From the NCBI GenBank assembly GCA_026225395.1, contig JAMFSR010000017.1:1-64000 (forward strand): a DNA stretch of 64,000 bases, written 5' to 3'. Shown here one piece after another: positions 1-64,000 of this stretch (the stretch's first letter is position 1; every line of letters starts with the position of its first letter). The translations under genes and the position numbers were made by a program. Below the pieces are notes generated by a model, which did no database searches, was not told where the DNA came from, and saw only the letters and a program-made list of their open reading frames with translations. The stretch is from Granulicella sapmiensis (GTDB lineage: Bacteria; Acidobacteriota; Terriglobia; Terriglobales; Acidobacteriaceae).

Positions 1-1
1 A

Positions 2-1345
2 GGTGAGATTCGCACCCGCATCGCGGAGTACGAGTCAATCCTGGCCTCGGAATCGAAGCTGCGCGCGGTCATCGTCAAGGAGCTCGAAGACGTCCGCGAC
101 AAGTATGGCGACGCGCGCCGCACGGTCATCGTCGACGAGACCGCCGAGTTGCAGATGGAAGACCTGATCGCCGACGAACAGGTGGCTATCACTGTCAGCC
201 ATCAGGGCTATCTCAAGCGGACGCCGATCTCCATCTACCGCCAGCAGCGCCGCGGCGGCACAGGCCGCACCGGCATGAAGACGCGCGAAGAAGACTTCGT
301 CGCCCAGCTCATCATCGATAGCACCCACGCCTACCTGCTCTGCTTCACCAACAGCGGCCGCGTCTACTGGCTCAAGGTCTATGAGATCCCCGACGTCGGC
401 GCCGCCGGCAAGGGCAAAGCCATGGCCTCGCTCGTCGATCTCCAGCCCGGCGAAAAGGTCGTCACCATCCTCCCCGTCCGCGACCTCGAAGAAGACTCCA
501 AGTACGTCCTCTTCGCCACGCGCAACGGCACCGTCAAAAAAACCGCGCTCAAAGACTTCTCCAACGTCATGGCCCGCGGCATCATCGCCATCGGCATCGA
601 CAAGGACGACGAGCTCATCACCGCCAAAATCACCGACGGCGAACAGGTCATCTTCCTCGCCACGCACGAAGGCATGGCCATCCGCTTCAACGAGCAGGAC
701 CTCCGCTCCATGGGCCGCCCCGCCTTCGGCAACAAGGGCATCACGCTCAAAAAGGGTGACTACGTCATCGGCGCCGCGGTCACTCCCTCACCGGAAGCCC
801 GCAACAAGCAGCGCCTCGCCCGCGCCGCTGAAGCCGGCCTCACCTCGCAGGTAGAAGCCGTCCTCGACGAAGCCGCCGACTCCACCGCCGCACAGCCGCT
901 GGCCCTCGCCGAGTCCGACGACACCGTAGCTGCCCCCGAGCTCTCACCCGAAGCCGCCGCCAAGCTAGCCAAGCTCGACGAAAAGCTAGGCCTCACCCCC
1001 TGCCTCATCCTCACCGTCTCAGACAACGGCTTCGGCAAGCGGACAGACGTCGACAGCTACCGCCTGCAATCCCGCGGCGGCAAGGGCGTCATCAACATGC
1101 GCACCACGCCCAAGATCGGCAAGGTCGCCGCCATCCAGCTGGTCGACGACACCACAGAGATGATGGTCATCTCTCAATTCGGCAAGATCATCCGCATCGA
1201 CACCAAATCCGTCCGCGCCGCCGGCCGCGCCACCATGGGCGTAAAGCTCCTCGACCTCGACACCGACGACAAGGTAGCCGCCGCCATGGTAATCCCCCCC
1301 GACGAAGCCAAAGCCCCAAACGAAAACGGAGCCCTGCTGCAGTAG
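2..1345 (+). CDS. gyrA: DNA gyrase subunit A, C-terminal part (5' end outside window)
   Basis: Type IIA topoisomerase subunit that, with GyrB, introduces negative supercoils; this part is the end of the coiled-coil/tower region followed by the DNA-wrapping beta-pinwheel. The frame is open from base 2, so the start lies upstream of the window. The GyrA box QRRGGTG is at about 245-265 and a related SRGGKG blade motif is near 1070-1087, which separates GyrA from ParC. Between two blades (about 790-990) there is an Ala/Glu/Ser-rich insertion of roughly 65 residues that is not part of the usual propeller and is probably a disordered loop. Codons are C-ending, as in most genes of the first 47 kb. 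The family assignment is firm; the role of the insertion is unknown. Confidence 0.95.
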   Translation, partial: GEIRTRIAEYESILASESKLRAVIVKELEDVRDKYGDARRTVIVDETAELQMEDLIADEQVAITVSHQGYLKRTPISIYRQQRRGGTGRTGMKTREEDFVAQLIIDSTHAYLLCFTNSGRVYWLKVYEIPDVGAAGKGKAMASLVDLQPGEKVVTILPVRDLEEDSKYVLFATRNGTVKKTALKDFSNVMARGIIAIGIDKDDELITAKITDGEQVIFLATHEGMAIRFNEQDLRSMGRPAFGNKGITLKKGDYVIGAAVTPSPEARNKQRLARAAEAGLTSQVEAVLDEAADSTAAQPLALAESDDTVAAPELSPEAAAKLAKLDEKLGLTPCLILTVSDNGFGKRTDVDSYRLQSRGGKGVINMRTTPKIGKVAAIQLVDDTTEMMVISQFGKIIRIDTKSVRAAGRATMGVKLLDLDTDDKVAAAMVIPPDEAKAPNENGALLQ

Positions 1346-1412
1346 CTTCTCTTGGTTACCAGAAACAATAACTTCTATCGAAGATCACCGTCGAGCTATA
1401 AGATTCCATGGA

Positions 1413-2288
1413 ATGTTGACTAACACCGAACGTCTCCGCCTATTGGCAAGACTTTTTACCCGCCCCGTTTTTAGCTCACTCGCCCAACGTGGAAAGTGGC
1501 AGCATTCGCTTGCATTTTTGAAAAACTATGGCCTTTTGGAGTCGTCGCGACCAAGGCCTTTGTCTCTCCTTTTCGATCAAGCGTGGGAGGAGATCAAAAT
1601 CGGCTACAGAAACGAATATGTCTATAAGAATGAAATAGCAAATCGAATTCTATTCGGTAGGCATAGGCCGCATACGGCATCGTTTCATGTAGAAATGCCT
1701 ATCGGAAATTCGATTGTTGATGTCGCCGTTTTCAACGGCACCTCCACTGCTTATGAAGTGAAAACTGAATATGATTCAGCTCGCAGACTTGAAACTCAAA
1801 CCGCCGATTACCTCAAAGCTTTCGAGCATGTTTATGTCGTCGCACATCCGTCCCTCGCCCAAGATTACTGTGGTGTGGTGAGAGAAGGAGTCGGAGTTAT
1901 GGCTCTTTCCCAGCGCGGCTCTCTGGCCACGATTAAAAAAGCAAAGTCGAATATACAAGCTCTTCACCACCGAACAATTTTTAGATGTCTACGGCGCGAG
2001 GAGTATGTGTCAATCATTCGCGAGGCATCGGGTCAAACCATTGATCTACCTAATGGTCTTATAGCGGATGAGTGCAATCGTGTGTTTGGGACTCTGGAAA
2101 TAGACTTGGCTCATTCTCTATATGTCAAAGCGTTGCGTGAACGAAAAATTGGCTTGCAAAACGCGAACTTTATGTCTACTCTTCCGACTAGCCTTCGAGC
2201 AGTTGGATACGCTACGCCATTATCCGAACGGCAACGTTCTGCGATAACGGATGTCTTGAATGAGTGTGTTCCAGTAGCTTTGGCGTAG
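1413..2288 (+). CDS. sce7726-family protein, PD-(D/E)XK nuclease-like
   Basis: A 291-residue soluble protein that I recognise as resembling the sce7726 family. Residues about 100-117 read IVDVAVFNG followed by YEVKT: an Asp (about 103) and a Glu-x-Lys (about 115-117) spaced as in PD-(D/E)XK nucleases, with Glu74 a possible additional ligand; the DNA-cleavage idea is inferred from this motif. It begins 68 bp after gyrA with only a weak ribosome site, and is followed after 41 bp by the sce7725-like gene and then the coiled-coil gene, all in one direction. The cassette is visibly richer in A and T and uses A/T-ending codons, unlike gyrA and the genes after 5.2 kb, which suggests transfer. A host-defence role is plausible but unproven. 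Confidence 0.75.
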   Translation: MLTNTERLRLLARLFTRPVFSSLAQRGKWQHSLAFLKNYGLLESSRPRPLSLLFDQAWEEIKIGYRNEYVYKNEIANRILFGRHRPHTASFHVEMPIGNSIVDVAVFNGTSTAYEVKTEYDSARRLETQTADYLKAFEHVYVVAHPSLAQDYCGVVREGVGVMALSQRGSLATIKKAKSNIQALHHRTIFRCLRREEYVSIIREASGQTIDLPNGLIADECNRVFGTLEIDLAHSLYVKALRERKIGLQNANFMSTLPTSLRAVGYATPLSERQRSAITDVLNECVPVALA

Positions 2289-2329
2289 GTCGGGCCTGAT
2301 ATCAAGAATCAGGAAAGTTGGCCGTCTCA

Positions 2330-3298
2330 ATGTATTTTCCGTATCTTTATGCCCGCCGTGCTGAGTTGCTGGCGCTGAGAGACATTTCAGAAGAGCTAGA
2401 CGTTCGCGACACAGTCATTCCCATTTTGGAGCCCGTGAAGGCTGATTCTAAAGATCTCATTCGCTGCTTAGAGGTTTTAGGAGAAGCATCTATCCGAACG
2501 CTTGTAATAACCAATCCGAAACAAGGCGACTTCAAGGCTAAAACGACTAGACCTGCCACGCTCGTTCCTCCCTGGCGGTCATCTCTTTCCGAGTCATTTT
2601 CGGAGTACCCAAGTAATATCCCAGCTTTTGTCTGCAGAGCCGAAACGCGGTTTGTTGAGATCACATCTTTCCTCGCCAGATATCCAAATAGAGATGTAGC
2701 CCTTGTCTATTGGAGTCCGCGTTTTAGTGATGCCGAAATCCAATCCCTTATCGCCGAACGACGTATTCGATTTCATGTAAATCTTCACAAGAAACTATCT
2801 ACTGCCCAGCGGGCACTTCTTCCCATCGCTAAGGCCGTGGATGTCGTGGATGGCTTTAATGCTCAACTCAGAAATGCTGACTATGGCGAACCTGAGCTAC
2901 TAAGCGACGCTCATCTGACTTATAGTGCAACATCAATCGGCTACGGCGACTATTCAGTAATTGGGGCAAAATTTAGCGACTCTGGTGGACCAGCTCACGC
3001 TGTTGCAATCCATGCCGTTTATAAGGATGCGGCGACAGGAATTGTGTGGGTCCAACATTTCGTTTCGGATGATACCGACATAAACGTCGGAAGCACCGCG
3101 GGAAAATATCTTCAGGCAGCGACCAAGCTCGTGAGGGCTGCAACGCGCCGTAGAAGAGAGTTTGGGGATAATCAAGCGCTGCGTGGCTACGCCGAAGATG
3201 TAGCCACTAATAACAATCCTGGCTTGATGACAAACAAGCGTCGTCAAATTCATCATCACGTGGCATTGAACCACTCGATTCTAAGAGGCACCGCTTAG
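2330..3298 (+). CDS. sce7725-family protein
   Basis: A 322-residue protein starting MYFPYLYARR and followed by an ALRDI-type segment and IPILEPVK, the hallmark beginning of the sce7725 family as I remember it; these are regularly encoded next to sce7726 proteins, as here. The frame is open four codons further up to a TTG at 2318, but that codon touches the AGGAAAG ribosome site (2311-2317), so the ATG at 2330, which also matches the family start, is preferred. No signal peptide or membrane segment is visible and I recognise no catalytic motif. The stop codon (3296-3298) directly abuts the ATG of the next gene, implying one transcript and coupled translation. Its biochemical role is unknown; sharing a cassette with a nuclease-like partner suggests a joint function. 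Confidence 0.75.
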   Translation: MYFPYLYARRAELLALRDISEELDVRDTVIPILEPVKADSKDLIRCLEVLGEASIRTLVITNPKQGDFKAKTTRPATLVPPWRSSLSESFSEYPSNIPAFVCRAETRFVEITSFLARYPNRDVALVYWSPRFSDAEIQSLIAERRIRFHVNLHKKLSTAQRALLPIAKAVDVVDGFNAQLRNADYGEPELLSDAHLTYSATSIGYGDYSVIGAKFSDSGGPAHAVAIHAVYKDAATGIVWVQHFVSDDTDINVGSTAGKYLQAATKLVRAATRRRREFGDNQALRGYAEDVATNNNPGLMTNKRRQIHHHVALNHSILRGTA

Positions 3299-4000
3299 AT
3301 GCCGTCTGAAACAACGCTGATAAGATTTCACATTGCAGGCCGCTGGTCTGCAGATGATTTTTCGCATTTACTGAGGACATCTAACGATATATACAACTTG
3401 TCAGTGGTCCTCTCTGCAGATCTACTTCGAGATCCAATCCTTCGAAATGAGATGTTCCCGATGGACCGAAGAACAGTTAGACGTTTGGCCGCCACGCGTG
3501 TCGATCGACCCTGGATGGACGTTGCAAAAATTTCATTTGCATCTCCTGGCTTCATTGATCTCGCAGGATTAGATACTGTTGCGGGGCACATCAAAGATTT
3601 TGCTCTAGGTTTATTGGATCGATATCAAGATAGACCCTTTCGTCGCCTAGAACTTCAAGAGAAGCTAAGAATCGCTGATAGAGCTCGTTTTGAAGATGAG
3701 AGCACCCGCAACGAAAAGCTCGCACTATTTCGTCATGGCGAGGTGATGAGAGCGCTAGAAATCACAGAACAACGACTCAAACTGCAGAGAAGAGTTCTTA
3801 AGAACAAAGAACTTCACTTAAGAAACCTTGATAGGGAAAGTGATTTCGCACTGAAGATGAGCAAGATGAGTAAAGAAAATGATCTAACAGTCGAGCAGAC
3901 CGAAAAGCTTGGCACCTGGATAGACAGTCGGATAGCCCCTGTGCGCGAGCTAGCTGAACTAAAGCAACTCGTTGATGTCCAAGTTCTATCGGAGCAATAG
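3299..4000 (+). CDS. hypothetical protein with C-terminal coiled coil, third gene of sce7726/sce7725 cassette
   Basis: A 233-residue soluble protein not recognised as a known family. The N-terminal half (about 1-110) looks globular and ends with a SPGFIDLAGL segment followed by a helix; this Ser-Pro-Gly/Asp-Leu-Ala-Gly pattern occurs in various bacterial proteins of unknown function. Residues about 115-210 are charged and helical (repeated Glu, Lys, Arg and Leu with heptad spacing), probably a coiled coil. The ATG follows the previous stop codon with no gap, so the protein is presumably made together with the sce7725-like protein. Composition is AT-rich like its two partners. It may be a structural or sensing partner of the pair, but nothing in the sequence fixes a function. 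Confidence 0.7.
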   Translation: MPSETTLIRFHIAGRWSADDFSHLLRTSNDIYNLSVVLSADLLRDPILRNEMFPMDRRTVRRLAATRVDRPWMDVAKISFASPGFIDLAGLDTVAGHIKDFALGLLDRYQDRPFRRLELQEKLRIADRARFEDESTRNEKLALFRHGEVMRALEITEQRLKLQRRVLKNKELHLRNLDRESDFALKMSKMSKENDLTVEQTEKLGTWIDSRIAPVRELAELKQLVDVQVLSEQ

Positions 4001-4095
4001 AAAGAGGTCATCCAGTCGGTTGCCCCACATCTCGCTTTGAAGACATGGGTTTTCGCGAGCTATCTCAGCATCGTTTTATGCCAACCTTGAACCGG

Positions 4096-4830
4096 CTACG
4101 GCGCGACTTGCTTCACGAATACTTGCGCCGCATCTGCAAGATCGAGTAGCACCCCATCACCTTGAAGCGGCTCGTAATCGTCAGCAAGGGTTCGCCGGTA
4201 TGAAGCATCAATCAAATAGATAGGCTTGTGTGGCTCTTCATCTCGCACAATCGCAAACTGACTGAGTTGTCCGGCATAAAAACCGAGCTGATCCTTCATT
4301 TCTAACTCAATAAATACCGTATATTCAGTGCCGTCCTCAGCAACGTTCGCAGAAAGAATCTCGTAGATGATCGGCTTTTCGCCGAGTAGACCTGTGATGC
4401 CTAGCTTTTGAAGCCAAACAGCACGCCGGAGTGCAAATGTCGTAATAGGTGCCTTACCGCGCCACATGCCATAGGCCAACCCAAGCCAGTGGCTTACAGC
4501 AAAGGATAAGAAGACATAGCAAGTTCCAAGCGCGGCCGCCTCAGTGGGATATGAGGCGGCCCAACCCTTAACCGGCCAAGAATCAATCATGTGAAAAAAG
4601 TAAAGTGGCTGGAAACAGTGACACAACCCAAGCGCCAGCAGGATGAAACTTCCGAAAAGAATCAACAATCCATGCGTAGAAACGCCAAGCGCGACTAACT
4701 CGCCGAGCTCAGCACTTGCTCCTTGTTCTACGAAAGATCGGGGGAAAACAAGATTTCGGCTTCTCTGAGCAAAGAGACCGGGAATGATACAAAGAATCGC
4801 GAGAAGAACCGTTGAAACATCGATCTTCAA
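4096..4830 (-). CDS. DUF6338-like membrane protein
   Basis: A 244-residue protein with an N-terminal membrane helix (about 8-22), further hydrophobic segments near 50-75 and 100-118, and a soluble C-terminal domain (about 140-244). The opening MKIDVSTVLLAILCIIPG and overall plan match DUF6338 proteins as I recall them; the function of that family is unknown. It begins 11 bp after the small gene 4842-5045 on the same strand, so the two probably form an operon. It converges on the sce7726/sce7725 cassette with a gap of about 95 bp. Composition is intermediate between the AT-rich cassette and the host-like genes, so it may belong to the same acquired block. Confidence 0.7.
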   Translation of the reverse strand: MKIDVSTVLLAILCIIPGLFAQRSRNLVFPRSFVEQGASAELGELVALGVSTHGLLILFGSFILLALGLCHCFQPLYFFHMIDSWPVKGWAASYPTEAAALGTCYVFLSFAVSHWLGLAYGMWRGKAPITTFALRRAVWLQKLGITGLLGEKPIIYEILSANVAEDGTEYTVFIELEMKDQLGFYAGQLSQFAIVRDEEPHKPIYLIDASYRRTLADDYEPLQGDGVLLDLADAAQVFVKQVAP

Positions 4831-4841
4831 CGATTGGCCCC

Positions 4842-5045
4842 TTAGCGGCTATTGGTTGATCTATCGATAGAAGAAGATGTTGAGGTAGACGGCTGTTGCG
4901 TGCCACTCTCGCGTCTCGGAGTCACAACGAACGGATTCGGAGCACCGGGCACAGTCCTGAGCGTATTTAGGCTCTTAGCCAAGTCATTGTTCTGACCGAG
5001 CCGACAAACTGCATCTTGCGCAATTGCTCTATTACTGATTGGCAT
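4842..5045 (-). CDS. small hypothetical protein (67 aa)
   Basis: A 67-residue protein starting MPISNRAIAQDAV, with a Ser/Thr-rich tail. An open frame extends further upstream to 5195, but the ATG at 5043-5045 is preferred because it is preceded by a strong ribosome site (GAGGTGA, 5-nt spacer). It lies 11 bp upstream of the DUF6338-like gene and is probably co-transcribed with it. No family is recognised and no signal or membrane segment is evident. Confidence 0.5.
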   Translation of the reverse strand: MPISNRAIAQDAVCRLGQNNDLAKSLNTLRTVPGAPNPFVVTPRRESGTQQPSTSTSSSIDRSTNSR

Positions 5046-5231
5046 GTCGGTCACCTCGTCTTCATTATAGCTCTGTCGCTGGGTACCACACTCTGCTGCA
5101 GGCCCAAGCAAAGGCCTGACCGCAGCGCCTGAACTGCCTTCCTCTCCCCGCCACGGATCACCCGCACAACCAATACATCCCCACCCACCCCGCACTCATC
5201 TCTTTAACAGAACCCGAAAGAGGAAGCACGC

Positions 5232-5522
5232 ATGTCCAAACCGAACGGCAGAAAACCCCTCATCACCCCCGACCCCGCCAACCCCATCATCGCCACCGCC
5301 GTACCCATCGACAACCACACCGTCGATCCCGACTACGACCGCCACAAGGGCCCCCACATTAAGTCGCCCCACGACCCAAAAGAGATCAATCCAAAAATGG
5401 CATCCGACATCGCCTACTGGTCCAAAGAATTTAACGTCACCGGCGACCAGCTACACGAAGCCATCCGCGTCCACGGAACCCACGTCGAAAAAATCCGTGC
5501 CGCTCTCCACAAACCCGCCTAA
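5232..5522 (+). CDS. DUF3606 domain-containing protein
   Basis: A 96-residue protein whose C-terminal half (about 55-95) contains IN-x8-YW-x3-FNVT, then L-x2-AI and HG with a terminal R-x2-L, the pattern of DUF3606. This short all-helical domain is common in soil bacteria and of unknown function. The N-terminal half is Pro/Asp-rich and probably disordered. The start is supported by AGAGG 8 nt upstream. It is divergent from the 4842-5045 gene, so 5046-5231 should hold both promoters. Two strong hairpins follow the gene at 5543-5600. Confidence 0.75.
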   Translation: MSKPNGRKPLITPDPANPIIATAVPIDNHTVDPDYDRHKGPHIKSPHDPKEINPKMASDIAYWSKEFNVTGDQLHEAIRVHGTHVEKIRAALHKPA

Positions 5523-5542
5523 ACCTACCTGCACAGCACCAC

Positions 5543-5566
5543 GGGGGCTTGACAAAACAAGCCCCC
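5543..5566. terminator. strong hairpin after DUF3606 gene
   Basis: Perfect 9-bp stem GGGGGCTTG / CAAGCCCCC (5543-5551 with 5558-5566) with a 6-nt loop, 20 nt after the stop codon. There is no long T tract on the + strand, so termination strength is uncertain. Confidence 0.55.
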
Positions 5567-5571
5567 AAACG

Positions 5572-5600
5572 CCCCTTGCCAGCTCGTAGACGGCAAGGGG
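5572..5600. terminator. second hairpin in tandem
   Basis: Perfect 9-bp stem CCCCTTGCC / GGCAAGGGG (5572-5580 with 5592-5600) immediately after the first hairpin. The pair may act together as a terminator or as mRNA 3'-end protection. The rest of 5601-5805 shows no gene; it should contain the promoter of the receptor gene. Confidence 0.45.
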
Positions 5601-5805
5601 TGTACTTTCATAAGTCCACCCCCAACCCCAATCCTCTGAAGACTTTAGTCCGAAAAGTATGGGAGGGGAGGGGGTGCCCGTTTTACAACTTCCTTCCAAA
5701 TTCTCTACCGCTTCCTTACGCCTTCTCAACGGACTCCTTACGCCTCGCTCCGCTCTACTGGATCAGTCCGCCTGATTCACCGGCGGAAGCGAGGTTGAAC
5801 CCACC

Positions 5806-8800
5806 ATGAAGTACCCAGCACGACTTGCCCTTGTTCTCTTTGCCCTACTATTCGCCAGCACGCTCCACGCCCAATCCACCTTTGGCAGCATCCGCGGCAC
5901 AGCCGTAGACTCCACCGGAGCCTCCGTCCCCGGATCCACCGCCACCCTCCGCTCGGTCGACCAAAGCACCACCCGCACCGCCACAACGGACACCTCCGGC
6001 GCCTTTCTCTTCGAAAACCTAAAACCCGGCAAGTACACCATCGCCGTCGCGCACAGCGGTTTCTCCACCACCAACCTCAACGGCATTGCGCTCGACGCCC
6101 GCCAGGACCTCCGCGTCAACGTCACCCTCACCATCTCGGCCGATAACACCACCGTCGAGGTCAACGCCGGTCCCGACCAGATCGACACCGAAGACGCCGC
6201 CATCTCCGACTCCAAGAACAACCAGCTCATTACCCAGCTCCCCCTCAACAACCGCGCCAGCACCACCAGCCCCCTCGGCTCCCTCGCCCTATCCGCCAAC
6301 GTCCAGCAGGATTCCAATGGCTACATAGCCCTGGGCGGCGCCAGCTCCTCGATGATCAACTTCTCAGTCGACGGCATATCCACGGCCAACGTCCGCCAGA
6401 ACGGCGCGCTGCAGGATGCGTATCCTTCGCAGGAAGGCATCGCGTCGGTCAAGGTCACGGCGTTCAACAACTCCGCTGAGTTCTCGCAGGTCGGCGATGT
6501 CACCTTCACCACGCGTAGCGGAGGCAACAAGATCCACGGCAGCCTCTTCGAGTACTTCCAGAACGATGTGCTCGATGCTGACCCTTACGGCTTCTCCGGC
6601 AAAGCTCCCAAGCACTTCAACACCTTCGGCGGCTCACTCTCCGGATCGGTCACGGTGCCGCATGTCTATAACGGCCGCGACAAGACATTCTTCTTCCTCG
6701 ACTACGAGGGCAATCGTCGCGCTACGGCGACGCTGCAGCAGTTCCTTGTGCCTTCCACGCTCGATCGCACCGGCAACCTCACAGACATCGGTGGCCCCAT
6801 CATCCCGACGTCGCAGATCAGCCCGACAGCGCTCGCGCTGCTTACGTATCTGCCGCAGCCGAATGTCTCCGGGCAATCGAGCTACAACTATGAAAACTTC
6901 CAGCCCACACCTTCGCATACGGATGGCGTAGATCTTCGTGTCGATCAAATTATCGGTTCGCGCAACTCGCTGTATGCGCGCTTCAGCCGCAAGAACATCA
7001 GCTCCAGCTATGCCAATCCGTTCCTGCCGGATGATGTCGATAGCATTCACAACCGCAGCTTGCTTGTATCCGACACTTTCACCATCACGCCGCGTTTGCT
7101 CAATGAAGCACGATACGGCTTCACGAATGTAACGACGAGCGTCAACTTCCCGATCCAGGGATCGACTGCACTTTCGCAGCTTGACCTGACCGGCGTCGAC
7201 ATCAGCCAGCATCCACTGACACACGCGTTCCCTACATTCAACTTCAACGCGGGTACCGGTTTCACGGCCATCGGTCGCGATAAAGCGGGCATCACGCAGT
7301 CGCGCACCACGCAGATCTCCGACAATGTGACGTACACGCTGGGCAAGCACACACTCAAGGCCGGCATCGATGTTCGCCGCGTGCGTTACTTCGATCTCGA
7401 AAGCTTTGCGCCTGAGTTCGGTTCGGATGATTTTGGCGACTTCAACTTCCAGCCGACGTTTACCGGCAACTCGTTCGGCGACTTCCTTGTCGGCGAACCC
7501 ACCACGCTCTACTTCGCTGTCTCCAGCCCTGACGTTGGCGGAACGGCGACGCAGTACAGCTTCTTCGCACAGGATGAGTTCCAGCTCAACTCGCGGTTCA
7601 CCTTGAGCTATGGTCTTCGGTGGCAGGTGCTGCCGTCGTTCAGTGAAGACGGCGGCAACCTCGCCAACTTCGACCAGAGCAATAACTCCATCGTTGTTCC
7701 CGATAACCTTGCGGCGTACCTCACGCAGCAGAACATCGTCTCGTCGAATCTCGCGTTCCAGCAGTCGTTCAATGCGTGCAGCCTCAATCAAGGTGGTCCA
7801 TGCACGAAGTACATCACGGCATCGCAGGATGGCTTGCCCGAAGGTCTTCGTCAGACCTACAAAGGCGACTTCCAGCCGCGTGTTGCCTTCGCCTATCGCC
7901 CGTTCAATGATACGAAGACTGTTGTCCGCGGCGGCTTCGGCATCTATACGATGACCAACCTTGGACCGCTGTCGTTCAACAATAGTGGTAACCCTACGTC
8001 GAACCTGCATGTGTACTCGAACTCCGGCACACAGGCTGCGCCGCTGATCAAGTTCCCAAACACAGCGCCTGCTTCTGTTGGTGTCGTCTATGGTGGGGGT
8101 GGTCTTGATCAGGGTGTCGACCCGCACTATCGCGATCCGCAGTCGAACCAGTGGTCGCTTACGTTGGAGCGTCAGTTGAGCGCGAACAACTCACTGCGTG
8201 CCAGCTATGTTGGCATGCATACGTATCGCCTCAGCGTCACTGAAGACCTCAATCAGATTCCAGCAAGCACGACGCCGTATGATACCGGGGCCACTGCCGG
8301 CACGTATGTTGATACGCGCGCTCCTTACCAGAACTGGACGACGCTCTACAGTACCTTCAACGCGGGCAAGGCCAACTATAGTGCATTCGAGTTGGAGGCT
8401 ACGCACCGTATGATTCATGGCCTTTATTACGACGCGAACTACACGCTCGCGAAAAATCAGGCTGACAACCAGGGTGATACGCCCAGCGGCTTTGCCGGTG
8501 AGGTTAACTACGGAATTCCAATCGCAGACCGCTTCCACATCAATAACGATTACGGCAATCAGGAAGGCACTCGCCGTCACCGCGTGCTGCTTACGGGTGT
8601 GTATCAACTTCCCTTTGGCGCGGGCCGTACGTTTGTCAACCACAGTCGCCTACTCAATAACGTGATCGGCAACTGGGACATCAACACGATCACGCTGCTT
8701 GAAACCGGCCCGTGGCTTACGCCAAGCATCAGCCCCAGCCTTGACCAGTCGAATACCAATGTCGTGAATCGTGGCGCCACGGCTCGCCCCGATGTTGTCT

Positions 8801-9144
8801 CTACGGACTTCTACAAAGGCCAATCGCGCAGCAGCTACTTCAACCCTGCGGCGTTCGCTTATCCGTCGGCCAACGCTGGACGCTTCGGCAACGCGGGCGT
8901 GGGCATCCTGCAGGGTCCGGGGACGGCAGCTGTTTCTCTTGGGCTGGCGAAAGTCTTTCCTATTACGGAAGCCGTTCATCTGCGCTTCGAGTCGACGTTC
9001 ACCAACATCCTCAACCATACCAACTTCGCTCCACCGGCTACGCAGCTGGATAACACGCAAACCTTCGGCCAACTCACTGCCGCCACCACGGCAGAGAACG
9101 CCGGCAACCGCACCGGTCAGCTCGGGCTTCGGCTCGACTTCTAA
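5806..9144 (+). CDS. TonB-dependent receptor, Oar-like, with carboxypeptidase regulatory-like domain
   Basis: A 1112-residue outer-membrane protein. A Sec signal peptide (about 1-22, ending LHAQ) is followed by a carboxypeptidase regulatory-like (CarboxypepD_reg) Ig-type domain (about 25-115, with the GxIRGTVxDSTGA pattern), then a plug-like region with LPLNNR and DG motifs, and a long beta-barrel ending in GLRLDF with a terminal Phe as outer-membrane barrels do. Such Oar-like receptors are numerous in Acidobacteria and are thought to import large substrates, often glycans, energised by TonB; the substrate here cannot be told. No SusD-type partner is adjacent. The first ~550 bp are much more C-ending in codon choice than the remainder, which may reflect exchange between receptor genes. 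A terminator-like hairpin follows. Confidence 0.9.
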   Translation: MKYPARLALVLFALLFASTLHAQSTFGSIRGTAVDSTGASVPGSTATLRSVDQSTTRTATTDTSGAFLFENLKPGKYTIAVAHSGFSTTNLNGIALDARQDLRVNVTLTISADNTTVEVNAGPDQIDTEDAAISDSKNNQLITQLPLNNRASTTSPLGSLALSANVQQDSNGYIALGGASSSMINFSVDGISTANVRQNGALQDAYPSQEGIASVKVTAFNNSAEFSQVGDVTFTTRSGGNKIHGSLFEYFQNDVLDADPYGFSGKAPKHFNTFGGSLSGSVTVPHVYNGRDKTFFFLDYEGNRRATATLQQFLVPSTLDRTGNLTDIGGPIIPTSQISPTALALLTYLPQPNVSGQSSYNYENFQPTPSHTDGVDLRVDQIIGSRNSLYARFSRKNISSSYANPFLPDDVDSIHNRSLLVSDTFTITPRLLNEARYGFTNVTTSVNFPIQGSTALSQLDLTGVDISQHPLTHAFPTFNFNAGTGFTAIGRDKAGITQSRTTQISDNVTYTLGKHTLKAGIDVRRVRYFDLESFAPEFGSDDFGDFNFQPTFTGNSFGDFLVGEPTTLYFAVSSPDVGGTATQYSFFAQDEFQLNSRFTLSYGLRWQVLPSFSEDGGNLANFDQSNNSIVVPDNLAAYLTQQNIVSSNLAFQQSFNACSLNQGGPCTKYITASQDGLPEGLRQTYKGDFQPRVAFAYRPFNDTKTVVRGGFGIYTMTNLGPLSFNNSGNPTSNLHVYSNSGTQAAPLIKFPNTAPASVGVVYGGGGLDQGVDPHYRDPQSNQWSLTLERQLSANNSLRASYVGMHTYRLSVTEDLNQIPASTTPYDTGATAGTYVDTRAPYQNWTTLYSTFNAGKANYSAFELEATHRMIHGLYYDANYTLAKNQADNQGDTPSGFAGEVNYGIPIADRFHINNDYGNQEGTRRHRVLLTGVYQLPFGAGRTFVNHSRLLNNVIGNWDINTITLLETGPWLTPSISPSLDQSNTNVVNRGATARPDVVSTDFYKGQSRSSYFNPAAFAYPSANAGRFGNAGVGILQGPGTAAVSLGLAKVFPITEAVHLRFESTFTNILNHTNFAPPATQLDNTQTFGQLTAATTAENAGNRTGQLGLRLDF

Positions 9145-9160
9145 CCTGACCACAGTTCAG

Positions 9161-9195
9161 GAGCCCATCCTTTGCACTTCGCGAGGGATGGGCTC
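9161..9195 (+). terminator. terminator hairpin of 5806-9144 receptor gene
   Basis: Perfect 10-bp stem GAGCCCATCC / GGATGGGCTC (9161-9170 with 9186-9195), 17 nt after the stop codon. Confidence 0.6.
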
Positions 9196-9265
9196 TAGTG
9201 TTTGCGGGGCTTCATCGAACACTTAAGAACTATGCAGTTTGACTTGACGTCCGGCAAGAAAATCA

Positions 9266-9289
9266 GGGTGCGAGCCGAAGCTCGCACCC
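9266..9289 (-). terminator. terminator of 9348-13001 receptor gene
   Basis: Perfect 10-bp stem (9266-9275 with 9280-9289). Read on the minus strand the loop is TTCG and the stem is followed by TGATTTTCTT, a typical intrinsic terminator about 60 nt after the receptor stop codon. Confidence 0.75.
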
Positions 9290-9347
9290 CAAGGGCAACA
9301 GTTCTTCCTTTGTCGGCGGAGTCTTACTACGCCAACCTCATGGCTGT

Positions 9348-12300
9348 CTAGAAGTACAACTTCACGCTCCCTTGGAAGACACGGGCCGCGTTTGAGGTGG
9401 AAGTGACCTGACCAAAGTTTGCCGACGTTAGAACCGCGTTGTTGCCCGTGGTGCCTCCAAGTGTTCCCGTTGTTGTCCCGGTTGGGATATTGAAGTTTGG
9501 ATGGTTCAACAGATTGAACGATTCCACGCGGAGGTCAAGCGCTAGACGTTCATGGATCGGGAAGATGCGTGATATCTGCGCATCCACGTTGTAGGCAGGA
9601 ATGCCGCGTAAACTATTCCGTCCGAGATTCCCCAACGTCCCCAACTGCGGACAAGTTGTAGCCGAAACGGTGTTGTTCGGGACGACTAGAATTGGACAGC
9701 TAGCCGTAACTTGCGCGAACGCCGCGGGGTTTATGTACTCGCGTGTTGCTTCACCGACAGGAAGTTTCCGGAACGCAACGCGCTGGTAAATGGGAACTCC
9801 GGGAACCAGGTTAGGACGGTCTAGTCCGTTGTTATCCGTCAACGAGTTGTCCTGACCTGAGGTCACCGTGAACGGCGCGCCGCTGAGGATCTGCACCTTC
9901 GGTGCAATCTCCCAGTTATTCAACAGCAACGATTCAAGGCGGTTCAGGGCGAACTTACTTTTTGCGATCAGCACCACATTTTCTATGTGGCGATAGTCGG
10001 CTCCGCACGGTCCGTAGTCGAGACTTGGATTGTTGGGGCTCGACACGCTACTGGCGGCGAGATCGCCGACACCGTCCGCTTCATTCAGGCACTTCGACCA
10101 TGTCCAGTTGGCCAGCAAGCTGAAGCTGGACGACAGGCGATGCTGAATTGTAGAGATCAGACCGTTGTAGTTCGCCGTTCCATAATCTCCCACCACGACA
10201 GACCCGCCACCACCGCCGCTGTATTGATTTCCTTGCGTCGGATTCGCGATCGTGAGCGCAAAGCGCGCATTCTGATTGCCGGTCTGCGAGCAGTTGGATC
10301 CCGGTGCGTAGTTCTTTGCCGCGAGCAGGAAGACCGAACCTGGTCCCGTCTCCACAATACCGGTACAACCCGTGCGGTTCGCACCCCATACGCCTGGGAT
10401 GAAGACCGCGTTGTCATAGGGATAGCCGATCGGCGCGTGACGCGTTCCGTTCCCGATGTAATCCAGTTGCAACTGCCAGCCATGTCCAAACTCATGCTGC
10501 ACACTCGCCGTGTATTGGATCGTATACGACGGGTGAAAGTGCGCCGGCAGCACGATGAACTGACCTTGTGCCGGGAATACGGCCTGCGCCTTGGTCGGTA
10601 CTACCGGTTGAGGGAATGGGTTCGTGTTCACGCCGTTCACGAGCCAAGGGTTCGTGAAGCTCAACTGCCCGGAGGTCGCCGGACTTACCGCGGTCGCAAA
10701 CGGAGGGTTCTGGTTGACGCGTTGCGCGGTGAAGAAGTTCACCTCGTCGTAGATCAGCTCCGTACCGGCTCGTATCACTGTCTTGCCATCGCCGGTGGGG
10801 TCGTACGACAGTCCGAAGTTCGGCGAAAACTGTACCGCCGAGTTCTGCGTAAACTGCCGCGACACACCGGGATCGCCGTAGAAGGACGATCCGGCGGGCG
10901 CTGTTGGATACACCGAGCTGATCTGGTTTGCCAGGAACGCGGTCATGCTGAAGGTGGACCCCCGGTTGAAGTAATCCACCGGCATGTAATCCGGCGACCA
11001 GCGTAATCCGGCCACCAGTGTGAGCCGTTTGCTGGCGTGGAACGTATCCTGCGCATACAGGCTGGGTATCGGCGCACGCAGCGCGTTCTGCTGCTGCTTG
11101 CTCTGCTGGAAGGCGCTCATCGCTCCCTCCAGCAAATCCAGGTTGGCATCTCCGACGACGGCGCCTCCGTTCGGTCCGTTGCCGCTGTATGTGCCCGAGA
11201 ATGTAAAGGTCCCGTTGGACTCATACGCGCCTACGATGTTCAGTTGGTTGCGCACATATTCTCCTCCGAACACGATCTGGTGCCTGCCGCGGACCATGGT
11301 CACTTCATCGGAAAAAGAGAGCGAGTTGTCGTTGTAGTGGCCCGGCGCGCAGGTGCCGCAGTAAGTACTGAACTTGTTGGTGACAGTGGATTGAAAGCCC
11401 GTAGGCACAGCGCAGAAGATGTTCACTTGCAGCGTGCATGCATTGATGCCCGGCGCTGACGAACGCACATCGACCCTGCGCGTCACCGTCGCGTGGAACG
11501 AGTTTACTGTCTTCGAGTTGATCGTAAAGTCTTCGCCGATCGTTGCTGTCTGCACCCGCTCATAATTGCCCGGTGCGGGTGTCGCCAGCAGGATGTTTGT
11601 CTTCGAAAAGAAGCTCGGCGACTGATATCCGTCCAGCATGTAACGGCCATAGAAATGGTTTCTTGCGTTGATTGTGTAATCCACTCGCGTTATCAACTGC
11701 TTGTCGAATAGCTCTGAGGGAATGGCATAGCTGACCACGCCGCAGTTGCTTGGATCATTAGCCGCGACAATCGGAGGCAGGTACGCCTGCAACGCGAGCG
11801 CCTGCGCATTCCATGTGGGGACGGTCGTATATTTGTCACCCGGAATCACCGCACCGGTAATCGGGTCCAGCAGTTGGAGGAATTTTCCGTTCGCCTGGCA
11901 GGCCGGACCATCGGTTACCGAAAAATCGCCGGCCAGGTTTGCCGCTGTGGGGACATGTGCGGTCGTCGCCGCGGTTGCCTGATCGTTCTTCAGCCACTGA
12001 TATCCGAAGAAGAAGAACAGCTTGTCCTTTCCGTCGTAAAGTTTTGGAAGAATGACCGGTCCACCGATCGTTCCGCCATACTGATTCTGGTGCAGCGTAT
12101 CCTTGGCCGTGCAGGTGGTTGCAGGAGCAACCGGCGTACAGGTTGAAAAGAAGTTCTGGCCGTCGAAGTAGTTGTTGCGAATGAACTCGAATCCGCCGCC
12201 GTGAAACAGATTCGTTCCCGAGCGTGTTACAACGTTCACCAAGCCGCCGCTGTGCATGCCGTTCTGCGCACCGAGTGCCGACGATTCCACACTGAACTGC

Positions 12301-13001
12301 GCGACCGCATCCGGAAAGGGGAACGGCAGGTTGCCATTGCCCATGTAGTCATTGTTGTCGCCGCCGTCCAGCCTCCACATCGTCGTGTTGCCGTTGCTGC
12401 CGGCAATCGAAACCGAGATCGTCTGATACGAATACTTGCTGCCTGTGAAATCGCCTGCCGGAGCTGGTGCCGAGCCACCCGAAGTTGTGATCAACGCGGT
12501 CATTTGTCGTCCATTCAGCGGCATTTCAGTCACCGCCGTCTGGTCGATCGTCTGTTTGAACGAGGGGTCTTCCGTCTGCAGGGCAAGGCCTTCGGCCGTT
12601 ACTGTGATCTCTTCGGTTGCCTTTCCAACTGTCAGCTTTACATTGACGGCGATGCTGCTGCCCACTTCAAGCACAGCGCCCTTTTCAACGTAGGTTTGAA
12701 AACCCGGCGCGGCTACCTTCACAGTGTAGGTGCCAATCTCCAGGTTGGGGAGGCTGTATTGGCCACTGGAGTCGCTGGTGGCCGTGTGTACAGTCTGGGT
12801 GGAGTTCTGCACCACGGTGATCGTTGCGTTGGGGACGATTGCTCCGCTGGGATCGGTGATCGATCCCTGGATGTTTCCTGTGCCGGCCACCTGAGCGCTA
12901 GCGCTCAAAACGAGAACGGTAAACAACAAGACGGAAAGAGCTTGCAGGCTCACTGCAAACCGACGCGCATACGTCACAACATGCCTCAGAACATGACTCA
13001 T
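9348..13001 (-). CDS. TonB-dependent receptor, Oar-like, with carboxypeptidase regulatory-like domain
   Basis: A 1217-residue outer-membrane receptor. The frame is open to 13055, but the ATG at 12999-13001 (MSHVLRHVV) is preferred because AGAGG lies 6 nt upstream. An N-terminal signal (hydrophobic stretch ending SASAQ) is followed by a carboxypeptidase regulatory-like domain (GNIQGSITDPSGA pattern, about 40-125), a plug region with LPLNGRQ and DGGDNND, and a large beta-barrel ending SVKLYF. It is the second Oar-like receptor in tail-to-tail array with 5806-9144, but is too different in sequence to be a recent duplicate. The substrate is unknown. The 3' end is served by a clean TTCG-loop terminator. 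Confidence 0.9.
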   Translation of the reverse strand: MSHVLRHVVTYARRFAVSLQALSVLLFTVLVLSASAQVAGTGNIQGSITDPSGAIVPNATITVVQNSTQTVHTATSDSSGQYSLPNLEIGTYTVKVAAPGFQTYVEKGAVLEVGSSIAVNVKLTVGKATEEITVTAEGLALQTEDPSFKQTIDQTAVTEMPLNGRQMTALITTSGGSAPAPAGDFTGSKYSYQTISVSIAGSNGNTTMWRLDGGDNNDYMGNGNLPFPFPDAVAQFSVESSALGAQNGMHSGGLVNVVTRSGTNLFHGGGFEFIRNNYFDGQNFFSTCTPVAPATTCTAKDTLHQNQYGGTIGGPVILPKLYDGKDKLFFFFGYQWLKNDQATAATTAHVPTAANLAGDFSVTDGPACQANGKFLQLLDPITGAVIPGDKYTTVPTWNAQALALQAYLPPIVAANDPSNCGVVSYAIPSELFDKQLITRVDYTINARNHFYGRYMLDGYQSPSFFSKTNILLATPAPGNYERVQTATIGEDFTINSKTVNSFHATVTRRVDVRSSAPGINACTLQVNIFCAVPTGFQSTVTNKFSTYCGTCAPGHYNDNSLSFSDEVTMVRGRHQIVFGGEYVRNQLNIVGAYESNGTFTFSGTYSGNGPNGGAVVGDANLDLLEGAMSAFQQSKQQQNALRAPIPSLYAQDTFHASKRLTLVAGLRWSPDYMPVDYFNRGSTFSMTAFLANQISSVYPTAPAGSSFYGDPGVSRQFTQNSAVQFSPNFGLSYDPTGDGKTVIRAGTELIYDEVNFFTAQRVNQNPPFATAVSPATSGQLSFTNPWLVNGVNTNPFPQPVVPTKAQAVFPAQGQFIVLPAHFHPSYTIQYTASVQHEFGHGWQLQLDYIGNGTRHAPIGYPYDNAVFIPGVWGANRTGCTGIVETGPGSVFLLAAKNYAPGSNCSQTGNQNARFALTIANPTQGNQYSGGGGGSVVVGDYGTANYNGLISTIQHRLSSSFSLLANWTWSKCLNEADGVGDLAASSVSSPNNPSLDYGPCGADYRHIENVVLIAKSKFALNRLESLLLNNWEIAPKVQILSGAPFTVTSGQDNSLTDNNGLDRPNLVPGVPIYQRVAFRKLPVGEATREYINPAAFAQVTASCPILVVPNNTVSATTCPQLGTLGNLGRNSLRGIPAYNVDAQISRIFPIHERLALDLRVESFNLLNHPNFNIPTGTTTGTLGGTTGNNAVLTSANFGQVTSTSNAARVFQGSVKLYF

Positions 13002-13055
13002 AGTTAGCCTCTTTTGAAGTGGAACCGTTGACGTTCGAAGCCTGTCGAACATCAT

Positions 13056-13439
13056 CCCGGCACAATCTTCTATTGGAAAAATTTCGGGGCTAACAGTGCG
13101 CCTGTCAGACAGCTTCTGTCAAGGGGTCGAACACATTAATATTCATCGCATCGCGATCATTAACCGGCGAATGCGCCGAATAGGGTCGTACAAGCGCTTG
13201 TGTAAGAAAATAAGGGCCATAGATGCCCACAGCTTCCACCAATAAACCCGAGACTTTTCGTTGAATAAGGATGTGGCTGAGGGGTACTTGTTAAAGGCCG
13301 CCGCTCGGACCCCGTTGGCGGCGCAGGAGTCAGAGGGGCGATCGTTTCTCTTGTCGAATCAGGAAGATTCCGGATTCGCGCCGTGCCAATTGAGCATCGA
13401 ACCTCGAAGACAAGTTACTGAGATCTGTGAAAGTTTCCC
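13056..13439. other. intergenic region upstream of receptor gene
   Basis: About 385 bp with no supported gene. It should contain the receptor promoter on the minus strand; a TTGACA hexamer (minus strand, near 13122) is present, but I could not pair it convincingly with a -10 element. Confidence 0.4.
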
Positions 13440-13625
13440 TTGGCGACGATCGTCCACATCTTGCTCGCAATCCTCGTCGCGATCCTGCGAGCCTTCGTGG
13501 CGGCTTTCTTCCTGCTGTTCTCGAAGGCCTTTCTCGCCATCCTGATCGTGGCGTTCATCGTCTTCGTCATCCTCGCGCTTACTGAGGTCATCACCGTGGA
13601 CATCTTTCGCCACAAGCACAAGTAG
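13440..13625 (+). CDS. small two-helix membrane protein (61 aa)
   Basis: A 61-residue, almost entirely hydrophobic protein with two likely membrane helices (about 3-30 and 32-50) and a basic His/Lys tail. It begins at a TTG with only a weak GAAAG element upstream, so the start is uncertain. It converges on the 13633 gene with a gap of 7 bp. Real small membrane proteins look like this, but so do chance frames in GC-rich DNA opposite other genes; no homologue is recognised. Confidence 0.35.
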   Translation: MATIVHILLAILVAILRAFVAAFFLLFSKAFLAILIVAFIVFVILALTEVITVDIFRHKHK

Positions 13626-13632
13626 CCGGCCG

Positions 13633-14277
13633 CTACTCGCTCGTCTGTCTGCGCAGCGACAGCATCCAGAACAGCACTACCAGCACGTACACGCCCGAGT
13701 TTGCGTAGGACCACCCCGCAAACATCGCTGCATCCCGCCGCTCGGCAGCGATGTGCTTCCCCGTGGTAGCCATCAGGTCCACCAGGCCAAAGGCGGCCAG
13801 GCCTCCGGTCACCTTCCGCAGAAACTCCGGTGCGCGTCCTGCCAGGGCAAACGCAAACAGCAGGATCATCAGCGCGGATCCGAACATCTCCACGCGGTCC
13901 GCGGGTACCAGCGACTTCGTCGGGAGCGAACGCCACAAGCCCTGGGCGGCCACCGCCGCTACCACGGGCGTCGCCAGCAAACCCCAACGCGCCCTCGACA
14001 AAACCTTCCAGAGCCGCCAGCCAAGCTCGGCTGCCACGAGAATCACCAGCACCAGCGCGGCCAGAGCGAGCCCCTGATACAGGCTCAGAAAGTCATCCTT
14101 GGCCAGGTGCCCAGACAAAAAGTACAACACCGCCGCGCGTACCGGATAGAACACCAGCAGTACTGTAAAAGACGGAATTCGTCCTGCGATCCGGCGCAGA
14201 AACATCAGGGCCAGCAGACCGAACTGCAGCACCAGGCTTACCGACCATATCGAGTTGTTCAGTGCTTCGCGCGTCAC
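13633..14277 (-). CDS. hypothetical multi-pass membrane protein
   Basis: A 214-residue inner-membrane protein with about six hydrophobic segments (roughly 12-28, 38-55, 66-86, 98-115, 125-145 and 185-207). It starts at a GTG (14275-14277). I recognise no family; proteins of this size and plan are common and uncharacterised in Acidobacteria. It is 27 bp downstream of the phosphoesterase gene on the same strand and may share its transcript. Confidence 0.65.
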   Translation of the reverse strand: MTREALNNSIWSVSLVLQFGLLALMFLRRIAGRIPSFTVLLVFYPVRAAVLYFLSGHLAKDDFLSLYQGLALAALVLVILVAAELGWRLWKVLSRARWGLLATPVVAAVAAQGLWRSLPTKSLVPADRVEMFGSALMILLFAFALAGRAPEFLRKVTGGLAAFGLVDLMATTGKHIAAERRDAAMFAGWSYANSGVYVLVVLFWMLSLRRQTSE

Positions 14278-14304
14278 GGGTGACCTGCCGGACCGCTCAC
14301 GAGG

Positions 14305-15654
14305 CTAATCATCGTCCGGCGCGCCGGAAGGCTTTTGCGCCAGGAAGAACGCCGCCGAGTGTGCCGTCTTGATCTTCGGAGCCGGCAGCGGCGTCTGCGA
14401 GTAATTGAAGCAGTCGCTGAAGTCATCGGAGACGCTGTCCCGCGTCCCCAGGCTTCCTACGTCGAATGTCTCTTCAATAAACTTCAGGGTGCTACCGATC
14501 TCATGTTGTGTATGCGAGACATAGCCGGGCCTCGCAAACGGTGAAATTACGATCACCGGCACCCGGAACCCCAGCCCCATGTTGTCCACCTGCGGTGGCG
14601 GCACGTGGTCATACCATCCGCCCCAATCATCCCAGGCTACGAAGATCGCAGTCGAGCTCCACAGCGGGCTGGCTCCAATGGCGTTCACGATACTCGCTAC
14701 CCACTCGGGCCCGTAGTCCGGCGCGCCGGGGTGGTCGGAGTTGTTGAGCGTGGGTACGATCCAGGTCACCTGCGCCAGCTGCCCGGCGGCAATATCGGTC
14801 AGCACCTGGGTCTCTGGCGAGATCACATTCTTCTGCCAGTCTGCTCCAAAGCGTATGTGCGCAATCGCATCGAACGCAGAGATGATGTAGAAGCTGTCGT
14901 TTGTCCCGGGGGCATAATACCTCCAGGTAATGCCCTTTGCGTCGAGCAGGTCGCCCATGGTCTGGTAGTCGAAGCAGGGAAACGGACCTGGGAGATCGGT
15001 TCCATTCGGCCCCACTAGGGAGACCGTCGTGCCTCCTGGAGCGTCACATCCCCATGCCGCGCTCGTGTTCGGATTCTCCGAGGCTTCTCCCGATTGGCCG
15101 GCGATCATGTACTGATGCGCCACAAAGCTTGGCCCGGTATTGGACTGAAACATCCGGTCACCGAGCGTGAACTCCTGCGCCAGCGTCCAGTAGGGCGCCA
15201 CCTGGCTCTCCGGGATGTAGGAGTAGGCGTACAGGCCGCCGCCGTTGGCTTCGCTGAAACCATCCATCTTGCCGCCGTCCCACTGTCTCCACCAGCCGCC
15301 ATGCGAGTGGTCGAGGTCCGGCCCATTGCCCAGGTTGGTCGGTTGCAGCTTCACCACGGTGCTTCCGCTCATGCCGGTTTGCGCCGTATCCGCCCCCGGA
15401 AAGCCATTGAACATGTTATCGAAGGACCGGTTCTCCTGCATGATGACCACGATGTGCTGGATCGGCGGGACACTCGGAATAAAAGGGGGCTGAGCAGGAG
15501 CGGGAATAGGCACGGGAGCAGGAGAGGGAACAGGGATCGGAGCAGGGGTCGAAACAGGCGTAGGCGTCACCACGGCCTGCTGCACGTTTCCGCCGCAACC
15601 GGCTAGAGCCAACAAACTCACCTGCAAACACAGCCCGACCTTAAAGCGTGACAT
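14305..15654 (-). CDS. phosphoesterase-family lipoprotein (phospholipase C / acid phosphatase type)
   Basis: A 449-residue lipoprotein. The start at 15654 (MSRFKVGL) gives a signal ending LALAGC, a lipobox, so the mature protein is lipid-anchored; the frame is open further up to 15756 but those residues do not look like a leader. A Pro/Val/Thr-rich linker (about 28-60) precedes the catalytic domain. Its opening [16 protein letters not shown] is the signature of the phosphoesterase family that includes bacterial phospholipase C and acid phosphatases, and [14 protein letters not shown] plus a His-rich HTQHEIGST segment supply further metal ligands. It probably hydrolyses phosphate esters outside the cytoplasm; the substrate is not determinable. 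It converges with nothing and is divergent from 15926. Confidence 0.85.
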
Positions 15655-15925
15655 GGGAATCCATCTCGTGGAGATTTTCAACCTGAACAATGCACGAACG
15701 GGCGCGTAGCTTCTGGAGGACCCTTCTTGACTTGCGCGGAAGCTCCATTGGAACACACGAAAACCGGCGCTGTCATGCCGAAACCCACGGCGCCGAGTCC
15801 GGGAACGCTCTGAAAGGCTGAACTCTATGAGATATACGACGGATCGGCCGCCGCAGGCGGTTCACACCGGCCATCACCGCGACTATTTCTTCGAAGTCGC
15901 ATCTATACAAGGAGAGGTTTCTCTG

Positions 15926-16516
15926 ATGCCACGGTCCACCGTACTCCTGTTAGCCCTGGCCACTCTGTCCGCGACCGCCGCCGTTGCTTCGGCGCAAAGC
16001 GCGTACCCTGCGGGCCCCGATTCCCAGAACTATACCCAGTCCCAAGCCGCGCCAATTCAGCGCAACTACAACAGCCAGCCCGCGTACAACCAGCAAGATC
16101 CGAACAACGGTCAGCAAGGCTACAACAACGGCCAGCAAGCGCCTCCCCCGGCCAATTACCAGGGAAACGGCGATCCGAGCGCCCAGGGTGGTTATGCTCA
16201 GGGTGGTTACCCTGACGGTGCGTACGCTCCTCCGCCGGTCGCTTACGCTCCCGCGCCTTATCCTTACTACGCCTATGGATATCCCTACGGCTATTACGGC
16301 TACCCCTATGGCTATGGTTACGGCGTCGGGATTGGCTTCGGCTTTGGTGGCTATTATGGCGGCTACCGTGGCGGTTACTACGGCGGGCGTGGCGGCTACG
16401 GTTACGGTGGTGGCTATGGCGGCGGAGTTCACCCCATCGGCGGCGGCTACGGTGGTGGCTTCCATGGCGGTGGTGGTGGCGGATTCCACGGTGGCGGCGG
16501 CGGAGGCCATCGCTAA
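15926..16516 (+). CDS. exported Tyr/Pro/Gly-rich low-complexity protein
   Basis: A 196-residue protein. The start at 15926 is chosen because GGAGAGG lies 8 nt upstream and it opens with a clean signal peptide (MPRSTVLLLALATLSA, cleavage near VASAQ). The mature chain is low-complexity: Gln/Asn/Tyr-rich (about 25-80), Pro/Tyr-rich with repeated YGY units (about 90-130), then Gly-rich with GGYGGG and FHGGGGG repeats to the end. No enzymatic domain is visible; such chains suggest a structural, surface or periplasmic matrix role. The next gene is a paralogue with the same leader and same type of tail but with an added folded domain, and both are followed by hairpins that begin with AATGCCCC. Confidence 0.7.
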   Translation: MPRSTVLLLALATLSATAAVASAQSAYPAGPDSQNYTQSQAAPIQRNYNSQPAYNQQDPNNGQQGYNNGQQAPPPANYQGNGDPSAQGGYAQGGYPDGAYAPPPVAYAPAPYPYYAYGYPYGYYGYPYGYGYGVGIGFGFGGYYGGYRGGYYGGRGGYGYGGGYGGGVHPIGGGYGGGFHGGGGGGFHGGGGGGHR

Positions 16517-16538
16517 ACCGCATCACAGCAGCACAAAG

Positions 16539-16586
16539 AATGCCCCGATCCAGGTCGACCGAAACGTCCACAAGGATTGGGGCATT
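16539..16586 (+). terminator. hairpin after first Tyr/Gly-rich gene
   Basis: Arms AATGCCCCGATCC (16539-16551) and GGATTGGGGCATT (16574-16586) form a 13-bp stem with one G-T pair and a 22-nt loop, followed by a short T-rich stretch. Confidence 0.65.
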
Positions 16587-16694
16587 TGTTTGTCTGGAGT
16601 GGAGAAACAAGCCATCGGATACCGGACATGCGCACGCGGAACACCGGAACTCTTGAGGAAAAACCGCGTCTAAACGGGCAGAGGTTTTTTCACG

Positions 16695-17567
16695 ATGCAA
16701 CGGTCAACTGTATTTCTTCTTACCCTGGCAGCGCTGACCGCGCCTGCCGCAACCTCGTTCGCGCAGAATGCCTATCTGGTGGGCGCAGGTGCTTCCGGCT
16801 ACGCAGAGCCCGCGCCGGCGCCGATCGAACGCGCCGCGCCCCAAAGCGGCTACCAGAACAACTATCCTCCTCAAAACAGCCAGCCGCCGCGGCCCATGCC
16901 CACGCCTACCGTCGTCACCACGACTCCGGCGCAGGGTGTGCTTGTGCGCGCCGACCGTCCCAACGGCGTCCAGACTGTTGCAGCCGACGCAAACCGCGTG
17001 GAGCTTCGCCTCGACCACGGCCGCGCCAACATCAGCGTTCACGACCCCGCAGCCAACCAGCTCGTCCTCGTCGACCTGCCCGGCGGCCAGACACAACTGC
17101 TCAAGAACGGCTTCTACACCTTCAACGCCGATACCAACACCGTCCGCGTCTTTTCCGGTGAAGCCGATGCCTTCGTCGGCAACGGCGACCACGCGATCAA
17201 GGTCAAGGGCGACGATCAACTGGTCTTCGCCGGCCCGCAGAGCCACACCACCTACTCCGATCCGTACTACGCGCGCCAGGACATCCTGGGCGGCCAGTAC
17301 TCCAATGGCCAGCAGGCGGGTGGTTATCCCCCTCCGGCTTACGTGCCCGCGCCGGTCTATGGCGGCTATGCTCCTTACGGCTATGGTCCTTATGGCGACG
17401 GCTACTACGGTGGTTATCCCTACTACGCCTACGGCTACCCGTACTACCCGTACTACGGCTGGGGATATCCCATCGGCATAGGCTTCGGCTGGGGCGGGGG
17501 CTTTTACCGCGGCGGTTACGGCTACGGTGGCGGCTTCCACGGTGGCGGCTTCGGCGGACGACGCTAA
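16695..17567 (+). CDS. exported protein with FecR-like domain and Tyr/Gly-rich C-terminus
   Basis: A 290-residue protein with a signal peptide (MQRSTVFLLTLAALTA, cleavage after FAQ) nearly identical in pattern to that of the preceding gene. A Pro/Gln-rich spacer (about 40-75) leads to a folded region (about 78-180) with alternating strands (VRADRPNGVQTV, VELRLDHGRANISV, VRVFSGEADAFV) resembling FecR/DUF6600-type beta repeats; this resemblance is an inference. The C-terminal ~100 residues are Tyr/Pro- then Gly-rich, ending GGGFHGGGFGGRR. It looks like a duplicate of 15926-16516 that gained or kept the middle domain. A role in the cell envelope is likely; no enzymatic motif is seen. Confidence 0.75.
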   Translation: MQRSTVFLLTLAALTAPAATSFAQNAYLVGAGASGYAEPAPAPIERAAPQSGYQNNYPPQNSQPPRPMPTPTVVTTTPAQGVLVRADRPNGVQTVAADANRVELRLDHGRANISVHDPAANQLVLVDLPGGQTQLLKNGFYTFNADTNTVRVFSGEADAFVGNGDHAIKVKGDDQLVFAGPQSHTTYSDPYYARQDILGGQYSNGQQAGGYPPPAYVPAPVYGGYAPYGYGPYGDGYYGGYPYYAYGYPYYPYYGWGYPIGIGFGWGGGFYRGGYGYGGGFHGGGFGGRR

Positions 17568-17592
17568 CAGCACTTCAAACAACGCAACACAG

Positions 17593-17625
17593 AATGCCCC
17601 GCTCTCACCACGAGAGCGGGGCATT
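17593..17625 (+). terminator. terminator after second Tyr/Gly-rich gene
   Basis: Perfect 13-bp stem AATGCCCCGCTCT / AGAGCGGGGCATT (17593-17605 with 17613-17625), 7-nt loop, followed by TTCC. The outer half equals that of the hairpin at 16539 while the inner half differs with compensating changes. Confidence 0.75.
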
Positions 17626-17780
17626 TCCGTTAGCACGCAAATGCAACAACATGCAGGTGCCTTTCTTGGAACCTCTCCGAATTTCACAAACCATTGTTGT
17701 TGCACTAACGGTGCAATTGCACGCAACGCTCACTCTGGTCGCAGGCAGGAAGGACAACGTCCCCGCCCAAGGAGCCTGCG

Positions 17781-18947
17781 ATGCAGCCGACATCACACAT
17801 TACGTCCAACTGGCGGGAGCCGCTCTCCGCGGCGGCATACTCCACCGGCGTTTCGCTCCACAGCCACACCAGCCTGTCTGAAGAAACGCTCAGCTTCATC
17901 CAGGCGATGAGCACGCGCTTCCCGGGCGTCGGCCTGTTGCAGCGCCACTATGAGAAGCTCTGCCTCAAGCGCTACAACCTCAAGCTCGACTTCCACCGCG
18001 CCAACTGGCGTCCGCCGTTGCAGCCGCGCATGGCCTATGAGCTTGAAGCCAAACAGATTCGCCGTCTCGGGCTCTATCCGTTGGTCTCCATCACCGACCA
18101 CGACACCATCGAAGGAACGCTGCTGCTGCGCGCTGTTCCGTCCTCGCGGCATATCCCCATGTCGGTTGAGTGGTCCGTGCCCTACGGCCAGACAGAGTTT
18201 CACCTCGGCATCCATAACCTTCCCTCCGGCGATGGCGTCGAGTGGATGCGCCGCTTCGCCGCCTTCACTGCGGCGCCTCGCAGCGAAGACCAGGACCGCG
18301 AGCTGATGATGCTGCTCCGCGAGCTGCACGAACAGCCGCAGGTGCTCATCATCCTCAACCATCCCATCTGGGATCTGCACAAGGTTGGCGAGTCCTTGCA
18401 CCTCACCGAGCTTCGCCGCTTCCTCACGGAAGCCCGCAGCTGCATCCACGCGCTCGAGCTTAACGGTCTTCGCCACGCGCAGGAAAATCGCGCCGTCGGC
18501 AAGCTGGCACGTGAAACCGGCCACCTGCTCATCTCCGGCGGCGACCGTCATGGCCTCGAGCCGAATGCGAACATCAACCTTACTTCGGCGGCCAACTTCA
18601 CCGAGTTCGTCGAAGAGATTCGCGTCGACCGCCGCTCGCACATCCACTTCATGGACCAATACCGCCAGCGCTGGGAGCAGCGCATCCTTCGCTCCACGCT
18701 CAATGCGGTAACGGACTTCCCGCAGTTCATGTCGGGATGGCAGCGCTGGGACGACCGCGTCTACCACCCCGACCAGCACGGCGAAATGCGCCAGCTCTCG
18801 CAGCTCTGGATCCACGGCAAGCCGCCCGCCGCAGTGGCCGCAACGATTCAGTTGGTTCGCCTCGGAGGCCTTCGCGGCGTGGCCGCTCCTCTCAGCCTCG
18901 CCTTCCCCGGCGTCAACGAACTGGAACAGGAGCTCGAATGGGTCTGA
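17781..18947 (+). CDS. PHP-domain phosphoesterase-like protein
   Basis: A 388-residue cytoplasmic protein; the ATG is preceded by AAGGAG at 7 nt. Metal-binding motifs of the PHP superfamily are visible: His27-Ser-His29 (SLHSHTS), SITDHDTIEG near residue 110, an ILNHP segment near 193, and GGDRH near 255. These would bind two or three metal ions for phosphoester hydrolysis. The physiological substrate is unknown. The C-terminal region (about 280-388) is not assigned. A possible tiny frame (18938) overlaps its stop codon. Confidence 0.8.
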   Translation: MQPTSHITSNWREPLSAAAYSTGVSLHSHTSLSEETLSFIQAMSTRFPGVGLLQRHYEKLCLKRYNLKLDFHRANWRPPLQPRMAYELEAKQIRRLGLYPLVSITDHDTIEGTLLLRAVPSSRHIPMSVEWSVPYGQTEFHLGIHNLPSGDGVEWMRRFAAFTAAPRSEDQDRELMMLLRELHEQPQVLIILNHPIWDLHKVGESLHLTELRRFLTEARSCIHALELNGLRHAQENRAVGKLARETGHLLISGGDRHGLEPNANINLTSAANFTEFVEEIRVDRRSHIHFMDQYRQRWEQRILRSTLNAVTDFPQFMSGWQRWDDRVYHPDQHGEMRQLSQLWIHGKPPAAVAATIQLVRLGGLRGVAAPLSLAFPGVNELEQELEWV

Positions 18948-19072
18948 TCAATCGCCAACGCACGCAGCCCGCTAAGCATATCCAAACTTCGGAGCCGCTC
19001 TACCATGCGCTCAAGGCGACGGCTCTCAACCTCATCCCGAGGGCCACTGCGATTCTTCTTCTCTGGCGCTAG
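18938..19072 (+). CDS. possible small protein (44 aa) overlapping PHP gene end
   Basis: A frame of 44 residues (MGLINRQRTQ...) whose ATG overlaps the last codons of the PHP gene and has AGGAG 6 nt upstream, the arrangement of a translationally coupled gene. The C-terminal end is hydrophobic. No family is recognised and it could be chance. Confidence 0.25.
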   Translation: MGLINRQRTQPAKHIQTSEPLYHALKATALNLIPRATAILLLWR

Positions 19073-19141
19073 AGCAGCGATCAGAGATATATGCCTTTAT
19101 GGCAGAGGAACATAAGACTCGTGTGATGCGTATAGAGGTTG

Positions 19142-20233
19142 ATGCATGGAATCCAGAACCTTGATCGCAGACGCTTTCTCCGAACCTCAGCATTCGCTTC
19201 ATGCTCGTTAGCCTCTTCACGCCGTCTCTTTGCAGCCGAGGATACGAGCGCCTCTTGCACCGCCATTGTGGACACCTATGTACGCCTTCATCGTTTCCAG
19301 GGCGTGGTTGCCCTGGGCCGTCAAGGCAAGCCTTTGTTTTTGAAGACCGTGGGCTTTGCCAATATTGAGACGAAAGAGCCTATGGCGGGAGCTTCGGTCT
19401 TTGGCATTGCGTCCATTTCCAAGATGTTGACGACGGTTTCCGTACTCCATCTCCAGGAAAAAGGCTTGCTGCAACTGGACCAACCCATCGAGGCATATCT
19501 TCCGTACTATCGGAAGGATCTTGGCAGCAAGCTTACGTTGCGGCACCTGTTGGCAAATGACAGCGGCGTTCCGAACCTCTTTTCGGCCGCGACGAAGGCC
19601 GACCCAACTGTGGTCGAGCAGCCGATGACGACCGAGCAGGCTGTGCATCGCTTCTGCGAAGTCGATCTCATCTTCTCGCCGGGCGAGCGGTTCGACTACT
19701 CGCTTTCGAACTGGATCATCGTTCTGGCAATCGTGGAAGCTGTCACGAAGCAGGACTACGCCTCTGCTATGCGAAGGCTCACGCTAGACCCTCTGGGGCT
19801 GAAGGCAACCACTGCGGACCTGAACACCGCTGCCGTGCAGCCCTACGACGATGCGACCCCGCCTGTGAAGAAGACGCAAAAGAGACTTCCGTACATAGCC
19901 GCAGCAGGCGGTTACTTCAGCGATGCAGTCGACCTCATACGTGCGGCACATCTTATCTTTGACACACCTTTCCTCTCGGCTGCCTCGAAGAAAGAGCTCA
20001 CGACCATTGAGGTACCTTCCGATCAATATGCGCTGGGTGGACGCGTGCGGCAGCTGTCCATCGGATCAAAAGTTGTACCGGCCGCGTGGGACACGGGCAA
20101 CACTTCCGGCTATCGCTCTGTCCTGGGCCATCGGCTGGATGGTAAAGCCACTGTTGTTGTGCTGAACAATACGTCGATGTCACAGAAGACGTTGGATGAG
20201 TTCAGCGATGAACTGCTGACCACCTTCAGCTAA
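19142..20233 (+). CDS. serine hydrolase, class C beta-lactamase-like fold, Tat-exported
   Basis: A 363-residue protein of the beta-lactamase/transpeptidase-like superfamily. The leader contains the twin-arginine pattern RRRFLRTSAFA (about 9-19), so it is predicted to be exported folded by Tat. The nucleophile motif is S91-I-S-K94 (FGIASISKML) and a Tyr near 186 (FDYSLSN) fits the second motif, though the usual Tyr-x-Asn is spaced differently; a GNTSGY segment near the C-terminus takes the place of the third motif. Such proteins are usually D,D-peptidases or esterases acting on peptidoglycan or small esters rather than true beta-lactamases. The frame includes a TTG one codon earlier (19139); ATG 19142 is preferred. 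Confidence 0.8.
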   Translation: MHGIQNLDRRRFLRTSAFASCSLASSRRLFAAEDTSASCTAIVDTYVRLHRFQGVVALGRQGKPLFLKTVGFANIETKEPMAGASVFGIASISKMLTTVSVLHLQEKGLLQLDQPIEAYLPYYRKDLGSKLTLRHLLANDSGVPNLFSAATKADPTVVEQPMTTEQAVHRFCEVDLIFSPGERFDYSLSNWIIVLAIVEAVTKQDYASAMRRLTLDPLGLKATTADLNTAAVQPYDDATPPVKKTQKRLPYIAAAGGYFSDAVDLIRAAHLIFDTPFLSAASKKELTTIEVPSDQYALGGRVRQLSIGSKVVPAAWDTGNTSGYRSVLGHRLDGKATVVVLNNTSMSQKTLDEFSDELLTTFS

Positions 20234-20350
20234 AGTCCTGCATGCGGTCGGTTCTTAGGAGCGTTCTATCTTGCCTTATGCAAGGCAAGCCCGTGGCTGT
20301 ATTTCTTAGCGCGTCCGGGATTACTTTCCGCATCAATCCCTGACCAGAGC

Positions 20351-21112
20351 CTAGTCCCGAACCACCGCTTCCCGAACATCCACATACTCGCTGGAGAACG
20401 GCCGCTTGAAGAACGTTGTCCAGAAGTAGTTGATCGCATACCGTCCTGCCATGGTCAGCATGCCTTCCTTCTTCAGCCGCCGCGCCGACGAAAACATCTT
20501 CAGCCCAAACGTAAACCGCACTTCGCCCACGGCATTCAACCGCCGCGCAATGTCCGTGTCCTCGCCATAGAACGAGATCGCCGTATCGAAGCCGCCAATC
20601 GCATCGAGCGCCCACCGGCTGGTCACAAAGTTCCCTCCCTGCACCATCGAACCCACACGCAGCACATAGCGGTTCAACACATAGGTCAACCACGCGATGC
20701 CATAGAACGCCTGCACCGCGACGCGCTGCTTCGCTGTAAGGTCGTAGTACACTACCGGCCCGGAGAGCGCGGCCAGCGCAGGCTCGTGCTCAAACGCCGC
20801 AAGCACCTTCTCCACCCATCCCGGTGTCAGCCGCGAATCCGAATCCACATGGGCAATCAACTCGCCGGTGCTCGCCGCAAACCCGGCCTGCCGCGCAAAC
20901 GTAAGCCCCTTGCGCATCTCATCGACCACCGTAACGCTCGCATAGCTCAGCGCCACCTCGCGCGTGCGGTCGCTGCTCGCATTGTTCACGACGATGATCT
21001 CCACCGTGTCCGCCATGTTTTGTGTCTGCGCCAGGATCGACTCCAGGCAAGCCGGCAGGTACGCCTCTTCGTTATAAGCAGGCACAACAAAGCTAAGTCG
21101 CATAGCGCTCAT
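20351..21112 (-). CDS. glycosyltransferase family 2
   Basis: A 253-residue GT-A enzyme: VVPAYNEE at about 10-17, NASSDRT near 45, HVDSDSRL near 92 (the DxD-type metal site) and FYGEDTDIARR near 180 (the ED catalytic region) are all present in order. A C-terminal hydrophobic helix may attach it to the membrane (YAINYFWTTFF). It should transfer a sugar from an activated donor to a lipid or glycan acceptor in the cytoplasm. Its start may be the second Met (MRLSF, 21103). It stands between the serine hydrolase and the divergent CHAD gene, with no glycan cluster around it. Confidence 0.85.
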   Translation of the reverse strand: MSAMRLSFVVPAYNEEAYLPACLESILAQTQNMADTVEIIVVNNASSDRTREVALSYASVTVVDEMRKGLTFARQAGFAASTGELIAHVDSDSRLTPGWVEKVLAAFEHEPALAALSGPVVYYDLTAKQRVAVQAFYGIAWLTYVLNRYVLRVGSMVQGGNFVTSRWALDAIGGFDTAISFYGEDTDIARRLNAVGEVRFTFGLKMFSSARRLKKEGMLTMAGRYAINYFWTTFFKRPFSSEYVDVREAVVRD

Positions 21113-21246
21113 ACAGCCACACTAACCCTCGAATGTTGCTGCGCGTTGAATTTAGGGGTATCTTCCAAGCGACGGGTTGGTCCTTTGTCTTCGACTCAAC
21201 GAATCACCCGCCAGCACGGTGTAGCTTTATTCGAAAGCAAACTCTG

Positions 21247-22083
21247 ATGCCGAAGCCCACTCCATCCCCTCCCGCCATTCACCCGATCTCCTCGCTTCGG
21301 GAGCATGCTACTGCGCTCCAGGCCGCCATCACGGTCTGCCTCGGCGAGCCCACACCGCATGACGTCCACAAACTGCGTACCGAAAGCCGCCGCATCGAAG
21401 CCCATCTCGATCTGCTTCGCCGCCTCAAAGGCCTTCCGCCGTTCCGCAACAAGGCCGCGAAGGCGCTTCGACAGCTCAACAAGCTTCGCCGCGCCGCCGG
21501 CCGCGTTCGCGATCTTGACGTACAGCAGAAGCTCATCGACGACCACCTGCCCGACGACAGCATCCAGTCCCGCAAGGACCGCGACGATCTCCATCAGGTC
21601 ACCGCGAAGCTCCGCAAGCGCGCTGTCCGCAAGCTGATCAAGCTTCTGAACAAGCGCCAGCAGAAGATATCGAAGCGCCTCGAAGCTCTGCTCGATGCAC
21701 TGAAGCCAGCGGAGTCTCTCAAGCTTTCTCCCACCGATCTGCTCTCACTCGCCGATAAGGACTTCCGCAACACGCACGCCGTGCTCATGCGCACGCCATC
21801 CGACGAGCACCTTCACGGCATTCGCAAAGCTGCCAAGCTGGCGCGCTATCAACTGGAGCTCGCTCCCGGCTTCGCGCAAGCCAAACGCGCCGCCAAGCGG
21901 TACCAATCGTTGCAGGAAGCCGGCGGCCACTGGCACGACTGGCTCGCGCTGGCCGACGTCGCCACACACGAGCTGGGCGACGACCACCCTACAGCCGCGC
22001 ACTACATCGAGCTCCGCGACCGGCATCTCAGCGGCTACCGCAGCCGGCTCGAAGCGTTCCGCGACGAAACGACGAAGGCATAG
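21247..22083 (+). CDS. CHAD domain-containing protein
   Basis: A 278-residue, very basic, all-helical protein. The conserved HDVHKLRTESRRIEAHLD (about 38-55) and a second half-repeat HLHGIRKAAKLARYQLEL (about 187-204) are the two copies of the CHAD motif, whose His and basic residues bind inorganic polyphosphate. The start at 21247 follows a short Pro-rich tail; the longer frame from 21133 overlaps the promoter side of the divergent GT2 gene and is not favoured. No CYTH/polyphosphate kinase gene is adjacent. Polyphosphate-granule association is known for the family and inferred here. Confidence 0.85.
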   Translation: MPKPTPSPPAIHPISSLREHATALQAAITVCLGEPTPHDVHKLRTESRRIEAHLDLLRRLKGLPPFRNKAAKALRQLNKLRRAAGRVRDLDVQQKLIDDHLPDDSIQSRKDRDDLHQVTAKLRKRAVRKLIKLLNKRQQKISKRLEALLDALKPAESLKLSPTDLLSLADKDFRNTHAVLMRTPSDEHLHGIRKAAKLARYQLELAPGFAQAKRAAKRYQSLQEAGGHWHDWLALADVATHELGDDHPTAAHYIELRDRHLSGYRSRLEAFRDETTKA

Positions 22084-22098
22084 CAGACGCCACTGTCC

Positions 22099-23220
22099 CT
22101 AGCTGCGCCAGTGCAGTTCCACTGGCCCATTCAGCGGATGTTCTCCCACCCCAATCAGCCGTCGTTGCTTCAACGCAAAGTACCACTTCGCCGGCTTATC
22201 CGCGTCGTCGATCAGCATCAGGCCGGGGTTGGAGCGCAGCCCGCGTGCCTGCTCGATCATCGTCTGTTGGTCCTGCGCCACGAACTTCGCGCCAAAGTAC
22301 TTGGCGACAGGCGTCACGAAGGGGATATGGTAAAAAATGTCCCACGCCGCGATCACATCGATCCGGCACGTCGAAGCTGTCACCGGCGTCACGGTCGTCA
22401 GCGAAGCGAACCAGCTCTCCTTGCCCTTCGCATTCACCGCACGGATCGTCTCATACCGCCGGTTCGGCAACGTGAAGTCGATGGTCGTAACAGGTTTTCC
22501 CAGCAGCCGGTACGGCGCGCTGTTGGAGGAAGGCGCATGAGCGCTCATCCTGAACCCATCAGGGATCGGTTCAAACTGTTTCGTTTTCTCGTGGATGCTC
22601 GCCGCGCTCCGCCACCACCAGGCACGATGCACAAACGGCCCGTGCGCCGGATCCATCAACCCGATGATCCCGTGGTCCACATTGCACGGCAGATCAGCCA
22701 CAAGATGCGCTGATCGAAAGCGCTTGCCGAACTTCGGCAACTCTGGCACAGGCGGCAGCGCAGCCAGGTCGGTTACGCGACCCGCGCCGGCCTCCGGCAC
22801 ATACACCCACGCATAGCCATCGCGTTCGGCCACGGGAAACGAGTTCGCAAAAATCTTCGTCGGTTCAAGATGGTCATGCGAAGTCAGAGAAGGAATCTCC
22901 TCGCAACGTCCGCTGCAGGGCTCAAACCGCCAGCCGTGGTATTTGCATTGCACCGTTTCGCCGTCGAACCAGCCCGCAGAAAGCGGGATCCCGCGGTGCG
23001 GACACAAATCCCGCATGGCAAACAGCGCACCATCGCTCTTCCGGCCCAGCAGCATCGGAATCCCGAGCAGCATCGTTACAGCCGTTTCACCGCGCTTCAG
23101 GCCGTCCGCACGCAGCGCCGGATACCAATCCCCGAAGATCATCTCCGCCGGTGGGCCATCTTTCGGCGCGCAAAGCTGCACCAGCTCCTGCTCCACACGC
23201 ATTGGACGCATCTCACCCAC
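22099..23220 (-). CDS. Rieske non-heme iron oxygenase, alpha-subunit type
   Basis: A 373-residue enzyme. The N-terminal Rieske domain has C73-P-H75 and C92-K-Y-H95 for the [2Fe-2S] cluster; the catalytic domain has D190-P-A-H193-x4-H198, the 2-His/1-Asp mononuclear iron site of the VanA/PobA-like oxygenases. It would hydroxylate or demethylate an aromatic or similar ring using electrons from a reductase, which is not encoded nearby, so it probably draws on a shared reductase. The start may be the later Met at 23202-23205 region (MRPMRVEQ), just within the intergenic space shared with the divergent GT39 gene. Confidence 0.85.
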   Translation of the reverse strand: MGEMRPMRVEQELVQLCAPKDGPPAEMIFGDWYPALRADGLKRGETAVTMLLGIPMLLGRKSDGALFAMRDLCPHRGIPLSAGWFDGETVQCKYHGWRFEPCSGRCEEIPSLTSHDHLEPTKIFANSFPVAERDGYAWVYVPEAGAGRVTDLAALPPVPELPKFGKRFRSAHLVADLPCNVDHGIIGLMDPAHGPFVHRAWWWRSAASIHEKTKQFEPIPDGFRMSAHAPSSNSAPYRLLGKPVTTIDFTLPNRRYETIRAVNAKGKESWFASLTTVTPVTASTCRIDVIAAWDIFYHIPFVTPVAKYFGAKFVAQDQQTMIEQARGLRSNPGLMLIDDADKPAKWYFALKQRRLIGVGEHPLNGPVELHWRS

Positions 23221-23255
23221 TGAGCCCTAAGTTTACCCGACTAAACTTGAATCCA

Positions 23256-25241
23256 ATGCCCGTCATTCCCTCGCGTCCGCGCTCCACCTTCGCCAGCATC
23301 CTGCTGCTGTGGCTGGCGTTCTACGCGAGCTTCACCCTTTTCACGCCTCCACTGCTCGACGACGCCGACTCGGTCCACACCGAAGTCGCCCGCGAGATGC
23401 TCCTCCGCCACGACTACATCACGCTCTACGCCAACGGCATCCGCTACCTTGAAAAAGCGCCCCTGATGTATTGGTCGATGGCTCTGAGCATGAAGCTCGC
23501 CATGCTCTTCGGCGCAACGTCCCCGCGCTCGCTCGCCGCAGCCGCACGTATCCCACTCGCGCTCACCATCCTCGCGCTCACTTTACTCCTTGAAGCCTTC
23601 GCCCGCCAACTCTTCGGGAGCACCCGCGCAGGCCTCTACGCGGCGATCATCCTGCTCTCCAGCTTCGGCATCTTCCTCTTCACGCGCATCCTCATCCCCG
23701 ACGCCATGGTCTGCCTCTGGCTCACCGCCGCGCTCTTCTGCTTCTGGCGCACGGAAGAGCTCGGAGGCACCAACCAGCACCGTGCGCATCCAGCGCACCT
23801 GCGCTTCTACTGCGGAGGCTTCGCCGCCGCCTGCGCTCTCAACGTCCTCACCAAAGGCCTCATCGGCGTAGTCTTCCCGGTGGCGATTGTCGCTATCTAC
23901 CTGCTGCTTACGCGCGGCTTCCGGCGCTCGCTCGATCGTCTTCGCGAGCTCCATCCGTGGGCGATGCTCGAAGCCTTCCTACTCATCGCCGCGCCGTGGC
24001 ACATCCTCGCCGGCCTCGCAAACCCCACGCAGGGCCATCCCGCGTCGTTCCATTTCATAGTCAACTACACGTTCCCCATCTCGCTCGGCCACTGGCAGGT
24101 CCCGCTGCCGACTGACGGCAACGTCCGCGGCTGGTTCTGGTTCTACTTCATGAACGAGCACCTGCTGCGCTACCTCAACCTGCGCATCCCGCACGACTAC
24201 GACACCGCCCCGCTCTGGCTCTACTGGGGCCTCTGCTTCGTCTGGATGATGCCGTGGTCGGCCTTCGTCTTCAAGGCCGTCTCCTGGGCTACTCCGCTGC
24301 GCGAGCCCAGGTGGCGCAGCCAGCTCCGCCGCCACGACCTCCCGCTCAAACGCCGCGGAGCGCTATTGCTGGTTGTCTGGGCTGCGTTTGCGCTGCTCTT
24401 CTTCGCTTTCTCTACCCGGCAGGAGTACTACGTCCTGCCCGCGTTTCCGGCCGTGGCTATCCTCATCGGCGCGTGGCTCGCCTATCGTTCTCCGGACAAG
24501 GAGGAAGCCGAGCGTCATCGCCGCGCCGCTTTCCGCTGCAACGCTCTTATCTTGCTCGTAGGCGCCATCTTCGCCGGTGCAGCCTTCTTCTTCCTGCAGC
24601 GAACCCACGGCGTTCCGCCCGCCACCGATCTGGCCAGCCTGCTCACCCAGAACCCCAGCGACTATGCCCTCTCGATGGGCCACTTCCTCGATCTCACCGG
24701 TCCGGCCCTTACGCTGTTCCGTCTGCCGCTCCTCCTTGCGGCAGGCAGTCTGTTCCTCGGCCCGCTCGTCGCCCTCATCCTCCGCTGGCGAGAGAAACCC
24801 CACGCCGCCAACCTCACACTCGCCGCCGGAGCCCTCGGTTTCCTGCTGGCCGCTCACCTCGGCCTGCAGACCTTCGCTCCCGTCCTCACCTCCGCACAGT
24901 TGGCCGAAGCCATCGCCCCGCAAATCCACCCGTGGGATCTGATCGCGATCCACGGCGAGTACGAATCCGGCTCAACGCTCGGCGTTTACCTCAAGAGGAG
25001 CGACATACACATCCTCGATGGCCGCAGCTCGAACCTCTGGTACGGCAGCTTCTTTCCGGACAGCCCAAACATCTTCGAAACCAGACAATCCCTGGCCGCA
25101 AAGTGGCAGAGCCCACAGCGCATCTTCGTCTGGCAATCTCTCACCGATCAGCCCAGCCAACTCCCCGCGCTTCCCGGTCCTGTTTATATTCTCGTAAAAT
25201 CCGGTGGCAAAGAGATCGTCAGCAACCAACCCAACAGGTAA
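23256..25241 (+). CDS. glycosyltransferase family 39 / ArnT-like membrane protein
   Basis: A 661-residue integral membrane protein with about a dozen helices. After the first helix it has LLDDADSVHTEVAREML (about 38-54), the Asp/Glu-containing first periplasmic loop typical of ArnT and PMT-like transferases, and EKAPLMYW near 68, both characteristic. Such enzymes move a sugar from a polyprenyl-phosphate donor to lipid A, protein or glycan on the outer face of the inner membrane. The start at 23256 is chosen because it precedes the first helix; no ribosome site is seen, so the transcript may be leaderless. The 3' end is 42 bp before the next gene with a short repeat copy between. Confidence 0.85.
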   Translation: MPVIPSRPRSTFASILLLWLAFYASFTLFTPPLLDDADSVHTEVAREMLLRHDYITLYANGIRYLEKAPLMYWSMALSMKLAMLFGATSPRSLAAAARIPLALTILALTLLLEAFARQLFGSTRAGLYAAIILLSSFGIFLFTRILIPDAMVCLWLTAALFCFWRTEELGGTNQHRAHPAHLRFYCGGFAAACALNVLTKGLIGVVFPVAIVAIYLLLTRGFRRSLDRLRELHPWAMLEAFLLIAAPWHILAGLANPTQGHPASFHFIVNYTFPISLGHWQVPLPTDGNVRGWFWFYFMNEHLLRYLNLRIPHDYDTAPLWLYWGLCFVWMMPWSAFVFKAVSWATPLREPRWRSQLRRHDLPLKRRGALLLVVWAAFALLFFAFSTRQEYYVLPAFPAVAILIGAWLAYRSPDKEEAERHRRAAFRCNALILLVGAIFAGAAFFFLQRTHGVPPATDLASLLTQNPSDYALSMGHFLDLTGPALTLFRLPLLLAAGSLFLGPLVALILRWREKPHAANLTLAAGALGFLLAAHLGLQTFAPVLTSAQLAEAIAPQIHPWDLIAIHGEYESGSTLGVYLKRSDIHILDGRSSNLWYGSFFPDSPNIFETRQSLAAKWQSPQRIFVWQSLTDQPSQLPALPGPVYILVKSGGKEIVSNQPNR

Positions 25242-25254
25242 GCTTTCCCTACAT

Positions 25255-25282
25255 CTATCCTCTACGATCTACACTCTGCCTT
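25255..25282. repeat. gene-end repeat family A (copy)
   Basis: CTATCCTCTACGATCTACAC followed by TCTGCCTT ends exactly at the ATG of the next gene. It belongs to the AGAGGATAGAGTGTAGAG family (here in reverse) found at eight other places in the window and leaves no room for a ribosome site. Confidence 0.7.
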
Positions 25283-26143
25283 ATGCCTTGTAACGCCAAC
25301 GAACTCCGCCACGTCCCACTCTTCTCGCTGCTCGATGAAGACGAGCTCCTTGTCCTCTCGCAACAGGTTGAGCTGCGCGACTTCGCCGCCAAGCAGCGCA
25401 TCTATAAAGCCGGCGAGCCTGGCATCCGGGCCTTCGTCATGATGTCCGGTTCGGTCGAAGTCTCACTACTCGACGAGGACGGCCAGGAAGTCGTCTTCTC
25501 CGAACCCCGGCACGGCGACTTCTTCGGCTTCGCCTCTATGCTGGAAGGCGTCGACCATCAGACCAGCGCGATCGCCACCGAGGCGACTACCTGCCTCGAA
25601 GTCGACCGCAACGACATCTCCGTACTGCTCGAAAAGAAGCCACAAGCCGGTCTCGACATGATGACCGTGCTCGCTCGCGAAATCCACACCGCGCAGGCCG
25701 TCATCCGTGCCCGCGCCATGCGCAACCCGAACGAACTCATCGACGAACAGGAAACCTTCGGCGAGCGCATCGCCGACAAGGTCGCCAGCTTCGGCGGCTC
25801 ATGGAGCTTCATCATCATGTTCGGCGTCACGCTGGTCTCGTACACCATCATCAGCAACCTGATGCACAACAAGTCTTGGGATCCATATCCCTACATCCTG
25901 CTTAACCTTTTCCTGTCGATGCTCGCGGCCATACAAGCGCCAGTCATCATGATGAGCCAGAACCGTCAGGACCATAAGGACCGCGTGCGGTCGGAGCTGG
26001 ACTTCGAAGTCAACCGCCGCGCTGAGGCCGAGATCCAGGCGCTCAGTCGCAAGATCCACTTCCTCACCGACAAGCTCGGTGATGTGGAAGAACATCTTCG
26101 CGGACCGAACGAACCGCGACGAGACGACGACCTGCAGGGCTAA
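25283..26143 (+). CDS. cyclic nucleotide-binding domain + DUF1003 membrane protein
   Basis: A 286-residue protein. Residues about 8-125 form a cyclic nucleotide-binding (CAP_ED) domain (FSLLDEDELLVLSQQVE, GDFFGFASMLEG, a beta-roll pattern). Residues about 150-260 match DUF1003: GERIADKVASFGGSWSFII, two membrane helices (about 172-192 and 205-225), and the conserved MSQNRQDHKDR after the second helix. It is presumably a membrane protein that senses a cyclic nucleotide or another ligand; the output is unknown. The start is the ATG directly after the repeat; the long frame running up to 24254 is only an open frame overlapping the GT39 gene. Confidence 0.85.
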   Translation: MPCNANELRHVPLFSLLDEDELLVLSQQVELRDFAAKQRIYKAGEPGIRAFVMMSGSVEVSLLDEDGQEVVFSEPRHGDFFGFASMLEGVDHQTSAIATEATTCLEVDRNDISVLLEKKPQAGLDMMTVLAREIHTAQAVIRARAMRNPNELIDEQETFGERIADKVASFGGSWSFIIMFGVTLVSYTIISNLMHNKSWDPYPYILLNLFLSMLAAIQAPVIMMSQNRQDHKDRVRSELDFEVNRRAEAEIQALSRKIHFLTDKLGDVEEHLRGPNEPRRDDDLQG

Positions 26144-26158
26144 CAATGCTTGAAGAAG

Positions 26159-26650
26159 TTATGCCTTCAGCATCTTCAAAAGCCTCTTAGCGCGAGCCTG
26201 CATCGCTGGCGTCCCATTCTCCAGAAACTCCCGCACAATAGGCATCACACGCGCCCGCAAGTCAGCATCCTGCTCCGATAAATCCATCAACGCCTGCATT
26301 GCCATTGTGCGGTTCAACCCACTCTTATCCCGCAGACGCTCGAACATCAAATCCACGACTACCGCTTTGTCCTGCCCCCTCAAAGGCAACCGGCCCAGCA
26401 CGATCGTCATATTCCACTGCACGCGAACATCCGCCGCGTGAAACGCTTCCTCAATCAGCTTTTTGCGCCACTGGAATAATCTGTCTGCCTCCGCCTCAGA
26501 AATCTTCTTGAGCGTTCTCGCCGCGCGCTCCACAACACCCTTATCCTTGTCCCGCAGTCGCCGCACGAGCTCCCCACACGCAGCGTCCCCCTCCGCACCA
26601 AACGCCGCCTCCACCATCTCCGGTACCGCCGCCTCCGGTCCCCGCCCCAT
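26159..26650 (-). CDS. HEAT-repeat protein
   Basis: A 163-residue soluble protein made of about four helical hairpin repeats (RRLRDKDKGVVERAARTL, KLIEEAFHAADVRVQW, MFERLRDKSGLNRTMAMQAL, MPIVREFLENGTPAMQARA) of HEAT/Armadillo type, a scaffold for protein binding. It has no catalytic motif. Its stop faces that of the CNB-DUF1003 gene with a 15-bp gap. It begins 10 bp after the hpnI gene ends on the same strand, so the two are probably co-transcribed. Confidence 0.75.
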   Translation of the reverse strand: MGRGPEAAVPEMVEAAFGAEGDAACGELVRRLRDKDKGVVERAARTLKKISEAEADRLFQWRKKLIEEAFHAADVRVQWNMTIVLGRLPLRGQDKAVVVDLMFERLRDKSGLNRTMAMQALMDLSEQDADLRARVMPIVREFLENGTPAMQARAKRLLKMLKA

Positions 26651-26660
26651 ATCGCCCTTT

Positions 26661-27818
26661 CTACACTCTATTCAATACACCGCGCTTCAGCCGAAATCTC
26701 TCACCGCGCCACACCACCACATCGGAAGCATAGCTCCACGCCCAGAAGAATAGCCCGAAGCAATCGCGTAGCGGCAGTAGCCATATATCGCGCAACACTT
26801 GCCCATCACGCAGGATACCCACACCTACCGTCAACGCCATGCTCACCCGCACCAGCAGCGCAAGGCTTAGCAACGAAAAGCTCCACAGCGCGCCACCGCT
26901 CGCCAGCACGCAAGCCAGCGCCCACGGCAGAACATACGTCACGCCCAGCCCGATATATCCCATCCGCCGCGAATCCCTCGTCGACCGCGCCCACCGCAGC
27001 TGATGCTCACAGAACCCGCGCAGCGTATACGCCGGCACGGTCGTCGCCACAACCTCATGCACCAACTCCACACGATAGCCGACAGCCGCAAGCCGAGCAC
27101 CCAACTCATAGTCGTCCGCAAGCTGATCCACCAGCGCCTCAAACCCGCCAATCTTCGCCAGCGCGGTCTTCGTCGTAGCCAGCGTCGATCCCAACCCGAA
27201 CCGTATGCCGTTCTCAAGCTTCCGCGCCGTGAACACACCCGCCATAAAATCCGTTGAGATTCCCAGCGCCTCCAGCTTCGACCAAAGTGACTTGGCCGCG
27301 AGCCCGATGTAAGGCACTGTCACCAGCCCAACCGCTTCATCCGCAAAAGGCTCTATCACCTTTGTTAGGTACATCGGCGAGACAACAATGTCGCTGTCAT
27401 TCACCACCACATGCTCAAACCGGGCCTGCGGCAGCATCTGCGCCAGGCTCGCAACCTTGCCGTTTGCGCCCAGCACCAGGGGGCACTCCACCAGACGTAT
27501 GCTGATGTCCGGATGCTCCACCCGCAGCCTCGCAACATCGGCAACCGCCGCATCTTCCAGCGACCGCACCCCGAACAACAGCTCGATCTCACCCGCATAC
27601 TGCTGCCTGCAATGGCTCACGAAGCCCGCATACATTCGCGGGTCGACACCCTTCACCGGCTTCAGAATCGATACATCCGGAGCAAACCCGCTCGCCACGC
27701 GCTTCTTCGCATCACGCTCAAACGTCCGCGCGCCCGCTAACGCCATGACTCCATACGTAATGCCGCTCAGTGTAAGCAGCGCCGCAACAAACTCAACCGC
27801 GAGGGCCAGCGAATCCAT
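26661..27818 (-). CDS. hpnI: HpnI-like glycosyltransferase (hopanoid biosynthesis)
   Basis: A 385-residue GT21-type enzyme of the ceramide glucosyltransferase/HpnI group. It has an N-terminal membrane helix, SILKPVKGVDPRMYAGF (about 50-66), NDSDIVVSP (about 138-146, the donor/metal Asp motif), ADDYELGARL (about 230-239) and QLRWARSTR (about 268-276, the QxxRW motif), then three or four C-terminal membrane helices. HpnI adds an N-acetylglucosamine to bacteriohopanetetrol, a step towards composite hopanoids; that substrate is inferred from resemblance. No other hopanoid genes (shc, hpnK, hpnJ) are in this window, so the assignment within the family is probable rather than proven. Confidence 0.75.
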   Translation of the reverse strand: MDSLALAVEFVAALLTLSGITYGVMALAGARTFERDAKKRVASGFAPDVSILKPVKGVDPRMYAGFVSHCRQQYAGEIELLFGVRSLEDAAVADVARLRVEHPDISIRLVECPLVLGANGKVASLAQMLPQARFEHVVVNDSDIVVSPMYLTKVIEPFADEAVGLVTVPYIGLAAKSLWSKLEALGISTDFMAGVFTARKLENGIRFGLGSTLATTKTALAKIGGFEALVDQLADDYELGARLAAVGYRVELVHEVVATTVPAYTLRGFCEHQLRWARSTRDSRRMGYIGLGVTYVLPWALACVLASGGALWSFSLLSLALLVRVSMALTVGVGILRDGQVLRDIWLLPLRDCFGLFFWAWSYASDVVVWRGERFRLKRGVLNRV

Positions 27819-27840
27819 CTCTCCAGTGTAGCGAAGGGCG

Positions 27841-27880
27841 AGAGTGTAGAGTGTAGAGGATAGAGTGTAGAGAAAACGGG
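27841..27880. repeat. gene-end repeat family A, left arm
   Basis: Contains GAGTGTAGAGGATAGAGTGT and ends with AGAGAAAACGGG. It is an inverted copy of 28162-28203 on the other side of the four-helix-bundle gene, with a 4-base gap (CATA/GAG) in alignment. Confidence 0.75.
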
Positions 27881-27881
27881 A

Positions 27882-28145
27882 TTAACGCTGCTTCCTTGCA
27901 GCCCGTTTAGCGCGTAGCGTTACGAGCGATGCCTTCAGGATCTTCAACTCTTCGGAAGCAATCGCCTGCGCTTCCGCAATGTTGCTCGGAATCGAAACGG
28001 CAGCCCTTCTCAGTTGGTTCGTAAGGCCAAACCGCTCATCTGGAGGAAACCGCACCGTCAAAGAATAAACGACCTTCGCCAACTCCATACCCTTTTGCCA
28101 TGCAACCGAATTTCGATGCGACGAATTACCTTCAGCGGATGCCAT
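27882..28145 (-). CDS. four-helix-bundle protein (TIGR02436-like), C-terminus atypical
   Basis: An 87-residue basic helical protein. [19 protein letters not shown], the [15 protein letters not shown] core and following residues match the four-helix-bundle (S23/Avd-like) family first known from 23S rRNA intervening sequences. The family usually continues through two more helices to about 115-125 residues with a LETQL-type motif; here the chain turns into a short basic tail ([11 protein letters not shown]) and stops, so it is probably truncated or decayed. It is isolated between inverted copies of a repeat (27841-27880 and 28162-28203), which together look like one insertion unit. Function is unknown; related proteins bind nucleic acid or reverse transcriptase. 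Confidence 0.65.
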
Positions 28146-28161
28146 TTCTCAGCGAAGCCCT

Positions 28162-28203
28162 CCGTTTTCTCTATGCTCTACACTCTATCCTCTACACTCT
28201 GCT
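28162..28203. repeat. gene-end repeat family A, right arm
   Basis: Reads CCGTTTTCTCTATGCTC, then two overlapping CTCTACACTCTATCC units and ends TCTGCTT, abutting the stop codon of the permease gene (28204). It is the reverse complement of 27841-27880 over about 35 bases. Confidence 0.75.
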
Positions 28204-29457
28204 TCATTCGTAGCGCAGCGCTTCAATCGGATTCAGGTTCGCTGCCTTCCAAGCCGGATAGATCCCGAAGATCAGCCCAATCCCGCACGAGCAGAGGAAC
28301 GCCACCGCGATCCAGATCAAACTCACCTGGCTGGAGATGATGAACGTCAGCGCCAGCGCAATGATCGACCCCAGCGCAATGCCAATCACGCCCCCCACTG
28401 CGCAGAGCACAATCGCTTCCACGGTGAACTGTAGCAGGATCGTGTTCTTCGTCGCGCCGATCGCCTTGCGCACGCCGATCTCGCGCGTTCGTTCCGTGAC
28501 GCTCACCAGCATCACATTCATCACACCCACGCCGCCTACCATCAGGCCCAGCGCGCTCAGGCCGAACATCAGCAGGAACAGGCTCCCAGTGATCTGGTTC
28601 CAGAGCTTCGTAATGGAGTCCGAGCTGAAGATCGCAAAATTATCCGGAAGCTCATTGCGCACCTTGCGCCGCCGCCGCAGCACTTCGCGAATCTCGTCGG
28701 TCACAAGCTCTTTGTTCTTTTGGTCGTCAAACTTCGCGCTGATCCAGTAATCGAGAATCTCCGGATGCAGCTTGTGGAACGTCGCCAGCGGAAAGTACGC
28801 ATAGCTGTCGTTCGGATTCTTTCCACCGCCGAAAGCCGTCTTCTGCTTCTCAAACACGCCGATCACCGTGAACGTTCTTCCGGCAATCACAACCTCTTTG
28901 CCGATCGGGTCGACGTTGTCGAACAGATCATGCTCAGTGTCATAGCCCAGCACCGTTACATCGGCCGCGCGGTCCTGGTCATCCTGGGTGAAGAAACGAC
29001 CGGACGAGATGACCTTGTCATATACCACCGCGTTCGAGGGTGTATCGCCTTCGAGCGAAACGTTGTCCGCCTTGCGCTGGCCAAACTTCGCCACCGTCGA
29101 TCCGGCGTTGAACTGGTAGTTCGTATATTGCAGCGACGCCGACGCCGCAACCACATGCGGCAGCTCCCCCAGCGCTGTCATATCGTCGTAGGTCATCTGC
29201 TTGCGAGCCAGCATCTCCGAGGTTGGCCTCACGCCGATGACTGGGAACCGAAACACCCAGAGCACATTGGTTCCGAACTGCGCCACCATGTTCGACACCG
29301 ACGAGTTCAGCCCGTTGATTACCGACGAAATCGTAATCACGCTCATCACGCCGATCACAATGCCCAGAATCGTCAACCCCGACCGCAGCTTATTGCCGCG
29401 CAAGGTATCGAGGGCCATCTTTACCGATTCACGTTGATCGCTTGCTCGCATCGCCAT
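28204..29457 (-). CDS. ABC transporter permease, MacB/FtsX type
   Basis: A 417-residue inner-membrane protein. The N-terminal helix (KLRSGLTILGIVIGVMSV) is followed by a large periplasmic MacB_PCD-type domain (about 45-285) and three C-terminal helices with the FtsX signature GVMNVMLVSVTERTREIGVRKAIGA (shown here by its ends GVMNV and RKAIGA). The start at 29457 (MAMRASDQ) begins 2 bp after the stop of the preceding permease, indicating coupled translation; the open frame further up overlaps that gene. Such proteins pair with an ATPase to export or release substrates from the periplasmic side. No ATPase gene is in this window. Confidence 0.85.
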   Translation of the reverse strand: MAMRASDQRESVKMALDTLRGNKLRSGLTILGIVIGVMSVITISSVINGLNSSVSNMVAQFGTNVLWVFRFPVIGVRPTSEMLARKQMTYDDMTALGELPHVVAASASLQYTNYQFNAGSTVAKFGQRKADNVSLEGDTPSNAVVYDKVISSGRFFTQDDQDRAADVTVLGYDTEHDLFDNVDPIGKEVVIAGRTFTVIGVFEKQKTAFGGGKNPNDSYAYFPLATFHKLHPEILDYWISAKFDDQKNKELVTDEIREVLRRRRKVRNELPDNFAIFSSDSITKLWNQITGSLFLLMFGLSALGLMVGGVGVMNVMLVSVTERTREIGVRKAIGATKNTILLQFTVEAIVLCAVGGVIGIALGSIIALALTFIISSQVSLIWIAVAFLCSCGIGLIFGIYPAWKAANLNPIEALRYE

Positions 29458-29459
29458 GG

Positions 29460-30686
29460 CTAGAACTCCGATCTCAACGCAACAATGGGATCCAGATCGG
29501 CAGCTTTTCTTGCCGGATACACACCGAAGAAAATGCCCACCGCAACCGCCACAAACAACCCCGCGAACACGCTCCATACCGCGACCGCGGCGGGGAACCC
29601 GGCGATAATAGCTACGCCCTTCGCCAGCACAACGCCCAGCACAACGCCAATGGCTCCACCAATCAACGCCATCGTGCTCGACTCCATCAGGAACTGTAGC
29701 AGCAGGTCGCCGCGCTTCGCGCCCAGAGCCTTGCGTACGCCGATCTCGCGGGTGCGCTCGGTTACGCTGACCAACATAATGTTCATGATCACGACACCGC
29801 CCACAACCAGCGTAATCGCCGCAATGCCAATCGCCACGGCGCCAATCATGCCTGTGATCTGGCCCAGCAGGCCGGCCAGCGTGCTGCTGGTCTCCAGCGT
29901 AAAGCTGTCATTCTCTCCGGGCCGGTCATGCCGCATCTCGCGCATGATCACGCGCGCCTGGTCGCTGGCCGTTTCCATCGCGACGGCGCCCGTACCGGCT
30001 TTCATATAGATCGTCACCGTTTTCGCAGTGCCATACGTCTTCTGGTACGCCGTCAGCGGCACCGCAACCCAGTTGTCCTGGCTCTGCCCCAGCGTCTTGC
30101 CCTGCTTTTCGCCGAGTCCGATGATCGTGTACGGCACGCCGTCAGCGCGGATCTCCTTGCCGATCGGGTCTTCGCCCTTCAGCAGGTTTTCTTCAATATC
30201 CGAGCCCACAATCGCCACGCGCGCCGCGTGATCTTCATCGGCTTGCGTCAGGCTGCGGCCTTCCACGATATCCAGGTTCTGCATCTCCGGCATCAGCGCC
30301 GTGTAGCCACGGATCTGCGTGTCCGTGCTCGACTGCGCGCCATAAACGATCTTGCCGGTTGTGCTCTGGAACGCTCCCACCTGCACACACGCCGCGCACT
30401 GCGACTGCACCGCGCGGTACTGCTCCAGCGTAATCACCTTGCGCTTCTGGTACTTCAGGTACTCCTGGTAGCTGCTGGTAAACGCCGGCTGCTGCGAGAT
30501 CGTGAAGACGTCCGCGCCCTGTTTGTTGATCTTCGTTGCGACGTACACATTCGCGCCGTTGACCAGCGTAACCACAGCGATCACCGAAGCCACGCCGATG
30601 ACCACGCCCAGCAGCGTCAGCACCGTGCGCAGCTTGTTCGCCCAGAGCGATTGCAGCGCTATCCGAAATCCTTCTTTGAACTCCAT
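29460..30686 (-). CDS. ABC transporter permease, MacB/FtsX type
   Basis: A 408-residue paralogue of the downstream permease: N-terminal helix with KLRTVLTLLGVVIGVASVIAV (first and last parts), a periplasmic domain of about 240 residues, then three C-terminal helices with IMLVSVTERTREIGVRKAL. It ends 2 bp before the next gene, so the two permeases are made together and may form a heterodimer. MacB itself carries its ATPase domain in the same chain; here both chains lack one, as in the LolCE or two-component FtsX exporters, so an ATPase encoded elsewhere is needed. Family firm, substrate unknown. Confidence 0.85.
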   Translation of the reverse strand: MEFKEGFRIALQSLWANKLRTVLTLLGVVIGVASVIAVVTLVNGANVYVATKINKQGADVFTISQQPAFTSSYQEYLKYQKRKVITLEQYRAVQSQCAACVQVGAFQSTTGKIVYGAQSSTDTQIRGYTALMPEMQNLDIVEGRSLTQADEDHAARVAIVGSDIEENLLKGEDPIGKEIRADGVPYTIIGLGEKQGKTLGQSQDNWVAVPLTAYQKTYGTAKTVTIYMKAGTGAVAMETASDQARVIMREMRHDRPGENDSFTLETSSTLAGLLGQITGMIGAVAIGIAAITLVVGGVVIMNIMLVSVTERTREIGVRKALGAKRGDLLLQFLMESSTMALIGGAIGVVLGVVLAKGVAIIAGFPAAVAVWSVFAGLFVAVAVGIFFGVYPARKAADLDPIVALRSEF

Positions 30687-30774
30687 GGTGGGACCGATCT
30701 CAAGTCTACCGCGCAGCAGCCAAACCTATCCGCAATCTTCTACGCAATTGCGCCTCCGCCAGTTCCGCCTTCTT

Positions 30775-30807
30775 CCCTAAAACCTGAAACCTAACCCCTA
30801 AAACCTG
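30775..30807. repeat. CCTAAAA/CCTGAAA repeat family B (copy)
   Basis: CCCTAAAACCTGAAACCTAA followed by CCCCTAAAACCTG, just upstream of rnpB. It is one of four copies in the window (others near 40123, 56245 and 62168). Confidence 0.6.
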
Positions 30808-30820
30808 TACTCTTGTACTT

Positions 30821-31296
30821 GTGCAGGCGGCTGGATGATCGCTGCCTCCGGCGGTTCGCCGTCCGGAGGGGGAGGAAAGTCCGAACTCCGCAGGGCAGTG
30901 TGCCGGATAACGTCCGGGGCTTACGCTTCAAGGCGTAAGTACGGCCAGTGCAACAGAAAGCAAACCGCCTCAGGCTGTTGGGCTTGTTCCGCAAGGAGCA
31001 AAACCCATGCACGCGGCCTGCGGTAAGGGTGAAAGGGTGGGGTAAGAGCCCACCGCACGGCTGGTAACAGTCGTGGCACGGTAAACCCCACACGGAGCAA
31101 GACCAAATAGGCAGGGAGATTTCGTTCCTCTTCGGACGAAATCACGCAGCGGCCCGCTGCGGTAAGGTTGAAGAGCATCACGCGCCGCGCAAGCGACGGA
31201 CCGGAACCTGCGGGTAGGTTGCTTGAGCCATGTCGTAAGGCATGGCCTAGAGGAATGATCGTCTAAAACAAAATTCGGCTTACGGGCCGCCTGCAC
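30821..31296 (+). ncRNA. rnpB: RNase P RNA, bacterial class A
   Basis: Catalytic RNA of ribonuclease P, which removes 5' leaders of pre-tRNAs. The ends are set by a perfect 10-bp P1 helix, GTGCAGGCGG (30821-30830) with CCGCCTGCAC (31287-31296). The conserved P4/CR-I segment GAGGAAAGTCCG is at 30872-30883, AGACCAAATAGG at 31100-31111 and TAGAGGAATGATCGTC around 31248-31263. Other paired regions (for example TTACGCTTCAAGGCGTAA near 30920) and the length of 476 nt fit the class A (ancestral) type. Several open frames over this region are spurious. It lies on the + strand between the minus-strand permease operon and the minus-strand SDR gene. Confidence 0.95.
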
Positions 31297-31328
31297 AAAT
31301 TTTGTTAGCAGTAAGAAATACGGGCGCT

Positions 31329-31359
31329 CCGGGTCCCCGATTCCTGGACCCGGATTTTT
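31329..31359 (+). terminator. intrinsic terminator downstream of rnpB
   Basis: Stem CCGGGTCC / GGACCCGG (31329-31336 with 31346-31353), 9-nt loop, then A and TTTTT. It is 33 nt after the RNase P RNA end and 5 nt before the stop codon of the convergent SDR gene. Confidence 0.8.
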
Positions 31360-31363
31360 ACCG

Positions 31364-32089
31364 TCACACCAAACTGGCGCCGCCGTCCACAACGACCGTC
31401 TGCCCCGTGCTGTTGGCCTGCATCATCAGGTAGAGATAGGTCTGCGCCACGTCTTCCGCCTCGCCAATCCGACCTGCCGGAACCTGCTTCGCGGTCGCCT
31501 CAAAGAACCCGTCGCGATCCTTCTCGGACATCGTGTTCCATAACCCTGTGCGCACCACACCGGGCGAAACGCAGTTCACGCGCAGCGGCGCCAGGTCGAG
31601 CGCCAGCGAGCGCGTCAGCCCTTCCATCATCGCGGCGATGCTCGCCACAATCGGAATACCCTTTACCGGCCGGCGTCCGTAAATTCCAGTCGTCATCGTG
31701 ATCGATCCACCCTCGCGCAAATGCGGCGTGGCATACTTCACGGCCGCCAGCAACGACCAGAAGCGAAGCTCAAATGCGTTGCGCGCAGCCTTCAGATCGG
31801 TCGAGGCAAGATCGCTCACGTGCAGCGAATCAGCCGCCGTGTAAACCAGATGATCGAACGCTCCGAGCTTCTCAAAGAACGCCGCAATCGCCGTTTCATC
31901 CTTCAGGTCAAGCGTCGTTCCTGTAGTCTTGCCGCCAAGTTCCGCAACGGCTTTCCGCACTTTCTCCGCACTGCTTGAGGCGACCACGACCTCCGCGCCA
32001 AGCTCAGCCGCCTGCCGCGAAACCTCTAGCCCAATCCCCGAAGATCCGCCCAGCACCACAACCTTCTTGCCCTTCAAATCCTTGCTCAT
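31364..32089 (-). CDS. SDR-fold protein lacking the usual YxxxK
   Basis: A 241-residue Rossmann-fold protein. The cofactor motif GGSSGIG (about 15-21), a V/TAADSL segment in place of NNAG, and the C-terminal SPGVVRTGLW mark a short-chain dehydrogenase/reductase. In the active-site helix, however, the expected Tyr-x3-Lys is absent: TTGIYGRRPVKGIPIVASIAAMM occupies that stretch (about 158-180), with a Tyr-Gly-Arg-Arg but no correctly placed Lys. A subgroup of SDRs with this RRP..G sequence exists, so it may still bind NAD(P)(H), but classical catalysis is doubtful. It is divergent from a LysR-type gene, which probably regulates it. Confidence 0.8.
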   Translation of the reverse strand: MSKDLKGKKVVVLGGSSGIGLEVSRQAAELGAEVVVASSSAEKVRKAVAELGGKTTGTTLDLKDETAIAAFFEKLGAFDHLVYTAADSLHVSDLASTDLKAARNAFELRFWSLLAAVKYATPHLREGGSITMTTGIYGRRPVKGIPIVASIAAMMEGLTRSLALDLAPLRVNCVSPGVVRTGLWNTMSEKDRDGFFEATAKQVPAGRIGEAEDVAQTYLYLMMQANSTGQTVVVDGGASLV

Positions 32090-32150
32090 AACGCCTCCCT
32101 ATCCGCCGCTTTTTCTGCTGGCGACACTCAATCTGATGAGCGCTCGCCGC

Positions 32151-32165
32151 ATGCGTTCCATGCAT
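32151..32165. promoter_or_regulatory. candidate LysR-type T-N11-A box
   Basis: ATGCGTTCCATGCAT is an inverted repeat (ATGC / GCAT) with T-N11-A spacing, the form bound by LysR-type regulators. It lies in the 77-bp divergent space, immediately before the regulator's start codon. Confidence 0.4.
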
Positions 32166-32166
32166 A

Positions 32167-33108
32167 ATGGTCATAGCCTCTATGCGTCTAGAGAAACTTC
32201 GCCAGGCCGACCTCAACCTGCTGATCACCTTTGCGGTCATCGCGGAAGAAAGAAGCGTCACCGCCGCAGCGGAGCGCCTCTTGCTCTCGCAACCGGCGGT
32301 CAGCCGCGCACTCCAGCGTGCCCGCAGCATGTTCTCGGACGATCTCCTCATTCGCTCCGTCAACGGATTTGAACCCACACCGCGCGGCCGCAAGGTCCTT
32401 CAGCAGTTGGAAACACTGCTGCCCTCCCTGGAGGCGCTTATCTCGCCCAGCGTCTTCGATCCCCGCCGCGAGCCCAGCCACTTTCGCATCTCCGGCCCGG
32501 ACAATGTCTGCGCCGTGCTCCTGCCACGCCTCTGCCGGCGCTATCCGTCCACGCGTTACAAAGTCGCCTTCGAGTTCCTCCCCTGGCAGCCCACTGCGCC
32601 TGAGATGCTCGAGCACGGCCATCTCGACGTCTTCTTCTCCGTCAGCGACGTCCTGCACCCGTCCCACTTCCAGGCCGAAACCCTCTACCGCGAAGACTGG
32701 ATCTGCGCCGTCGCCCGCGAAAACCTCATCGGCGATCGCCTCACGCTTATCCGGTACCTCGCCGCCGACCATCTTGTCATCGCCACGCTCCCCGGGGTTC
32801 AGTCCATACCTGACAAGCAGTTGGCCGCGCTCGGCCACAAGCGCCGCTCGTCGGTGCGCATGCCGTACTTCGCCGCCGCGCTGCAATGCCTGCCCGGCAC
32901 AGCAATGGTCCTCACACTTACCAGCGGCATGCTGGGCATGGTGGAGCGCGACCCCAACCTGCGGTTGGTCAAAGCGCCCAAAGAGCTCAGGCGCTTTCAC
33001 TTCAATATGGTGTGGCACCCGCGCCTGAACGCCGATCCCCGCCACGCCTGGCTCCGCGAAGCCATTCGCCGCTCAGCCTCGGAACTCTCGTCCAAAACCA
33101 CTTCATAG
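32167..33108 (+). CDS. LysR-family transcriptional regulator
   Basis: A 313-residue regulator. The winged helix-turn-helix (about 8-65) has DLNLLITFAVIAEERSVTAAAE and SQPAVSRALQR; the NodD/PA-like arrangement continues with PSHFRISGPDN at the start of the substrate-binding domain (about 95-300). Either ATG 32167 or ATG 32182 (MRLEKLRQ) could be the start. Divergent orientation with the SDR gene and a T-N11-A inverted repeat in the shared space suggest that it controls itself and the SDR gene. The inducer is unknown. Confidence 0.9.
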   Translation: MVIASMRLEKLRQADLNLLITFAVIAEERSVTAAAERLLLSQPAVSRALQRARSMFSDDLLIRSVNGFEPTPRGRKVLQQLETLLPSLEALISPSVFDPRREPSHFRISGPDNVCAVLLPRLCRRYPSTRYKVAFEFLPWQPTAPEMLEHGHLDVFFSVSDVLHPSHFQAETLYREDWICAVARENLIGDRLTLIRYLAADHLVIATLPGVQSIPDKQLAALGHKRRSSVRMPYFAAALQCLPGTAMVLTLTSGMLGMVERDPNLRLVKAPKELRRFHFNMVWHPRLNADPRHAWLREAIRRSASELSSKTTS

Positions 33109-33195
33109 GATCAAGTTCAGCCGTATTTCGGCGGGAATGCTGTGGAAATTATCGTAAAATCCGAAGTACAAGTTCCCCCACAGGTCTCCGTCTTC

Positions 33196-35178
33196 ATGCG
33201 CAACCTTGCTGTTCTTCTTCCATCTCTGTGTCTTGCAGCGGCGCTTACCGGCTGCGGCATGGGTGCCATCAACATCGAAAGCGTCACGTCCCAGGAGCAC
33301 GCCGGCCTTCAGGGCAATGTCCACGGTGGCCAGCAACCCATCAGCGGCGCCACCATCCAGCTTTACACGGTCGGCAGCACGGGCAATGGATCGGCGGCGC
33401 ACGCGATGATCTCCGTCCCGGTTCTCAGCGGACCGGACGGCACCTTCACGCTCTCGCCCGGCAACGTTCCGCTCTATACCTGCGCCAACCCGACGGACCA
33501 GGTCTACATCGTCGCGTCCGGCGGAAACCCCGGCCTCACGCCCTCCACCATCTATAACAACGCGGCCGTGATGATGACCGCCCTCGGCGACTGCGGCAGC
33601 CTCACGACAAGCACCTTCATCACTATCAATGAAGTCACCACCGTCGCCGCGGCCTGGGCGCTGGCCCCCTTCGCGACTTCCGCCACCAATATCGGCGCCA
33701 GTGCCACCAACGCCACGGACCTCGCCGGCGCAAGCGATGCGAACGGCCTTCCCACGAACTCCCGCGGCCTCCCCCACGCCATGCTGGACGCACAACTCCT
33801 GGTCAACAACACCACCGGCATGGCCGCCACACTGCCCGCCAATCTTGCAGTAGAACCCGGCAAGCTCTACGCCCTGGCTGACATTCTTTCCACCTGCGTA
33901 AACTCCGATGGTGGCTCAGCCTGCACGCCGCTGTTCGCCGCCGCCACTCCTCCCAGCGGTGTCGTGCCAGCGGACATCTTCACGGCAGCGCTCGATATCG
34001 TCAAGAACCCTGGCTACAACCCTTCCGGCGTGTTCGCCGTCTTGCCCGGAACACCGCCGTTCGCCACCGTCCTTACCGCGAGCCCCAACGACTGGACCCT
34101 CTCTCTTTCGGTCACCGGCGGCGGCATCAGCAGCCCGGCCGGTCTCGATATCGACCGCTACGGCAATGTCTGGGTCGCAGACTACACCGGCGCCCTCAGC
34201 GAGTTCTCACCCCAGGGCGCCGCATTGAGCCCGGCTTCCGGCTACGGCGTCGGCTACCTCGTAGAGTCCTACGGGCTTGCCATCGATACCAAGGGTAATG
34301 TCTGGGTCTCGAACGAGCAGTCTTCGCCCAACGCCGCCGGAAGCGTCTCGAAGTTCAACGGCTCGGGCTCGGGTTCGCCCGGAACCGTCGTGATGAATGG
34401 CAGCTACACGAACTTCTACGACGCCTCGCTCGACTTTCCCGACGCACTCTCGGCTGCTCCCAACGGAGACATCCTGATTGCCAACAGCAGCGGCAACGGC
34501 GCCACGGCTTATACTGTAGCCGGTGCCGTCGTTTCGCCCACCGGCCTGGGCGCCGCCGATGCTTCCTCGATTACAGCTCTTGCTACCGATAGCAGCAACG
34601 GCGTCTGGCTCGCCAACAGCGAAGGCAACACTGTAACGCACGTTGCCTCCAACGGCACCATCATCGGCAACGTATCCTGTTGCGACGGTGCCAACGGCAT
34701 CGCGACCGACTCCAACAACAACGCCTGGATCGCGAACTACTACGGCAACTCCTTCAGCATCGTGTCTTCGTCCAACACCGCGAGCCCCGGCGATGCGATC
34801 GTCCAAAACGGAAGCCCTCTGCTCGGCACAAACCCCAGCACATCCACAACCTACCTCAGCGGTCCCGCAGGCGTCGCGGTCGATGCCGGACAGAATGTCT
34901 GGATCGCAAACTACCGCGGGCAGTCGATCTCGAACCTTGCGGGCATCAACCACTCCACCTCAACCACCCTCGGTGCCATGTTGTCCCCGGCCGCCGGCTA
35001 TGGCTACCCGAGCGGCGACCCCAATGACCCAGCCATCTTCGCCCTGCCTGACCAGATCGTCGCAGACGCAAGCGGCAACGTCTGGGTCTCAGACCCCGGC
35101 AAGAACAAGCTGGTCATGTTCTTCGGCATAGCAACACCCACCAGGATGCCCGTAATGCCAACGCCTGTAGCGCCCTAA
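33196..35178 (+). CDS. NHL/streptogramin-lyase-like beta-propeller lipoprotein
   Basis: A 660-residue lipoprotein: the leader from ATG 33196 ends AALTGC, a lipobox. Residues about 30-100 form an Ig-like domain (GLQGNVHGGQQPISGATIQ, a carboxypeptidase-regulatory-like pattern). Residues about 310-650 contain at least six repeats of the type PAGLDIDRYGNVWVAD, LAIDTKGNVWVSN, GIATDSNNNAWIAN, GVAVDAGQNVWIAN and IVADASGNVWVSD, each a blade of an NHL-type propeller. Such surface propellers bind ligands or polysaccharides; many in Acidobacteria are uncharacterised. The longer frame from 33142 (GTG) lacks support. A family A repeat starts at the base after the stop codon. Confidence 0.85.
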   Translation: MRNLAVLLPSLCLAAALTGCGMGAINIESVTSQEHAGLQGNVHGGQQPISGATIQLYTVGSTGNGSAAHAMISVPVLSGPDGTFTLSPGNVPLYTCANPTDQVYIVASGGNPGLTPSTIYNNAAVMMTALGDCGSLTTSTFITINEVTTVAAAWALAPFATSATNIGASATNATDLAGASDANGLPTNSRGLPHAMLDAQLLVNNTTGMAATLPANLAVEPGKLYALADILSTCVNSDGGSACTPLFAAATPPSGVVPADIFTAALDIVKNPGYNPSGVFAVLPGTPPFATVLTASPNDWTLSLSVTGGGISSPAGLDIDRYGNVWVADYTGALSEFSPQGAALSPASGYGVGYLVESYGLAIDTKGNVWVSNEQSSPNAAGSVSKFNGSGSGSPGTVVMNGSYTNFYDASLDFPDALSAAPNGDILIANSSGNGATAYTVAGAVVSPTGLGAADASSITALATDSSNGVWLANSEGNTVTHVASNGTIIGNVSCCDGANGIATDSNNNAWIANYYGNSFSIVSSSNTASPGDAIVQNGSPLLGTNPSTSTTYLSGPAGVAVDAGQNVWIANYRGQSISNLAGINHSTSTTLGAMLSPAAGYGYPSGDPNDPAIFALPDQIVADASGNVWVSDPGKNKLVMFFGIATPTRMPVMPTPVAP

Positions 35179-35199
35179 AGCAGAGGATAGAGTGTAGAG
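35179..35199. repeat. gene-end repeat family A, left arm of palindrome
   Basis: AGCAGAGGATAGAGTGTAGA plus one G, beginning at the first base after the stop codon of the NHL gene. It pairs with 35241-35275; AAGGCG / CGCCTT inside extends the hairpin. Confidence 0.75.
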
Positions 35200-35240
35200 A
35201 AAACAAAGGCGTCACACCCAATCCAGCAACGAAGCGCCTT

Positions 35241-35275
35241 CTCTATCCTCTACACTCTATCCTCTACACTCTGCT
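35241..35275. repeat. gene-end repeat family A, right arm of palindrome
   Basis: Two overlapping CTATCCTCTACACT units ending CTGCT, abutting the stop codon of the molybdopterin enzyme gene. Together with 35179-35199 it forms a hairpin that separates two convergent genes and may terminate both transcripts. Confidence 0.75.
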
Positions 35276-36349
35276 TCACAACCCTGCGTACCAGTCGTAG
35301 CCCAGCTTGGTCCAGTAGTCATCGGGCTTCGTATCCATGTACGAAATCAACCCCACACGCTTCAGTTGTTTGTAGCCGTACTTGATCGGCATATGCAGCC
35401 GCAGCGGAGCACCGTGCTCCTGGCCCAGCGGCTCGCCGCCCATCTCGGTCACCAGCAAACTCTGCGGATGCCGCGCCGCTGCCATGTCATAACCACCGTA
35501 GTAGTTGCCATCCGGCGTCTCCATGTACACATAACGAGGGTCGCGCCCGTTTATCTTCTCCGGTGGATACATCTCGATTAAATCGCGCAGCCGCACCCCA
35601 CCCCACTGCGTAATCGAGCTCCATCCTTCAATGCACTTGAACTCCGTAACGAACTCCACCTTGGGCAGCTTCATCAGGTCGGCCATGGTCAGCAGCAACC
35701 CCGGCGTGCCAATGTTCAACGAGCTTGCGGAAGGTCCCGCCTCATCGTCGCCGATGTTGCGCTTACCCGTCTGCTGTTTCACCATCGCTTCAATGTGCGC
35801 TGCCAATGCTGCACCCGCATCGCTATCCACCGCTCCGGCCGGGTTCAGCGCCGAAGCCTTCGAAGCTGCTCCAGTCTTGCTCACTGCACCATTGCCAGGC
35901 GCGCTCTTCACATCGGTCGCCTGCGCACCCTGCGGCGTATCGCCCGCGTACTTGTACTCCCACGCCGTAACGTCCTTCGCATACAACGGCGAGGCTGCCG
36001 CATCACGAACGCCTACCAGCTGCAGCCGCCAGCTGTCCGGCACCAGCTTCTGTTCGAGCCCCACCGTCCCATTCAGCCGCAGCGGCTTTGCCCGGCTCAC
36101 CGGATACGTCGGCGCCAATCCACGCTCGTCGAACACCGCTCGCGCAATCGCAGCATTCGTATTCGTCACATCACGCAGCCCCGCCTGCAGACGCCCAACA
36201 GATTTACTATCGGCAATCCATTGCGACACGCCATAACCGGCCGCGGCCACGGCGCCGCCGACCAGGAAACTGCGCCGCGTCCGCCGCGCACTCTCGCGCT
36301 TCACCGTCTCGGCATCGCCGCTCGCAACGACCTTTTCGCGTTCGCTCAT
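35276..36349 (-). CDS. molybdopterin-dependent oxidoreductase, MsrP / sulfite-oxidase fold, Tat-exported
   Basis: A 357-residue periplasmic enzyme. The leader has a twin-arginine motif (RRTRRSFLVGG, about 22-32) followed by a hydrophobic stretch, fitting Tat export of a folded cofactor enzyme. FKCIEGWSSITQWGGVRLRDL (ends shown: FKCIEGW and RLRDL, about 210-232) contains the Cys that ligates molybdenum in sulfite-oxidase-fold proteins such as MsrP/YedY. The start at 36349 follows the upstream stop by 7 bp. An Ala/Thr/Gly-rich insertion (about 115-185) is not seen in MsrP. MsrP repairs oxidised methionine in periplasmic proteins; the genes upstream encode a cytochrome b and a membrane protein, so a quinol-to-Mo electron path is likely, but the substrate is not proven. 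Confidence 0.8.
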   Translation of the reverse strand: MSEREKVVASGDAETVKRESARRTRRSFLVGGAVAAAGYGVSQWIADSKSVGRLQAGLRDVTNTNAAIARAVFDERGLAPTYPVSRAKPLRLNGTVGLEQKLVPDSWRLQLVGVRDAAASPLYAKDVTAWEYKYAGDTPQGAQATDVKSAPGNGAVSKTGAASKASALNPAGAVDSDAGAALAAHIEAMVKQQTGKRNIGDDEAGPSASSLNIGTPGLLLTMADLMKLPKVEFVTEFKCIEGWSSITQWGGVRLRDLIEMYPPEKINGRDPRYVYMETPDGNYYGGYDMAAARHPQSLLVTEMGGEPLGQEHGAPLRLHMPIKYGYKQLKRVGLISYMDTKPDDYWTKLGYDWYAGL

Positions 36350-36356
36350 AAAAGAA

Positions 36357-37193
36357 CTACGCACTCTCTCCATGCCCTGGATGTTCTCCCGCTTTTTGCG
36401 GAAAGACCAGAATGCAAACAATCATAAGTAATGCAATCACACCTGTCGCCACATATCGGCTCAGGTTCAGCCCGCCGTCCGCGCGCGCCTTCGTCAGCAG
36501 GTCACCCAGTGAAGCCCCCAACGGGCGCGTAAGAATAAACGCGCTCCAGAACAGTACAGTCCGGCTGATCTTCGTAAAGAAGTACAGCAGAGCAATCACC
36601 GCCAGCAGCGCAAAGAACAACCCCACGCCACCCGCAAAACCCGTGCCTTCTGAGGTCCAATCACCCAGCGCCGTTCCCAGCGTATTCGAAAACAAAATCG
36701 TCATCCAGTAAAAGATCTCGGCCTTCGGCGTCGTAATGTTGTTCACCGAAACCGTCCCCACGGAAATCCTCCACACCACCAGCGAAGCAATCACAAGCGC
36801 GAACAGGATCGACGTTCCACCCGGATACCCAATACCCAGCGACCTATCCGCAAAGTCCGCCATCGTCGTCCCGGCAAGCGTTGTGCCGACAATCACTCCC
36901 CAGTAAAGAAACGCATGGAACCGCTTCGCCTTCACCTGCGCCACCACCAGCACAAGGAACGGCACAAACAGAATGACAGTACTCAGCGCATAGCCCAAGT
37001 TCAGCGACATCGACAACATATCGCCGCCCGTCTCACCCAGCGTCGTTGCAAGGATCTTGATGATCCAGAAACCCAGCGTAACTTCCGGCACCTTACTCAA
37101 CGCCGCGTTTACCGTCTCGCCCACGCTGTAACTCTCAGCAGTTCCACCCGCAGCTTCACGCATCCAGAAACCTCGCACCACTCCCTCGCTCAT
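36357..37193 (-). CDS. COG4705-like membrane protein with three internal repeats
   Basis: A 278-residue protein with about eight membrane helices and a strong ribosome site (GGAAGGAGG, 5 nt upstream). It resembles the COG4705 family of membrane-anchored proteins of unknown function. Three related motifs, TLGETGGDM, TLGTALGDW and PLGASLGDL, each at the start of a repeat unit (about residues 45, 170 and 228), show internal repetition, and the polar Gly-Asp within membrane segments suggests ion or proton passage. It sits between the cytochrome b and the molybdopterin enzyme in a tight same-strand group. Role in the redox chain is inferred only from position. Confidence 0.7.
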   Translation of the reverse strand: MSEGVVRGFWMREAAGGTAESYSVGETVNAALSKVPEVTLGFWIIKILATTLGETGGDMLSMSLNLGYALSTVILFVPFLVLVVAQVKAKRFHAFLYWGVIVGTTLAGTTMADFADRSLGIGYPGGTSILFALVIASLVVWRISVGTVSVNNITTPKAEIFYWMTILFSNTLGTALGDWTSEGTGFAGGVGLFFALLAVIALLYFFTKISRTVLFWSAFILTRPLGASLGDLLTKARADGGLNLSRYVATGVIALLMIVCILVFPQKAGEHPGHGESA

Positions 37194-37238
37194 CGCATCC
37201 TCCTTCCTGCAGTCTAAGACTCTCCCATGACAGCACCG

Positions 37239-38045
37239 TCACCCAGCTTCACCCACCGCACCCGTAGGCTCCCCACTCGCTGCATCCACTGCGTGTGTGT
37301 TGACTGGGCCCTGGACCCTCGACCCTGACCCCTGTATCTCGTACCCGCTCACCATCGACCGAAAGTTATTCCACCCCGCCAGCACCACCTGTCCCACATG
37401 GACCAGGAAGAACCCACAGAAGCCCATCGTCAGCCAGAAGTGCAGCCACCGCGCCATCTCATACCCACCCATCAGCGAGGTCAGCCAGTGCGCCTGCGTC
37501 GGCTTATAGATCGCCAACCCCGTCAGCAGCGAGCCTGCTCCCATCAACACAATCGCCGAGTAAGCAATCCGTTGCGCTCCGTTGTACTTACCCTGTTCCG
37601 GCATCCCTCTGCGCCGCGCCGCAGGCACATGCAGGTCATACAACGTCACCCACATCGCATCCACAAAACTCTTCCGCTGCGGCCAAAGCACACGCCACTC
37701 ACCGGACACCGCAAGATAAATCGCATAAGCAATCCCATTCACCGCAAAGATCCACATGAACAGAAAATGCCATCCGAGCCCCGTAGTGATCTGATACGGC
37801 GCATTCAACATCTTCCAGAACCAATCCGGAAACAACCTCACCAGCGTCCAGTGCCCAATCCCAATGCGATACACCTGATGCGCATGTTGATACGGCGGAG
37901 TCGAGTCACCCCAATAAATCAGCAACCCACTCCAGATCATCACCGACAACACCGGAAAGTTCACCCAGTGCATCCACCGGATGGCACGCGGATGCTTCTC
38001 CACTAGCTGCAGCTGTTGTCTATCCTGGATCCGTTCGCCGCTCAT
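37239..38045 (-). CDS. cytochrome b/b6-type (b561-like) membrane subunit
   Basis: A 268-residue protein of the prokaryotic cytochrome b561 / thiosulfate reductase cytochrome b group. Four to five membrane helices are visible; HPRAIRWMHWVNFP (about 19-32) and FLFMW with a preceding His, plus later His residues, would ligate two b hemes. GAGG lies 5 nt upstream of the ATG at 38045. It is the first gene of a same-strand group leading to the COG4705-like protein and the MsrP-like enzyme, and would pass electrons from quinol to that enzyme, replacing the usual MsrQ. The C-terminal ~25 residues are Ser/Gly-rich. Confidence 0.8.
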   Translation of the reverse strand: MSGERIQDRQQLQLVEKHPRAIRWMHWVNFPVLSVMIWSGLLIYWGDSTPPYQHAHQVYRIGIGHWTLVRLFPDWFWKMLNAPYQITTGLGWHFLFMWIFAVNGIAYAIYLAVSGEWRVLWPQRKSFVDAMWVTLYDLHVPAARRRGMPEQGKYNGAQRIAYSAIVLMGAGSLLTGLAIYKPTQAHWLTSLMGGYEMARWLHFWLTMGFCGFFLVHVGQVVLAGWNNFRSMVSGYEIQGSGSRVQGPVNTHAVDAASGEPTGAVGEAG

Positions 38046-38098
38046 CACGACCTCATCAAGACTCTCTACCAACCCGGACGGCAGTGCAAGCGAAAAGA

Positions 38099-38115
38099 AG
38101 AGCGTAGAGGATAGA
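38099..38115. repeat. gene-end repeat family A, left arm
   Basis: AGAGCGTAGAGGATAGA, paired with the inverted arm 38160-38187 across a short spacer that contains a further CGCCCCC / GGGGCC stem. Confidence 0.65.
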
Positions 38116-38159
38116 CAAAACGAAAAACGCCCCCACTGCAAACTTCGCAACAGGGGCCT

Positions 38160-38187
38160 TCTCTACGCTCTACACTCTATCCTCGGC
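38160..38187. repeat. gene-end repeat family A, right arm
   Basis: TCTCTACGCTCTACACTCTA followed by TCCTCGGC, ending next to the stop codon of the aldo/keto reductase gene. The AGAGCGTAGAG / CTCTACGCTCT arms match exactly, including a variant base (C for T) shared by both. Confidence 0.7.
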
Positions 38188-38188
38188 T

Positions 38189-39235
38189 CTATACCGCCCG
38201 CGGATTTCTCTCCTCAAACTGCCGCTGATGCCAGTACGGATACGCCAGCTTCGGATCGCTCGCTGCATCGAGCTTCGCAATCTGCTCCGGAGTCAGCTTC
38301 CATCCGGTCGCATCCAGGTTTGCCCTCAACTGCTTCTCATCGCGAGCCCCAATCACCAGCGTCGAAACCGTCGGCCTGCGCAGCAACCAGTTCAGCGCGA
38401 TCTGCGGCACGGTCTTTCCCGTCTCCTTCGCGACCTCATCGATTGCGTCGACGACCTTGTACACGTACTCATCCTCCGGCAGCGGCCCATTGTCCACAAC
38501 GCTCTTGTTCTGCAACCGGCTGCCTTCCGGCAACGGCTGTCCACGGCGAATCTTCCCCGTCAACCGTCCCCATCCCAGCGGCGACCAAACCAGCGCACCC
38601 ACACCCTGGTCCAGCGCCAGCGGCATCAACTCCCACTCATAATCGCGCCCCACCAGCGAGTAATACACCTGGTGCCCAACATACTTCGCCCATCCATAAC
38701 GCTCGCTTACACTCAGCGACTTCATCAAATGCCAGCCCGAAAAATTCGAGCACGCAATGTAACGCACCTTACCCGCACGCACCATCGTGTTCAGCGTATC
38801 CAGCGTCTCTTCCACCGGCGTCGTCGCGTCAAACGCATGCAGGTGATACACGTCGATGTAATCCGTCCCCAACCGCTTCAGCGAAGCATCCAGCGCATTC
38901 AATAGGTGATACCGCGACGACCCAACTTGGTTCGGCCCCTTCAACACTCCCTGCCGAAACGTAGCTTTGGTAGAAATCAAAACATCTTCACGCTTCAGGT
39001 GCGAAATCGCTTTACCCAACATCGTCTCGCTCGCGCCATCGGAGTACACATCGGCAGTATCGAAGAAATTGCAACCCGCTTCCATGCACACGTCGATCAA
39101 CTTCTTCGCTTCATCCTGCGAGGTTTCGCCCCACGCTTTAAAAAACTCATTTCCGGCGCCAAAGGTTCCCGTTCCAAAGCAAAGCTCCGGAACCTTCAGT
39201 CCCGATCGTCCAAGGCTGCGATATTCCATCGACAC
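38189..39235 (-). CDS. aldo/keto reductase
   Basis: A 348-residue cytosolic TIM-barrel NADPH-dependent reductase. The catalytic tetrad is present in order: Asp and Tyr in FFDTADVYSDGASE (about 57-70), Lys in ISTKATF (about 88-94) and His in VYHLHAFD (about 128-135). QNKSV-type and TLVIGARDEKQL segments near the C-terminus fit the cofactor site of the general stress 69 / YajO-like group. AGGGAG is 8 nt upstream of the ATG. The substrate is unknown; enzymes of this group reduce small aldehydes and ketones. Confidence 0.9.
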   Translation of the reverse strand: MSMEYRSLGRSGLKVPELCFGTGTFGAGNEFFKAWGETSQDEAKKLIDVCMEAGCNFFDTADVYSDGASETMLGKAISHLKREDVLISTKATFRQGVLKGPNQVGSSRYHLLNALDASLKRLGTDYIDVYHLHAFDATTPVEETLDTLNTMVRAGKVRYIACSNFSGWHLMKSLSVSERYGWAKYVGHQVYYSLVGRDYEWELMPLALDQGVGALVWSPLGWGRLTGKIRRGQPLPEGSRLQNKSVVDNGPLPEDEYVYKVVDAIDEVAKETGKTVPQIALNWLLRRPTVSTLVIGARDEKQLRANLDATGWKLTPEQIAKLDAASDPKLAYPYWHQRQFEERNPRAV

Positions 39236-39324
39236 ACTCCCTATTGCTGTTATTGCATGGTCTTATCTTGTTGTCATCCCCGAAGGGGATTTGCTTCTTG
39301 ACCGCGCGGCACAATATGCCAACG

Positions 39325-40071
39325 TTACTTTGGATGCTGTATTCCGCCCACCGGACTCTCCGAAAACTGCCTACTCAAACCAATCTTCACCGCAGCTTCA
39401 TTCAAGGCCTTCTGTGTCCGAAAGAATAACTGATCCCGGTTCGACCCCGGATAAAACCGCACAACAATCTCCCCGCTCTGCTCTACGGCGTCATTCTTGC
39501 CATCATGAAACGGATACCCAAGATCCTGCAACAGATGCAGCGATCCCTCATCCCCACTCGGATTGCCATCATCCGCCACAATCGCAAACACCGCACGCCG
39601 CGTCCGCGTCGAATACACCGCAACAAAATCCCCCAGCCGCGCCCCACGCTTCTTCGCTTCATCGCCCAGCACCACGTAGTTGATCTTCGAAGCATCCACA
39701 TACCGCAGCACATCCCGCTCCTCGGTGCGAGCCTTATCCGTATAAGCGGTCTGCGAAATGTAATACCCCGGAGCCGGATCATGCGGCCCCTGCACAATAG
39801 GCACCTTCGGATGGTCATCATCCGTTAGATACCCAACGATCGGCGCCCACGGCCTTCCGCGATAGTGCGCATTCTTCAGATAGTCCAGCGTCGGCTTATC
39901 CTTCGGCCCATACGCCGTCGGCGCACCATCGACATCCACATCCATCCTCTTGCGCAAAATCTCAAACGAGACAAACGAAGGATGCGCGCCCCGCGCACAC
40001 GCCATCACACTGCATCCCGCAATGGCAAGACCCAGCGCGACAATCGCACAATATCTCCGCAAACAACTCAC
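39325..40071 (-). CDS. GH75-like (chitosanase family) lipoprotein
   Basis: A 248-residue exported protein; the leader ends LAIAGC, a possible lipobox. The chain contains MDVDVDGAPTAYGP (about 43-56), YYISQTAY, a DASKINYVVL segment and GDFVAVYSTRTRRAVFAIVADDGN leading to GDEGSLHLLQDLG (shown by segments), a pattern I recognise from glycoside hydrolase family 75 chitosanase-like proteins, with Asp and Glu residues in the right type of positions. It may hydrolyse chitosan or a related glycan, or be a non-catalytic relative. It stands alone between the aldo/keto reductase and MBL genes. Confidence 0.6.
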   Translation of the reverse strand: MSCLRRYCAIVALGLAIAGCSVMACARGAHPSFVSFEILRKRMDVDVDGAPTAYGPKDKPTLDYLKNAHYRGRPWAPIVGYLTDDDHPKVPIVQGPHDPAPGYYISQTAYTDKARTEERDVLRYVDASKINYVVLGDEAKKRGARLGDFVAVYSTRTRRAVFAIVADDGNPSGDEGSLHLLQDLGYPFHDGKNDAVEQSGEIVVRFYPGSNRDQLFFRTQKALNEAAVKIGLSRQFSESPVGGIQHPK

Positions 40072-40122
40072 ACCAAGTTAGACGCTCCACCCAGGCTCTA
40101 CAGACGCACCAAGCATCCGACT

Positions 40123-40164
40123 CCTAAAACCTAAAACCTAAAACCTAAAACCTAAAACCTAAAA
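40123..40164. repeat. (CCTAAAA)6 heptamer array, repeat family B
   Basis: Six perfect tandem CCTAAAA units, then CCTGCT. The array overlaps the last codons of the MBL-fold gene, whose stop codon lies inside it. Confidence 0.9.
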
Positions 40165-41139
40165 CCTGCTCTGCGGCCCATACAACTCCGGCAGCGGACT
40201 CTCCACAAGCTTCATCTCCACCGTCTTCCCCACCGCAATCCGCATATAATCTTCCCCTATCAGCAGCGGCCCTTTATACCCAGCGTCCCGCGTTCGCTTC
40301 ACGATCACCGCATCTCCCGCCGCACCGGGCAAACCCTTCTTCACAAAGTGCGAATAAACCGCCAACCGCGGTTTCGTCTCCTCAAACAACCGCGCCGCCT
40401 GCTCCGGCAACAACAGCTTCGCCATCACCGGCCTCCACTGCGTCGACCTCTCCAGCTCCGGCGTCCCGGCCACCACATTCGACACCAGCACATCCACACC
40501 TTTCGCCGCGTCCACCAACTCCGGCCCATACGTGCAGTCACCTGTAAGAAACACCGCGCGCTTACCCGCCTGCACGCGATACCCAAACGCCGGATTCCCA
40601 TCCGCATGTTCCACACTCACTGCGCTCACCGTCACGCCATCCTGCGCATACACCACACCCGCCCGAATCTCATGCACAACAATGTCTAGGTCTTCCCGCT
40701 TGAACTTCGCATTCGCGCGATGCTCCACATCATGCGCATACATCAGCCTCATGCCATCGACCATTGTCTGCGTCCCCACCGGCCCCCATACTTCAAGCTT
40801 CGCCGTTCGTCCGAGCAAGAACCACGGCGTAATCCAAAGATCCGGCAACCCAGAAATATGATCGCTATGCAGATGCGTCAGGAACACATGCGTCACCGTT
40901 TGCGGCCACACCCGCGACTTGTAAAGCCCATCCAGCGCACCCCAACCCACATCGAATAACAGCTTCTGTCCATCAGTCTCCACCAGCGTAGAAATCCCCG
41001 CCCGCTCCGCGGTAATCTCCGGCCCACCTGTTCCCACCAGCGTCACCACCATGTCATCGCTAACAACTTGCGCCGCCACAGGCATCGCAACGCAGCATGC
41101 GATCGCAACACAGCAGATCAGATACGCAAACCTCTTCAT
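40159..41139 (-). CDS. exported MBL-fold metallo-hydrolase
   Basis: A 326-residue protein with a signal peptide (MKRFAYLICC, cleavage after VAAQ) and a metallo-beta-lactamase fold. HLHSDHISG (about 88-96) is the zinc-binding HxHxDH motif, with GDCTYGPE and a later SHF segment completing the site; the layout is closest to ribonuclease Z/arylsulfatase-like exported hydrolases. AGAGGG precedes the ATG at 41139. The final residues Ser-Arg-Phe and the stop are encoded by a family B repeat (AGCAGGTTTTAG), so the C-terminus may have been replaced by repeat insertion. The substrate is unknown. Confidence 0.85.
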   Translation of the reverse strand: MKRFAYLICCVAIACCVAMPVAAQVVSDDMVVTLVGTGGPEITAERAGISTLVETDGQKLLFDVGWGALDGLYKSRVWPQTVTHVFLTHLHSDHISGLPDLWITPWFLLGRTAKLEVWGPVGTQTMVDGMRLMYAHDVEHRANAKFKREDLDIVVHEIRAGVVYAQDGVTVSAVSVEHADGNPAFGYRVQAGKRAVFLTGDCTYGPELVDAAKGVDVLVSNVVAGTPELERSTQWRPVMAKLLLPEQAARLFEETKPRLAVYSHFVKKGLPGAAGDAVIVKRTRDAGYKGPLLIGEDYMRIAVGKTVEMKLVESPLPELYGPQSRF

Positions 41140-41152
41140 GTACTGCAACCCT

Positions 41153-41563
41153 CTAAAAGAACAACTCCGGAGAAACCTGGAACCTTTCACTCAGCCGCCG
41201 AATATGTTCCTTGTTCAGCTCGCGTTTACCGTGCATCACCTCAGACACAATGCTCGCCGTGCCAAACACATCCACCATGTCCTTCTGCTTCAATCCTTGC
41301 TGCTCCATTAGAAAAGCCACCATCTCCACCGGCGAACACTTCGGCAGCGCATACTGCTTCTCTTCAAAGTCCTCGATCAGCAACGTTAGAAGCTCAGCCA
41401 GATCGCGTTCCGCCCTGTTCCATCGCGACTGCCGCTTGTCGAGCGCGTACAACGCCTCGATAAAGCTTTCATTCTCCGCCTCCGTCTTAATCACCCGCGG
41501 AGGGATTTTTGTCAGCAACGCCGCATAAGCCGGATTCACTGCAACTGCGCTCATAGCTTCCAT
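41153..41563 (-). CDS. higA: HigA-like antitoxin, XRE helix-turn-helix
   Basis: A 136-residue DNA-binding antitoxin. The C-terminal helix-turn-helix (about 78-130) has MEQQGLKQKDMVDVFGTASIVSEVMHGKREL (segments KQKDMVDVFG and SEVMHGKREL), typical of HigA; the N-terminal part (about 1-70) contains the helical RWNRAERDLAELLTLLIEDFE region that usually binds the toxin. It overlaps the end of higB by 13 bp and follows it on the same strand, the usual toxin-first order of HigBA. It should neutralise HigB and bind the palindrome at 41851-41865 to repress its own operon. Confidence 0.85.
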   Translation of the reverse strand: MEAMSAVAVNPAYAALLTKIPPRVIKTEAENESFIEALYALDKRQSRWNRAERDLAELLTLLIEDFEEKQYALPKCSPVEMVAFLMEQQGLKQKDMVDVFGTASIVSEVMHGKRELNKEHIRRLSERFQVSPELFF

Positions 41564-41832
41564 CCTTCCTTGTCATACATCGCATGCGTAAGAACGTGCC
41601 GAATGTACAAACGCCCCGCACCATAATTGATTTCCGCAATCAACCGGAACGTATTCCCTTTGATGTTGAAGACCGTAACCTTTCCAACAACGTCAGCCGA
41701 TGCAAAAACACTTCTAACATCCTGCAGCGTTTGCCACTCGGCCTTCTTCACAATGCGATACCACGCATCCAATGGTGCAGCAAGCTCCGCATGCGCCTTG
41801 GCTGCTTCCAACGATCGGTTCCGGCTAATCAC
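41551..41832 (-). CDS. higB: HigB-like mRNA interferase toxin
   Basis: A 93-residue toxin of the HigB/RelE superfamily: AWYRIVKKAEWQTLQDVRSVF, VFNIKGNTFRLIAEINYGAGRLYIRHVLTHAMYD (segments FNIKGNTFRLI and YIRHVLTHAMYD) match ribosome-dependent HigB nucleases that cut mRNA. The start is taken as the GTG at 41830-41832, which has AAGGAG 5 nt upstream; another GTG two codons earlier lies inside that ribosome site. The gene overlaps higA. Its promoter region contains the perfect inverted repeat at 41851-41865. Confidence 0.85.
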   Translation of the reverse strand: MISRNRSLEAAKAHAELAAPLDAWYRIVKKAEWQTLQDVRSVFASADVVGKVTVFNIKGNTFRLIAEINYGAGRLYIRHVLTHAMYDKEGWKL

Positions 41833-41850
41833 ATGCACTCCTTTATAATA

Positions 41851-41865
41851 TTCGCAAATTGCGAA
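41851..41865. promoter_or_regulatory. HigA operator / higBA promoter
   Basis: Perfect inverted repeat TTCGCAA-A-TTGCGAA. On the minus strand it lies between a TTGAGT (-35-like) and a TATAAA (-10-like, 17-nt spacing), directly upstream of the higB ribosome site, so a bound dimer would block RNA polymerase. It is also 23 bp from the divergent DUF72 start. Confidence 0.7.
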
Positions 41866-41888
41866 CTCAACAAGAAGCATCGAAACCC

Positions 41889-42620
41889 ATGAAGAACATC
41901 CGCATCGGCACCACCGCCTGGACACTCCCCAAACAACACGCCCACCACTTCCCAGCGGAAGGTTCACACCTCATCCGCTACACCCAGCGCCTTAACAGCG
42001 TCGAAATCAACTCCAGCTTCCATCGCCCGCACATGCTTAAAACCTGGCAACGCTGGGCCGCCACCACGCCACCTGATTTCAAGTTCGCCGTAAAAATTCC
42101 CAAGACGATCACGCATCAAGCCAAGCTCATCAATACCGGCGCACTGCTGCAAGCCTTCCTCGACCAGGTCAACGGCCTCGGCGAAAAACTCGGCCCACTC
42201 CTCATCCAGCTTCCGCCCAAGCTAGCCTTTGACGAAGGCATTGCCCACGAGTTTCTCACCACCTTCCGCGAGCTCCACACCTCACAAGCTGTCCTCGAGC
42301 CCCGTCACCCCAGCTGGTTTACGCCCACAGTCGACCGCCTCCTCCGCGACTTCGAAATCTCCCGCGTAGCCGCCGATCCTCCCAAAGGCTCCACGCTTGC
42401 GGCCAACCCCGCAGGCTGGCAGCCGCTTCGCTACTTCCGCCTCCATGGTTCACCCCGCACCTATTACTCCGACTACACCGACGCCTTCCTCAAAGACTTC
42501 GCCAGGCAGCTCCAGGAAGAAACACCCCGCATCACCAAAGAAACCTGGGTCATCTTCGACAACACCGCCCTCGGCCACGGCACAGCCAACGCACTTACAC
42601 TCAAGCAGCTATTCGCATAG
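41889..42620 (+). CDS. DUF72 domain protein
   Basis: A 243-residue TIM-barrel-like protein: IRIGTTAWTLPKQHAHHFP (start), RLNSVEINSSFHRP, DFKFAVKIPKTITH, LLIQLPPKLAFD, EPRHPSWF and YFRLHGSPRTYYSDY, GTANALTLK follow the full DUF72 (YecE-like) pattern in order. The biochemical role of the family is unsettled. The start at 41889 (MKNIRIG) is favoured over the open frame from 41859. It is divergent from higBA, with the operator in the shared 56 bp. Confidence 0.85.
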   Translation: MKNIRIGTTAWTLPKQHAHHFPAEGSHLIRYTQRLNSVEINSSFHRPHMLKTWQRWAATTPPDFKFAVKIPKTITHQAKLINTGALLQAFLDQVNGLGEKLGPLLIQLPPKLAFDEGIAHEFLTTFRELHTSQAVLEPRHPSWFTPTVDRLLRDFEISRVAADPPKGSTLAANPAGWQPLRYFRLHGSPRTYYSDYTDAFLKDFARQLQEETPRITKETWVIFDNTALGHGTANALTLKQLFA

Positions 42621-42640
42621 CCGCCATCAGGGGCGAACGT

Positions 42641-43519
42641 TTACTCCGTCGTATAGTTCATGCTGAAATCCGTGTCCGCATTCACAGCCACTCCATCACT
42701 CGTCGCCGGTTCAAAGTGATACTGCGACACTGCTGTCAACGTCGCTTCATCCAGCCCCGCGCCAACCGCCTGCACCACCTGGAACCCCACCGCAATGCCA
42801 TGCTTGCTCACCGTAAAGTGAACCCTGCTCACACCGCTTACGCCAAGCTCGGCAGCCTCCCGCGTAAAAGGGGGCGGAGTTCTATCAAGCACCTTGATCG
42901 GGACAAAGTCACCCCGCATGGCTTCCTCCGACTCTGGCGCAAGGCTCCGCTCTTTCACGCAAGCCTCCACCGTGCTCTTCGCTTCATCCGGTCTAAGACT
43001 CTTCGCAAAGTATCCATCGGCATAGCACCTCCAGTACTTCGGCACCGATCCGGACAAGTCCGCAAACCCATCTGCGAAGATGGCCTTCAAAGCCGCCTCA
43101 TAGCTGCCGGTGCCATCGCCGCGTACGGTAATTGTGACGTCTTCCGTGGCCTTGAAATTCTTCGCATCGCCACTCCGCAACGACGGAAAGATACGCGTCC
43201 GGCTCACAATCACCTGTCGCTGCAGACGGCCTTCGCCATCCGCAACCAGGGCCACGCGCCGCCCATGGATCGAGAGCCGCTTGTTGTCCACATCAACATG
43301 CTGCACATCGATCCCGCTAAGAGTTAGCGGCCCTGCCTTCACATCGCCAACAGGCCGGCCCTCCGCATCGAACTCCAGCTTGTCGCCTGTCCACTGTCCA
43401 CGCAGATACAGCGGTTCACCCACCATCGTTTTCGGCGCAACGGTTTGCCCTCGTGCGGAAGGACCGAAGAGAAGACAAAGAACAGCCAGGGTCCATTGAA
43501 ATTGCTGAATGCGACGCAT
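42641..43519 (-). CDS. exported protein with TonB-like C-terminal domain
   Basis: A 292-residue protein with a signal peptide (from ATG 43519, ending SARGQ). The middle region (about 40-200) is unassigned, with several beta-strands. The C-terminal ~85 residues (GVSGVSRVHFTVSKHGIAVGFQVVQAVGAGLDEATLTAVSQYHFEPA, seen in segments RVHFTVSKHG, GAGLDEATLTAV and YHFEPAT) are the conserved TonB C-terminal fold, without any TonB N-terminal anchor. It may act in the periplasm in energy transfer or in receptor regulation, but may equally be a stand-alone domain. It ends 20 bp from the DUF72 stop. Confidence 0.75.
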   Translation of the reverse strand: MRRIQQFQWTLAVLCLLFGPSARGQTVAPKTMVGEPLYLRGQWTGDKLEFDAEGRPVGDVKAGPLTLSGIDVQHVDVDNKRLSIHGRRVALVADGEGRLQRQVIVSRTRIFPSLRSGDAKNFKATEDVTITVRGDGTGSYEAALKAIFADGFADLSGSVPKYWRCYADGYFAKSLRPDEAKSTVEACVKERSLAPESEEAMRGDFVPIKVLDRTPPPFTREAAELGVSGVSRVHFTVSKHGIAVGFQVVQAVGAGLDEATLTAVSQYHFEPATSDGVAVNADTDFSMNYTTE

Positions 43520-43654
43520 CCACAGCTCCGTTGTGCGTGAGAGATACGACGATCTTAGCGAAACTTGCAGACAGGCACAAAAGGCAGGCACTCCCATGCC
43601 GCTCTCTATCGACGCGTCCTCTTACTGCGCCGCCTCAGCCTTCACCCACGCATC

Positions 43655-44479
43655 CTATCGCCGCACAGCCGTCACTTGCAGATACTCATTGCGCACAAGA
43701 GTATGCGACGCAGGATCATCCGCCACGTTGAACTCCGTCCACAGCGCTACAAGGTCCGCTTCCATCACCGCCCCACCCGCTTCATCCAGACTGCTAAACG
43801 CCACCTGTGTCGGTCCAAAGTACTTCTTGAAGAACGCCACCGCTCCCGCCGGACTCATCGGCATATCGAAGTCGATCGGAATTAACTCCGTCTCGATCTC
43901 CGCAAAGTAAGGCGTAAGCCGTTCGCGCACAGTCGCCTCATCACCCCACAACGAAGGAGCCGCAAGCCCATGCGCCGGCGGCATATGCTTGCTGCCAATC
44001 CGAAACATCTTCCCCGTAAAGCTTCCCGGATTCCAGTTCGCCATCGCCAACAACCCACCCGGCTTCAACACCCGCGCCATCTCCGCAGCCACCACCTCCG
44101 GCCGAGGCGCAAACATGGCGCCGAACATCGTCACGACAGCATCGAACGCACCATCGGCATAAGGCAGTTGCTCCGCATCGCCTTCATCGAACTGCGCGGT
44201 CAATCCTTCAGCAGCAGCCCGCTCGCGCGCCTGCACCAGCAGGTTTGGCGCTATGTCTACGCCCGTTACCACAGCCCCACCACGCGCCAGCGGGATCGCC
44301 ACATTCCCCGAGCCCGTCGCCACATCCAGCACACGCGCCCCTGCCGGCAACGACAGCGTTGCCACAAACTCCTCGGCGCCGCGCGAAATCGTCTTCGCCA
44401 CAACCCCAAAGTCGCCGGCCATCCACGTGGCCCGCATCGAATCCTTGATCTTTTGCAAAGGAACTTCAACGTCACTCAT
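43655..44479 (-). CDS. class I SAM-dependent methyltransferase
   Basis: A 274-residue methyltransferase of the UbiE/Ubie-like type 11 fold. Motif I is VLDVATGSGNVAIPLA (about 49-64), motif II includes GVDIAPNLL, and EGDAEQLPYADGAFDAVVTMFGAMF (segments GDAEQLPY and FDAVVTMFG) gives motif III, with VLKPGGLLAMANW after. It should methylate a small molecule using S-adenosylmethionine; the substrate is unknown. The start is placed at 44479 (MSDVEVPLQ) rather than the open frame at 44527. It lies 50-75 bp downstream of the efflux pump gene with a repeat between. Confidence 0.85.
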   Translation of the reverse strand: MSDVEVPLQKIKDSMRATWMAGDFGVVAKTISRGAEEFVATLSLPAGARVLDVATGSGNVAIPLARGGAVVTGVDIAPNLLVQARERAAAEGLTAQFDEGDAEQLPYADGAFDAVVTMFGAMFAPRPEVVAAEMARVLKPGGLLAMANWNPGSFTGKMFRIGSKHMPPAHGLAAPSLWGDEATVRERLTPYFAEIETELIPIDFDMPMSPAGAVAFFKKYFGPTQVAFSSLDEAGGAVMEADLVALWTEFNVADDPASHTLVRNEYLQVTAVRR

Positions 44480-44525
44480 AGAGGCATCCTCATCCCAGCG
44501 CAACCACAACCGGTCGCACCAGATC

Positions 44526-44553
44526 ACTATCCTCTACACTCTATCCTCTGCTC
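44526..44553. repeat. gene-end repeat family A (copy)
   Basis: CTATCCTCTACACTCTATCC followed by TCTGCTC, ending at the stop codon of the efflux pump gene (44554). Confidence 0.7.
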
Positions 44554-46215
44554 TTAGTGCCCCGCCTGCACATGCTTCGGCGGCCGCGGAATAAAGAACA
44601 GCAGCGGAATCATGCATGCGCAGAAAATGCTGAGGTCGCGGATGATGTCCACATACGAAAGCACTGCCGCCTGCCGGTGCATCTGGTTGTAGATCGAAGC
44701 CTGCGCCGCATGGATCGCTCCCTGCGAAGCTCCGCCCATCGGCCCACCCTTCACACCCGCGCCATTGCCCACCTTATAGGCGCCCGCCATTTGCGTCACT
44801 TGCGATACAAACCCAGGATTACCCGACTGCAGATTGCGCGTCATCGTGCTCTCATGCGCCGCCGTTCGCCGCGTCAGCATGGTTGCCATAAACGCCGTTC
44901 CGCACGACCCGCCAATATTACGCGCCAGGTTCGTCAGGCCTGAAACATCGTTGCTCTCGCTCTGCTTCACACCCACATACGCAATCGTATTGATCGGGAT
45001 AAACAGGAACGCCAGCCCCGAAGCCTGGAACATACGCATGATCACCAGCTGTCCATAGCTCAGCCCAAGGTTCAGGTTCGTCATATAGATCAACGATGCG
45101 GTGAGCATCACAAACCCATACGCAATCAGCTTCCGCGGGTCGACCTTGCCCGAAAGGAAACCAACCACCGGCATCATGGCCATCATCATGAAGCCCGCCG
45201 GAGACAGTACTTTTCCCGCCAGCTCCGCCGTATAACCCATCAGCGTCTGCACAAACTGCGGAATCAGGATCGTCGTTCCATACAGCGAGAAGCCCAGCAC
45301 AAACATCAGCATGAAGCTGATCGCAAACTGCCGCCGCGTAAACAGCGTCAGGTTCAGAATCGGTCGATGCCCATCGCGCAGCTGCTTCAGCTCCCACCAG
45401 ATCATCACGATGAACGCAACGACCATCGTCACGGTAAAGAACAAAATCAAATGCGAGCTGAACCAGTCATCTTCCTGGCCCTTATCGAGAATGAACTCCA
45501 ACGAGCCGAAGGTCAGCCCAAGCAGTCCAAAGCCCAGCAGGTCCAGCTTGATGCCGCCCTTCTGCGACTCCTTCACCTGCTTCTCCACCCACGGCGGATC
45601 TTCCACGATCCTCGAAGTCAGGAACAAGCTGAGGATGCAGATCGGTACATTCAGGAAGAAGATCCAGCGCCAATCGAAGTTGTCGGTAATGTATCCACCC
45701 AGCGTAGGCCCGATCGCCGGCGCACACACCACGGCAAGCCCATACATCGCAAACGCCTGCCCACGTTTCTCCGGCGGAAACGTATCGGCCAGGATCGCCT
45801 GTTCACTAGGCGCCAGCCCACCACCGCCAATGCCCTGCAGTACGCGGCAAAGCACCAGGATCGGCAGCGTCGGCGCAAACCCGCACATCGCCGATGAGAT
45901 TCCGAACAGCGCCACGCAGATCATGTAAAACTTCTTGCGCCCGATGAACCCGGTCATGTACGCACCGGCTGGCAGAATGATGGCATTGGCCACCAGATAA
46001 GCCGTCAGCACCCACGTCGCTTCATCCTGCGTCGCACCCAGCCCACCGGCAATATGCGGCAGCGCCACGTTCGCAATGGAGCTGTCGAGCACCTCCATAA
46101 ATGTTGCGAGCGTAACAGTCATCGCAACAATCCACGGATTGATGCGCGGCCGCCAGATCGGCGGTGCGGATACAGTTGTACTAGGGGCTAATTCGACTGC
46201 GGTAGCGGCTGCCAT
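44554..46215 (-). CDS. DHA2-family multidrug efflux MFS transporter (EmrB/QacA-like)
   Basis: A 553-residue inner-membrane protein with about 14 helices. VLDSSIANVALPHIAGGLG (motif D1), GFIGRKKFY (motif A), RVLQGIGGGGLAP (motif B) and GPTLGGYITDNFDWRWIFFLN (motif C; segments GPTLGGYI and WRWIFFLN) identify the drug:H+ antiporter-2 family, EmrB-like. It should expel toxic compounds using the proton gradient. A fusion partner of the EmrA type and an outer-membrane channel are not nearby, so it may act alone or with partners encoded elsewhere. Confidence 0.9.
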   Translation of the reverse strand: MAAATAVELAPSTTVSAPPIWRPRINPWIVAMTVTLATFMEVLDSSIANVALPHIAGGLGATQDEATWVLTAYLVANAIILPAGAYMTGFIGRKKFYMICVALFGISSAMCGFAPTLPILVLCRVLQGIGGGGLAPSEQAILADTFPPEKRGQAFAMYGLAVVCAPAIGPTLGGYITDNFDWRWIFFLNVPICILSLFLTSRIVEDPPWVEKQVKESQKGGIKLDLLGFGLLGLTFGSLEFILDKGQEDDWFSSHLILFFTVTMVVAFIVMIWWELKQLRDGHRPILNLTLFTRRQFAISFMLMFVLGFSLYGTTILIPQFVQTLMGYTAELAGKVLSPAGFMMMAMMPVVGFLSGKVDPRKLIAYGFVMLTASLIYMTNLNLGLSYGQLVIMRMFQASGLAFLFIPINTIAYVGVKQSESNDVSGLTNLARNIGGSCGTAFMATMLTRRTAAHESTMTRNLQSGNPGFVSQVTQMAGAYKVGNGAGVKGGPMGGASQGAIHAAQASIYNQMHRQAAVLSYVDIIRDLSIFCACMIPLLFFIPRPPKHVQAGH

Positions 46216-46296
46216 GTTGTATAAGTCTCAGATTCCCCAAAAAAGAGCGCGATTCACAAAGACAGATGTCTTTCTCTACTCCTTACTACTTACCCT

Positions 46297-46896
46297 CTAC
46301 TCCTTCACCCTCTCCCACGGCTGCAGAATCTTCACCGAAGCCATTCCCGCCGCCGTAGCCGACTGAATCCCCATCTCCGTATCCTCAAACACCAGGCAAT
46401 CCTCAGGCGCCACACCCAACCGCTCCGCCGCCATCAAAAACGGCTCCGGATCAGGCTTGCCCTTTGTGTAATCGCCCGCGCAAACCAGCGTATCGAACCG
46501 GTCCAGAATCCCCAGCGCCTTCAACGAAGCCGTCACCGAATCCCGCGCACTGCCTGAAACAACCGCAAACGGAATCCGCCCATGGCTCTCCAGAATGTGC
46601 TCCAGCACCTCTGGCACAGCCTCCAATTCGTGGATCAGCTCAAAGTAGATCGCTTCCTTCCGGTGCATAATGTCCGCGACCGGCATATCCAAACCTTGCT
46701 CTTTATTGAGCGTTTCGAGGATGTCCTTAATCGGCATCCCACCCCAGGCATAGAACTTGTCCTCAGGAAACTCGCAGTTGTACTCGCTCAGAATCCTGTT
46801 CCACGCCACATAATGCAGCGGCATCGAGTCCGCAATCGTTCCATCACAGTCAAACAAGTAGGCCTTGAACGGCCCGTCCGGCAGTTTTAGTGTCAT
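46297..46896 (-). CDS. HAD-family phosphatase / beta-phosphoglucomutase-like
   Basis: A 199-residue HAD hydrolase, subfamily IA/IB: motif I YLFDCDGTIADSMPLHY (about 12-28, nucleophile and acid Asp), motif II FAVVSGSARDSV (about 112-123), motif III Lys in YTKGKPDPEPF, and motif IV VFEDTEMGIQSA. A cap domain lies between motifs I and II. The LYHVAWN/WGGM pattern resembles YqaB/beta-phosphoglucomutase-like phosphatases; the substrate is probably a small sugar phosphate. The stop codon is part of a degenerate family A-like repeat. The start may instead be the GTG at 46911. Confidence 0.85.
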   Translation of the reverse strand: MTLKLPDGPFKAYLFDCDGTIADSMPLHYVAWNRILSEYNCEFPEDKFYAWGGMPIKDILETLNKEQGLDMPVADIMHRKEAIYFELIHELEAVPEVLEHILESHGRIPFAVVSGSARDSVTASLKALGILDRFDTLVCAGDYTKGKPDPEPFLMAAERLGVAPEDCLVFEDTEMGIQSATAAGMASVKILQPWERVKE

Positions 46897-46935
46897 ACCC
46901 CATTTTCTCACCGGCTTGCCGATATCAGCCGAAAC

Positions 46936-46962
46936 CCTCTACTATCCTCTACACTCTGCCTT
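46936..46962. repeat. gene-end repeat family A (copy)
   Basis: CCTCTACTATCCTCTACACT followed by CTGCCTT, ending exactly at the ATG of the zinc-ribbon gene, just as the copy at 25255-25282 ends at its ATG. Confidence 0.7.
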
Positions 46963-47760
46963 ATGAACCAGGACTTAGAACATCTGATCGTGCTCCAGTC
47001 GCAGGACTTAGAACTGAAGCGGTTGCGGCAGGAGTTGACGGACGCTCCGCTGCGTGTTGCTGCTGCGCAAACGGCTCGTGCGAAGGCGGAAGTGGCTTTG
47101 GCTGCAGCGAAAACTGCGCTGCAGAAGGAAGAAGTGCTTCGGCGGTCGCAGCAATCGGATGTAACGGATCGTCATGGGAAGATCGCAAGACTAAGAAAAC
47201 AAATGGAAACAGCCACTTCGGCGGCGCAGATCACGGCGCTGGAGCATGAGATCAAGTTCGCGGAAGGCGCCATCGAAAAGCTTGAGGATGAAGAACTTGC
47301 GTCGATGGAGCGCAGCGAAAAACATGAGGCGGAGAAGGCTCAGTTTACGGCTTTGCTGGAGAAAACGACTGCCACGCTCGAAGCAGAACGTGCTCGTAAT
47401 GCCAACATAACAAAGGAGAACACAGCGGCTATCGCGGGGATTGAAGCGGAGCGGAAAGCGCTGCGGGCTTTGATTGTGGAGTCGGAGACGGGTGAGGCGG
47501 TGCTTTCGAATTATGACCGGATTTCGAAGGCGAAAGGGACTGGCGTATCGGAGGCGTTGGACCATAAGTGCTCTGCTTGCCAGATGTTAGTGCGTCCGCA
47601 GCGGTGGAACGATTTGACGGGGCGGGAGCATGATGCTGTGATTTTCACGTGTGAAACCTGTGGAAGGATGCTCTATTGGGATCCGCGGCGGGACTCTCCG
47701 GGGAGCTTTGCGGCGGGCGAAAGGCTTGAAAAGGCAAGACTTATGGGGCAGCAGAAATGA
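46963..47760 (+). CDS. zinc-ribbon coiled-coil protein (COG1579-like)
   Basis: A 265-residue protein of the CT398/COG1579 type. Residues about 5-185 form a long coiled coil (LQSQDLELKRLRQEL through ERKALRALIVES), and the C-terminal ribbon has CSACQ (about 205) and CETCG (about 230), giving four Cys for zinc. Such proteins are conserved and thought to bind nucleic acid or protein assemblies; no reaction is known. It overlaps the following gene by 4 bases (ATGA). It is the first gene after the strand-composition change at about 46.9 kb and uses G-ending codons. Confidence 0.8.
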   Translation: MNQDLEHLIVLQSQDLELKRLRQELTDAPLRVAAAQTARAKAEVALAAAKTALQKEEVLRRSQQSDVTDRHGKIARLRKQMETATSAAQITALEHEIKFAEGAIEKLEDEELASMERSEKHEAEKAQFTALLEKTTATLEAERARNANITKENTAAIAGIEAERKALRALIVESETGEAVLSNYDRISKAKGTGVSEALDHKCSACQMLVRPQRWNDLTGREHDAVIFTCETCGRMLYWDPRRDSPGSFAAGERLEKARLMGQQK

Positions 47761-48320
47761 CTTCGCTGCACACGCAAAACGGGGGAACGGGTCGGAAAAT
47801 CATCGCTGTGGATATGGATGAGGTGATTGCCGATGCTTTGGGGGAGCATCTGCTGCGATACAACCAGGAGTTCTCAGAGGCCATTACTATCAACGACTTA
47901 CATGGTCGTTGGATCTGGGATTATGTGCCTCAGGAGAGGCAAAAACGGTTGGAAGATTACATGCGGTCGGAGGACTTCTTTGCTGTGCTCGACGTCATGC
48001 CGGAGTCGCAGAGAGTGCTGGAAAGGCTTCAGAATCAATACGATATCTTCATCGCGTCGGCGGCGATGGAGGTGCCTACGAGCTTCAATGCGAAGTTTGA
48101 GTGGCTGAAACGGAACTTTCCGTTCATTCCAAGCTCGCATGTGGTGTTCTGCGGGGACAAGAGCATCCTTCGGGCGGACTATCTGATTGACGATAACCCC
48201 AGGCAGCTCAGGCTTTTCCGGGGTGAGGGAATCCTGTTCGGCTCCCCTGCGAACGCGTTTGTGACGGGGTTTCGGCGGGTGGAAAACTGGCTGGATGTGG
48301 AGCGGTTATTCCTCGGCTGA
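47757..48320 (+). CDS. 5' nucleotidase, deoxyribonucleotidase (NT5C) type
   Basis: A 187-residue HAD-fold enzyme: IIAVDMDEVIAD (about 14-25, DxD nucleophile/acid), FIASAAMEVPTSFNAKFEWL (segment IASAAME and FNAKFEWL, motif II) and the C-terminal ILRADYLIDDNPRQL (motif IV DD pair) match the 5'(3')-deoxyribonucleotidase NT5C group that dephosphorylates deoxynucleoside monophosphates. It starts with the ATGA overlap with the zinc-ribbon gene, so both are translated in a coupled way. Confidence 0.85.
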   Translation: MTSLHTQNGGTGRKIIAVDMDEVIADALGEHLLRYNQEFSEAITINDLHGRWIWDYVPQERQKRLEDYMRSEDFFAVLDVMPESQRVLERLQNQYDIFIASAAMEVPTSFNAKFEWLKRNFPFIPSSHVVFCGDKSILRADYLIDDNPRQLRLFRGEGILFGSPANAFVTGFRRVENWLDVERLFLG

Positions 48321-48771
48321 GGGCTCCTTGTTCCTGGGCTGAGGGTGATTTCGCCGTAAAAATACGGTGCAAATTTATGGATGTTTGTGGTGAGTTTGGC
48401 GAATTTGTGGATGTCTGTGGTCTACCACAAGAGTAATTTGGGTGGGTTACTTTGGTCGCTAAACGCGACGGCTCGAATTAGTGCTGCTCCGGCTTGGGTC
48501 GATAGAGGAGCGGCTGCAAGCTTCGAAAGGGTCTCGGATTTCCGAATTGGTTCCCGAGGTCGGGAACGGTATCGCTGTGAGAGTGGTATCCGAAATCGAT
48601 GAAGGCGGATAGTTTGGCGGGTTCGGGTTCCTGAAGCTTATTAACAGCGATGAGGAGAAAGATGCAGCGGTAAGGAAGCCCATTTTGCCGGTACACCTCG
48701 CCGAAGCCTACATATTATCAATCATCGATGGTATACAGTTACGACCATCCATTCCTAATTGAGGTTCGCTT
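48321..48771. other. intergenic region before KAP gene
   Basis: About 450 bp without a supported gene. It contains a 30-bp-spaced direct repeat (48371-48391 AAATTTATGGATGTTTGTGG and 48401-48421 GAATTTGTGGATGTCTGTGG) and should hold the KAP gene promoter near its 3' end. Its composition is AT-richer than its left neighbour. Confidence 0.5.
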
Positions 48772-49770
48772 GTGGAGCAGGATGTAGCGAAGGTGGACGT
48801 TTGTCCCACACGACTACTTGATGATCAGCCAACGGATAACGATGCGTTTCGACATCGTGTGATCGCAAAAGCGATCAGCAGAATGATCAATGAGGAGAGG
48901 GGTGGTAGGGCAATTGCGCTCACCGGTGATTGGGGGAGCGGGAAATCTACTGTCGTTCAACTGCTAGGCAATGAACTTCGCGATCGCCGTGTGAAAATTA
49001 TCACTTTCGATGCCTGGGCTCATCAAGGCGATCCGCTACGCAGAAGCTTCTTGGAACTTGCAATCGAAGAGCTACAGGACTTCTTGCATGACAAGGAGAA
49101 GTGGGAGCGCGAGAGAGAGAAGCTCGCGAAACGACTTGTCGAGACAGACACGAAGACCTCGCCTCAACTAACGGGGATTGGAGCCTTAGGAGCCTTTGCA
49201 CTGTTGTTGTCGCCTGTTAGCCTTCAGGTCTTCGCCCTTTTGAGTGCAAACTATAAGAACGAGGCGACGCCGTGGTTCATTTATATTTTCTTCACCCTGG
49301 GATCAGCGCCGCTTCTGATTGCGATAACGATGTTGGTTTGTTGGGCTCTGGATCGGAAAAAGGATAGAAACGGAAAAAAGATACCGTTGCCTTCTCTGAT
49401 ATATAGTTCGTCCGAGAACCGTGTTGTCGGCGAATCCTATAAGACTGCTGATCCGACAACTGTAGAGTTCGAAAAAGCCTACTGCGAACTATTGCATGAT
49501 GCGCTAAGCGGTAACGATCAAAAGGTCGTCATCGTGGTTGATAATCTCGATCGGCTCGAACCCGATGATGCCACTTCGGTATGGTCAACTTTGCGCACTT
49601 TTTTCGATAAACAGCTTCGGGCAGCAGATTGGTTTGATCGCACTTGGATCCTTGTGCCATTCGATGAGGCTGCTTTGGCGCGGACCCGCAGCGACGATAA
49701 AGACACGGTTGTGAATCCATTTGTTGAGAAGACCTTTCAGGCTTTTTTAGGGTTCCTCCGCCTATCTTGA
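48772..49770 (+). CDS. KAP-type P-loop NTPase with two membrane helices, N-terminal part of frameshifted gene
   Basis: 332 residues from the GTG at 48772 (GAGG 7 nt upstream). Walker A GDWGSGKST is at residues 52-60 and Walker B VVIVVDNLD at about 252-260; two membrane helices (about 134-157 and 168-192) are inserted inside the P-loop domain, the defining feature of the KAP NTPases. After FVEKTFQAF the frame reads LGFLRLS and stops, while the -1 frame continues in register as RVPPPILTNW, which is what KAP proteins have at this point. The switch site is a T TTT TTA heptamer (49743-49749). KAP NTPases are found in mobile and defence-associated loci, and this gene is AT-richer than its surroundings. 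The short product could be a real isoform. Confidence 0.8.
   Translation: MEQDVAKVDVCPTRLLDDQPTDNDAFRHRVIAKAISRMINEERGGRAIALTGDWGSGKSTVVQLLGNELRDRRVKIITFDAWAHQGDPLRRSFLELAIEELQDFLHDKEKWEREREKLAKRLVETDTKTSPQLTGIGALGAFALLLSPVSLQVFALLSANYKNEATPWFIYIFFTLGSAPLLIAITMLVCWALDRKKDRNGKKIPLPSLIYSSSENRVVGESYKTADPTTVEFEKAYCELLHDALSGNDQKVVIVVDNLDRLEPDDATSVWSTLRTFFDKQLRAADWFDRTWILVPFDEAALARTRSDDKDTVVNPFVEKTFQAFLGFLRLS
49743..49749 (+). promoter_or_regulatory. candidate -1 frameshift slippery heptamer T TTT TTA
   Basis: In the reading frame of 48772 the codons are GCT TTT TTA, so the heptamer is in the correct phase for tandem -1 slippage. Shifting here joins the N-terminal NTPase to the 49767-52106 frame. 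A weak GTTCC/GGAAC stem follows too close to be a strong stimulator, and no strong upstream Shine-Dalgarno-like element is seen; an indel in the T6 run is the competing explanation. Confidence 0.5.
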
Positions 49771-52106
49771 CGAACTGGGAACATTATTTTTATCAACAAT
49801 TAGAAATAGCTTTTCCGAGGCACAGTGAGACGGGAGAGTTTCAAGACATTTTTAGGCTCTATGAGAACTTAAGGATGGGCGATGACCCACCGCCGCCCCG
49901 AGTTCTTAAAATCTTCATCAATCGGCTTGGCGGCATTCATCGGCAGTGGCAGGATGAGATTCCGCTGCCCGTGCAAGCGGCGTTCCTTTTGCTTACAGAA
50001 CGGCTCGGAAAGGACTTTTTGCGGCTCTTGCGGCAATCAAAAGCCAACGACTTGCTTTCCGAGGTTTTATCGAGGCGTCTGCATGGCGAATGGCAGAGAG
50101 ACCTAGCTGCCATATATTTCAACGTCGAATTGAATAATGCTTACGAGGCGTTGCTGGCGGTTCCGATCTCTAATGCGCTTGCTTCCGATGACCCAACTGC
50201 ATTATCTAAGTTGGAATCAAGTCCAGGATTTTTTGAAATATTGCAGGGCAATATAGAGTCGCTTTACGGAAATAGCGATCAATCGAACCAAGCGAATCTC
50301 GCTTCGGCGATACTGGCTGTGGCAGGGCTCCAAAATCCCGAACCAGCATATAACTTCATTCGGCGTCTTCTTTTAGATAGAGCGATTGCTATCTTAGCTT
50401 GGTTACAGCCGTCATCGAAAAATGGAGCCGCCTTGGCTTCAATCGCCAAACAGAATCGATTAACGAGTTTTGATTGCTTTGCTGAGGCCGTAGCTAACTC
50501 TCTGCCAAAAGACACCGAAGGAATGCCTCAGGCAAATCGTGTGCAAGCTTGGCTCGAATTCGTATCAGCAATCGTGAAAGATTTAGGAAGCTCGAAGCCG
50601 GGCTTGGTCTTTACCATAGAACTTAGTCCGAGCGGTTATATAAGATTGCTTTTCATTTGCGACTCTACTTCAACCATGGTGCCATTGGCCGCATGTTTCA
50701 GGTTCAAAGGTGGTCAAGAGGCCGTGAATAGAAAGCTCTTGGACAGGCTACAAGAAGGCTGGGAGCCGGAAGAGATAAGCGCGCTCTCTGTCATAAAGCG
50801 TTCTGTAACCGACTGGAGCCTGAGTGATTTTCCTCCAAAAATTCTGAAGGAAATATGCTCTAGTCCACTTGATGAAGCAGGAATGCGAGGGATGTTAGCC
50901 TCTTTAATTTTGCTAAGACAAGAGTTTGTAAAATCCTCAATCGCAGAAGTCATTTCCAATTTCGATTCTGACCGATTCCTCACGAACTATGAAGCGATTG
51001 GTGTTGATCTAGCCGCTGAGGAAGATGCTTTGCTGAATACGCTGCTCCTGGTGCTGCCCGTTGAATTAGACATCGAGCAAGCGAAGGCAGGCCCGAATGA
51101 CTATTACGGTAGGCCCGTGATGCTGCCTTTATCTGCGGACGTCCGAGAAAGAAACCAAACTAGAGAGCGGATACGCGGATGGCTGAACGGCTATGAAGCC
51201 GAGAATGAAGATCGAGCAACATACAACGCTGCAACGGAGTTCTTCACGGCGAAGGATTGGAGGGAAGCTGTAGCAAGGCATGATGACCGCTCGCACTTCG
51301 TAACAGAAATCGCCACCAAGGCGCTTAGAGAGCGGAATCGTTCATTTTTCTCGATCGAGGAGGCCCTTGACAACATAGATTTTTGGCGAGCGGTTCTATC
51401 AGAAGACGGGTATGCAGAGCTGATTCATTTGTTAGGCCTAGGAAGCGAAATTGCCAATCGGCTCGCGCTGCAGGCGTTCGATGTGCGATTCGTTAGCATC
51501 TATTTGCTGATTCTCCGCGAGGCTTTCGATGAAAGGATCAATGCATTAACGCTTGATCATTTTGAAAATCTCTCAACTAGTGAGTGGACGGAACGGCTGG
51601 AGGAAGACGACAACTTAGAAATCCGTTTGCTGGATAGCATTAGGAAGCCAAGTTTAGGGGTCGAATTCGAGAATGCTGTCTTTCAGCTAGTCGAGAACGC
51701 AGCCGATGTAATCGCACTTCCTGCGAATCGGCTTTTCGAAGTGCTGTCTGACATCGGGAAGGGACGGTTGCTTTCGAAACTCGCAACTTGGTTTGGAACT
51801 GAAAAGGGAGACTTCAAATCCCTGTTAGCCCCTTGGGGAGAACTATTGCGTGACGCCGTCAAGCAGGAAGGTATCGACCGCGTTCAGGAAAGGATACTGG
51901 AGGGTATAGCCAGAGCAGATGAAAAGGAGCTCGAATGGATTGCGGGTGTTATCCGCGGGAGACCTGAGGGGTCGGTTACCCCCCGTACGACAGAATTATT
52001 TAAGAGGAGAACTAGGGAATTAATCGCTGACACGACCGATGAAAGCAGGAGGAAGAACCTGTTCGTCTTTGCAGAGAACCTTGGATGGCGATTCAACTTT
52101 AAGTGA
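49767..52106 (+). CDS. KAP NTPase C-terminal part, large helical extension, in -1 frame
   Basis: A 779-residue frame (first usable TTG 49767, though no ribosome site supports it) that continues the KAP NTPase domain, in frame from 49749, and then extends as a long, mainly helical region with no recognised enzyme motif. It is intact for its whole length, without stops, so decay has not spread. The full-length product by -1 frameshifting would be about 1,100 residues: membrane-anchored NTPase plus a large C-terminal effector or sensor region. AT-rich codon use sets it apart from its neighbours. Repeats begin 4 bp after its stop. Confidence 0.75.
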   Translation: MTNWEHYFYQQLEIAFPRHSETGEFQDIFRLYENLRMGDDPPPPRVLKIFINRLGGIHRQWQDEIPLPVQAAFLLLTERLGKDFLRLLRQSKANDLLSEVLSRRLHGEWQRDLAAIYFNVELNNAYEALLAVPISNALASDDPTALSKLESSPGFFEILQGNIESLYGNSDQSNQANLASAILAVAGLQNPEPAYNFIRRLLLDRAIAILAWLQPSSKNGAALASIAKQNRLTSFDCFAEAVANSLPKDTEGMPQANRVQAWLEFVSAIVKDLGSSKPGLVFTIELSPSGYIRLLFICDSTSTMVPLAACFRFKGGQEAVNRKLLDRLQEGWEPEEISALSVIKRSVTDWSLSDFPPKILKEICSSPLDEAGMRGMLASLILLRQEFVKSSIAEVISNFDSDRFLTNYEAIGVDLAAEEDALLNTLLLVLPVELDIEQAKAGPNDYYGRPVMLPLSADVRERNQTRERIRGWLNGYEAENEDRATYNAATEFFTAKDWREAVARHDDRSHFVTEIATKALRERNRSFFSIEEALDNIDFWRAVLSEDGYAELIHLLGLGSEIANRLALQAFDVRFVSIYLLILREAFDERINALTLDHFENLSTSEWTERLEEDDNLEIRLLDSIRKPSLGVEFENAVFQLVENAADVIALPANRLFEVLSDIGKGRLLSKLATWFGTEKGDFKSLLAPWGELLRDAVKQEGIDRVQERILEGIARADEKELEWIAGVIRGRPEGSVTPRTTELFKRRTRELIADTTDESRRKNLFVFAENLGWRFNFK

Positions 52107-52171
52107 TAGTGGGCCTGAAGCCGGGCCATTCTGGTGTTTGAGTGCGATCTGGGCGGGGAGGTTGTTGGCGA

Positions 52172-52305
52172 GGCGAAGGAAGGCGATTTGGTCGTTGCGC
52201 CTGCGGCTTCACTCCGGCCTTCGGCAGAGAGGTAGCGTCTGCGACGCGGGGTTTGTTGGCATGGCTGAAGCCATGCCCTACCGGGTTGGGGTCTGCCGTG
52301 GGGTT
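52172..52305. repeat. dispersed repeat family C, copy 1
   Basis: Begins GAAGGAAGGCGATTTGGTCG, contains GCCTGCGGCTTCACTCCGG and the hairpin GGCATGGCTGAAGCCATGCC (52258-52277; 9-bp stem with a GA loop), then GGTTGGGGTCTGCCGTGGGG. Confidence 0.75.
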
Positions 52306-52436
52306 TTTGGGTGGGTTGGTGAAGCAAACCCGCTCCACCCCTGGGAGCAAAGCGCTCGCAGGGGACCCGGCCTTCGAGGATGACAGAAACGCAACGGCAA
52401 AGGCGCTTCGGGAGTGGTCACGACGTTTGTGCTGGT

Positions 52437-52600
52437 TTGAAGGAAGGCAATTTGGTCCGTTCGGCTTCGCTCAGGACTGCGCCTGCGGCTTCACTCTGGC
52501 CCTTCGGCAGAGAGGTAGGGTCTGCGATGTGGGTCTTGTTGTGGCCCGGCTGAAGCCGGGCCCTTTCGGGTTGGGGTCTGGCGTGGGGTTTGGGGTGGTT
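52437..52600. repeat. dispersed repeat family C, copy 2
   Basis: Same plan with a ~20-bp insertion near its start. The hairpin is GGCCCGGCTGAAGCCGGGCC (52543-52562). A further palindrome TTCCCTTCGGGAA lies at 52611-52623. Confidence 0.75.
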
Positions 52601-52756
52601 GTGAAGCAGGTTCCCTTCGGGAATGGAAAGAAAGAAAAGCAACGGCAACGGCTTGTGGGCTGAGGATTGTGCTTCCCCACCCATGACGATGAAGCTGTCA
52701 TGAATGGGCCACCCAGAGTTAAGGTGAGTCGGCGAGAATCTGGCCGCCTGTGGGCA

Positions 52757-53407
52757 TCAGGGTTGTTGGGGGATTTGTGGGGGTTGGGAGTGGGGTGTCT
52801 GGAGGAAGAGGCTGATGAGGTCGAGGGTGATGGGCCAGATGAGGATGCTGGTGATGAGCCAGCCGGAGCGCGATTGAAGTGGGCCGGGGGCGGCGCTGTA
52901 GACGACGAGGCAGAGGGCGGCGTTGGCGAGGAAGGCGGTGTCGAGGGCGATGAGGATGGAGCGGGTGGGTGGGATGTGTCGGCGACGGACCCAGAGGGTG
53001 ATGCTGCTGGCCAGCATGATGCCGAAGCCGAGGCTTAGGACGGTGAGGCGTTGCCAGGCGCTGGTGCCGGCGAGGTGGAGGAGGAAGGGCGTCTCGACCA
53101 GGATGGTGCCGATGATGGAGAGGGTGGATGCGGTGGCGATCAGGCGTCTTTCTAGTGTTGTTGATAGTTGCGTGGCGAAGAGGGCGCGGAGGCGGAGCCA
53201 GATCATGGGGAAGGCCAGGAAGAACGGAGCGCCGGCGAGGAAGTGCCACCAGTTGCCTTGATTGCCGGGGACGTGGAGGGTGATGGCGTTCCAGGGGGAT
53301 GTGTCTAATGCGAAGGGAAGGAAGGCTACGGCTGCGGCGATGAGCCAGAGGAGCAGCAGGGTGGCGCTGAGCCAGGTTGGGGTGGTTTGCTCTTGGTGGT
53401 TATTCAC
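52757..53407 (-). CDS. hypothetical six-helix membrane protein
   Basis: A 216-residue protein with six hydrophobic segments (about 12-32, 55-75, 90-112, 125-142, 152-172 and 180-200). The start is taken as the GTG at 53405-53407, with GGTGGAG 6 nt upstream; the upstream open frame to 53533 is repeat-derived. A Pro/Gln-rich tail ends it. No family is recognised. Confidence 0.6.
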   Translation of the reverse strand: MNNHQEQTTPTWLSATLLLLWLIAAAVAFLPFALDTSPWNAITLHVPGNQGNWWHFLAGAPFFLAFPMIWLRLRALFATQLSTTLERRLIATASTLSIIGTILVETPFLLHLAGTSAWQRLTVLSLGFGIMLASSITLWVRRRHIPPTRSILIALDTAFLANAALCLVVYSAAPGPLQSRSGWLITSILIWPITLDLISLFLQTPHSQPPQIPQQP

Positions 53408-53493
53408 GGGTGTCTCCACCTGAATAACGGTGGAGGGGGTGTGGTGGTTAACGGGGTTTTGTTGGAGCTTGGGGGCTGGGCGATTGTGCAGCT

Positions 53494-53617
53494 TTGAAAG
53501 AAGGCAATTTGGTCGTTGCGCCTGCGGCTTCACTCCGGCCTTCGGCAGAGAGGTTGCGTCTACGACGCGGATTTGTTGGCACGGCTGAAGCCGTGCCCCT
53601 TCGAGGTTGGGGTGGTG
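53494..53617. repeat. dispersed repeat family C, copy 3
   Basis: Begins GAAAGAAGGCAATTTGGTCG; hairpin GGCACGGCTGAAGCCGTGCC (53578-53597). It lies between the membrane protein gene and the XRE-cupin gene. Confidence 0.75.
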
Positions 53618-53639
53618 TTAGAGAAACAGGTGGGTGGGT

Positions 53640-54455
53640 TTAGGGCTTTTTGGGGGTGGGTTTGGGGAGTTGGTTGAGGACTCTTGAGCCGGTGTGGGTG
53701 CCGCGGGCGGGTTCGGGCATGGTTAGGATGAGGGCCGTGCAGGGATCTTCTGAGATGCTTTCGTAGCTGTGGGTGGCGCTGGAGTGGAAGTAGACGGCGT
53801 CGCCGGTTTCGAAGAGGTCCTCCTGGCCGTCGTGGGTGAGTTTGAGGCGGCCGGAGAGCATGTAGAGGAACTCGGCGCCGGAGTGCTGGTGGGCGCGGGG
53901 GGTGCGGGTTCCATTGCCGTTTCCGTTGGTGGCGGGGCGGGGGAGGAACTCGGCGATGTAGGGGACGATGCGCTGGCTGGCGGAGCCGGAGTCGAAGCCG
54001 GGGACCTGGCCGAGGGACTCGAAGAAGTAGTTGGGGTCGTCGGTGCCGGTTTGGGGGAGGCGCTGGCGGTCGGCGGCGCGGACGATGCGGAAAAGCTCGG
54101 GCTCGTCGGGCTCGAAGAAGTAGCTCATGTCGCGGGAGAAGACCATGGCGATGCGAGCGAGGTTGCGGAGCGTGGGCACGACGCGGCCGGTTTCGAGCTG
54201 GGAGAGGAAGCTGGCGGAGAGGCCGGTGTACTTGCCGAGCTCGACCAGGCCCATTTGTTTGCGGAGACGGAGGAACTTGATGCGCTCGCCGAGACGCTTG
54301 GCTTCTAGGAGGGACTCGGCGGCTTCGGCGGTGATGGCGGCGGGGTCGGTTTGGATTTCGGGCGCGAGGGTTTCGGCGGGTGTTGGCGCGGCTTCGGCGG
54401 GCGGGAGAGGTTTAGCAGCGGGCGAGGTGTGGGTTCTGGATGTTTCTTTTGTCAC
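53640..54455 (-). CDS. XRE-family regulator with C-terminal cupin domain
   Basis: A 271-residue regulator. After an Ala/Pro-rich leader (about 1-55) comes an XRE helix-turn-helix (about 58-115: GERIKFLRLRKQMGLVELGKYTGLSASFLSQLETGRVVPTL, seen in GLVELGKYTGL and SFLSQLETGR), then a cupin domain (about 190-255) with HQHSGAEFLYMLSGRL, DGQEDLFETGDAVYFHSSATH and a closing HSYES segment. The group often senses a small ligand or peptide and represses nearby genes. The start is taken as the GTG at 54453-54455, at the junction with repeats; the open frame running on to 55652 overlaps the lipoprotein gene on the other strand and is rejected. Confidence 0.85.
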   Translation of the reverse strand: MTKETSRTHTSPAAKPLPPAEAAPTPAETLAPEIQTDPAAITAEAAESLLEAKRLGERIKFLRLRKQMGLVELGKYTGLSASFLSQLETGRVVPTLRNLARIAMVFSRDMSYFFEPDEPELFRIVRAADRQRLPQTGTDDPNYFFESLGQVPGFDSGSASQRIVPYIAEFLPRPATNGNGNGTRTPRAHQHSGAEFLYMLSGRLKLTHDGQEDLFETGDAVYFHSSATHSYESISEDPCTALILTMPEPARGTHTGSRVLNQLPKPTPKKP

Positions 54456-54563
54456 GGTATAAACAGATGTTGAAGTGCGGGCAAAAGATGTCTTGGGGGG
54501 ATGGGTGTTGGGGATTGGGTGTTGGGGATTGGGTTGAGATTGGGTGAGTGCTAGGCTTTGGGG

Positions 54564-55763
54564 ATGGATTGGCTGCGGCGTGGTTGCGGGATTGGGTTGG
54601 TGTGTTTGGGATTGGCTGGGTGTGCGAGCCCGGGGCTGCCGCGGTCTCCGACGCTGAACCTGCCTACGCCGGTGACGGATTTGACGGCGATGCGGCGGGG
54701 TGGGGGTGTCGACCTGCGGTTTACGGTGCCGCAACGAAATACCGACAAGCTGCCGTATAAGGCCGATGCGGTGAAGGCGGATGTGTGCCGGGCGGTGGAT
54801 GGGGGGGCGTGTTTGCCGGTGGCGTCGCTGGCGGGGGAGAGCTTTGCGCGGACGACTGCGGGGAAGGCGACGGTGGCGGAGTTGCGGGATGAGCTTCCGG
54901 AGGCGCTGACGGTCGGAGGGGCGCATTTGCTGGCGTACAAGGTGGAGCTGCTCAATCCGGTGGGGAAGACGGCGGGGTATGGGGATGCGGCTTATACGGC
55001 AGCGGGGGCTGCACCGGCGGCGGTGGAGGGGTTGGTGGTGGAGGGATCGCGGCTGGGGATTGTGGTGTCGTGGCAGGTGGTGGGCGCGGATGGGAGCGAG
55101 ATTGCGCTGAGGCGTGAGGACCTGGCGCCGAAGCCGGTGGGGGTGAAGACTTCGGGTGTTAGTGGAGGAAAGGCTTTGGCGGGTGGGAAGGCGAAGCTGC
55201 CCACGGCGAAGAAGATTGATGCGGAAGAAGAGGAGAATGTGGTCTGGCTGGGTGTGGGGGCGCCGGTTGGGGATGTGAAGGCACCGGCGGGGATGGTGCT
55301 GGATGCTACGGCTGCGGCGGAGGAGCCGTACCGGTATAGCGCGGAGCGGCGGCGGGTGGTGCAGGTGGGCGGAAGGGCGATCGAGATGCGCGGTGTGGTG
55401 TCGGCGGGTGTGGTGTTTACGCTGCACGATGTGTATCCGCCGCCGGTGCCGACGGATTTGAGTGTGGCGGAGTTTGCGGTGTCGAATACGGACCCGGCGC
55501 AGGGGTTTGCGGCGGATTTGATATGGCAGCCCGTGGATGATAAGGGGCTGGGTGGGTACAACGTGTATCGGCAGGCGCTGGATGCGAAGGGAGCGCCGGT
55601 GGGGGTGCGGCAGCGGTTGAACAGCGTGCCGGTAAAGCTGCCGGGGTATCACGATGTGCTGTCGGCGGCGATGAGTGGGACTCGGTACCGGTATGGCGTG
55701 ACGGCTGTCGATGCAAAGGGTAACGAAAGTGCAGCGTGCGAGACGACGCTGGAGCCGGAGTAA
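54564..55763 (+). CDS. fibronectin type III-like lipoprotein
   Basis: A 399-residue lipoprotein; ATG 54564 gives a leader ending LGLAGC (lipobox). The chain contains beta-rich regions of FnIII type (about 40-130 with PVTDLTAMRRGGGVDLRF, about 135-180 and about 280-380 with PPPVPTDLSVAEF and GGYNVYRQALDAKG, ending YRYGVTAVDAKGNESA), suitable for protein or glycan binding at the cell surface. The linker regions are Ala/Lys/Gly-rich. It is divergent from the XRE-cupin gene, from which it is separated by a TGTTGGGGATTGGG tandem repeat. Confidence 0.7.
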   Translation: MDWLRRGCGIGLVCLGLAGCASPGLPRSPTLNLPTPVTDLTAMRRGGGVDLRFTVPQRNTDKLPYKADAVKADVCRAVDGGACLPVASLAGESFARTTAGKATVAELRDELPEALTVGGAHLLAYKVELLNPVGKTAGYGDAAYTAAGAAPAAVEGLVVEGSRLGIVVSWQVVGADGSEIALRREDLAPKPVGVKTSGVSGGKALAGGKAKLPTAKKIDAEEEENVVWLGVGAPVGDVKAPAGMVLDATAAAEEPYRYSAERRRVVQVGGRAIEMRGVVSAGVVFTLHDVYPPPVPTDLSVAEFAVSNTDPAQGFAADLIWQPVDDKGLGGYNVYRQALDAKGAPVGVRQRLNSVPVKLPGYHDVLSAAMSGTRYRYGVTAVDAKGNESAACETTLEPE

Positions 55764-55786
55764 CGGAAGGGTTGTGAGGAAGAAAA

Positions 55787-55852
55787 CCGTCGCGTGCGCC
55801 TTAATGAATCTGGGCCGACGAAATGCAAAGCAGTCCGTGGCGCACGCGACGG
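55787..55852. terminator. long 14-bp hairpin after lipoprotein gene
   Basis: Perfect 14-bp inverted repeat CCGTCGCGTGCGCC / GGCGCACGCGACGG (55787-55800 with 55839-55852) with a 38-nt loop, 24 nt after the stop. No T tract, so it may be a structured RNA end or DNA site rather than an intrinsic terminator. The rest of 55853-55950 shows no gene. Confidence 0.45.
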
Positions 55853-55950
55853 CTTCAGGATGTTTTGATGCTGGGCGGGCGCGGGATGTTTGCCTGTGGA
55901 TTCGGAACTTCGGCGGGGTGGGTTTAGCGGCAGTTGGGGGTTAAACGAGA

Positions 55951-55973
55951 AAGGGCGGCCATTGGCCGTCCTT
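55951..55973 (-). terminator. terminator of 33-aa gene
   Basis: Stem AAGGACGGCC / GGCCGCCCTT (minus strand, one G-T pair, 10 bp) with a 3-nt loop, followed by TTC on the minus strand, about 40 nt after the small gene's stop. Confidence 0.6.
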
Positions 55974-56013
55974 CTGCGTTGCCGGGCGCGATGGGGAGAT
56001 CGCGCGGGGAACT

Positions 56014-56115
56014 TTACTTAGCCTGGTCTTCAGCGGTGGCGGTGGAGCGGAGAGCGACCAGGCAGGGCGAGAGAACCATGAGCATAAAGACGGAAGCTAC
56101 GAGGACGGTGTGCAT
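56014..56115 (-). CDS. small membrane protein (33 aa)
   Basis: A 33-residue frame too short for automatic tracks: one hydrophobic helix (MHTVLVASVFMLMVLSPCLV) and a polar tail ending EDQAK. The ATG (56113-56115) has GGAG 7 nt upstream and a good terminator follows, so the unit has all marks of a real gene. Single-helix proteins of this type are often stress-induced or bind larger membrane complexes; no homologue is recognised. Confidence 0.5.
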   Translation of the reverse strand: MHTVLVASVFMLMVLSPCLVALRSTATAEDQAK

Positions 56116-56244
56116 GTCTGATCTCCGGTACTGCTGATTTCTTCTACACACCAAGAATCGCGCAGGAACCTAGTTAGTAATATTCCTCGTTGGCTCGTGG
56201 GGGCGGACGAAGGACGCAGGGGGTTCTACATGGTTTGGGGGAGA

Positions 56245-56270
56245 AGCAGGTTTTAGGTTTCAGGTTTCAG
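56245..56270. repeat. CCTAAAA/CCTGAAA repeat family B (copy)
   Basis: AGCAGGTTTTAGGTTTCAGG followed by TTTCAG, upstream of the TetR gene. Confidence 0.6.
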
Positions 56271-56322
56271 CGAAGGCGTGTGGGTATGCGGGTGTGGGTT
56301 TGTTGGGCTTACACTTTTCGTG

Positions 56323-56976
56323 ATGGCGAAGGTGGTCGAATCCGTTGTGGAGGGGATGGCGCCGCAGCAGGCACGGAGCCGGAAGACGCTGGATGCGTTG
56401 TTGCAGGCGACCGTACGGACGCTGGAGGCGCATGGGCTTGAGGCTTGTACGCTGCCTCGTGTGGCTGAAGCGGCGAAGGTGGCGCCGGCTACGGTGTACC
56501 GGCGGTTTGCCGACAAGGATGCGCTGCTGAGGGCGGCGGTGCTGCATGGGCTCGAAGGTGGCGTAAGGGATAAGGCCGTAGTGGAGAAGGATCTGCTGCG
56601 GGCGACGCTGGTGGAGACGGCCGAGCGAGTGGTGGGGGAGATGCTGCGGCGGTATAGGGAGGGTCCGCGGTTGTTGCAGGCGATGTCGCTGTTCCTGGCG
56701 GCGCATGCCGGGACGGCGTTTGCGGAGAAGGCGGCAAAGTCGATTGCGGCGGACGTGCAGATGCGGGCGGCGGTGTTGCTGCGGCATCGGGACCGGATTC
56801 GGCATCCGGAGCCGGAGCGTGCGGTGGTGTTTGCGGTGCTGGAGGCGCGGGCTGCAGTAGAGGCGGTGGTGTTCGATTCGGAGGGGGTTTGGAAGACGGC
56901 GCTGTCGATGGGGGATAAGCAGGTGGTGGCTGAGGTGAGCCGGGCGATGGTGGGGTATTTGCGGCGAAAGCCATGA
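56323..56976 (+). CDS. TetR-family transcriptional regulator
   Basis: A 217-residue regulator: helix-turn-helix at about 20-62 with SRKTLDALLQATVRTLEAHGLEACTLPRVAEAAKVAPATVYRRFADKDALL (segments TLPRVAEAAKVAP and TVYRRFADKDALL), then a helical ligand-binding domain. The start is chosen at 56323 (MAKVVES). No obvious partner gene is adjacent; the next gene on the same strand starts 120 bp later. Confidence 0.85.
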   Translation: MAKVVESVVEGMAPQQARSRKTLDALLQATVRTLEAHGLEACTLPRVAEAAKVAPATVYRRFADKDALLRAAVLHGLEGGVRDKAVVEKDLLRATLVETAERVVGEMLRRYREGPRLLQAMSLFLAAHAGTAFAEKAAKSIAADVQMRAAVLLRHRDRIRHPEPERAVVFAVLEARAAVEAVVFDSEGVWKTALSMGDKQVVAEVSRAMVGYLRRKP

Positions 56977-57096
56977 GGGGGTGGTGCAGAGCCGCTTTTT
57001 CCGGGGGAAAAGCGCTGCCAATGGCAAAGCTTTCCAATACACCAACAGGAGAATAGCTCTAAGCGTAGAATCCTGTTGTCTTTTACACTTTCCTGC

Positions 57097-57942
57097 ATGG
57101 ACCTGGTAGACGGCCAACCCGATAGCGGTTTCGTGCTTCGTGACTTGCTTACGGACAGCGGTTTCCCTGCGCGCGCGACGATGCCTCGTAACGTGAACCG
57201 CGAATCGGTGGCACTGCGGCGCTTGTCCCGTGTTTTTGCCGAGAAGCCTGAAAGCGTATTGCAAGAGCTCGTGAACACGGCGGTTGAATTCTGTGGGGCC
57301 GATAGCGCGGGCATCTCGTTGGAAGAGCCTGACGACGGGACATTCCGATGGATTGTGGTTGCGGGCAGCTTTGCGCAGTATTTGGGTGGGCGGACTCCGA
57401 GGCATTACAGCCCCTGCGGAATGTGTCTCGACTCGGGGCGTCCCCAGCTCTATCGAGTCACGAAACCGTACTATGGCTATCTGGGCGTCGCGGCAGCGCC
57501 GATCGTCGATGGACTGTTGATCCCCTGGTCGAATGAGTTCCTGCGGGGTACTTTATGGGCGGTTTCCCATGCATCGGCAGAGGCTTTCAGTTTTGAAGAT
57601 TATGAGCTGCTCAACAGCCTCGCGGACTTCGCCTCGATCATCCTGCGCCACCAGCATCAGGAGAAGCTGCTGAGAGAGAATGAACGCACGAAGGGCGTCG
57701 CGGAGATGGCGCATAAGCTGGCACACCGAATCAACAATCCCTTGCAGAGCCTGACCAATACGATCTTTCTTGCGCGGTACGGCACGGACAATATTGAAGA
57801 ATATCTGGGACAGGCGGAAGCGGACCTGCAACGGTTGTCGCAACAGGTAGCAAAGATACTGAACTGGTCCGGCCGCTTCGATACGAATGAGCTTGTACAA
57901 GATCCGCACGCGTCTGCCAGTGGCAAAGCCATAGCGGATTAG
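57097..57942 (+). CDS. GAF domain protein with histidine-kinase-like H-box, no ATPase domain
   Basis: A 281-residue protein. A GAF domain spans about 35-180 (LQELVNTAVEFCGADSAGISL, YSPCGMCLDSGRPQLY, GTLWAVSHASAEAFSFEDYEL). It is followed by a helical hairpin (about 195-260) with AHKLAHRINNPLQSLTN, in which the His-x-Asn-Asn-Pro form resembles the phosphoacceptor H-box of HisKA domains (usually H[ED]xNP). The chain then ends with no HATPase_c domain. It may be phosphorylated by a partner kinase, be a sensor that dimerises, or be a truncated kinase. The start could be TTG 57076; ATG 57097 is preferred. Confidence 0.75.
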   Translation: MDLVDGQPDSGFVLRDLLTDSGFPARATMPRNVNRESVALRRLSRVFAEKPESVLQELVNTAVEFCGADSAGISLEEPDDGTFRWIVVAGSFAQYLGGRTPRHYSPCGMCLDSGRPQLYRVTKPYYGYLGVAAAPIVDGLLIPWSNEFLRGTLWAVSHASAEAFSFEDYELLNSLADFASIILRHQHQEKLLRENERTKGVAEMAHKLAHRINNPLQSLTNTIFLARYGTDNIEEYLGQAEADLQRLSQQVAKILNWSGRFDTNELVQDPHASASGKAIAD

Positions 57943-57969
57943 TATCGGCAGACTGCACCTGGAGTGACT

Positions 57970-58353
57970 ATGCAAGAGGATCAGATACACGACGCGCTCG
58001 ACGCGCATTGGAAGGCGTCGGCAGACGGCGATGTGGACGCGGAACACGCTATTTACGCCGACGATGCCATCTGCGATTATCCGCAGTCGGGCGAGCGGAT
58101 TTTGGGGCGGAAGAACCTGCAGGCGTTGAGGAGTCATCATCCGGGCAAGCCGTCCGGCTTCAACGTGAGGCGGATTGTTGGGAGTGGTGATCTCTGGATT
58201 ACGGAGTACACCATTACCTACCAAGGGAAGCCGGCGTATACCGTGAGCATTATGGAGTTCCGCGACGGTAAGGTCGTTCACGAGACGCAGTACTTCGCGG
58301 ATCCGTTTGAGGCGCCGGCATGGCGGAGCCAATGGGTTCAGCGGATGGCGTGA
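57970..58353 (+). CDS. nuclear transport factor 2-like (SnoaL-type) protein
   Basis: A 127-residue alpha+beta-cone-fold protein of the SnoaL/NTF2-like group: HWKASADGDVDAEHAIYADDAICDYP (segments WKASADGD and YADDAICDYPQSGE) and FRDGKVVHETQYFADPFEAPAWRSQW are typical. GGAG is 5 nt upstream of ATG 57970. Such proteins bind or isomerise small hydrophobic molecules; function unknown. Its end overlaps the stop of the convergent membrane protein gene by 16 bases. Confidence 0.8.
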   Translation: MQEDQIHDALDAHWKASADGDVDAEHAIYADDAICDYPQSGERILGRKNLQALRSHHPGKPSGFNVRRIVGSGDLWITEYTITYQGKPAYTVSIMEFRDGKVVHETQYFADPFEAPAWRSQWVQRMA

Positions 58354-58760
58354 GGCTTTTCCTGTTTGGTCCGGATGGCGGCGCCGAGGTATGCCGCTGG
58401 AATCATGAGGATGACTCCAGTGATCCAGATCGCCGGAGGCGCTGGGTGCGCTTCGTGAAAGGGACCGGCGATCATGACGTAGAGCGTGAGTGCCGCTTCG
58501 ATGGCGCCCATGATCGCGGCGAGAGTCAGCTGCGAGCGGCGGGCGATCCAGGCGGTGACGTAGCCGCCTACGCCGATGGCGAACGTCGTATAGGCCACCA
58601 TGAGGAGCCTGGCGGGAACATTGCCTCCGAGGGCGGCTGCGTTGGGGAACGCTTGCGGGAACAGGTGCAGGAGGAGCGGATGAACGGCTGCTTCGATGGC
58701 GAACGAAACGATGGTGAGCGCGACGAGTCCCGCGAGTACGGCCAAGATGCTGCGAATCAT
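58338..58760 (-). CDS. hypothetical four-helix membrane protein
   Basis: A 140-residue protein with four hydrophobic segments (about 3-25, 50-72, 78-100 and 110-128). No family is recognised. It converges with the NTF2-like gene and overlaps it by 16 bases, and it is 22 bp downstream of the AraC-type regulator on the same strand, so the regulator and this protein may be an operon. Confidence 0.65.
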   Translation of the reverse strand: MIRSILAVLAGLVALTIVSFAIEAAVHPLLLHLFPQAFPNAAALGGNVPARLLMVAYTTFAIGVGGYVTAWIARRSQLTLAAIMGAIEAALTLYVMIAGPFHEAHPAPPAIWITGVILMIPAAYLGAAIRTKQEKPHAIR

Positions 58761-58782
58761 TGTGGCTCCCTTTATATGTGGA

Positions 58783-59697
58783 CTAAGTGGATGGCTTGGT
58801 TTTTCGGGCTAGTTTCTGCACGGGCAAGTACAGGTCTGTTCGATTGAGCGCGGAGTCTTTGTCCGTGTGAACTCCGCTGGTGATGGCGAGGGCTGGATCG
58901 GTGCGGAAGGTGTACTTCGCGGAGGCGCGGACGCCGTCGGCGACGTGGCGGAAGCCTTGAATCAGTGTTGAGTAAGGGCCGATGTGCTCCGCTACGGCGT
59001 ACTCGCCACCAGCGAACTCAAGGCAGCGGATCGTTCGTGTTCCCTTGGCGAGGGTGTCGATGGGAATACAGGCGTCGGTTCGCTGGGCCGCTGCCGGTGT
59101 GACGGTGGGATCGTCGTGATAAAAGCTGAACGGTATCGGACGGTAGGGGACGTTGTGACGTTTGGCCCAATCGACCAAGGTGTTCCAGATGCGATCGTCC
59201 TTGGTGAAGGCCGCGGGGATTTCGGAGTATGCGCCGACGTGGAGGATGGACAGGAAGTGCGTGGGACGGAGCGACTCGAACTTTACTTCGGAGAGATGGC
59301 ATCCCTCGCCACGGAAGGAGCGGTTGGCCGCGAGCCGCTGGACTTGCAGGACCTTGGCGTTCTTGCGGCAGTCCCGCGGTGAGGTGCCGAAGTAGCGGCG
59401 AAAGGCGCGCGTAAACGTCTCATGATTTTTGAAGCCGACGGAGAGGCAGACATCGAAGATGGGATCATCGGTGATCTGCAGCTTGTAGGCGGCCTTTTCG
59501 AGTCGAAGCCTGTCGACGTACTGCTTTGGCGTTTCGCCCATCGCGCTGGAGAACATGCGTTGGAAGTGGAACGGGGAGTAGCCGTACTTCGAGGCCAGGG
59601 ACTGCAGGTCCAGATCCTGATCCAGGTTCTGCTGGACGTCGATGAGCAGGGGGATCATCTCCTGGAACGAGTTTGTCGAGGCAGGGGTGGAACTCAT
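58783..59697 (-). CDS. AraC-family regulator with GyrI-like effector domain
   Basis: A 304-residue protein: tandem helix-turn-helix at about 20-115 (LASKYGYSPFHFQRMFSSAMGETPKQYVDRLRLEKA and IFDVCLSVGFKNHETFTRAFRRYFGTSPRDCRK, seen in segments) and a C-terminal GyrI/Rob-like domain (about 135-290) that binds small ligands. Such regulators often control efflux or detoxification genes; the membrane protein directly downstream is the likely target. Confidence 0.85.
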   Translation of the reverse strand: MSSTPASTNSFQEMIPLLIDVQQNLDQDLDLQSLASKYGYSPFHFQRMFSSAMGETPKQYVDRLRLEKAAYKLQITDDPIFDVCLSVGFKNHETFTRAFRRYFGTSPRDCRKNAKVLQVQRLAANRSFRGEGCHLSEVKFESLRPTHFLSILHVGAYSEIPAAFTKDDRIWNTLVDWAKRHNVPYRPIPFSFYHDDPTVTPAAAQRTDACIPIDTLAKGTRTIRCLEFAGGEYAVAEHIGPYSTLIQGFRHVADGVRASAKYTFRTDPALAITSGVHTDKDSALNRTDLYLPVQKLARKTKPST

Positions 59698-59824
59698 AGG
59701 ACAGAGTTTATCTATGTCTCTATGGAATTCTTGACGTTTCTTGCGGTTTGGAAGGTGGGTCGCGCCCCGTCATGATGCGGATGGAGATTGTCAGCCATAG
59801 CTGGAGTGGGGCATTCTTATCGAG

Positions 59825-60214
59825 ATGTCGCCTGCCTCCAAGCCGAAGCGAAAAGTCCCGCACTTGTTTGTGCTGGAAGCGCTGGATTCTCTGAGTCCGG
59901 AAGTGCGTCCTATGTTCTCCGGGTTTGCTGTGTATGTGGGGAACCGGCTGTTGCTGATGCTTCGGGATAGTTTGAAGACTCCGCAGGATAATGGCGTGTG
60001 GCTTGTGCTGGCGGAGGGTATTGATCCGGCTGATGCAGGTTTGCGGCGGGAGCTGCCGTCGCTTCGGCTGATTGAGACGTTGGGCGGCAAGATTGGGCAC
60101 TGGCTGCTGATTCCCAGTGATGGCGATGATTTTGAAGGTGTGGCGCTGCGTGCGTGCGACTTGATTCTGCGGGGCGATCGAAGGCTGGGGCGCGTTCCGA
60201 AGTCGAGGCGTTAG
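59825..60214 (+). CDS. hypothetical protein, possibly TfoX-N-like fold
   Basis: A 129-residue basic-to-neutral soluble protein. VRPMFSGFAVYVGNRLLLMLRDS (segment MFSGFAVYVGNRLLLML, about 31-47) resembles the MFGGxGxY segment of the TfoX N-terminal-like fold, but the rest does not clearly follow it. It converges on the next gene with a 4-base overlap. Function unknown. Confidence 0.55.
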   Translation: MSPASKPKRKVPHLFVLEALDSLSPEVRPMFSGFAVYVGNRLLLMLRDSLKTPQDNGVWLVLAEGIDPADAGLRRELPSLRLIETLGGKIGHWLLIPSDGDDFEGVALRACDLILRGDRRLGRVPKSRR

Positions 60215-61029
60215 GTGGGCGGCACGTTAGCCGCAGGCTGGGCCGGTGATGCATCTGGGCTGCCCTTGAAATGAATGGATGCGACGATGGCGTTGATGAT
60301 GGGCTGCGAGAGCTCTGTGTCCGCCGTCGCCGATGGGACTTTGAGCAAGAGTTCGATGTGTTGATCTTCGCGATTGAAGAGGACGAGGCGGACCCGATGT
60401 TGCACTTTGTCATCGCCGCTCACCTCGAAGCCTTTCCAATTGCCGAACGCAATGGGATGGATTGTTTCGTTCGTTTCGCTTAAGAGGGTCAATCCTTTGA
60501 GTTCCACGAGTGTGAGTATGCCGACATTTCTGGCCTTCGAATAAAACAGTGAGGCTTTGGAAGGGGTGGACTGCATGGCAGCGGCGGTGAGGTCGTAGTT
60601 CGAGCGTATGGCGTTCTCGCCAAGAGTCTTTCGCATGAGGTTGAGGTTCTTGTCGCCTCGGATGCGCCACAGACTGAGAGTGTCCGGCATGAAGCCGGTA
60701 TCGGATGCGAGGACGCTGATATGGTCCTCAAAGGAAAGGGCCGTGATGGAATTGAAGTCGCGGCGTGCGGTGAGCTTCAGCCACGGTACCCGGAAGTCGT
60801 ATTGGTTTGCGGAGATGATCTGTCCAATACTCAAGTCGGCGAGGCGGTTGTCTGATAGGGGTATGGGCGTGATGCTAAGGTCCGGTTGTTGGTGGGCCAT
60901 ATCGCGGACTTCATACCAAACGAACGCGTTTATGCCTGCCAGCAAGATGAGCCAGCAGGCTATTAAGGCGGCCGCGAGCAGGATAACGACATTTTTTAAG
61001 CTGATCTTGCGGCTCTTCGTGGCGAGCAT
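60211..61029 (-). CDS. hypothetical single-pass membrane protein
   Basis: A 272-residue protein with one N-terminal membrane helix (about 13-35), a mainly beta extracytoplasmic domain (about 50-250) and a Pro/Ala-rich end. No lipobox and no recognised family. The start is preceded by GTGGAAGC. It overlaps the stop of the 59825 gene by 4 bases. Confidence 0.55.
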   Translation of the reverse strand: MLATKSRKISLKNVVILLAAALIACWLILLAGINAFVWYEVRDMAHQQPDLSITPIPLSDNRLADLSIGQIISANQYDFRVPWLKLTARRDFNSITALSFEDHISVLASDTGFMPDTLSLWRIRGDKNLNLMRKTLGENAIRSNYDLTAAAMQSTPSKASLFYSKARNVGILTLVELKGLTLLSETNETIHPIAFGNWKGFEVSGDDKVQHRVRLVLFNREDQHIELLLKVPSATADTELSQPIINAIVASIHFKGSPDASPAQPAANVPPT

Positions 61030-61246
61030 GCTTCCACTATTGCTGTTGGATTGGTAAGTAGCAAGTGTTTTGGGACCGGCGGTTGGGGCGGCCTGGTGAA
61101 ATGCGGGGATCCTTCGCCTGGGGTTCGAGGATGACGGCGAAGAACAGGCAACCGTAAACGCAGATTCCCTTCGGGAATGACAAGCCTAGAAGGTCATGCG
61201 ATGGCGTACATACCGGTCTCGTCTGGCGAGGCGATAAACTCTTGGC

Positions 61247-62179
61247 TTGGCTACTTATCTGATTACCGGGGTTGCTGGGTTTATTGGGTCGCATCTGGCG
61301 GAGGCGTTGCTGGAGCGCGGGGATGCGGTGCGGGGGTTCGATAATCTTTCGACGGGGAAGATGGAGAATGTGCCGCGGGGAGTGGACTTCGTGCTGGGTG
61401 ATCTGGCCGATGCGGAGGCTGTGGCGAAGGTTTGTGTGGGGGTGGATGGGATTCTGCATGAGGGGGCGTTGCCTAGTGTGCCTCGAAGTGTAAAGGAGCC
61501 GCGGCCTTCGCATGATGCGAATCTCGAGGGGACGTTCAATCTGCTGGAGGGTGCGCGGGCGGTGGGGGTGAAGCGGGTGTTGTATGCGGCTTCGAGCTCG
61601 GCGTATGGGAACCAGCCGGGGTTTCCAAGGGTGGAGACGATGAAGCCCGAGCCGATTGCGCCATATCCGGTGCAGAAGCTGGCGGGGGAGCTCTACATGC
61701 AGAGCTATGCGCGAGTGTATGGGATGGAGACGGTGTGTCTGCGGTACTTCAACATCTTTGGGCCGCGGCAGGCGGTGGACTCGCCTTACTCGGGTGTGGT
61801 GGCGAAGTGGGCTCGGCAGATGCTCGCAGGTGAGCAGCCGGTGATGCAGGGGGATGGAGAGCAGTCGCGGGACTTTACGTATATTGCGAATGCGGTGCGT
61901 GCGAATCTGCTGGCGCTGGATGTGGACGCGGAGCGGGTGAGTGGGCGGGTGTTCAATGTGGCTTGTGGGGAGCGGTATTCGCTGAAGCGGCTGTATGCAG
62001 TGCTGGCGGGGTTGACGGGGTATGGTGGGGAGCCGATGGTGGCGGAGCGGCGGTCGGGCGATGTGGATATGTCGCTGGCGGATGTGAGCGCGGCGCGGGA
62101 GGCGTTTGGGTATGAGGTGGAGGTGGGGTTTGAGGAGGGGTTGAGGCGGACGGTGGAGTGGGTGAAGAGCAGGTTTTAG
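61247..62179 (+). CDS. NAD-dependent epimerase/dehydratase, UDP-sugar 4-epimerase type
   Basis: A 310-residue extended SDR: ITGVAGFIGSHLAEALLERG (about 6-25, NAD-binding GxxGxxG), ASSSAYGNQPG (about 117-127, catalytic Ser/Thr), YPVQK (about 147-151, YxxxK) and YFNIFGPRQ (about 172-180), as in GalE/WbpP-type UDP-hexose or UDP-N-acetylhexosamine 4-epimerases. It should interconvert gluco and galacto forms of a UDP-sugar for surface glycans. It starts at TTG 61247. The final Ser-Arg-Phe-stop is encoded by a family B repeat (62168-62179). Confidence 0.85.
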   Translation: MATYLITGVAGFIGSHLAEALLERGDAVRGFDNLSTGKMENVPRGVDFVLGDLADAEAVAKVCVGVDGILHEGALPSVPRSVKEPRPSHDANLEGTFNLLEGARAVGVKRVLYAASSSAYGNQPGFPRVETMKPEPIAPYPVQKLAGELYMQSYARVYGMETVCLRYFNIFGPRQAVDSPYSGVVAKWARQMLAGEQPVMQGDGEQSRDFTYIANAVRANLLALDVDAERVSGRVFNVACGERYSLKRLYAVLAGLTGYGGEPMVAERRSGDVDMSLADVSAAREAFGYEVEVGFEEGLRRTVEWVKSRF

Positions 62180-62188
62180 GTCTTAGGG
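62168..62188. repeat. CCTAAAA/CCTGAAA repeat family B (copy)
   Basis: AGCAGGTTTTAGGTCTTAGG plus G; its first 12 bases form the last three codons and the stop of the epimerase gene, as 40159-40170 do for the MBL gene. Confidence 0.6.
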
Positions 62189-62239
62189 TGGGTGGCGCGG
62201 CGTGTCCCGGAAGTCCTTGGGAAGCGTCAACATATGCTT

Positions 62240-62374
62240 TCAGACTATAGGCACATCGAGGCTAAGTTGTGCCGTGGCACATAGACGTTCGGCGACGGAC
62301 ACGCTTTGCCAGTAGCGGTATGTTTCGGCCTGCTGCTCTTCGGGATTGACGTTCCAGCGAATGGTTTTGTCCAT
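62240..62374 (-). CDS. small hypothetical protein (44 aa)
   Basis: A 44-residue frame (MDKTIRWNVN...) with YRYWQSVSVAERL in the middle, a pattern I recall from short proteins associated with toxin-antitoxin or transcription modules (YW-x4-PVxERL). GAGGGG lies 10 nt upstream. It ends before the family B repeat of the epimerase gene. It may be a truncated relic or a real small gene. Confidence 0.4.
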   Translation of the reverse strand: MDKTIRWNVNPEEQQAETYRYWQSVSVAERLCATAQLSLDVPIV

Positions 62375-62596
62375 GGTCTGCCTACCCCTCTTCTTTTATT
62401 TTACGCGGTTCTGAATGGGATAGTTATGTGATTTCGCGGGGGTGTTGCTACACTCCTTCCAAAGCCACCGCATGAGAGTCTGCTAATTTCCTGTTCGTGG
62501 GCGATGAGAGAAACCTTTCCCTGGGCCGCTTGATTTCGGCCTGTGCCTTGCTCTCGTTTTGAGGGCCGATGCTTCGGCGTTGAGGGCGAGGGGGAA

Positions 62597-64000
62597 GTGA
62601 CAAAGGGTACGCGCTTGCCGCTGAGTTTTTTCGCGAGCTCAACATTCCGAGGCAGTGCGGCTGCGCCGCTTCGACGCCGGTTGCGTGGGGCGGTTGTGAT
62701 GTCGGTGGGTTTGGTGGGGTTGATTTGCCTGCGGGCGCAGGAGCCTGACGCGGCGGGGCAGCGGGCAGGCAGGGTAAGGGATTTTCTGGCGCAGCGGGTG
62801 GGTGCGCGTGGGAGTGCGGCTGCGGCGTTGCAGCAGGCGCGGGCGCAGCATTTGGCGATGTCGCGGGGCTTTACTTCAAAGGCTGATGGGTTGCAGCCGG
62901 AGGCGGGGTCGCTTACAGCGGCGTGGACAGCGGTGGGGCCGCAATCGGTGGTGTCGGCTACGTATGGGGCGTTGAGCGGGAGGATTACGGCGCTGGCGCT
63001 TGATCCGAACGATGCCACGGGGAACACGCTGTATGCGGGGACCACGGGGGGTGGGGTTTGGAAGTCGGTGAATGCGGCGGGGCCGTTGAGTGGCGTTACG
63101 TTTACGGCGCTGACGGATACGCTGCCGGTGTTCAGTCCGAATGCAGGGTCGGCGGTGATTCCTTCGCTTTCGATTGGAGCGCTGGCCGTGCAACCGAGTG
63201 TGAATCCGGTGATGCTGGCGGGGACGGGCGATCCGAATGACGCGACGGATTCTTATTATGGCGAGGGGTTGTTGCGGTCGGCGGATGGTGGGTTGACGTG
63301 GACGCTGGTACAGGGATCGCATGATGGGGCGAATGGGAACCACTCGTTTGCGGGGATGGCCGTGGCGGGGTTGGCGTTTAGTTCGGCGACGCCTTCGTTG
63401 GTAGTTGCGGCGTTTTCGAATGCGGGTGAGGCGGAGTTTGTGGATGCTGCGAATGCGGAGTCGGTGCCGGGGTTGTATTTTTCGACCGACGCGGGTGCGA
63501 CGTGGCAGATGGCTTCGATCTATGACGGGGCTGTGCCGGTGCAGGTGCCGCAGCCGACGACGAGCGGGCAGGTGGGGAATGCGGCGACCGCGGTGGTGTG
63601 GGATGCGCAGCGCGCGATGTTTGTGGCGGCGGTGCGGTCGCATGGGTATTACGGATCGACCGATGGGCAGACGTGGACGCGGCTGGCGGCGCAGCCGGGA
63701 GCGGGTCTTACGGTGGCGAACTGTCCGGTAGGGTTGAACGGTGAGGGCGCGGCGACCTGCCCGATCTTTCGTGGGGCGCTGGCGGTGCAGGCGGCTACGG
63801 GCGATCTGTATGCGCTAACGGTGGATGCGAACGACAACGATCAGGGGTTGTGGCAGGACTTGTGTGGGGCGGGGTCAAGTGGGTGTGCGGCGCCAGCGCC
63901 GACGTTTGCGAACCGCATCGACAATGGGGCGCTGGAGGTGGGGAGTGGGAGTGCGGCGATTGCGCAGGGGACGTATGACCTGGCGTTGTCGGCTTTGCCG
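62597..64000 (+). CDS. beta-propeller protein of BNR/sortilin type, exported (3' end outside window)
   Basis: At least 468 residues from the GTG at 62597; an Arg-rich start and hydrophobic stretch ending LRAQ give a signal-like leader (a shorter start at ATG 62699 is possible). After a spacer the chain has repeated blades: GRITALALDPND, TLYAGTTGGGVWKSVN, SIGALAVQPSVN, LLRSADGGLTWTLVQ, GLYFSTDAGATWQM and YGSTDGQTWTRL. The SxDxGxTW Asp-box repeats mark BNR/sortilin (VPS10)-like propellers. In soil bacteria such proteins are usually exported and bind or process glycans. It continues beyond base 64000. Codons are strongly G-ending. Confidence 0.8.
   Translation, partial: MTKGTRLPLSFFASSTFRGSAAAPLRRRLRGAVVMSVGLVGLICLRAQEPDAAGQRAGRVRDFLAQRVGARGSAAAALQQARAQHLAMSRGFTSKADGLQPEAGSLTAAWTAVGPQSVVSATYGALSGRITALALDPNDATGNTLYAGTTGGGVWKSVNAAGPLSGVTFTALTDTLPVFSPNAGSAVIPSLSIGALAVQPSVNPVMLAGTGDPNDATDSYYGEGLLRSADGGLTWTLVQGSHDGANGNHSFAGMAVAGLAFSSATPSLVVAAFSNAGEAEFVDAANAESVPGLYFSTDAGATWQMASIYDGAVPVQVPQPTTSGQVGNAATAVVWDAQRAMFVAAVRSHGYYGSTDGQTWTRLAAQPGAGLTVANCPVGLNGEGAATCPIFRGALAVQAATGDLYALTVDANDNDQGLWQDLCGAGSSGCAAPAPTFANRIDNGALEVGSGSAAIAQGTYDLALSALP

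Follow-up and report, generated by a model that had tools for sequence, protein, structure and literature searches.

Three genes in an AT-rich patch downstream of gyrA

The 64-kb stretch of DNA that we analysed (the window) contains three intact open reading frames, all on the + strand, downstream of gyrA: gene 1 (1413..2288; 291 aa) of the sce7726 family, gene 2 (2330..3298; 322 aa) of the sce7725 family, and gene 3 (3299..4000; 233 aa), which is without known family and has a charged C-terminal half. The ATG of gene 3 comes directly after the TAG of gene 2, with zero gap, and because of this we argue for a joint operon; the arrangement as a whole is operon-like. A first-pass annotation had already described three same-direction genes with abutting or closely spaced ends, and that description holds, with one correction: the mechanical start of gene 2 was TTG 2318, and since six aligned relatives begin MY.P we moved it to ATG 2330, which on this alignment is likely the true start.

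The cassette lies in an AT-rich patch (1346..5050) between gyrA and the GC-richer DNA that begins at ~5.0 kb: the GC content drops from 0.66 in gyrA to 0.45–0.51 in the cassette region and is 0.57 again at 5001–5500, which agrees with the earlier statement that the genes are AT-richer than gyrA and the right flank. GC3 is 0.43, 0.44 and 0.41 for genes 1, 2 and 3, respectively; gene 3 is thus as low in GC3 as the gene that it abuts. Furthermore, nucleotide homology to 12 genomes of the same genus ends at window position 1303–1347, and sce7725 is present in 5/399 genomes of the class, with 4 of these 5 above the family cut-off. Because of the AT-rich composition and the rarity of sce7725 in the class, we see signs of transfer, as had been proposed, and we presume that the patch, cassette included, is acquired DNA. 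The accompanying proposal of an insertion next to gyrA is plausible as to the site; the right edge of the insert given here is provisional. A second copy of the gyrA 3' end, sought as an insertion scar across the 64 kb, yielded nothing beyond short matches of 17–22 bases (best E 0.005). The convergent neighbour (4096..4830, - strand; 244 aa), the product of which weakly resembles DUF6338 (14.8 bits against PF19865, under the cut-off of 26.5), is probably context outside the module.

Gene 1, a cII homologue with a predicted nuclease fold

The two family names given in the first-pass annotation proved accurate: gene 1 scores 166.3 bits against NF033832 (sce7726; curated cut-off 70) and gene 2 scores 238 bits against NF033831 (sce7725; curated cut-off 60). 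Its statement that similar pairs appear in phage-resistance lists is supported by the PADLOC entry 'cll', which is the cII of satellite P4. This profile gives 375.9 bits to P4 cII, matches 89/89 sce7726 proteins and matches gene 1 at 6.6e-15, as expected of the cII component of gop-beta-cII. Conversely, P4 cII scores 95.7 bits against the sce7726 profile (hhalign 99.4%), and it is annotated as 'sce7726 family protein'. Judged by sequence, gene 1 is homologous to P4 cII. In E. coli, the gop-beta-cII system confers protection from lambda and P1, according to an extract of Rousset et al. 2022 (PMC9122126).

The Asp...Glu-x-Lys pattern that had been pointed out in gene 1 is real: E94, D103, E115, K117 and Q129 are invariant across 89/89 aligned sce7726 proteins. 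An AF2 model of gene 1 (pLDDT 94.4) has restriction-enzyme-like chains among its best structural matches, in line with the nuclease fold that was to be checked; the alignment with PaqCI has a Z of 8.8 (rmsd 3.4, 130 aligned) and that with XisH a Z of 6.8 (rmsd 2.9, 103 aligned), while Foldseek alone returned zero matches at E≤0.001. By motif and predicted fold, gene 1 belongs to the PD-(D/E)XK nuclease superfamily and is a predicted nuclease.

Gene 2, a predicted TIM barrel and possible remote relative of beta

Gene 2 is confidently predicted to form a TIM barrel (AF2; pLDDT 93.2, pTM 0.92). The TIM barrels in its structural match list are generic ones, and therefore we assign no enzyme activity to it; Foldseek alone again gave zero matches at E≤0.001. 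A first scan of the genome contigs using gene 2 alone found no relative.

Any relationship of sce7725 to the beta component of P4 would be remote. With hhalign, sce7725 aligns with the beta-family profile at 79% and a score of 46.2 over 62 N-terminal columns, as against scores of at most 18.1 for 20 column-shuffled controls and 26.0 for reversed ones; aligned with P4 beta alone, the sce7725 profile reaches 3.2%. PF14350 picks up 8/88 sce7725 proteins at E≤0.01, the strongest of them at 8.9e-06. In 11 beta loci, no ORF is hit by the sce7725 profile at E≤10. Gene 2 itself has no PADLOC beta match, and its PF14350 score is 16 bits versus a cut-off of 27. Beta homologues have a convergent sce7726 gene abutting them in 10/11 loci, 4 being P4 or near-copies. 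A literature search on Beta_protein names returned unrelated matches.

The locus resembles gop-beta-cII in its cII-like gene 1, in a gene 2 that is remotely beta-like at the N-terminus only, in having three genes and in being of a type found in mobile elements. On the other hand, gop and beta of P4 run in the same direction with cII convergent to them, whereas genes 1–3 are all on one strand; and Gop is a small membrane protein, whereas gene 3 has no similarity to Gop by blastp or hhalign, no PADLOC gop match and, from its hydropathy, no transmembrane-type hydrophobic segment. We rejected the locus as a member of gop-beta-cII: the cII component is there, but genes 2 and 3 are not recognised as beta and Gop.

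A RES gene is the usual third partner

Relatives of the sce7726-sce7725 pair occur in 17 phyla, and their third gene usually encodes a RES-type NAD+ phosphorylase, probably a zinc ribbon plus RES, with C6, C9, C30 and C33 invariant in 76 aligned RES proteins. A RES gene, or pieces of one, lies within 600 bases behind sce7725 in 76/80 genome loci and in 19/26 viral loci. This cassette has the same first two families as genes 1 and 2, in the same order and direction, but a RES gene where gene 3 stands here. Recurrence of the trio of genes 1–3 is not supported by the searches made: the recurring third gene is RES, not gene 3. A literature search found neither a system name for the sce7726-sce7725-RES cassette nor a phage experiment on any sce7726-sce7725 pair.

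The presence of RES behind the pair in 76/80 genome loci suggests to us that an effector is normally part of the system. An alternative, possible though doubtful in our judgement, is that the pair works on its own: a nuclease with a TIM-barrel partner would cleave invading nucleic acid in a restriction-like manner and with no separate toxin, and gene 3 would be an optional regulator or accessory. Three genome loci among the 79 with downstream sequence (L008, L038 and L066) have no RES, and neither do four viral loci (L097, L098, L103 and L105, although in L103 just 877 bases are available for a further gene); the nuclease motif is kept in all seven. In L008, the nearest relative (53% identity in sce7725), the pair stands without RES and without gene 3, and no RES was found in its genome, so a third gene may be dispensable. 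In L103 a second copy of the alpha 3' end lies right behind the pair, as if a two-gene unit had been inserted. On the tree, RES-lessness (8 rows) needs 5 changes, of which 4 are forced by well-supported branches. Nevertheless, it is also clustered there (0/500 shuffles as low), several of the rows being long branches of unsure placement, and some of these cases may be incomplete or decayed. The pair-alone arrangement also sits poorly with P4, in which gop is the toxic part, being toxic without beta in the extract cited above (PMC9122126), and with the regular presence of RES.

In E. coli, 18/5426 genomes have a match. The three copies whose contexts we examined sit in mobilisable islands: within 12 kb there are a relaxase, integrase genes or what is left of them, and known defence genes of other kinds (caspase/TIR/cyclase, KwaB-like, BREX and AbiE). 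In one of the three the RES gene is frameshifted. Two P4-like satellites, with an alpha 85% and 84% identical to that of P4, also have the pair, located after alpha. The defence-type context first proposed is consistent with the mobile, defence-rich surroundings of the relatives examined. The RES trio is also found on plasmids, integrative elements and viral contigs, as might be expected if its function were not defence but maintenance of a mobile element (toxin-antitoxin, post-segregational killing) or DNA repair. RES toxins are indeed known in toxin-antitoxin pairs, with a helix-turn-helix antitoxin, as described in part of PMC9503650. We consider this explanation improbable, given that the cII/beta relative is proven to be anti-phage in the Rousset et al. 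extract and that the three E. coli copies sit among other defence genes.

Gene 3 occupies the third-gene slot

No RES gene was found directly after sce7725 at our locus, and gene 3 is unlike RES; with an hhalign value of 0.2%, we dismissed the idea that it is a truncated RES. No family was found for it in Pfam and NCBIfam. Homologues were likewise not found by tblastn in plasmids, phages and viral contigs, in 25 genomes carrying the pair or the RES trio, in 297 genomes of the phylum, in three further phyla (299, 198 and 246 genomes), or, with the N-terminal 134 aa, in 120 genomes of the family (overlapping the 297); all these searches amount to one query, and remote relatives could escape it. 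Within that reach, gene 3 homologues occur neither with the pair nor elsewhere, the outcome that the first-pass annotation had itself named as refuting the trio. Five weak matches in the phylum (L115, L116, L117, L119 and L120; E 0.001–0.0095) were rejected as chance by tblastn alignment, L119 giving no alignment at all. A PADLOC PD-T4-10_B match (E 0.014, 36 residues) and matches to PHROG and PDB were also set aside as too weak.

The coiled coil that had been read into gene 3 stands in part: charged residues make up 44% of positions 110–200, where there are 2 Pro/Gly, but the hydrophobic heptad periodicity does not exceed that of shuffled sequences (1040/2000 shuffles reach it; for the best of six stretches, 150–233, 289/2000 do).

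The missing homologues could also mean that the cassette is decaying or a passenger, this lineage having shed its RES and gene 3 being an unrelated arrival, with no present function. No RES lies close to the pair, and the one RES that the assembly yielded, on contig C39, is short (a 157-codon frame; 145-aa ORF) and preceded by a 152-aa ORF, with which it probably forms an ordinary toxin-antitoxin pair. We regard decay as unlikely: the three frames are intact, the catalytic residues of gene 1 are kept, and the start codon of gene 3 immediately follows gene 2.

A candidate phage-defence module

Our preferred reading, to which we give a probability of roughly 45%, is that the locus is a horizontally acquired phage-defence (abortive-infection) module of the cII/beta type, the third slot of which holds RES in most relatives and gene 3 here. 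From these comparisons we infer that the locus acts in defence, what gene 2 does in it and that gene 3 is the effector. We envisage gene 1 as a nuclease-fold protein of the cII/sce7726 family, gene 2 as a divergent beta-like TIM barrel that would serve as a restraint or sensing partner, and gene 3 as the occupant of the slot that holds the candidate effector in relatives. At rest, genes 1 and 2 would hold the third protein inactive; phage infection would break this restraint, possibly when the nuclease contacts phage DNA or replication intermediates, and the freed effector would halt the cell before the phage matures.

More speculatively, sce7726/cII plus beta/sce7725 may be the shared core of an abortive-infection family, large and so far without a name, with swappable effectors: Gop (membrane), RES (NAD+ destruction) and, as a third and biochemically new class, gene 3. 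Two families known by number only, sce7726 and sce7725, are hereby tied to a proven defence system, and gene 3 is singled out as a candidate new effector. The prediction that follows is that most sce7726-sce7725 loci defend by destroying NAD+ and that their effector can be exchanged; if so, the mechanism of P4 gop-beta-cII would become testable in many other versions.

A restraining role for gene 2 is not a given, because in PD-lambda-2 the third component, PD-lambda-2C, is needed for defence and dispensable for toxin neutralisation, according to the portion of Vassallo et al. 2022 (PMC9519451) that deals with it. The HigB-like and Xre-peptidase families of PD-lambda-2 are matched by none of genes 1–3. 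Its third component is described as 'related to a P4 phage antitoxin'; 4/88 sce7725 proteins match it weakly, and the value for gene 2 against it is 0.026.

A probably transferred three-gene cassette behind gyrA

The window opens with the 3' part of gyrA, which was named from the sequence without a family search and whose frame ends at 1345. Three intact ORFs follow on the + strand: gene 1 (1413–2288), gene 2 (2330–3298) and gene 3 (3299–4000), the last of which has an ATG that abuts the gene 2 stop with zero gap. The mechanical ORF of gene 2 starts at TTG 2318; we prefer the ATG at 2330 because relatives begin MY.P. Gene 1 belongs to the sce7726 family (NF033832, 166.3 bits; cut-off 70) and gene 2 to the sce7725 family (NF033831, 238 bits; cut-off 60). 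The GC content of this patch is 0.45–0.51, as against 0.66 in gyrA and 0.57 at 5001–5500, and GC3 is 0.43, 0.44 and 0.41 for genes 1, 2 and 3, respectively. The same AT-rich patch also contains a convergent gene (4096–4830, – strand) for a hydrophobic-looking protein with a weak, sub-threshold resemblance to DUF6338.

We found sce7725 in 2/297 Acidobacteriota genomes, the window's own counted, and in 5/399 genomes of the class, four of them above the family cut-off; these five matches are the window itself, two loci with a RES gene as third member (L164 and L165; RES is an NAD+ phosphorylase-type domain), the genome of locus L008, and a 72-aa fragment (L167). Taken together, this patchy occurrence and the base composition point to acquisition of the cassette by horizontal transfer.

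Nucleotide homology to 12 same-genus genomes ends at 1303–1347, i.e., the last gyrA bases, and the 1.3–1.5 kb behind gyrA in each of those genomes has no match in window 1348–9000; the single match to another part of the window is short and lies at 52.6 kb. In view of two further sequences, the gyrA 3' end appears to be a hot spot for insertions within the genus. At locus L131, approximately 115 bp including the gyrA 3' end (reverse complement, 2582–2696) are repeated 818 bp downstream (3400–3514), and the two ends enclose an ORF that by eye is PIN-domain-like. G1164, a genome of another species (loci L143 and L144), has an additional gyrA 3' fragment on a separate contig; an ORF of 569 aa at L143, serine-recombinase-like by eye, is about 2.4 kb from that fragment. 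The window itself contains no repeated gyrA end. Another contig of the window's assembly (C30 of G000; locus L152) opens with a gyrA 5' part, in which 2–284 align with window 19–301 at 80.6% identity (283 bases); the assembly may be a mix of two species of one genus, with these two contigs derived from different organisms.

Predicted folds of genes 1 and 2

We aligned 89 sce7726 proteins (the window plus rows from L008–L112, with short, split and duplicate rows removed); E94, D103, E115, K117, Q129 and six more residues are invariant throughout, the window included. The AlphaFold2 model of gene 1 (pLDDT 94.4, pTM 0.91) gave no Foldseek match at E≤0.001. The VIA structural ranking, with mostly middling Z values, places first 3dnx (function unknown; Z 9.1, rmsd 5.3, 141 aligned), followed by PaqCI, a restriction enzyme (Z 8.8, rmsd 3.4, 130 aligned), and by proteins of the XisH type (Z 6.8, rmsd 2.9, 103 aligned, and Z 6.7, rmsd 2.8, 104 aligned); a repair endonuclease, McrC, Can2, SdaI and BamHI stand further down. 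The motif and these structural matches, taken together, support a PD-(D/E)XK nuclease fold for gene 1, in line with the pattern noted in the first-pass annotation.

Gene 2 is a predicted TIM barrel: its model, built on 88 sce7725 proteins (pLDDT 93.2, pTM 0.92), retrieved a VIA list of TIM-barrel proteins, topped by tryptophan synthase alpha (Z 11.3, rmsd 3.7, 199 aligned). The invariant polar residues of the family (E34, N182, D207, H228, H243, S246, K259, K303 and H310) would fit putative ligand binding or catalysis.

RES is the usual third gene, and gene 3 stands in its place

Among the genome loci (the best 80 of 174 matches to the sce7725 profile), a RES gene starts ≤600 bases behind sce7725 in 76; L008, L038 and L066 have none, and the contig of L070 stops too soon. 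In this same best 80 of 174, sce7726 is upstream of sce7725 in 78 (the exceptions are L021 and L061). The RES match is fragmented in L021, L042, L050 and L071 and clipped by a contig end in L011, L054 and L068, and the loci are partly non-independent, since L040 and L043 are records of one strain. RES is also present in 19/26 loci of the viral set, ten of them near-copies of one element (L088–L096, L109), and absent from seven, of which L111–L113 have a broken sce7725. Eleven plasmid records matched, and the trio of sce7726, sce7725 and RES occurs in four of the five examined (two rhizobial, one Shinella, one Moraxella); the fifth, from Enterococcus faecium, carries sce7725 with a different upstream gene and without RES.

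Pfam called RES on 4/4 third genes tested, with HEPN_RES_NTD1 over cut-off on one. In all 76 aligned RES partners (rows <300 aa, split or duplicate left out), C6, C9, C30 and C33 (L003 numbering) are conserved, and this CxxC...CxxC in front of the RES domain is a probable N-terminal zinc ribbon. The tree rows bear 17 phylum names, and RES is present in every one (for Acidobacteriota, in L164 and L165). The window pairs with L008 (100/100) at the end of a long stem, in a tree for which the program warned of long branches and unusual composition, these two included. The RES-less label (eight rows) is clustered, with five changes on the tree; 0/500 shuffles were as low. Our literature search found no name for the trio.

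Gene 3 matched no NCBIfam or Pfam family and is not RES-like (hhalign 0.2%), which makes the window unusual among sce7726–sce7725 loci; elsewhere in its genome we found only one RES, short and on another contig. Searches by tblastn of plasmids, phages, viral contigs and genomes of several phyla yielded no homologue of gene 3; five weak matches were rejected. Its C-terminal half is highly charged, and the coiled coil of the first-pass annotation was only partly borne out, there being no heptad signal. Co-acquisition of gene 3 with the pair is favoured by the joint operon layout and equal composition. Because it holds the RES position and was likely co-acquired, we infer that gene 3 is a candidate effector, and no more.

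Relatives in mobile and defence islands

Within the sensitivity of a query from Lelliottia, 18/5426 E. coli genomes carry the trio. Three of these 18 contexts were examined over 12 kb on each side; all three contain a relaxase gene plus integrase genes or remnants. The first has caspase, TIR, cyclase and reverse transcriptase genes; the second has KwaB-like, AbiE and BREX genes and a frameshifted RES; the third has a KwaB-like gene. As the islands have parts in common, these do not count as three independent cases. An integrative mobilisable element of Pseudomonas aeruginosa PA_HN002 carries integrase, relaxase, RES, sce7725 and sce7726 (PMC9394441), and a Leptospira Hardjo region lists the pair (PMC12457778); in the portions of these two sources consulted, the pair is not described as a defence system.

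A link to gop-beta-cII of satellite P4

The PADLOC model 'cll' matches gene 1 and all 89 sce7726 proteins; P4 cII scores 375.9 bits on that model, so that 'cll' is P4 cII. The P4 record annotates cII as 'sce7726 family protein' and beta as 'beta family protein', and our sce7726 profile matches P4 cII at 95.7 bits (hhalign 99.4%). The gop-beta-cII system is reported to protect against lambda and P1 (Rousset et al. 2022, PMC9122126), a paper that also cites Ghisotti et al. 1990 for the toxicity of gop without beta. In the window only the cII component is matched; as genes 2 and 3 have no match to the PADLOC beta and gop models, we do not assign the locus to this system. Gene 3 lacks a Gop-like hydrophobic segment (maximum hydropathy 1.05 versus 2.01 in Gop).

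An abutting convergent sce7726 gene stands beside beta homologues at 10/11 loci, four of which are P4 or near-copies; the eleventh (L163) has part of beta only. Over 62 N-terminal columns, the profiles of sce7725 and of the beta family can be aligned (hhalign 79%, score 46.2; controls, ≤18.1 in 20 shuffles and 26.0 reversed); on the other side, P4 beta alone reaches 3.2% against the sce7725 profile, which matched no ORF at E≤10 in the 11 beta loci. According to Vassallo et al. 2022 (PMC9519451), the third component of PD-lambda-2 is a relative of a P4 phage antitoxin and is required for defence but dispensable for toxin neutralisation. P4 beta matches the PD-lambda-2_C models, on which gene 2 reaches only 0.026.

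We hypothesize that a nuclease-family protein and a TIM-barrel partner control an effector, probably as in gop-beta-cII, a reading to which we give a probability of roughly 0.45; in the window's module, that effector would be gene 3. L103 and L105 are P4-like satellites (their alpha is 85% and 84% identical, respectively, to that of P4) in which the sce7726–sce7725 pair stands behind alpha. Directly behind the pair in L103 is a second copy of the alpha 3' end (7000–7116; 59% over 39 residues), as if the pair had been inserted as a two-gene unit. The plasmid beta homologues (L157–L160) have differing upstream neighbours, for example, by eye, a membrane plus charged-helix protein in L158, with dissimilar proteins in L159 and L160; this also hints at exchangeable effectors.
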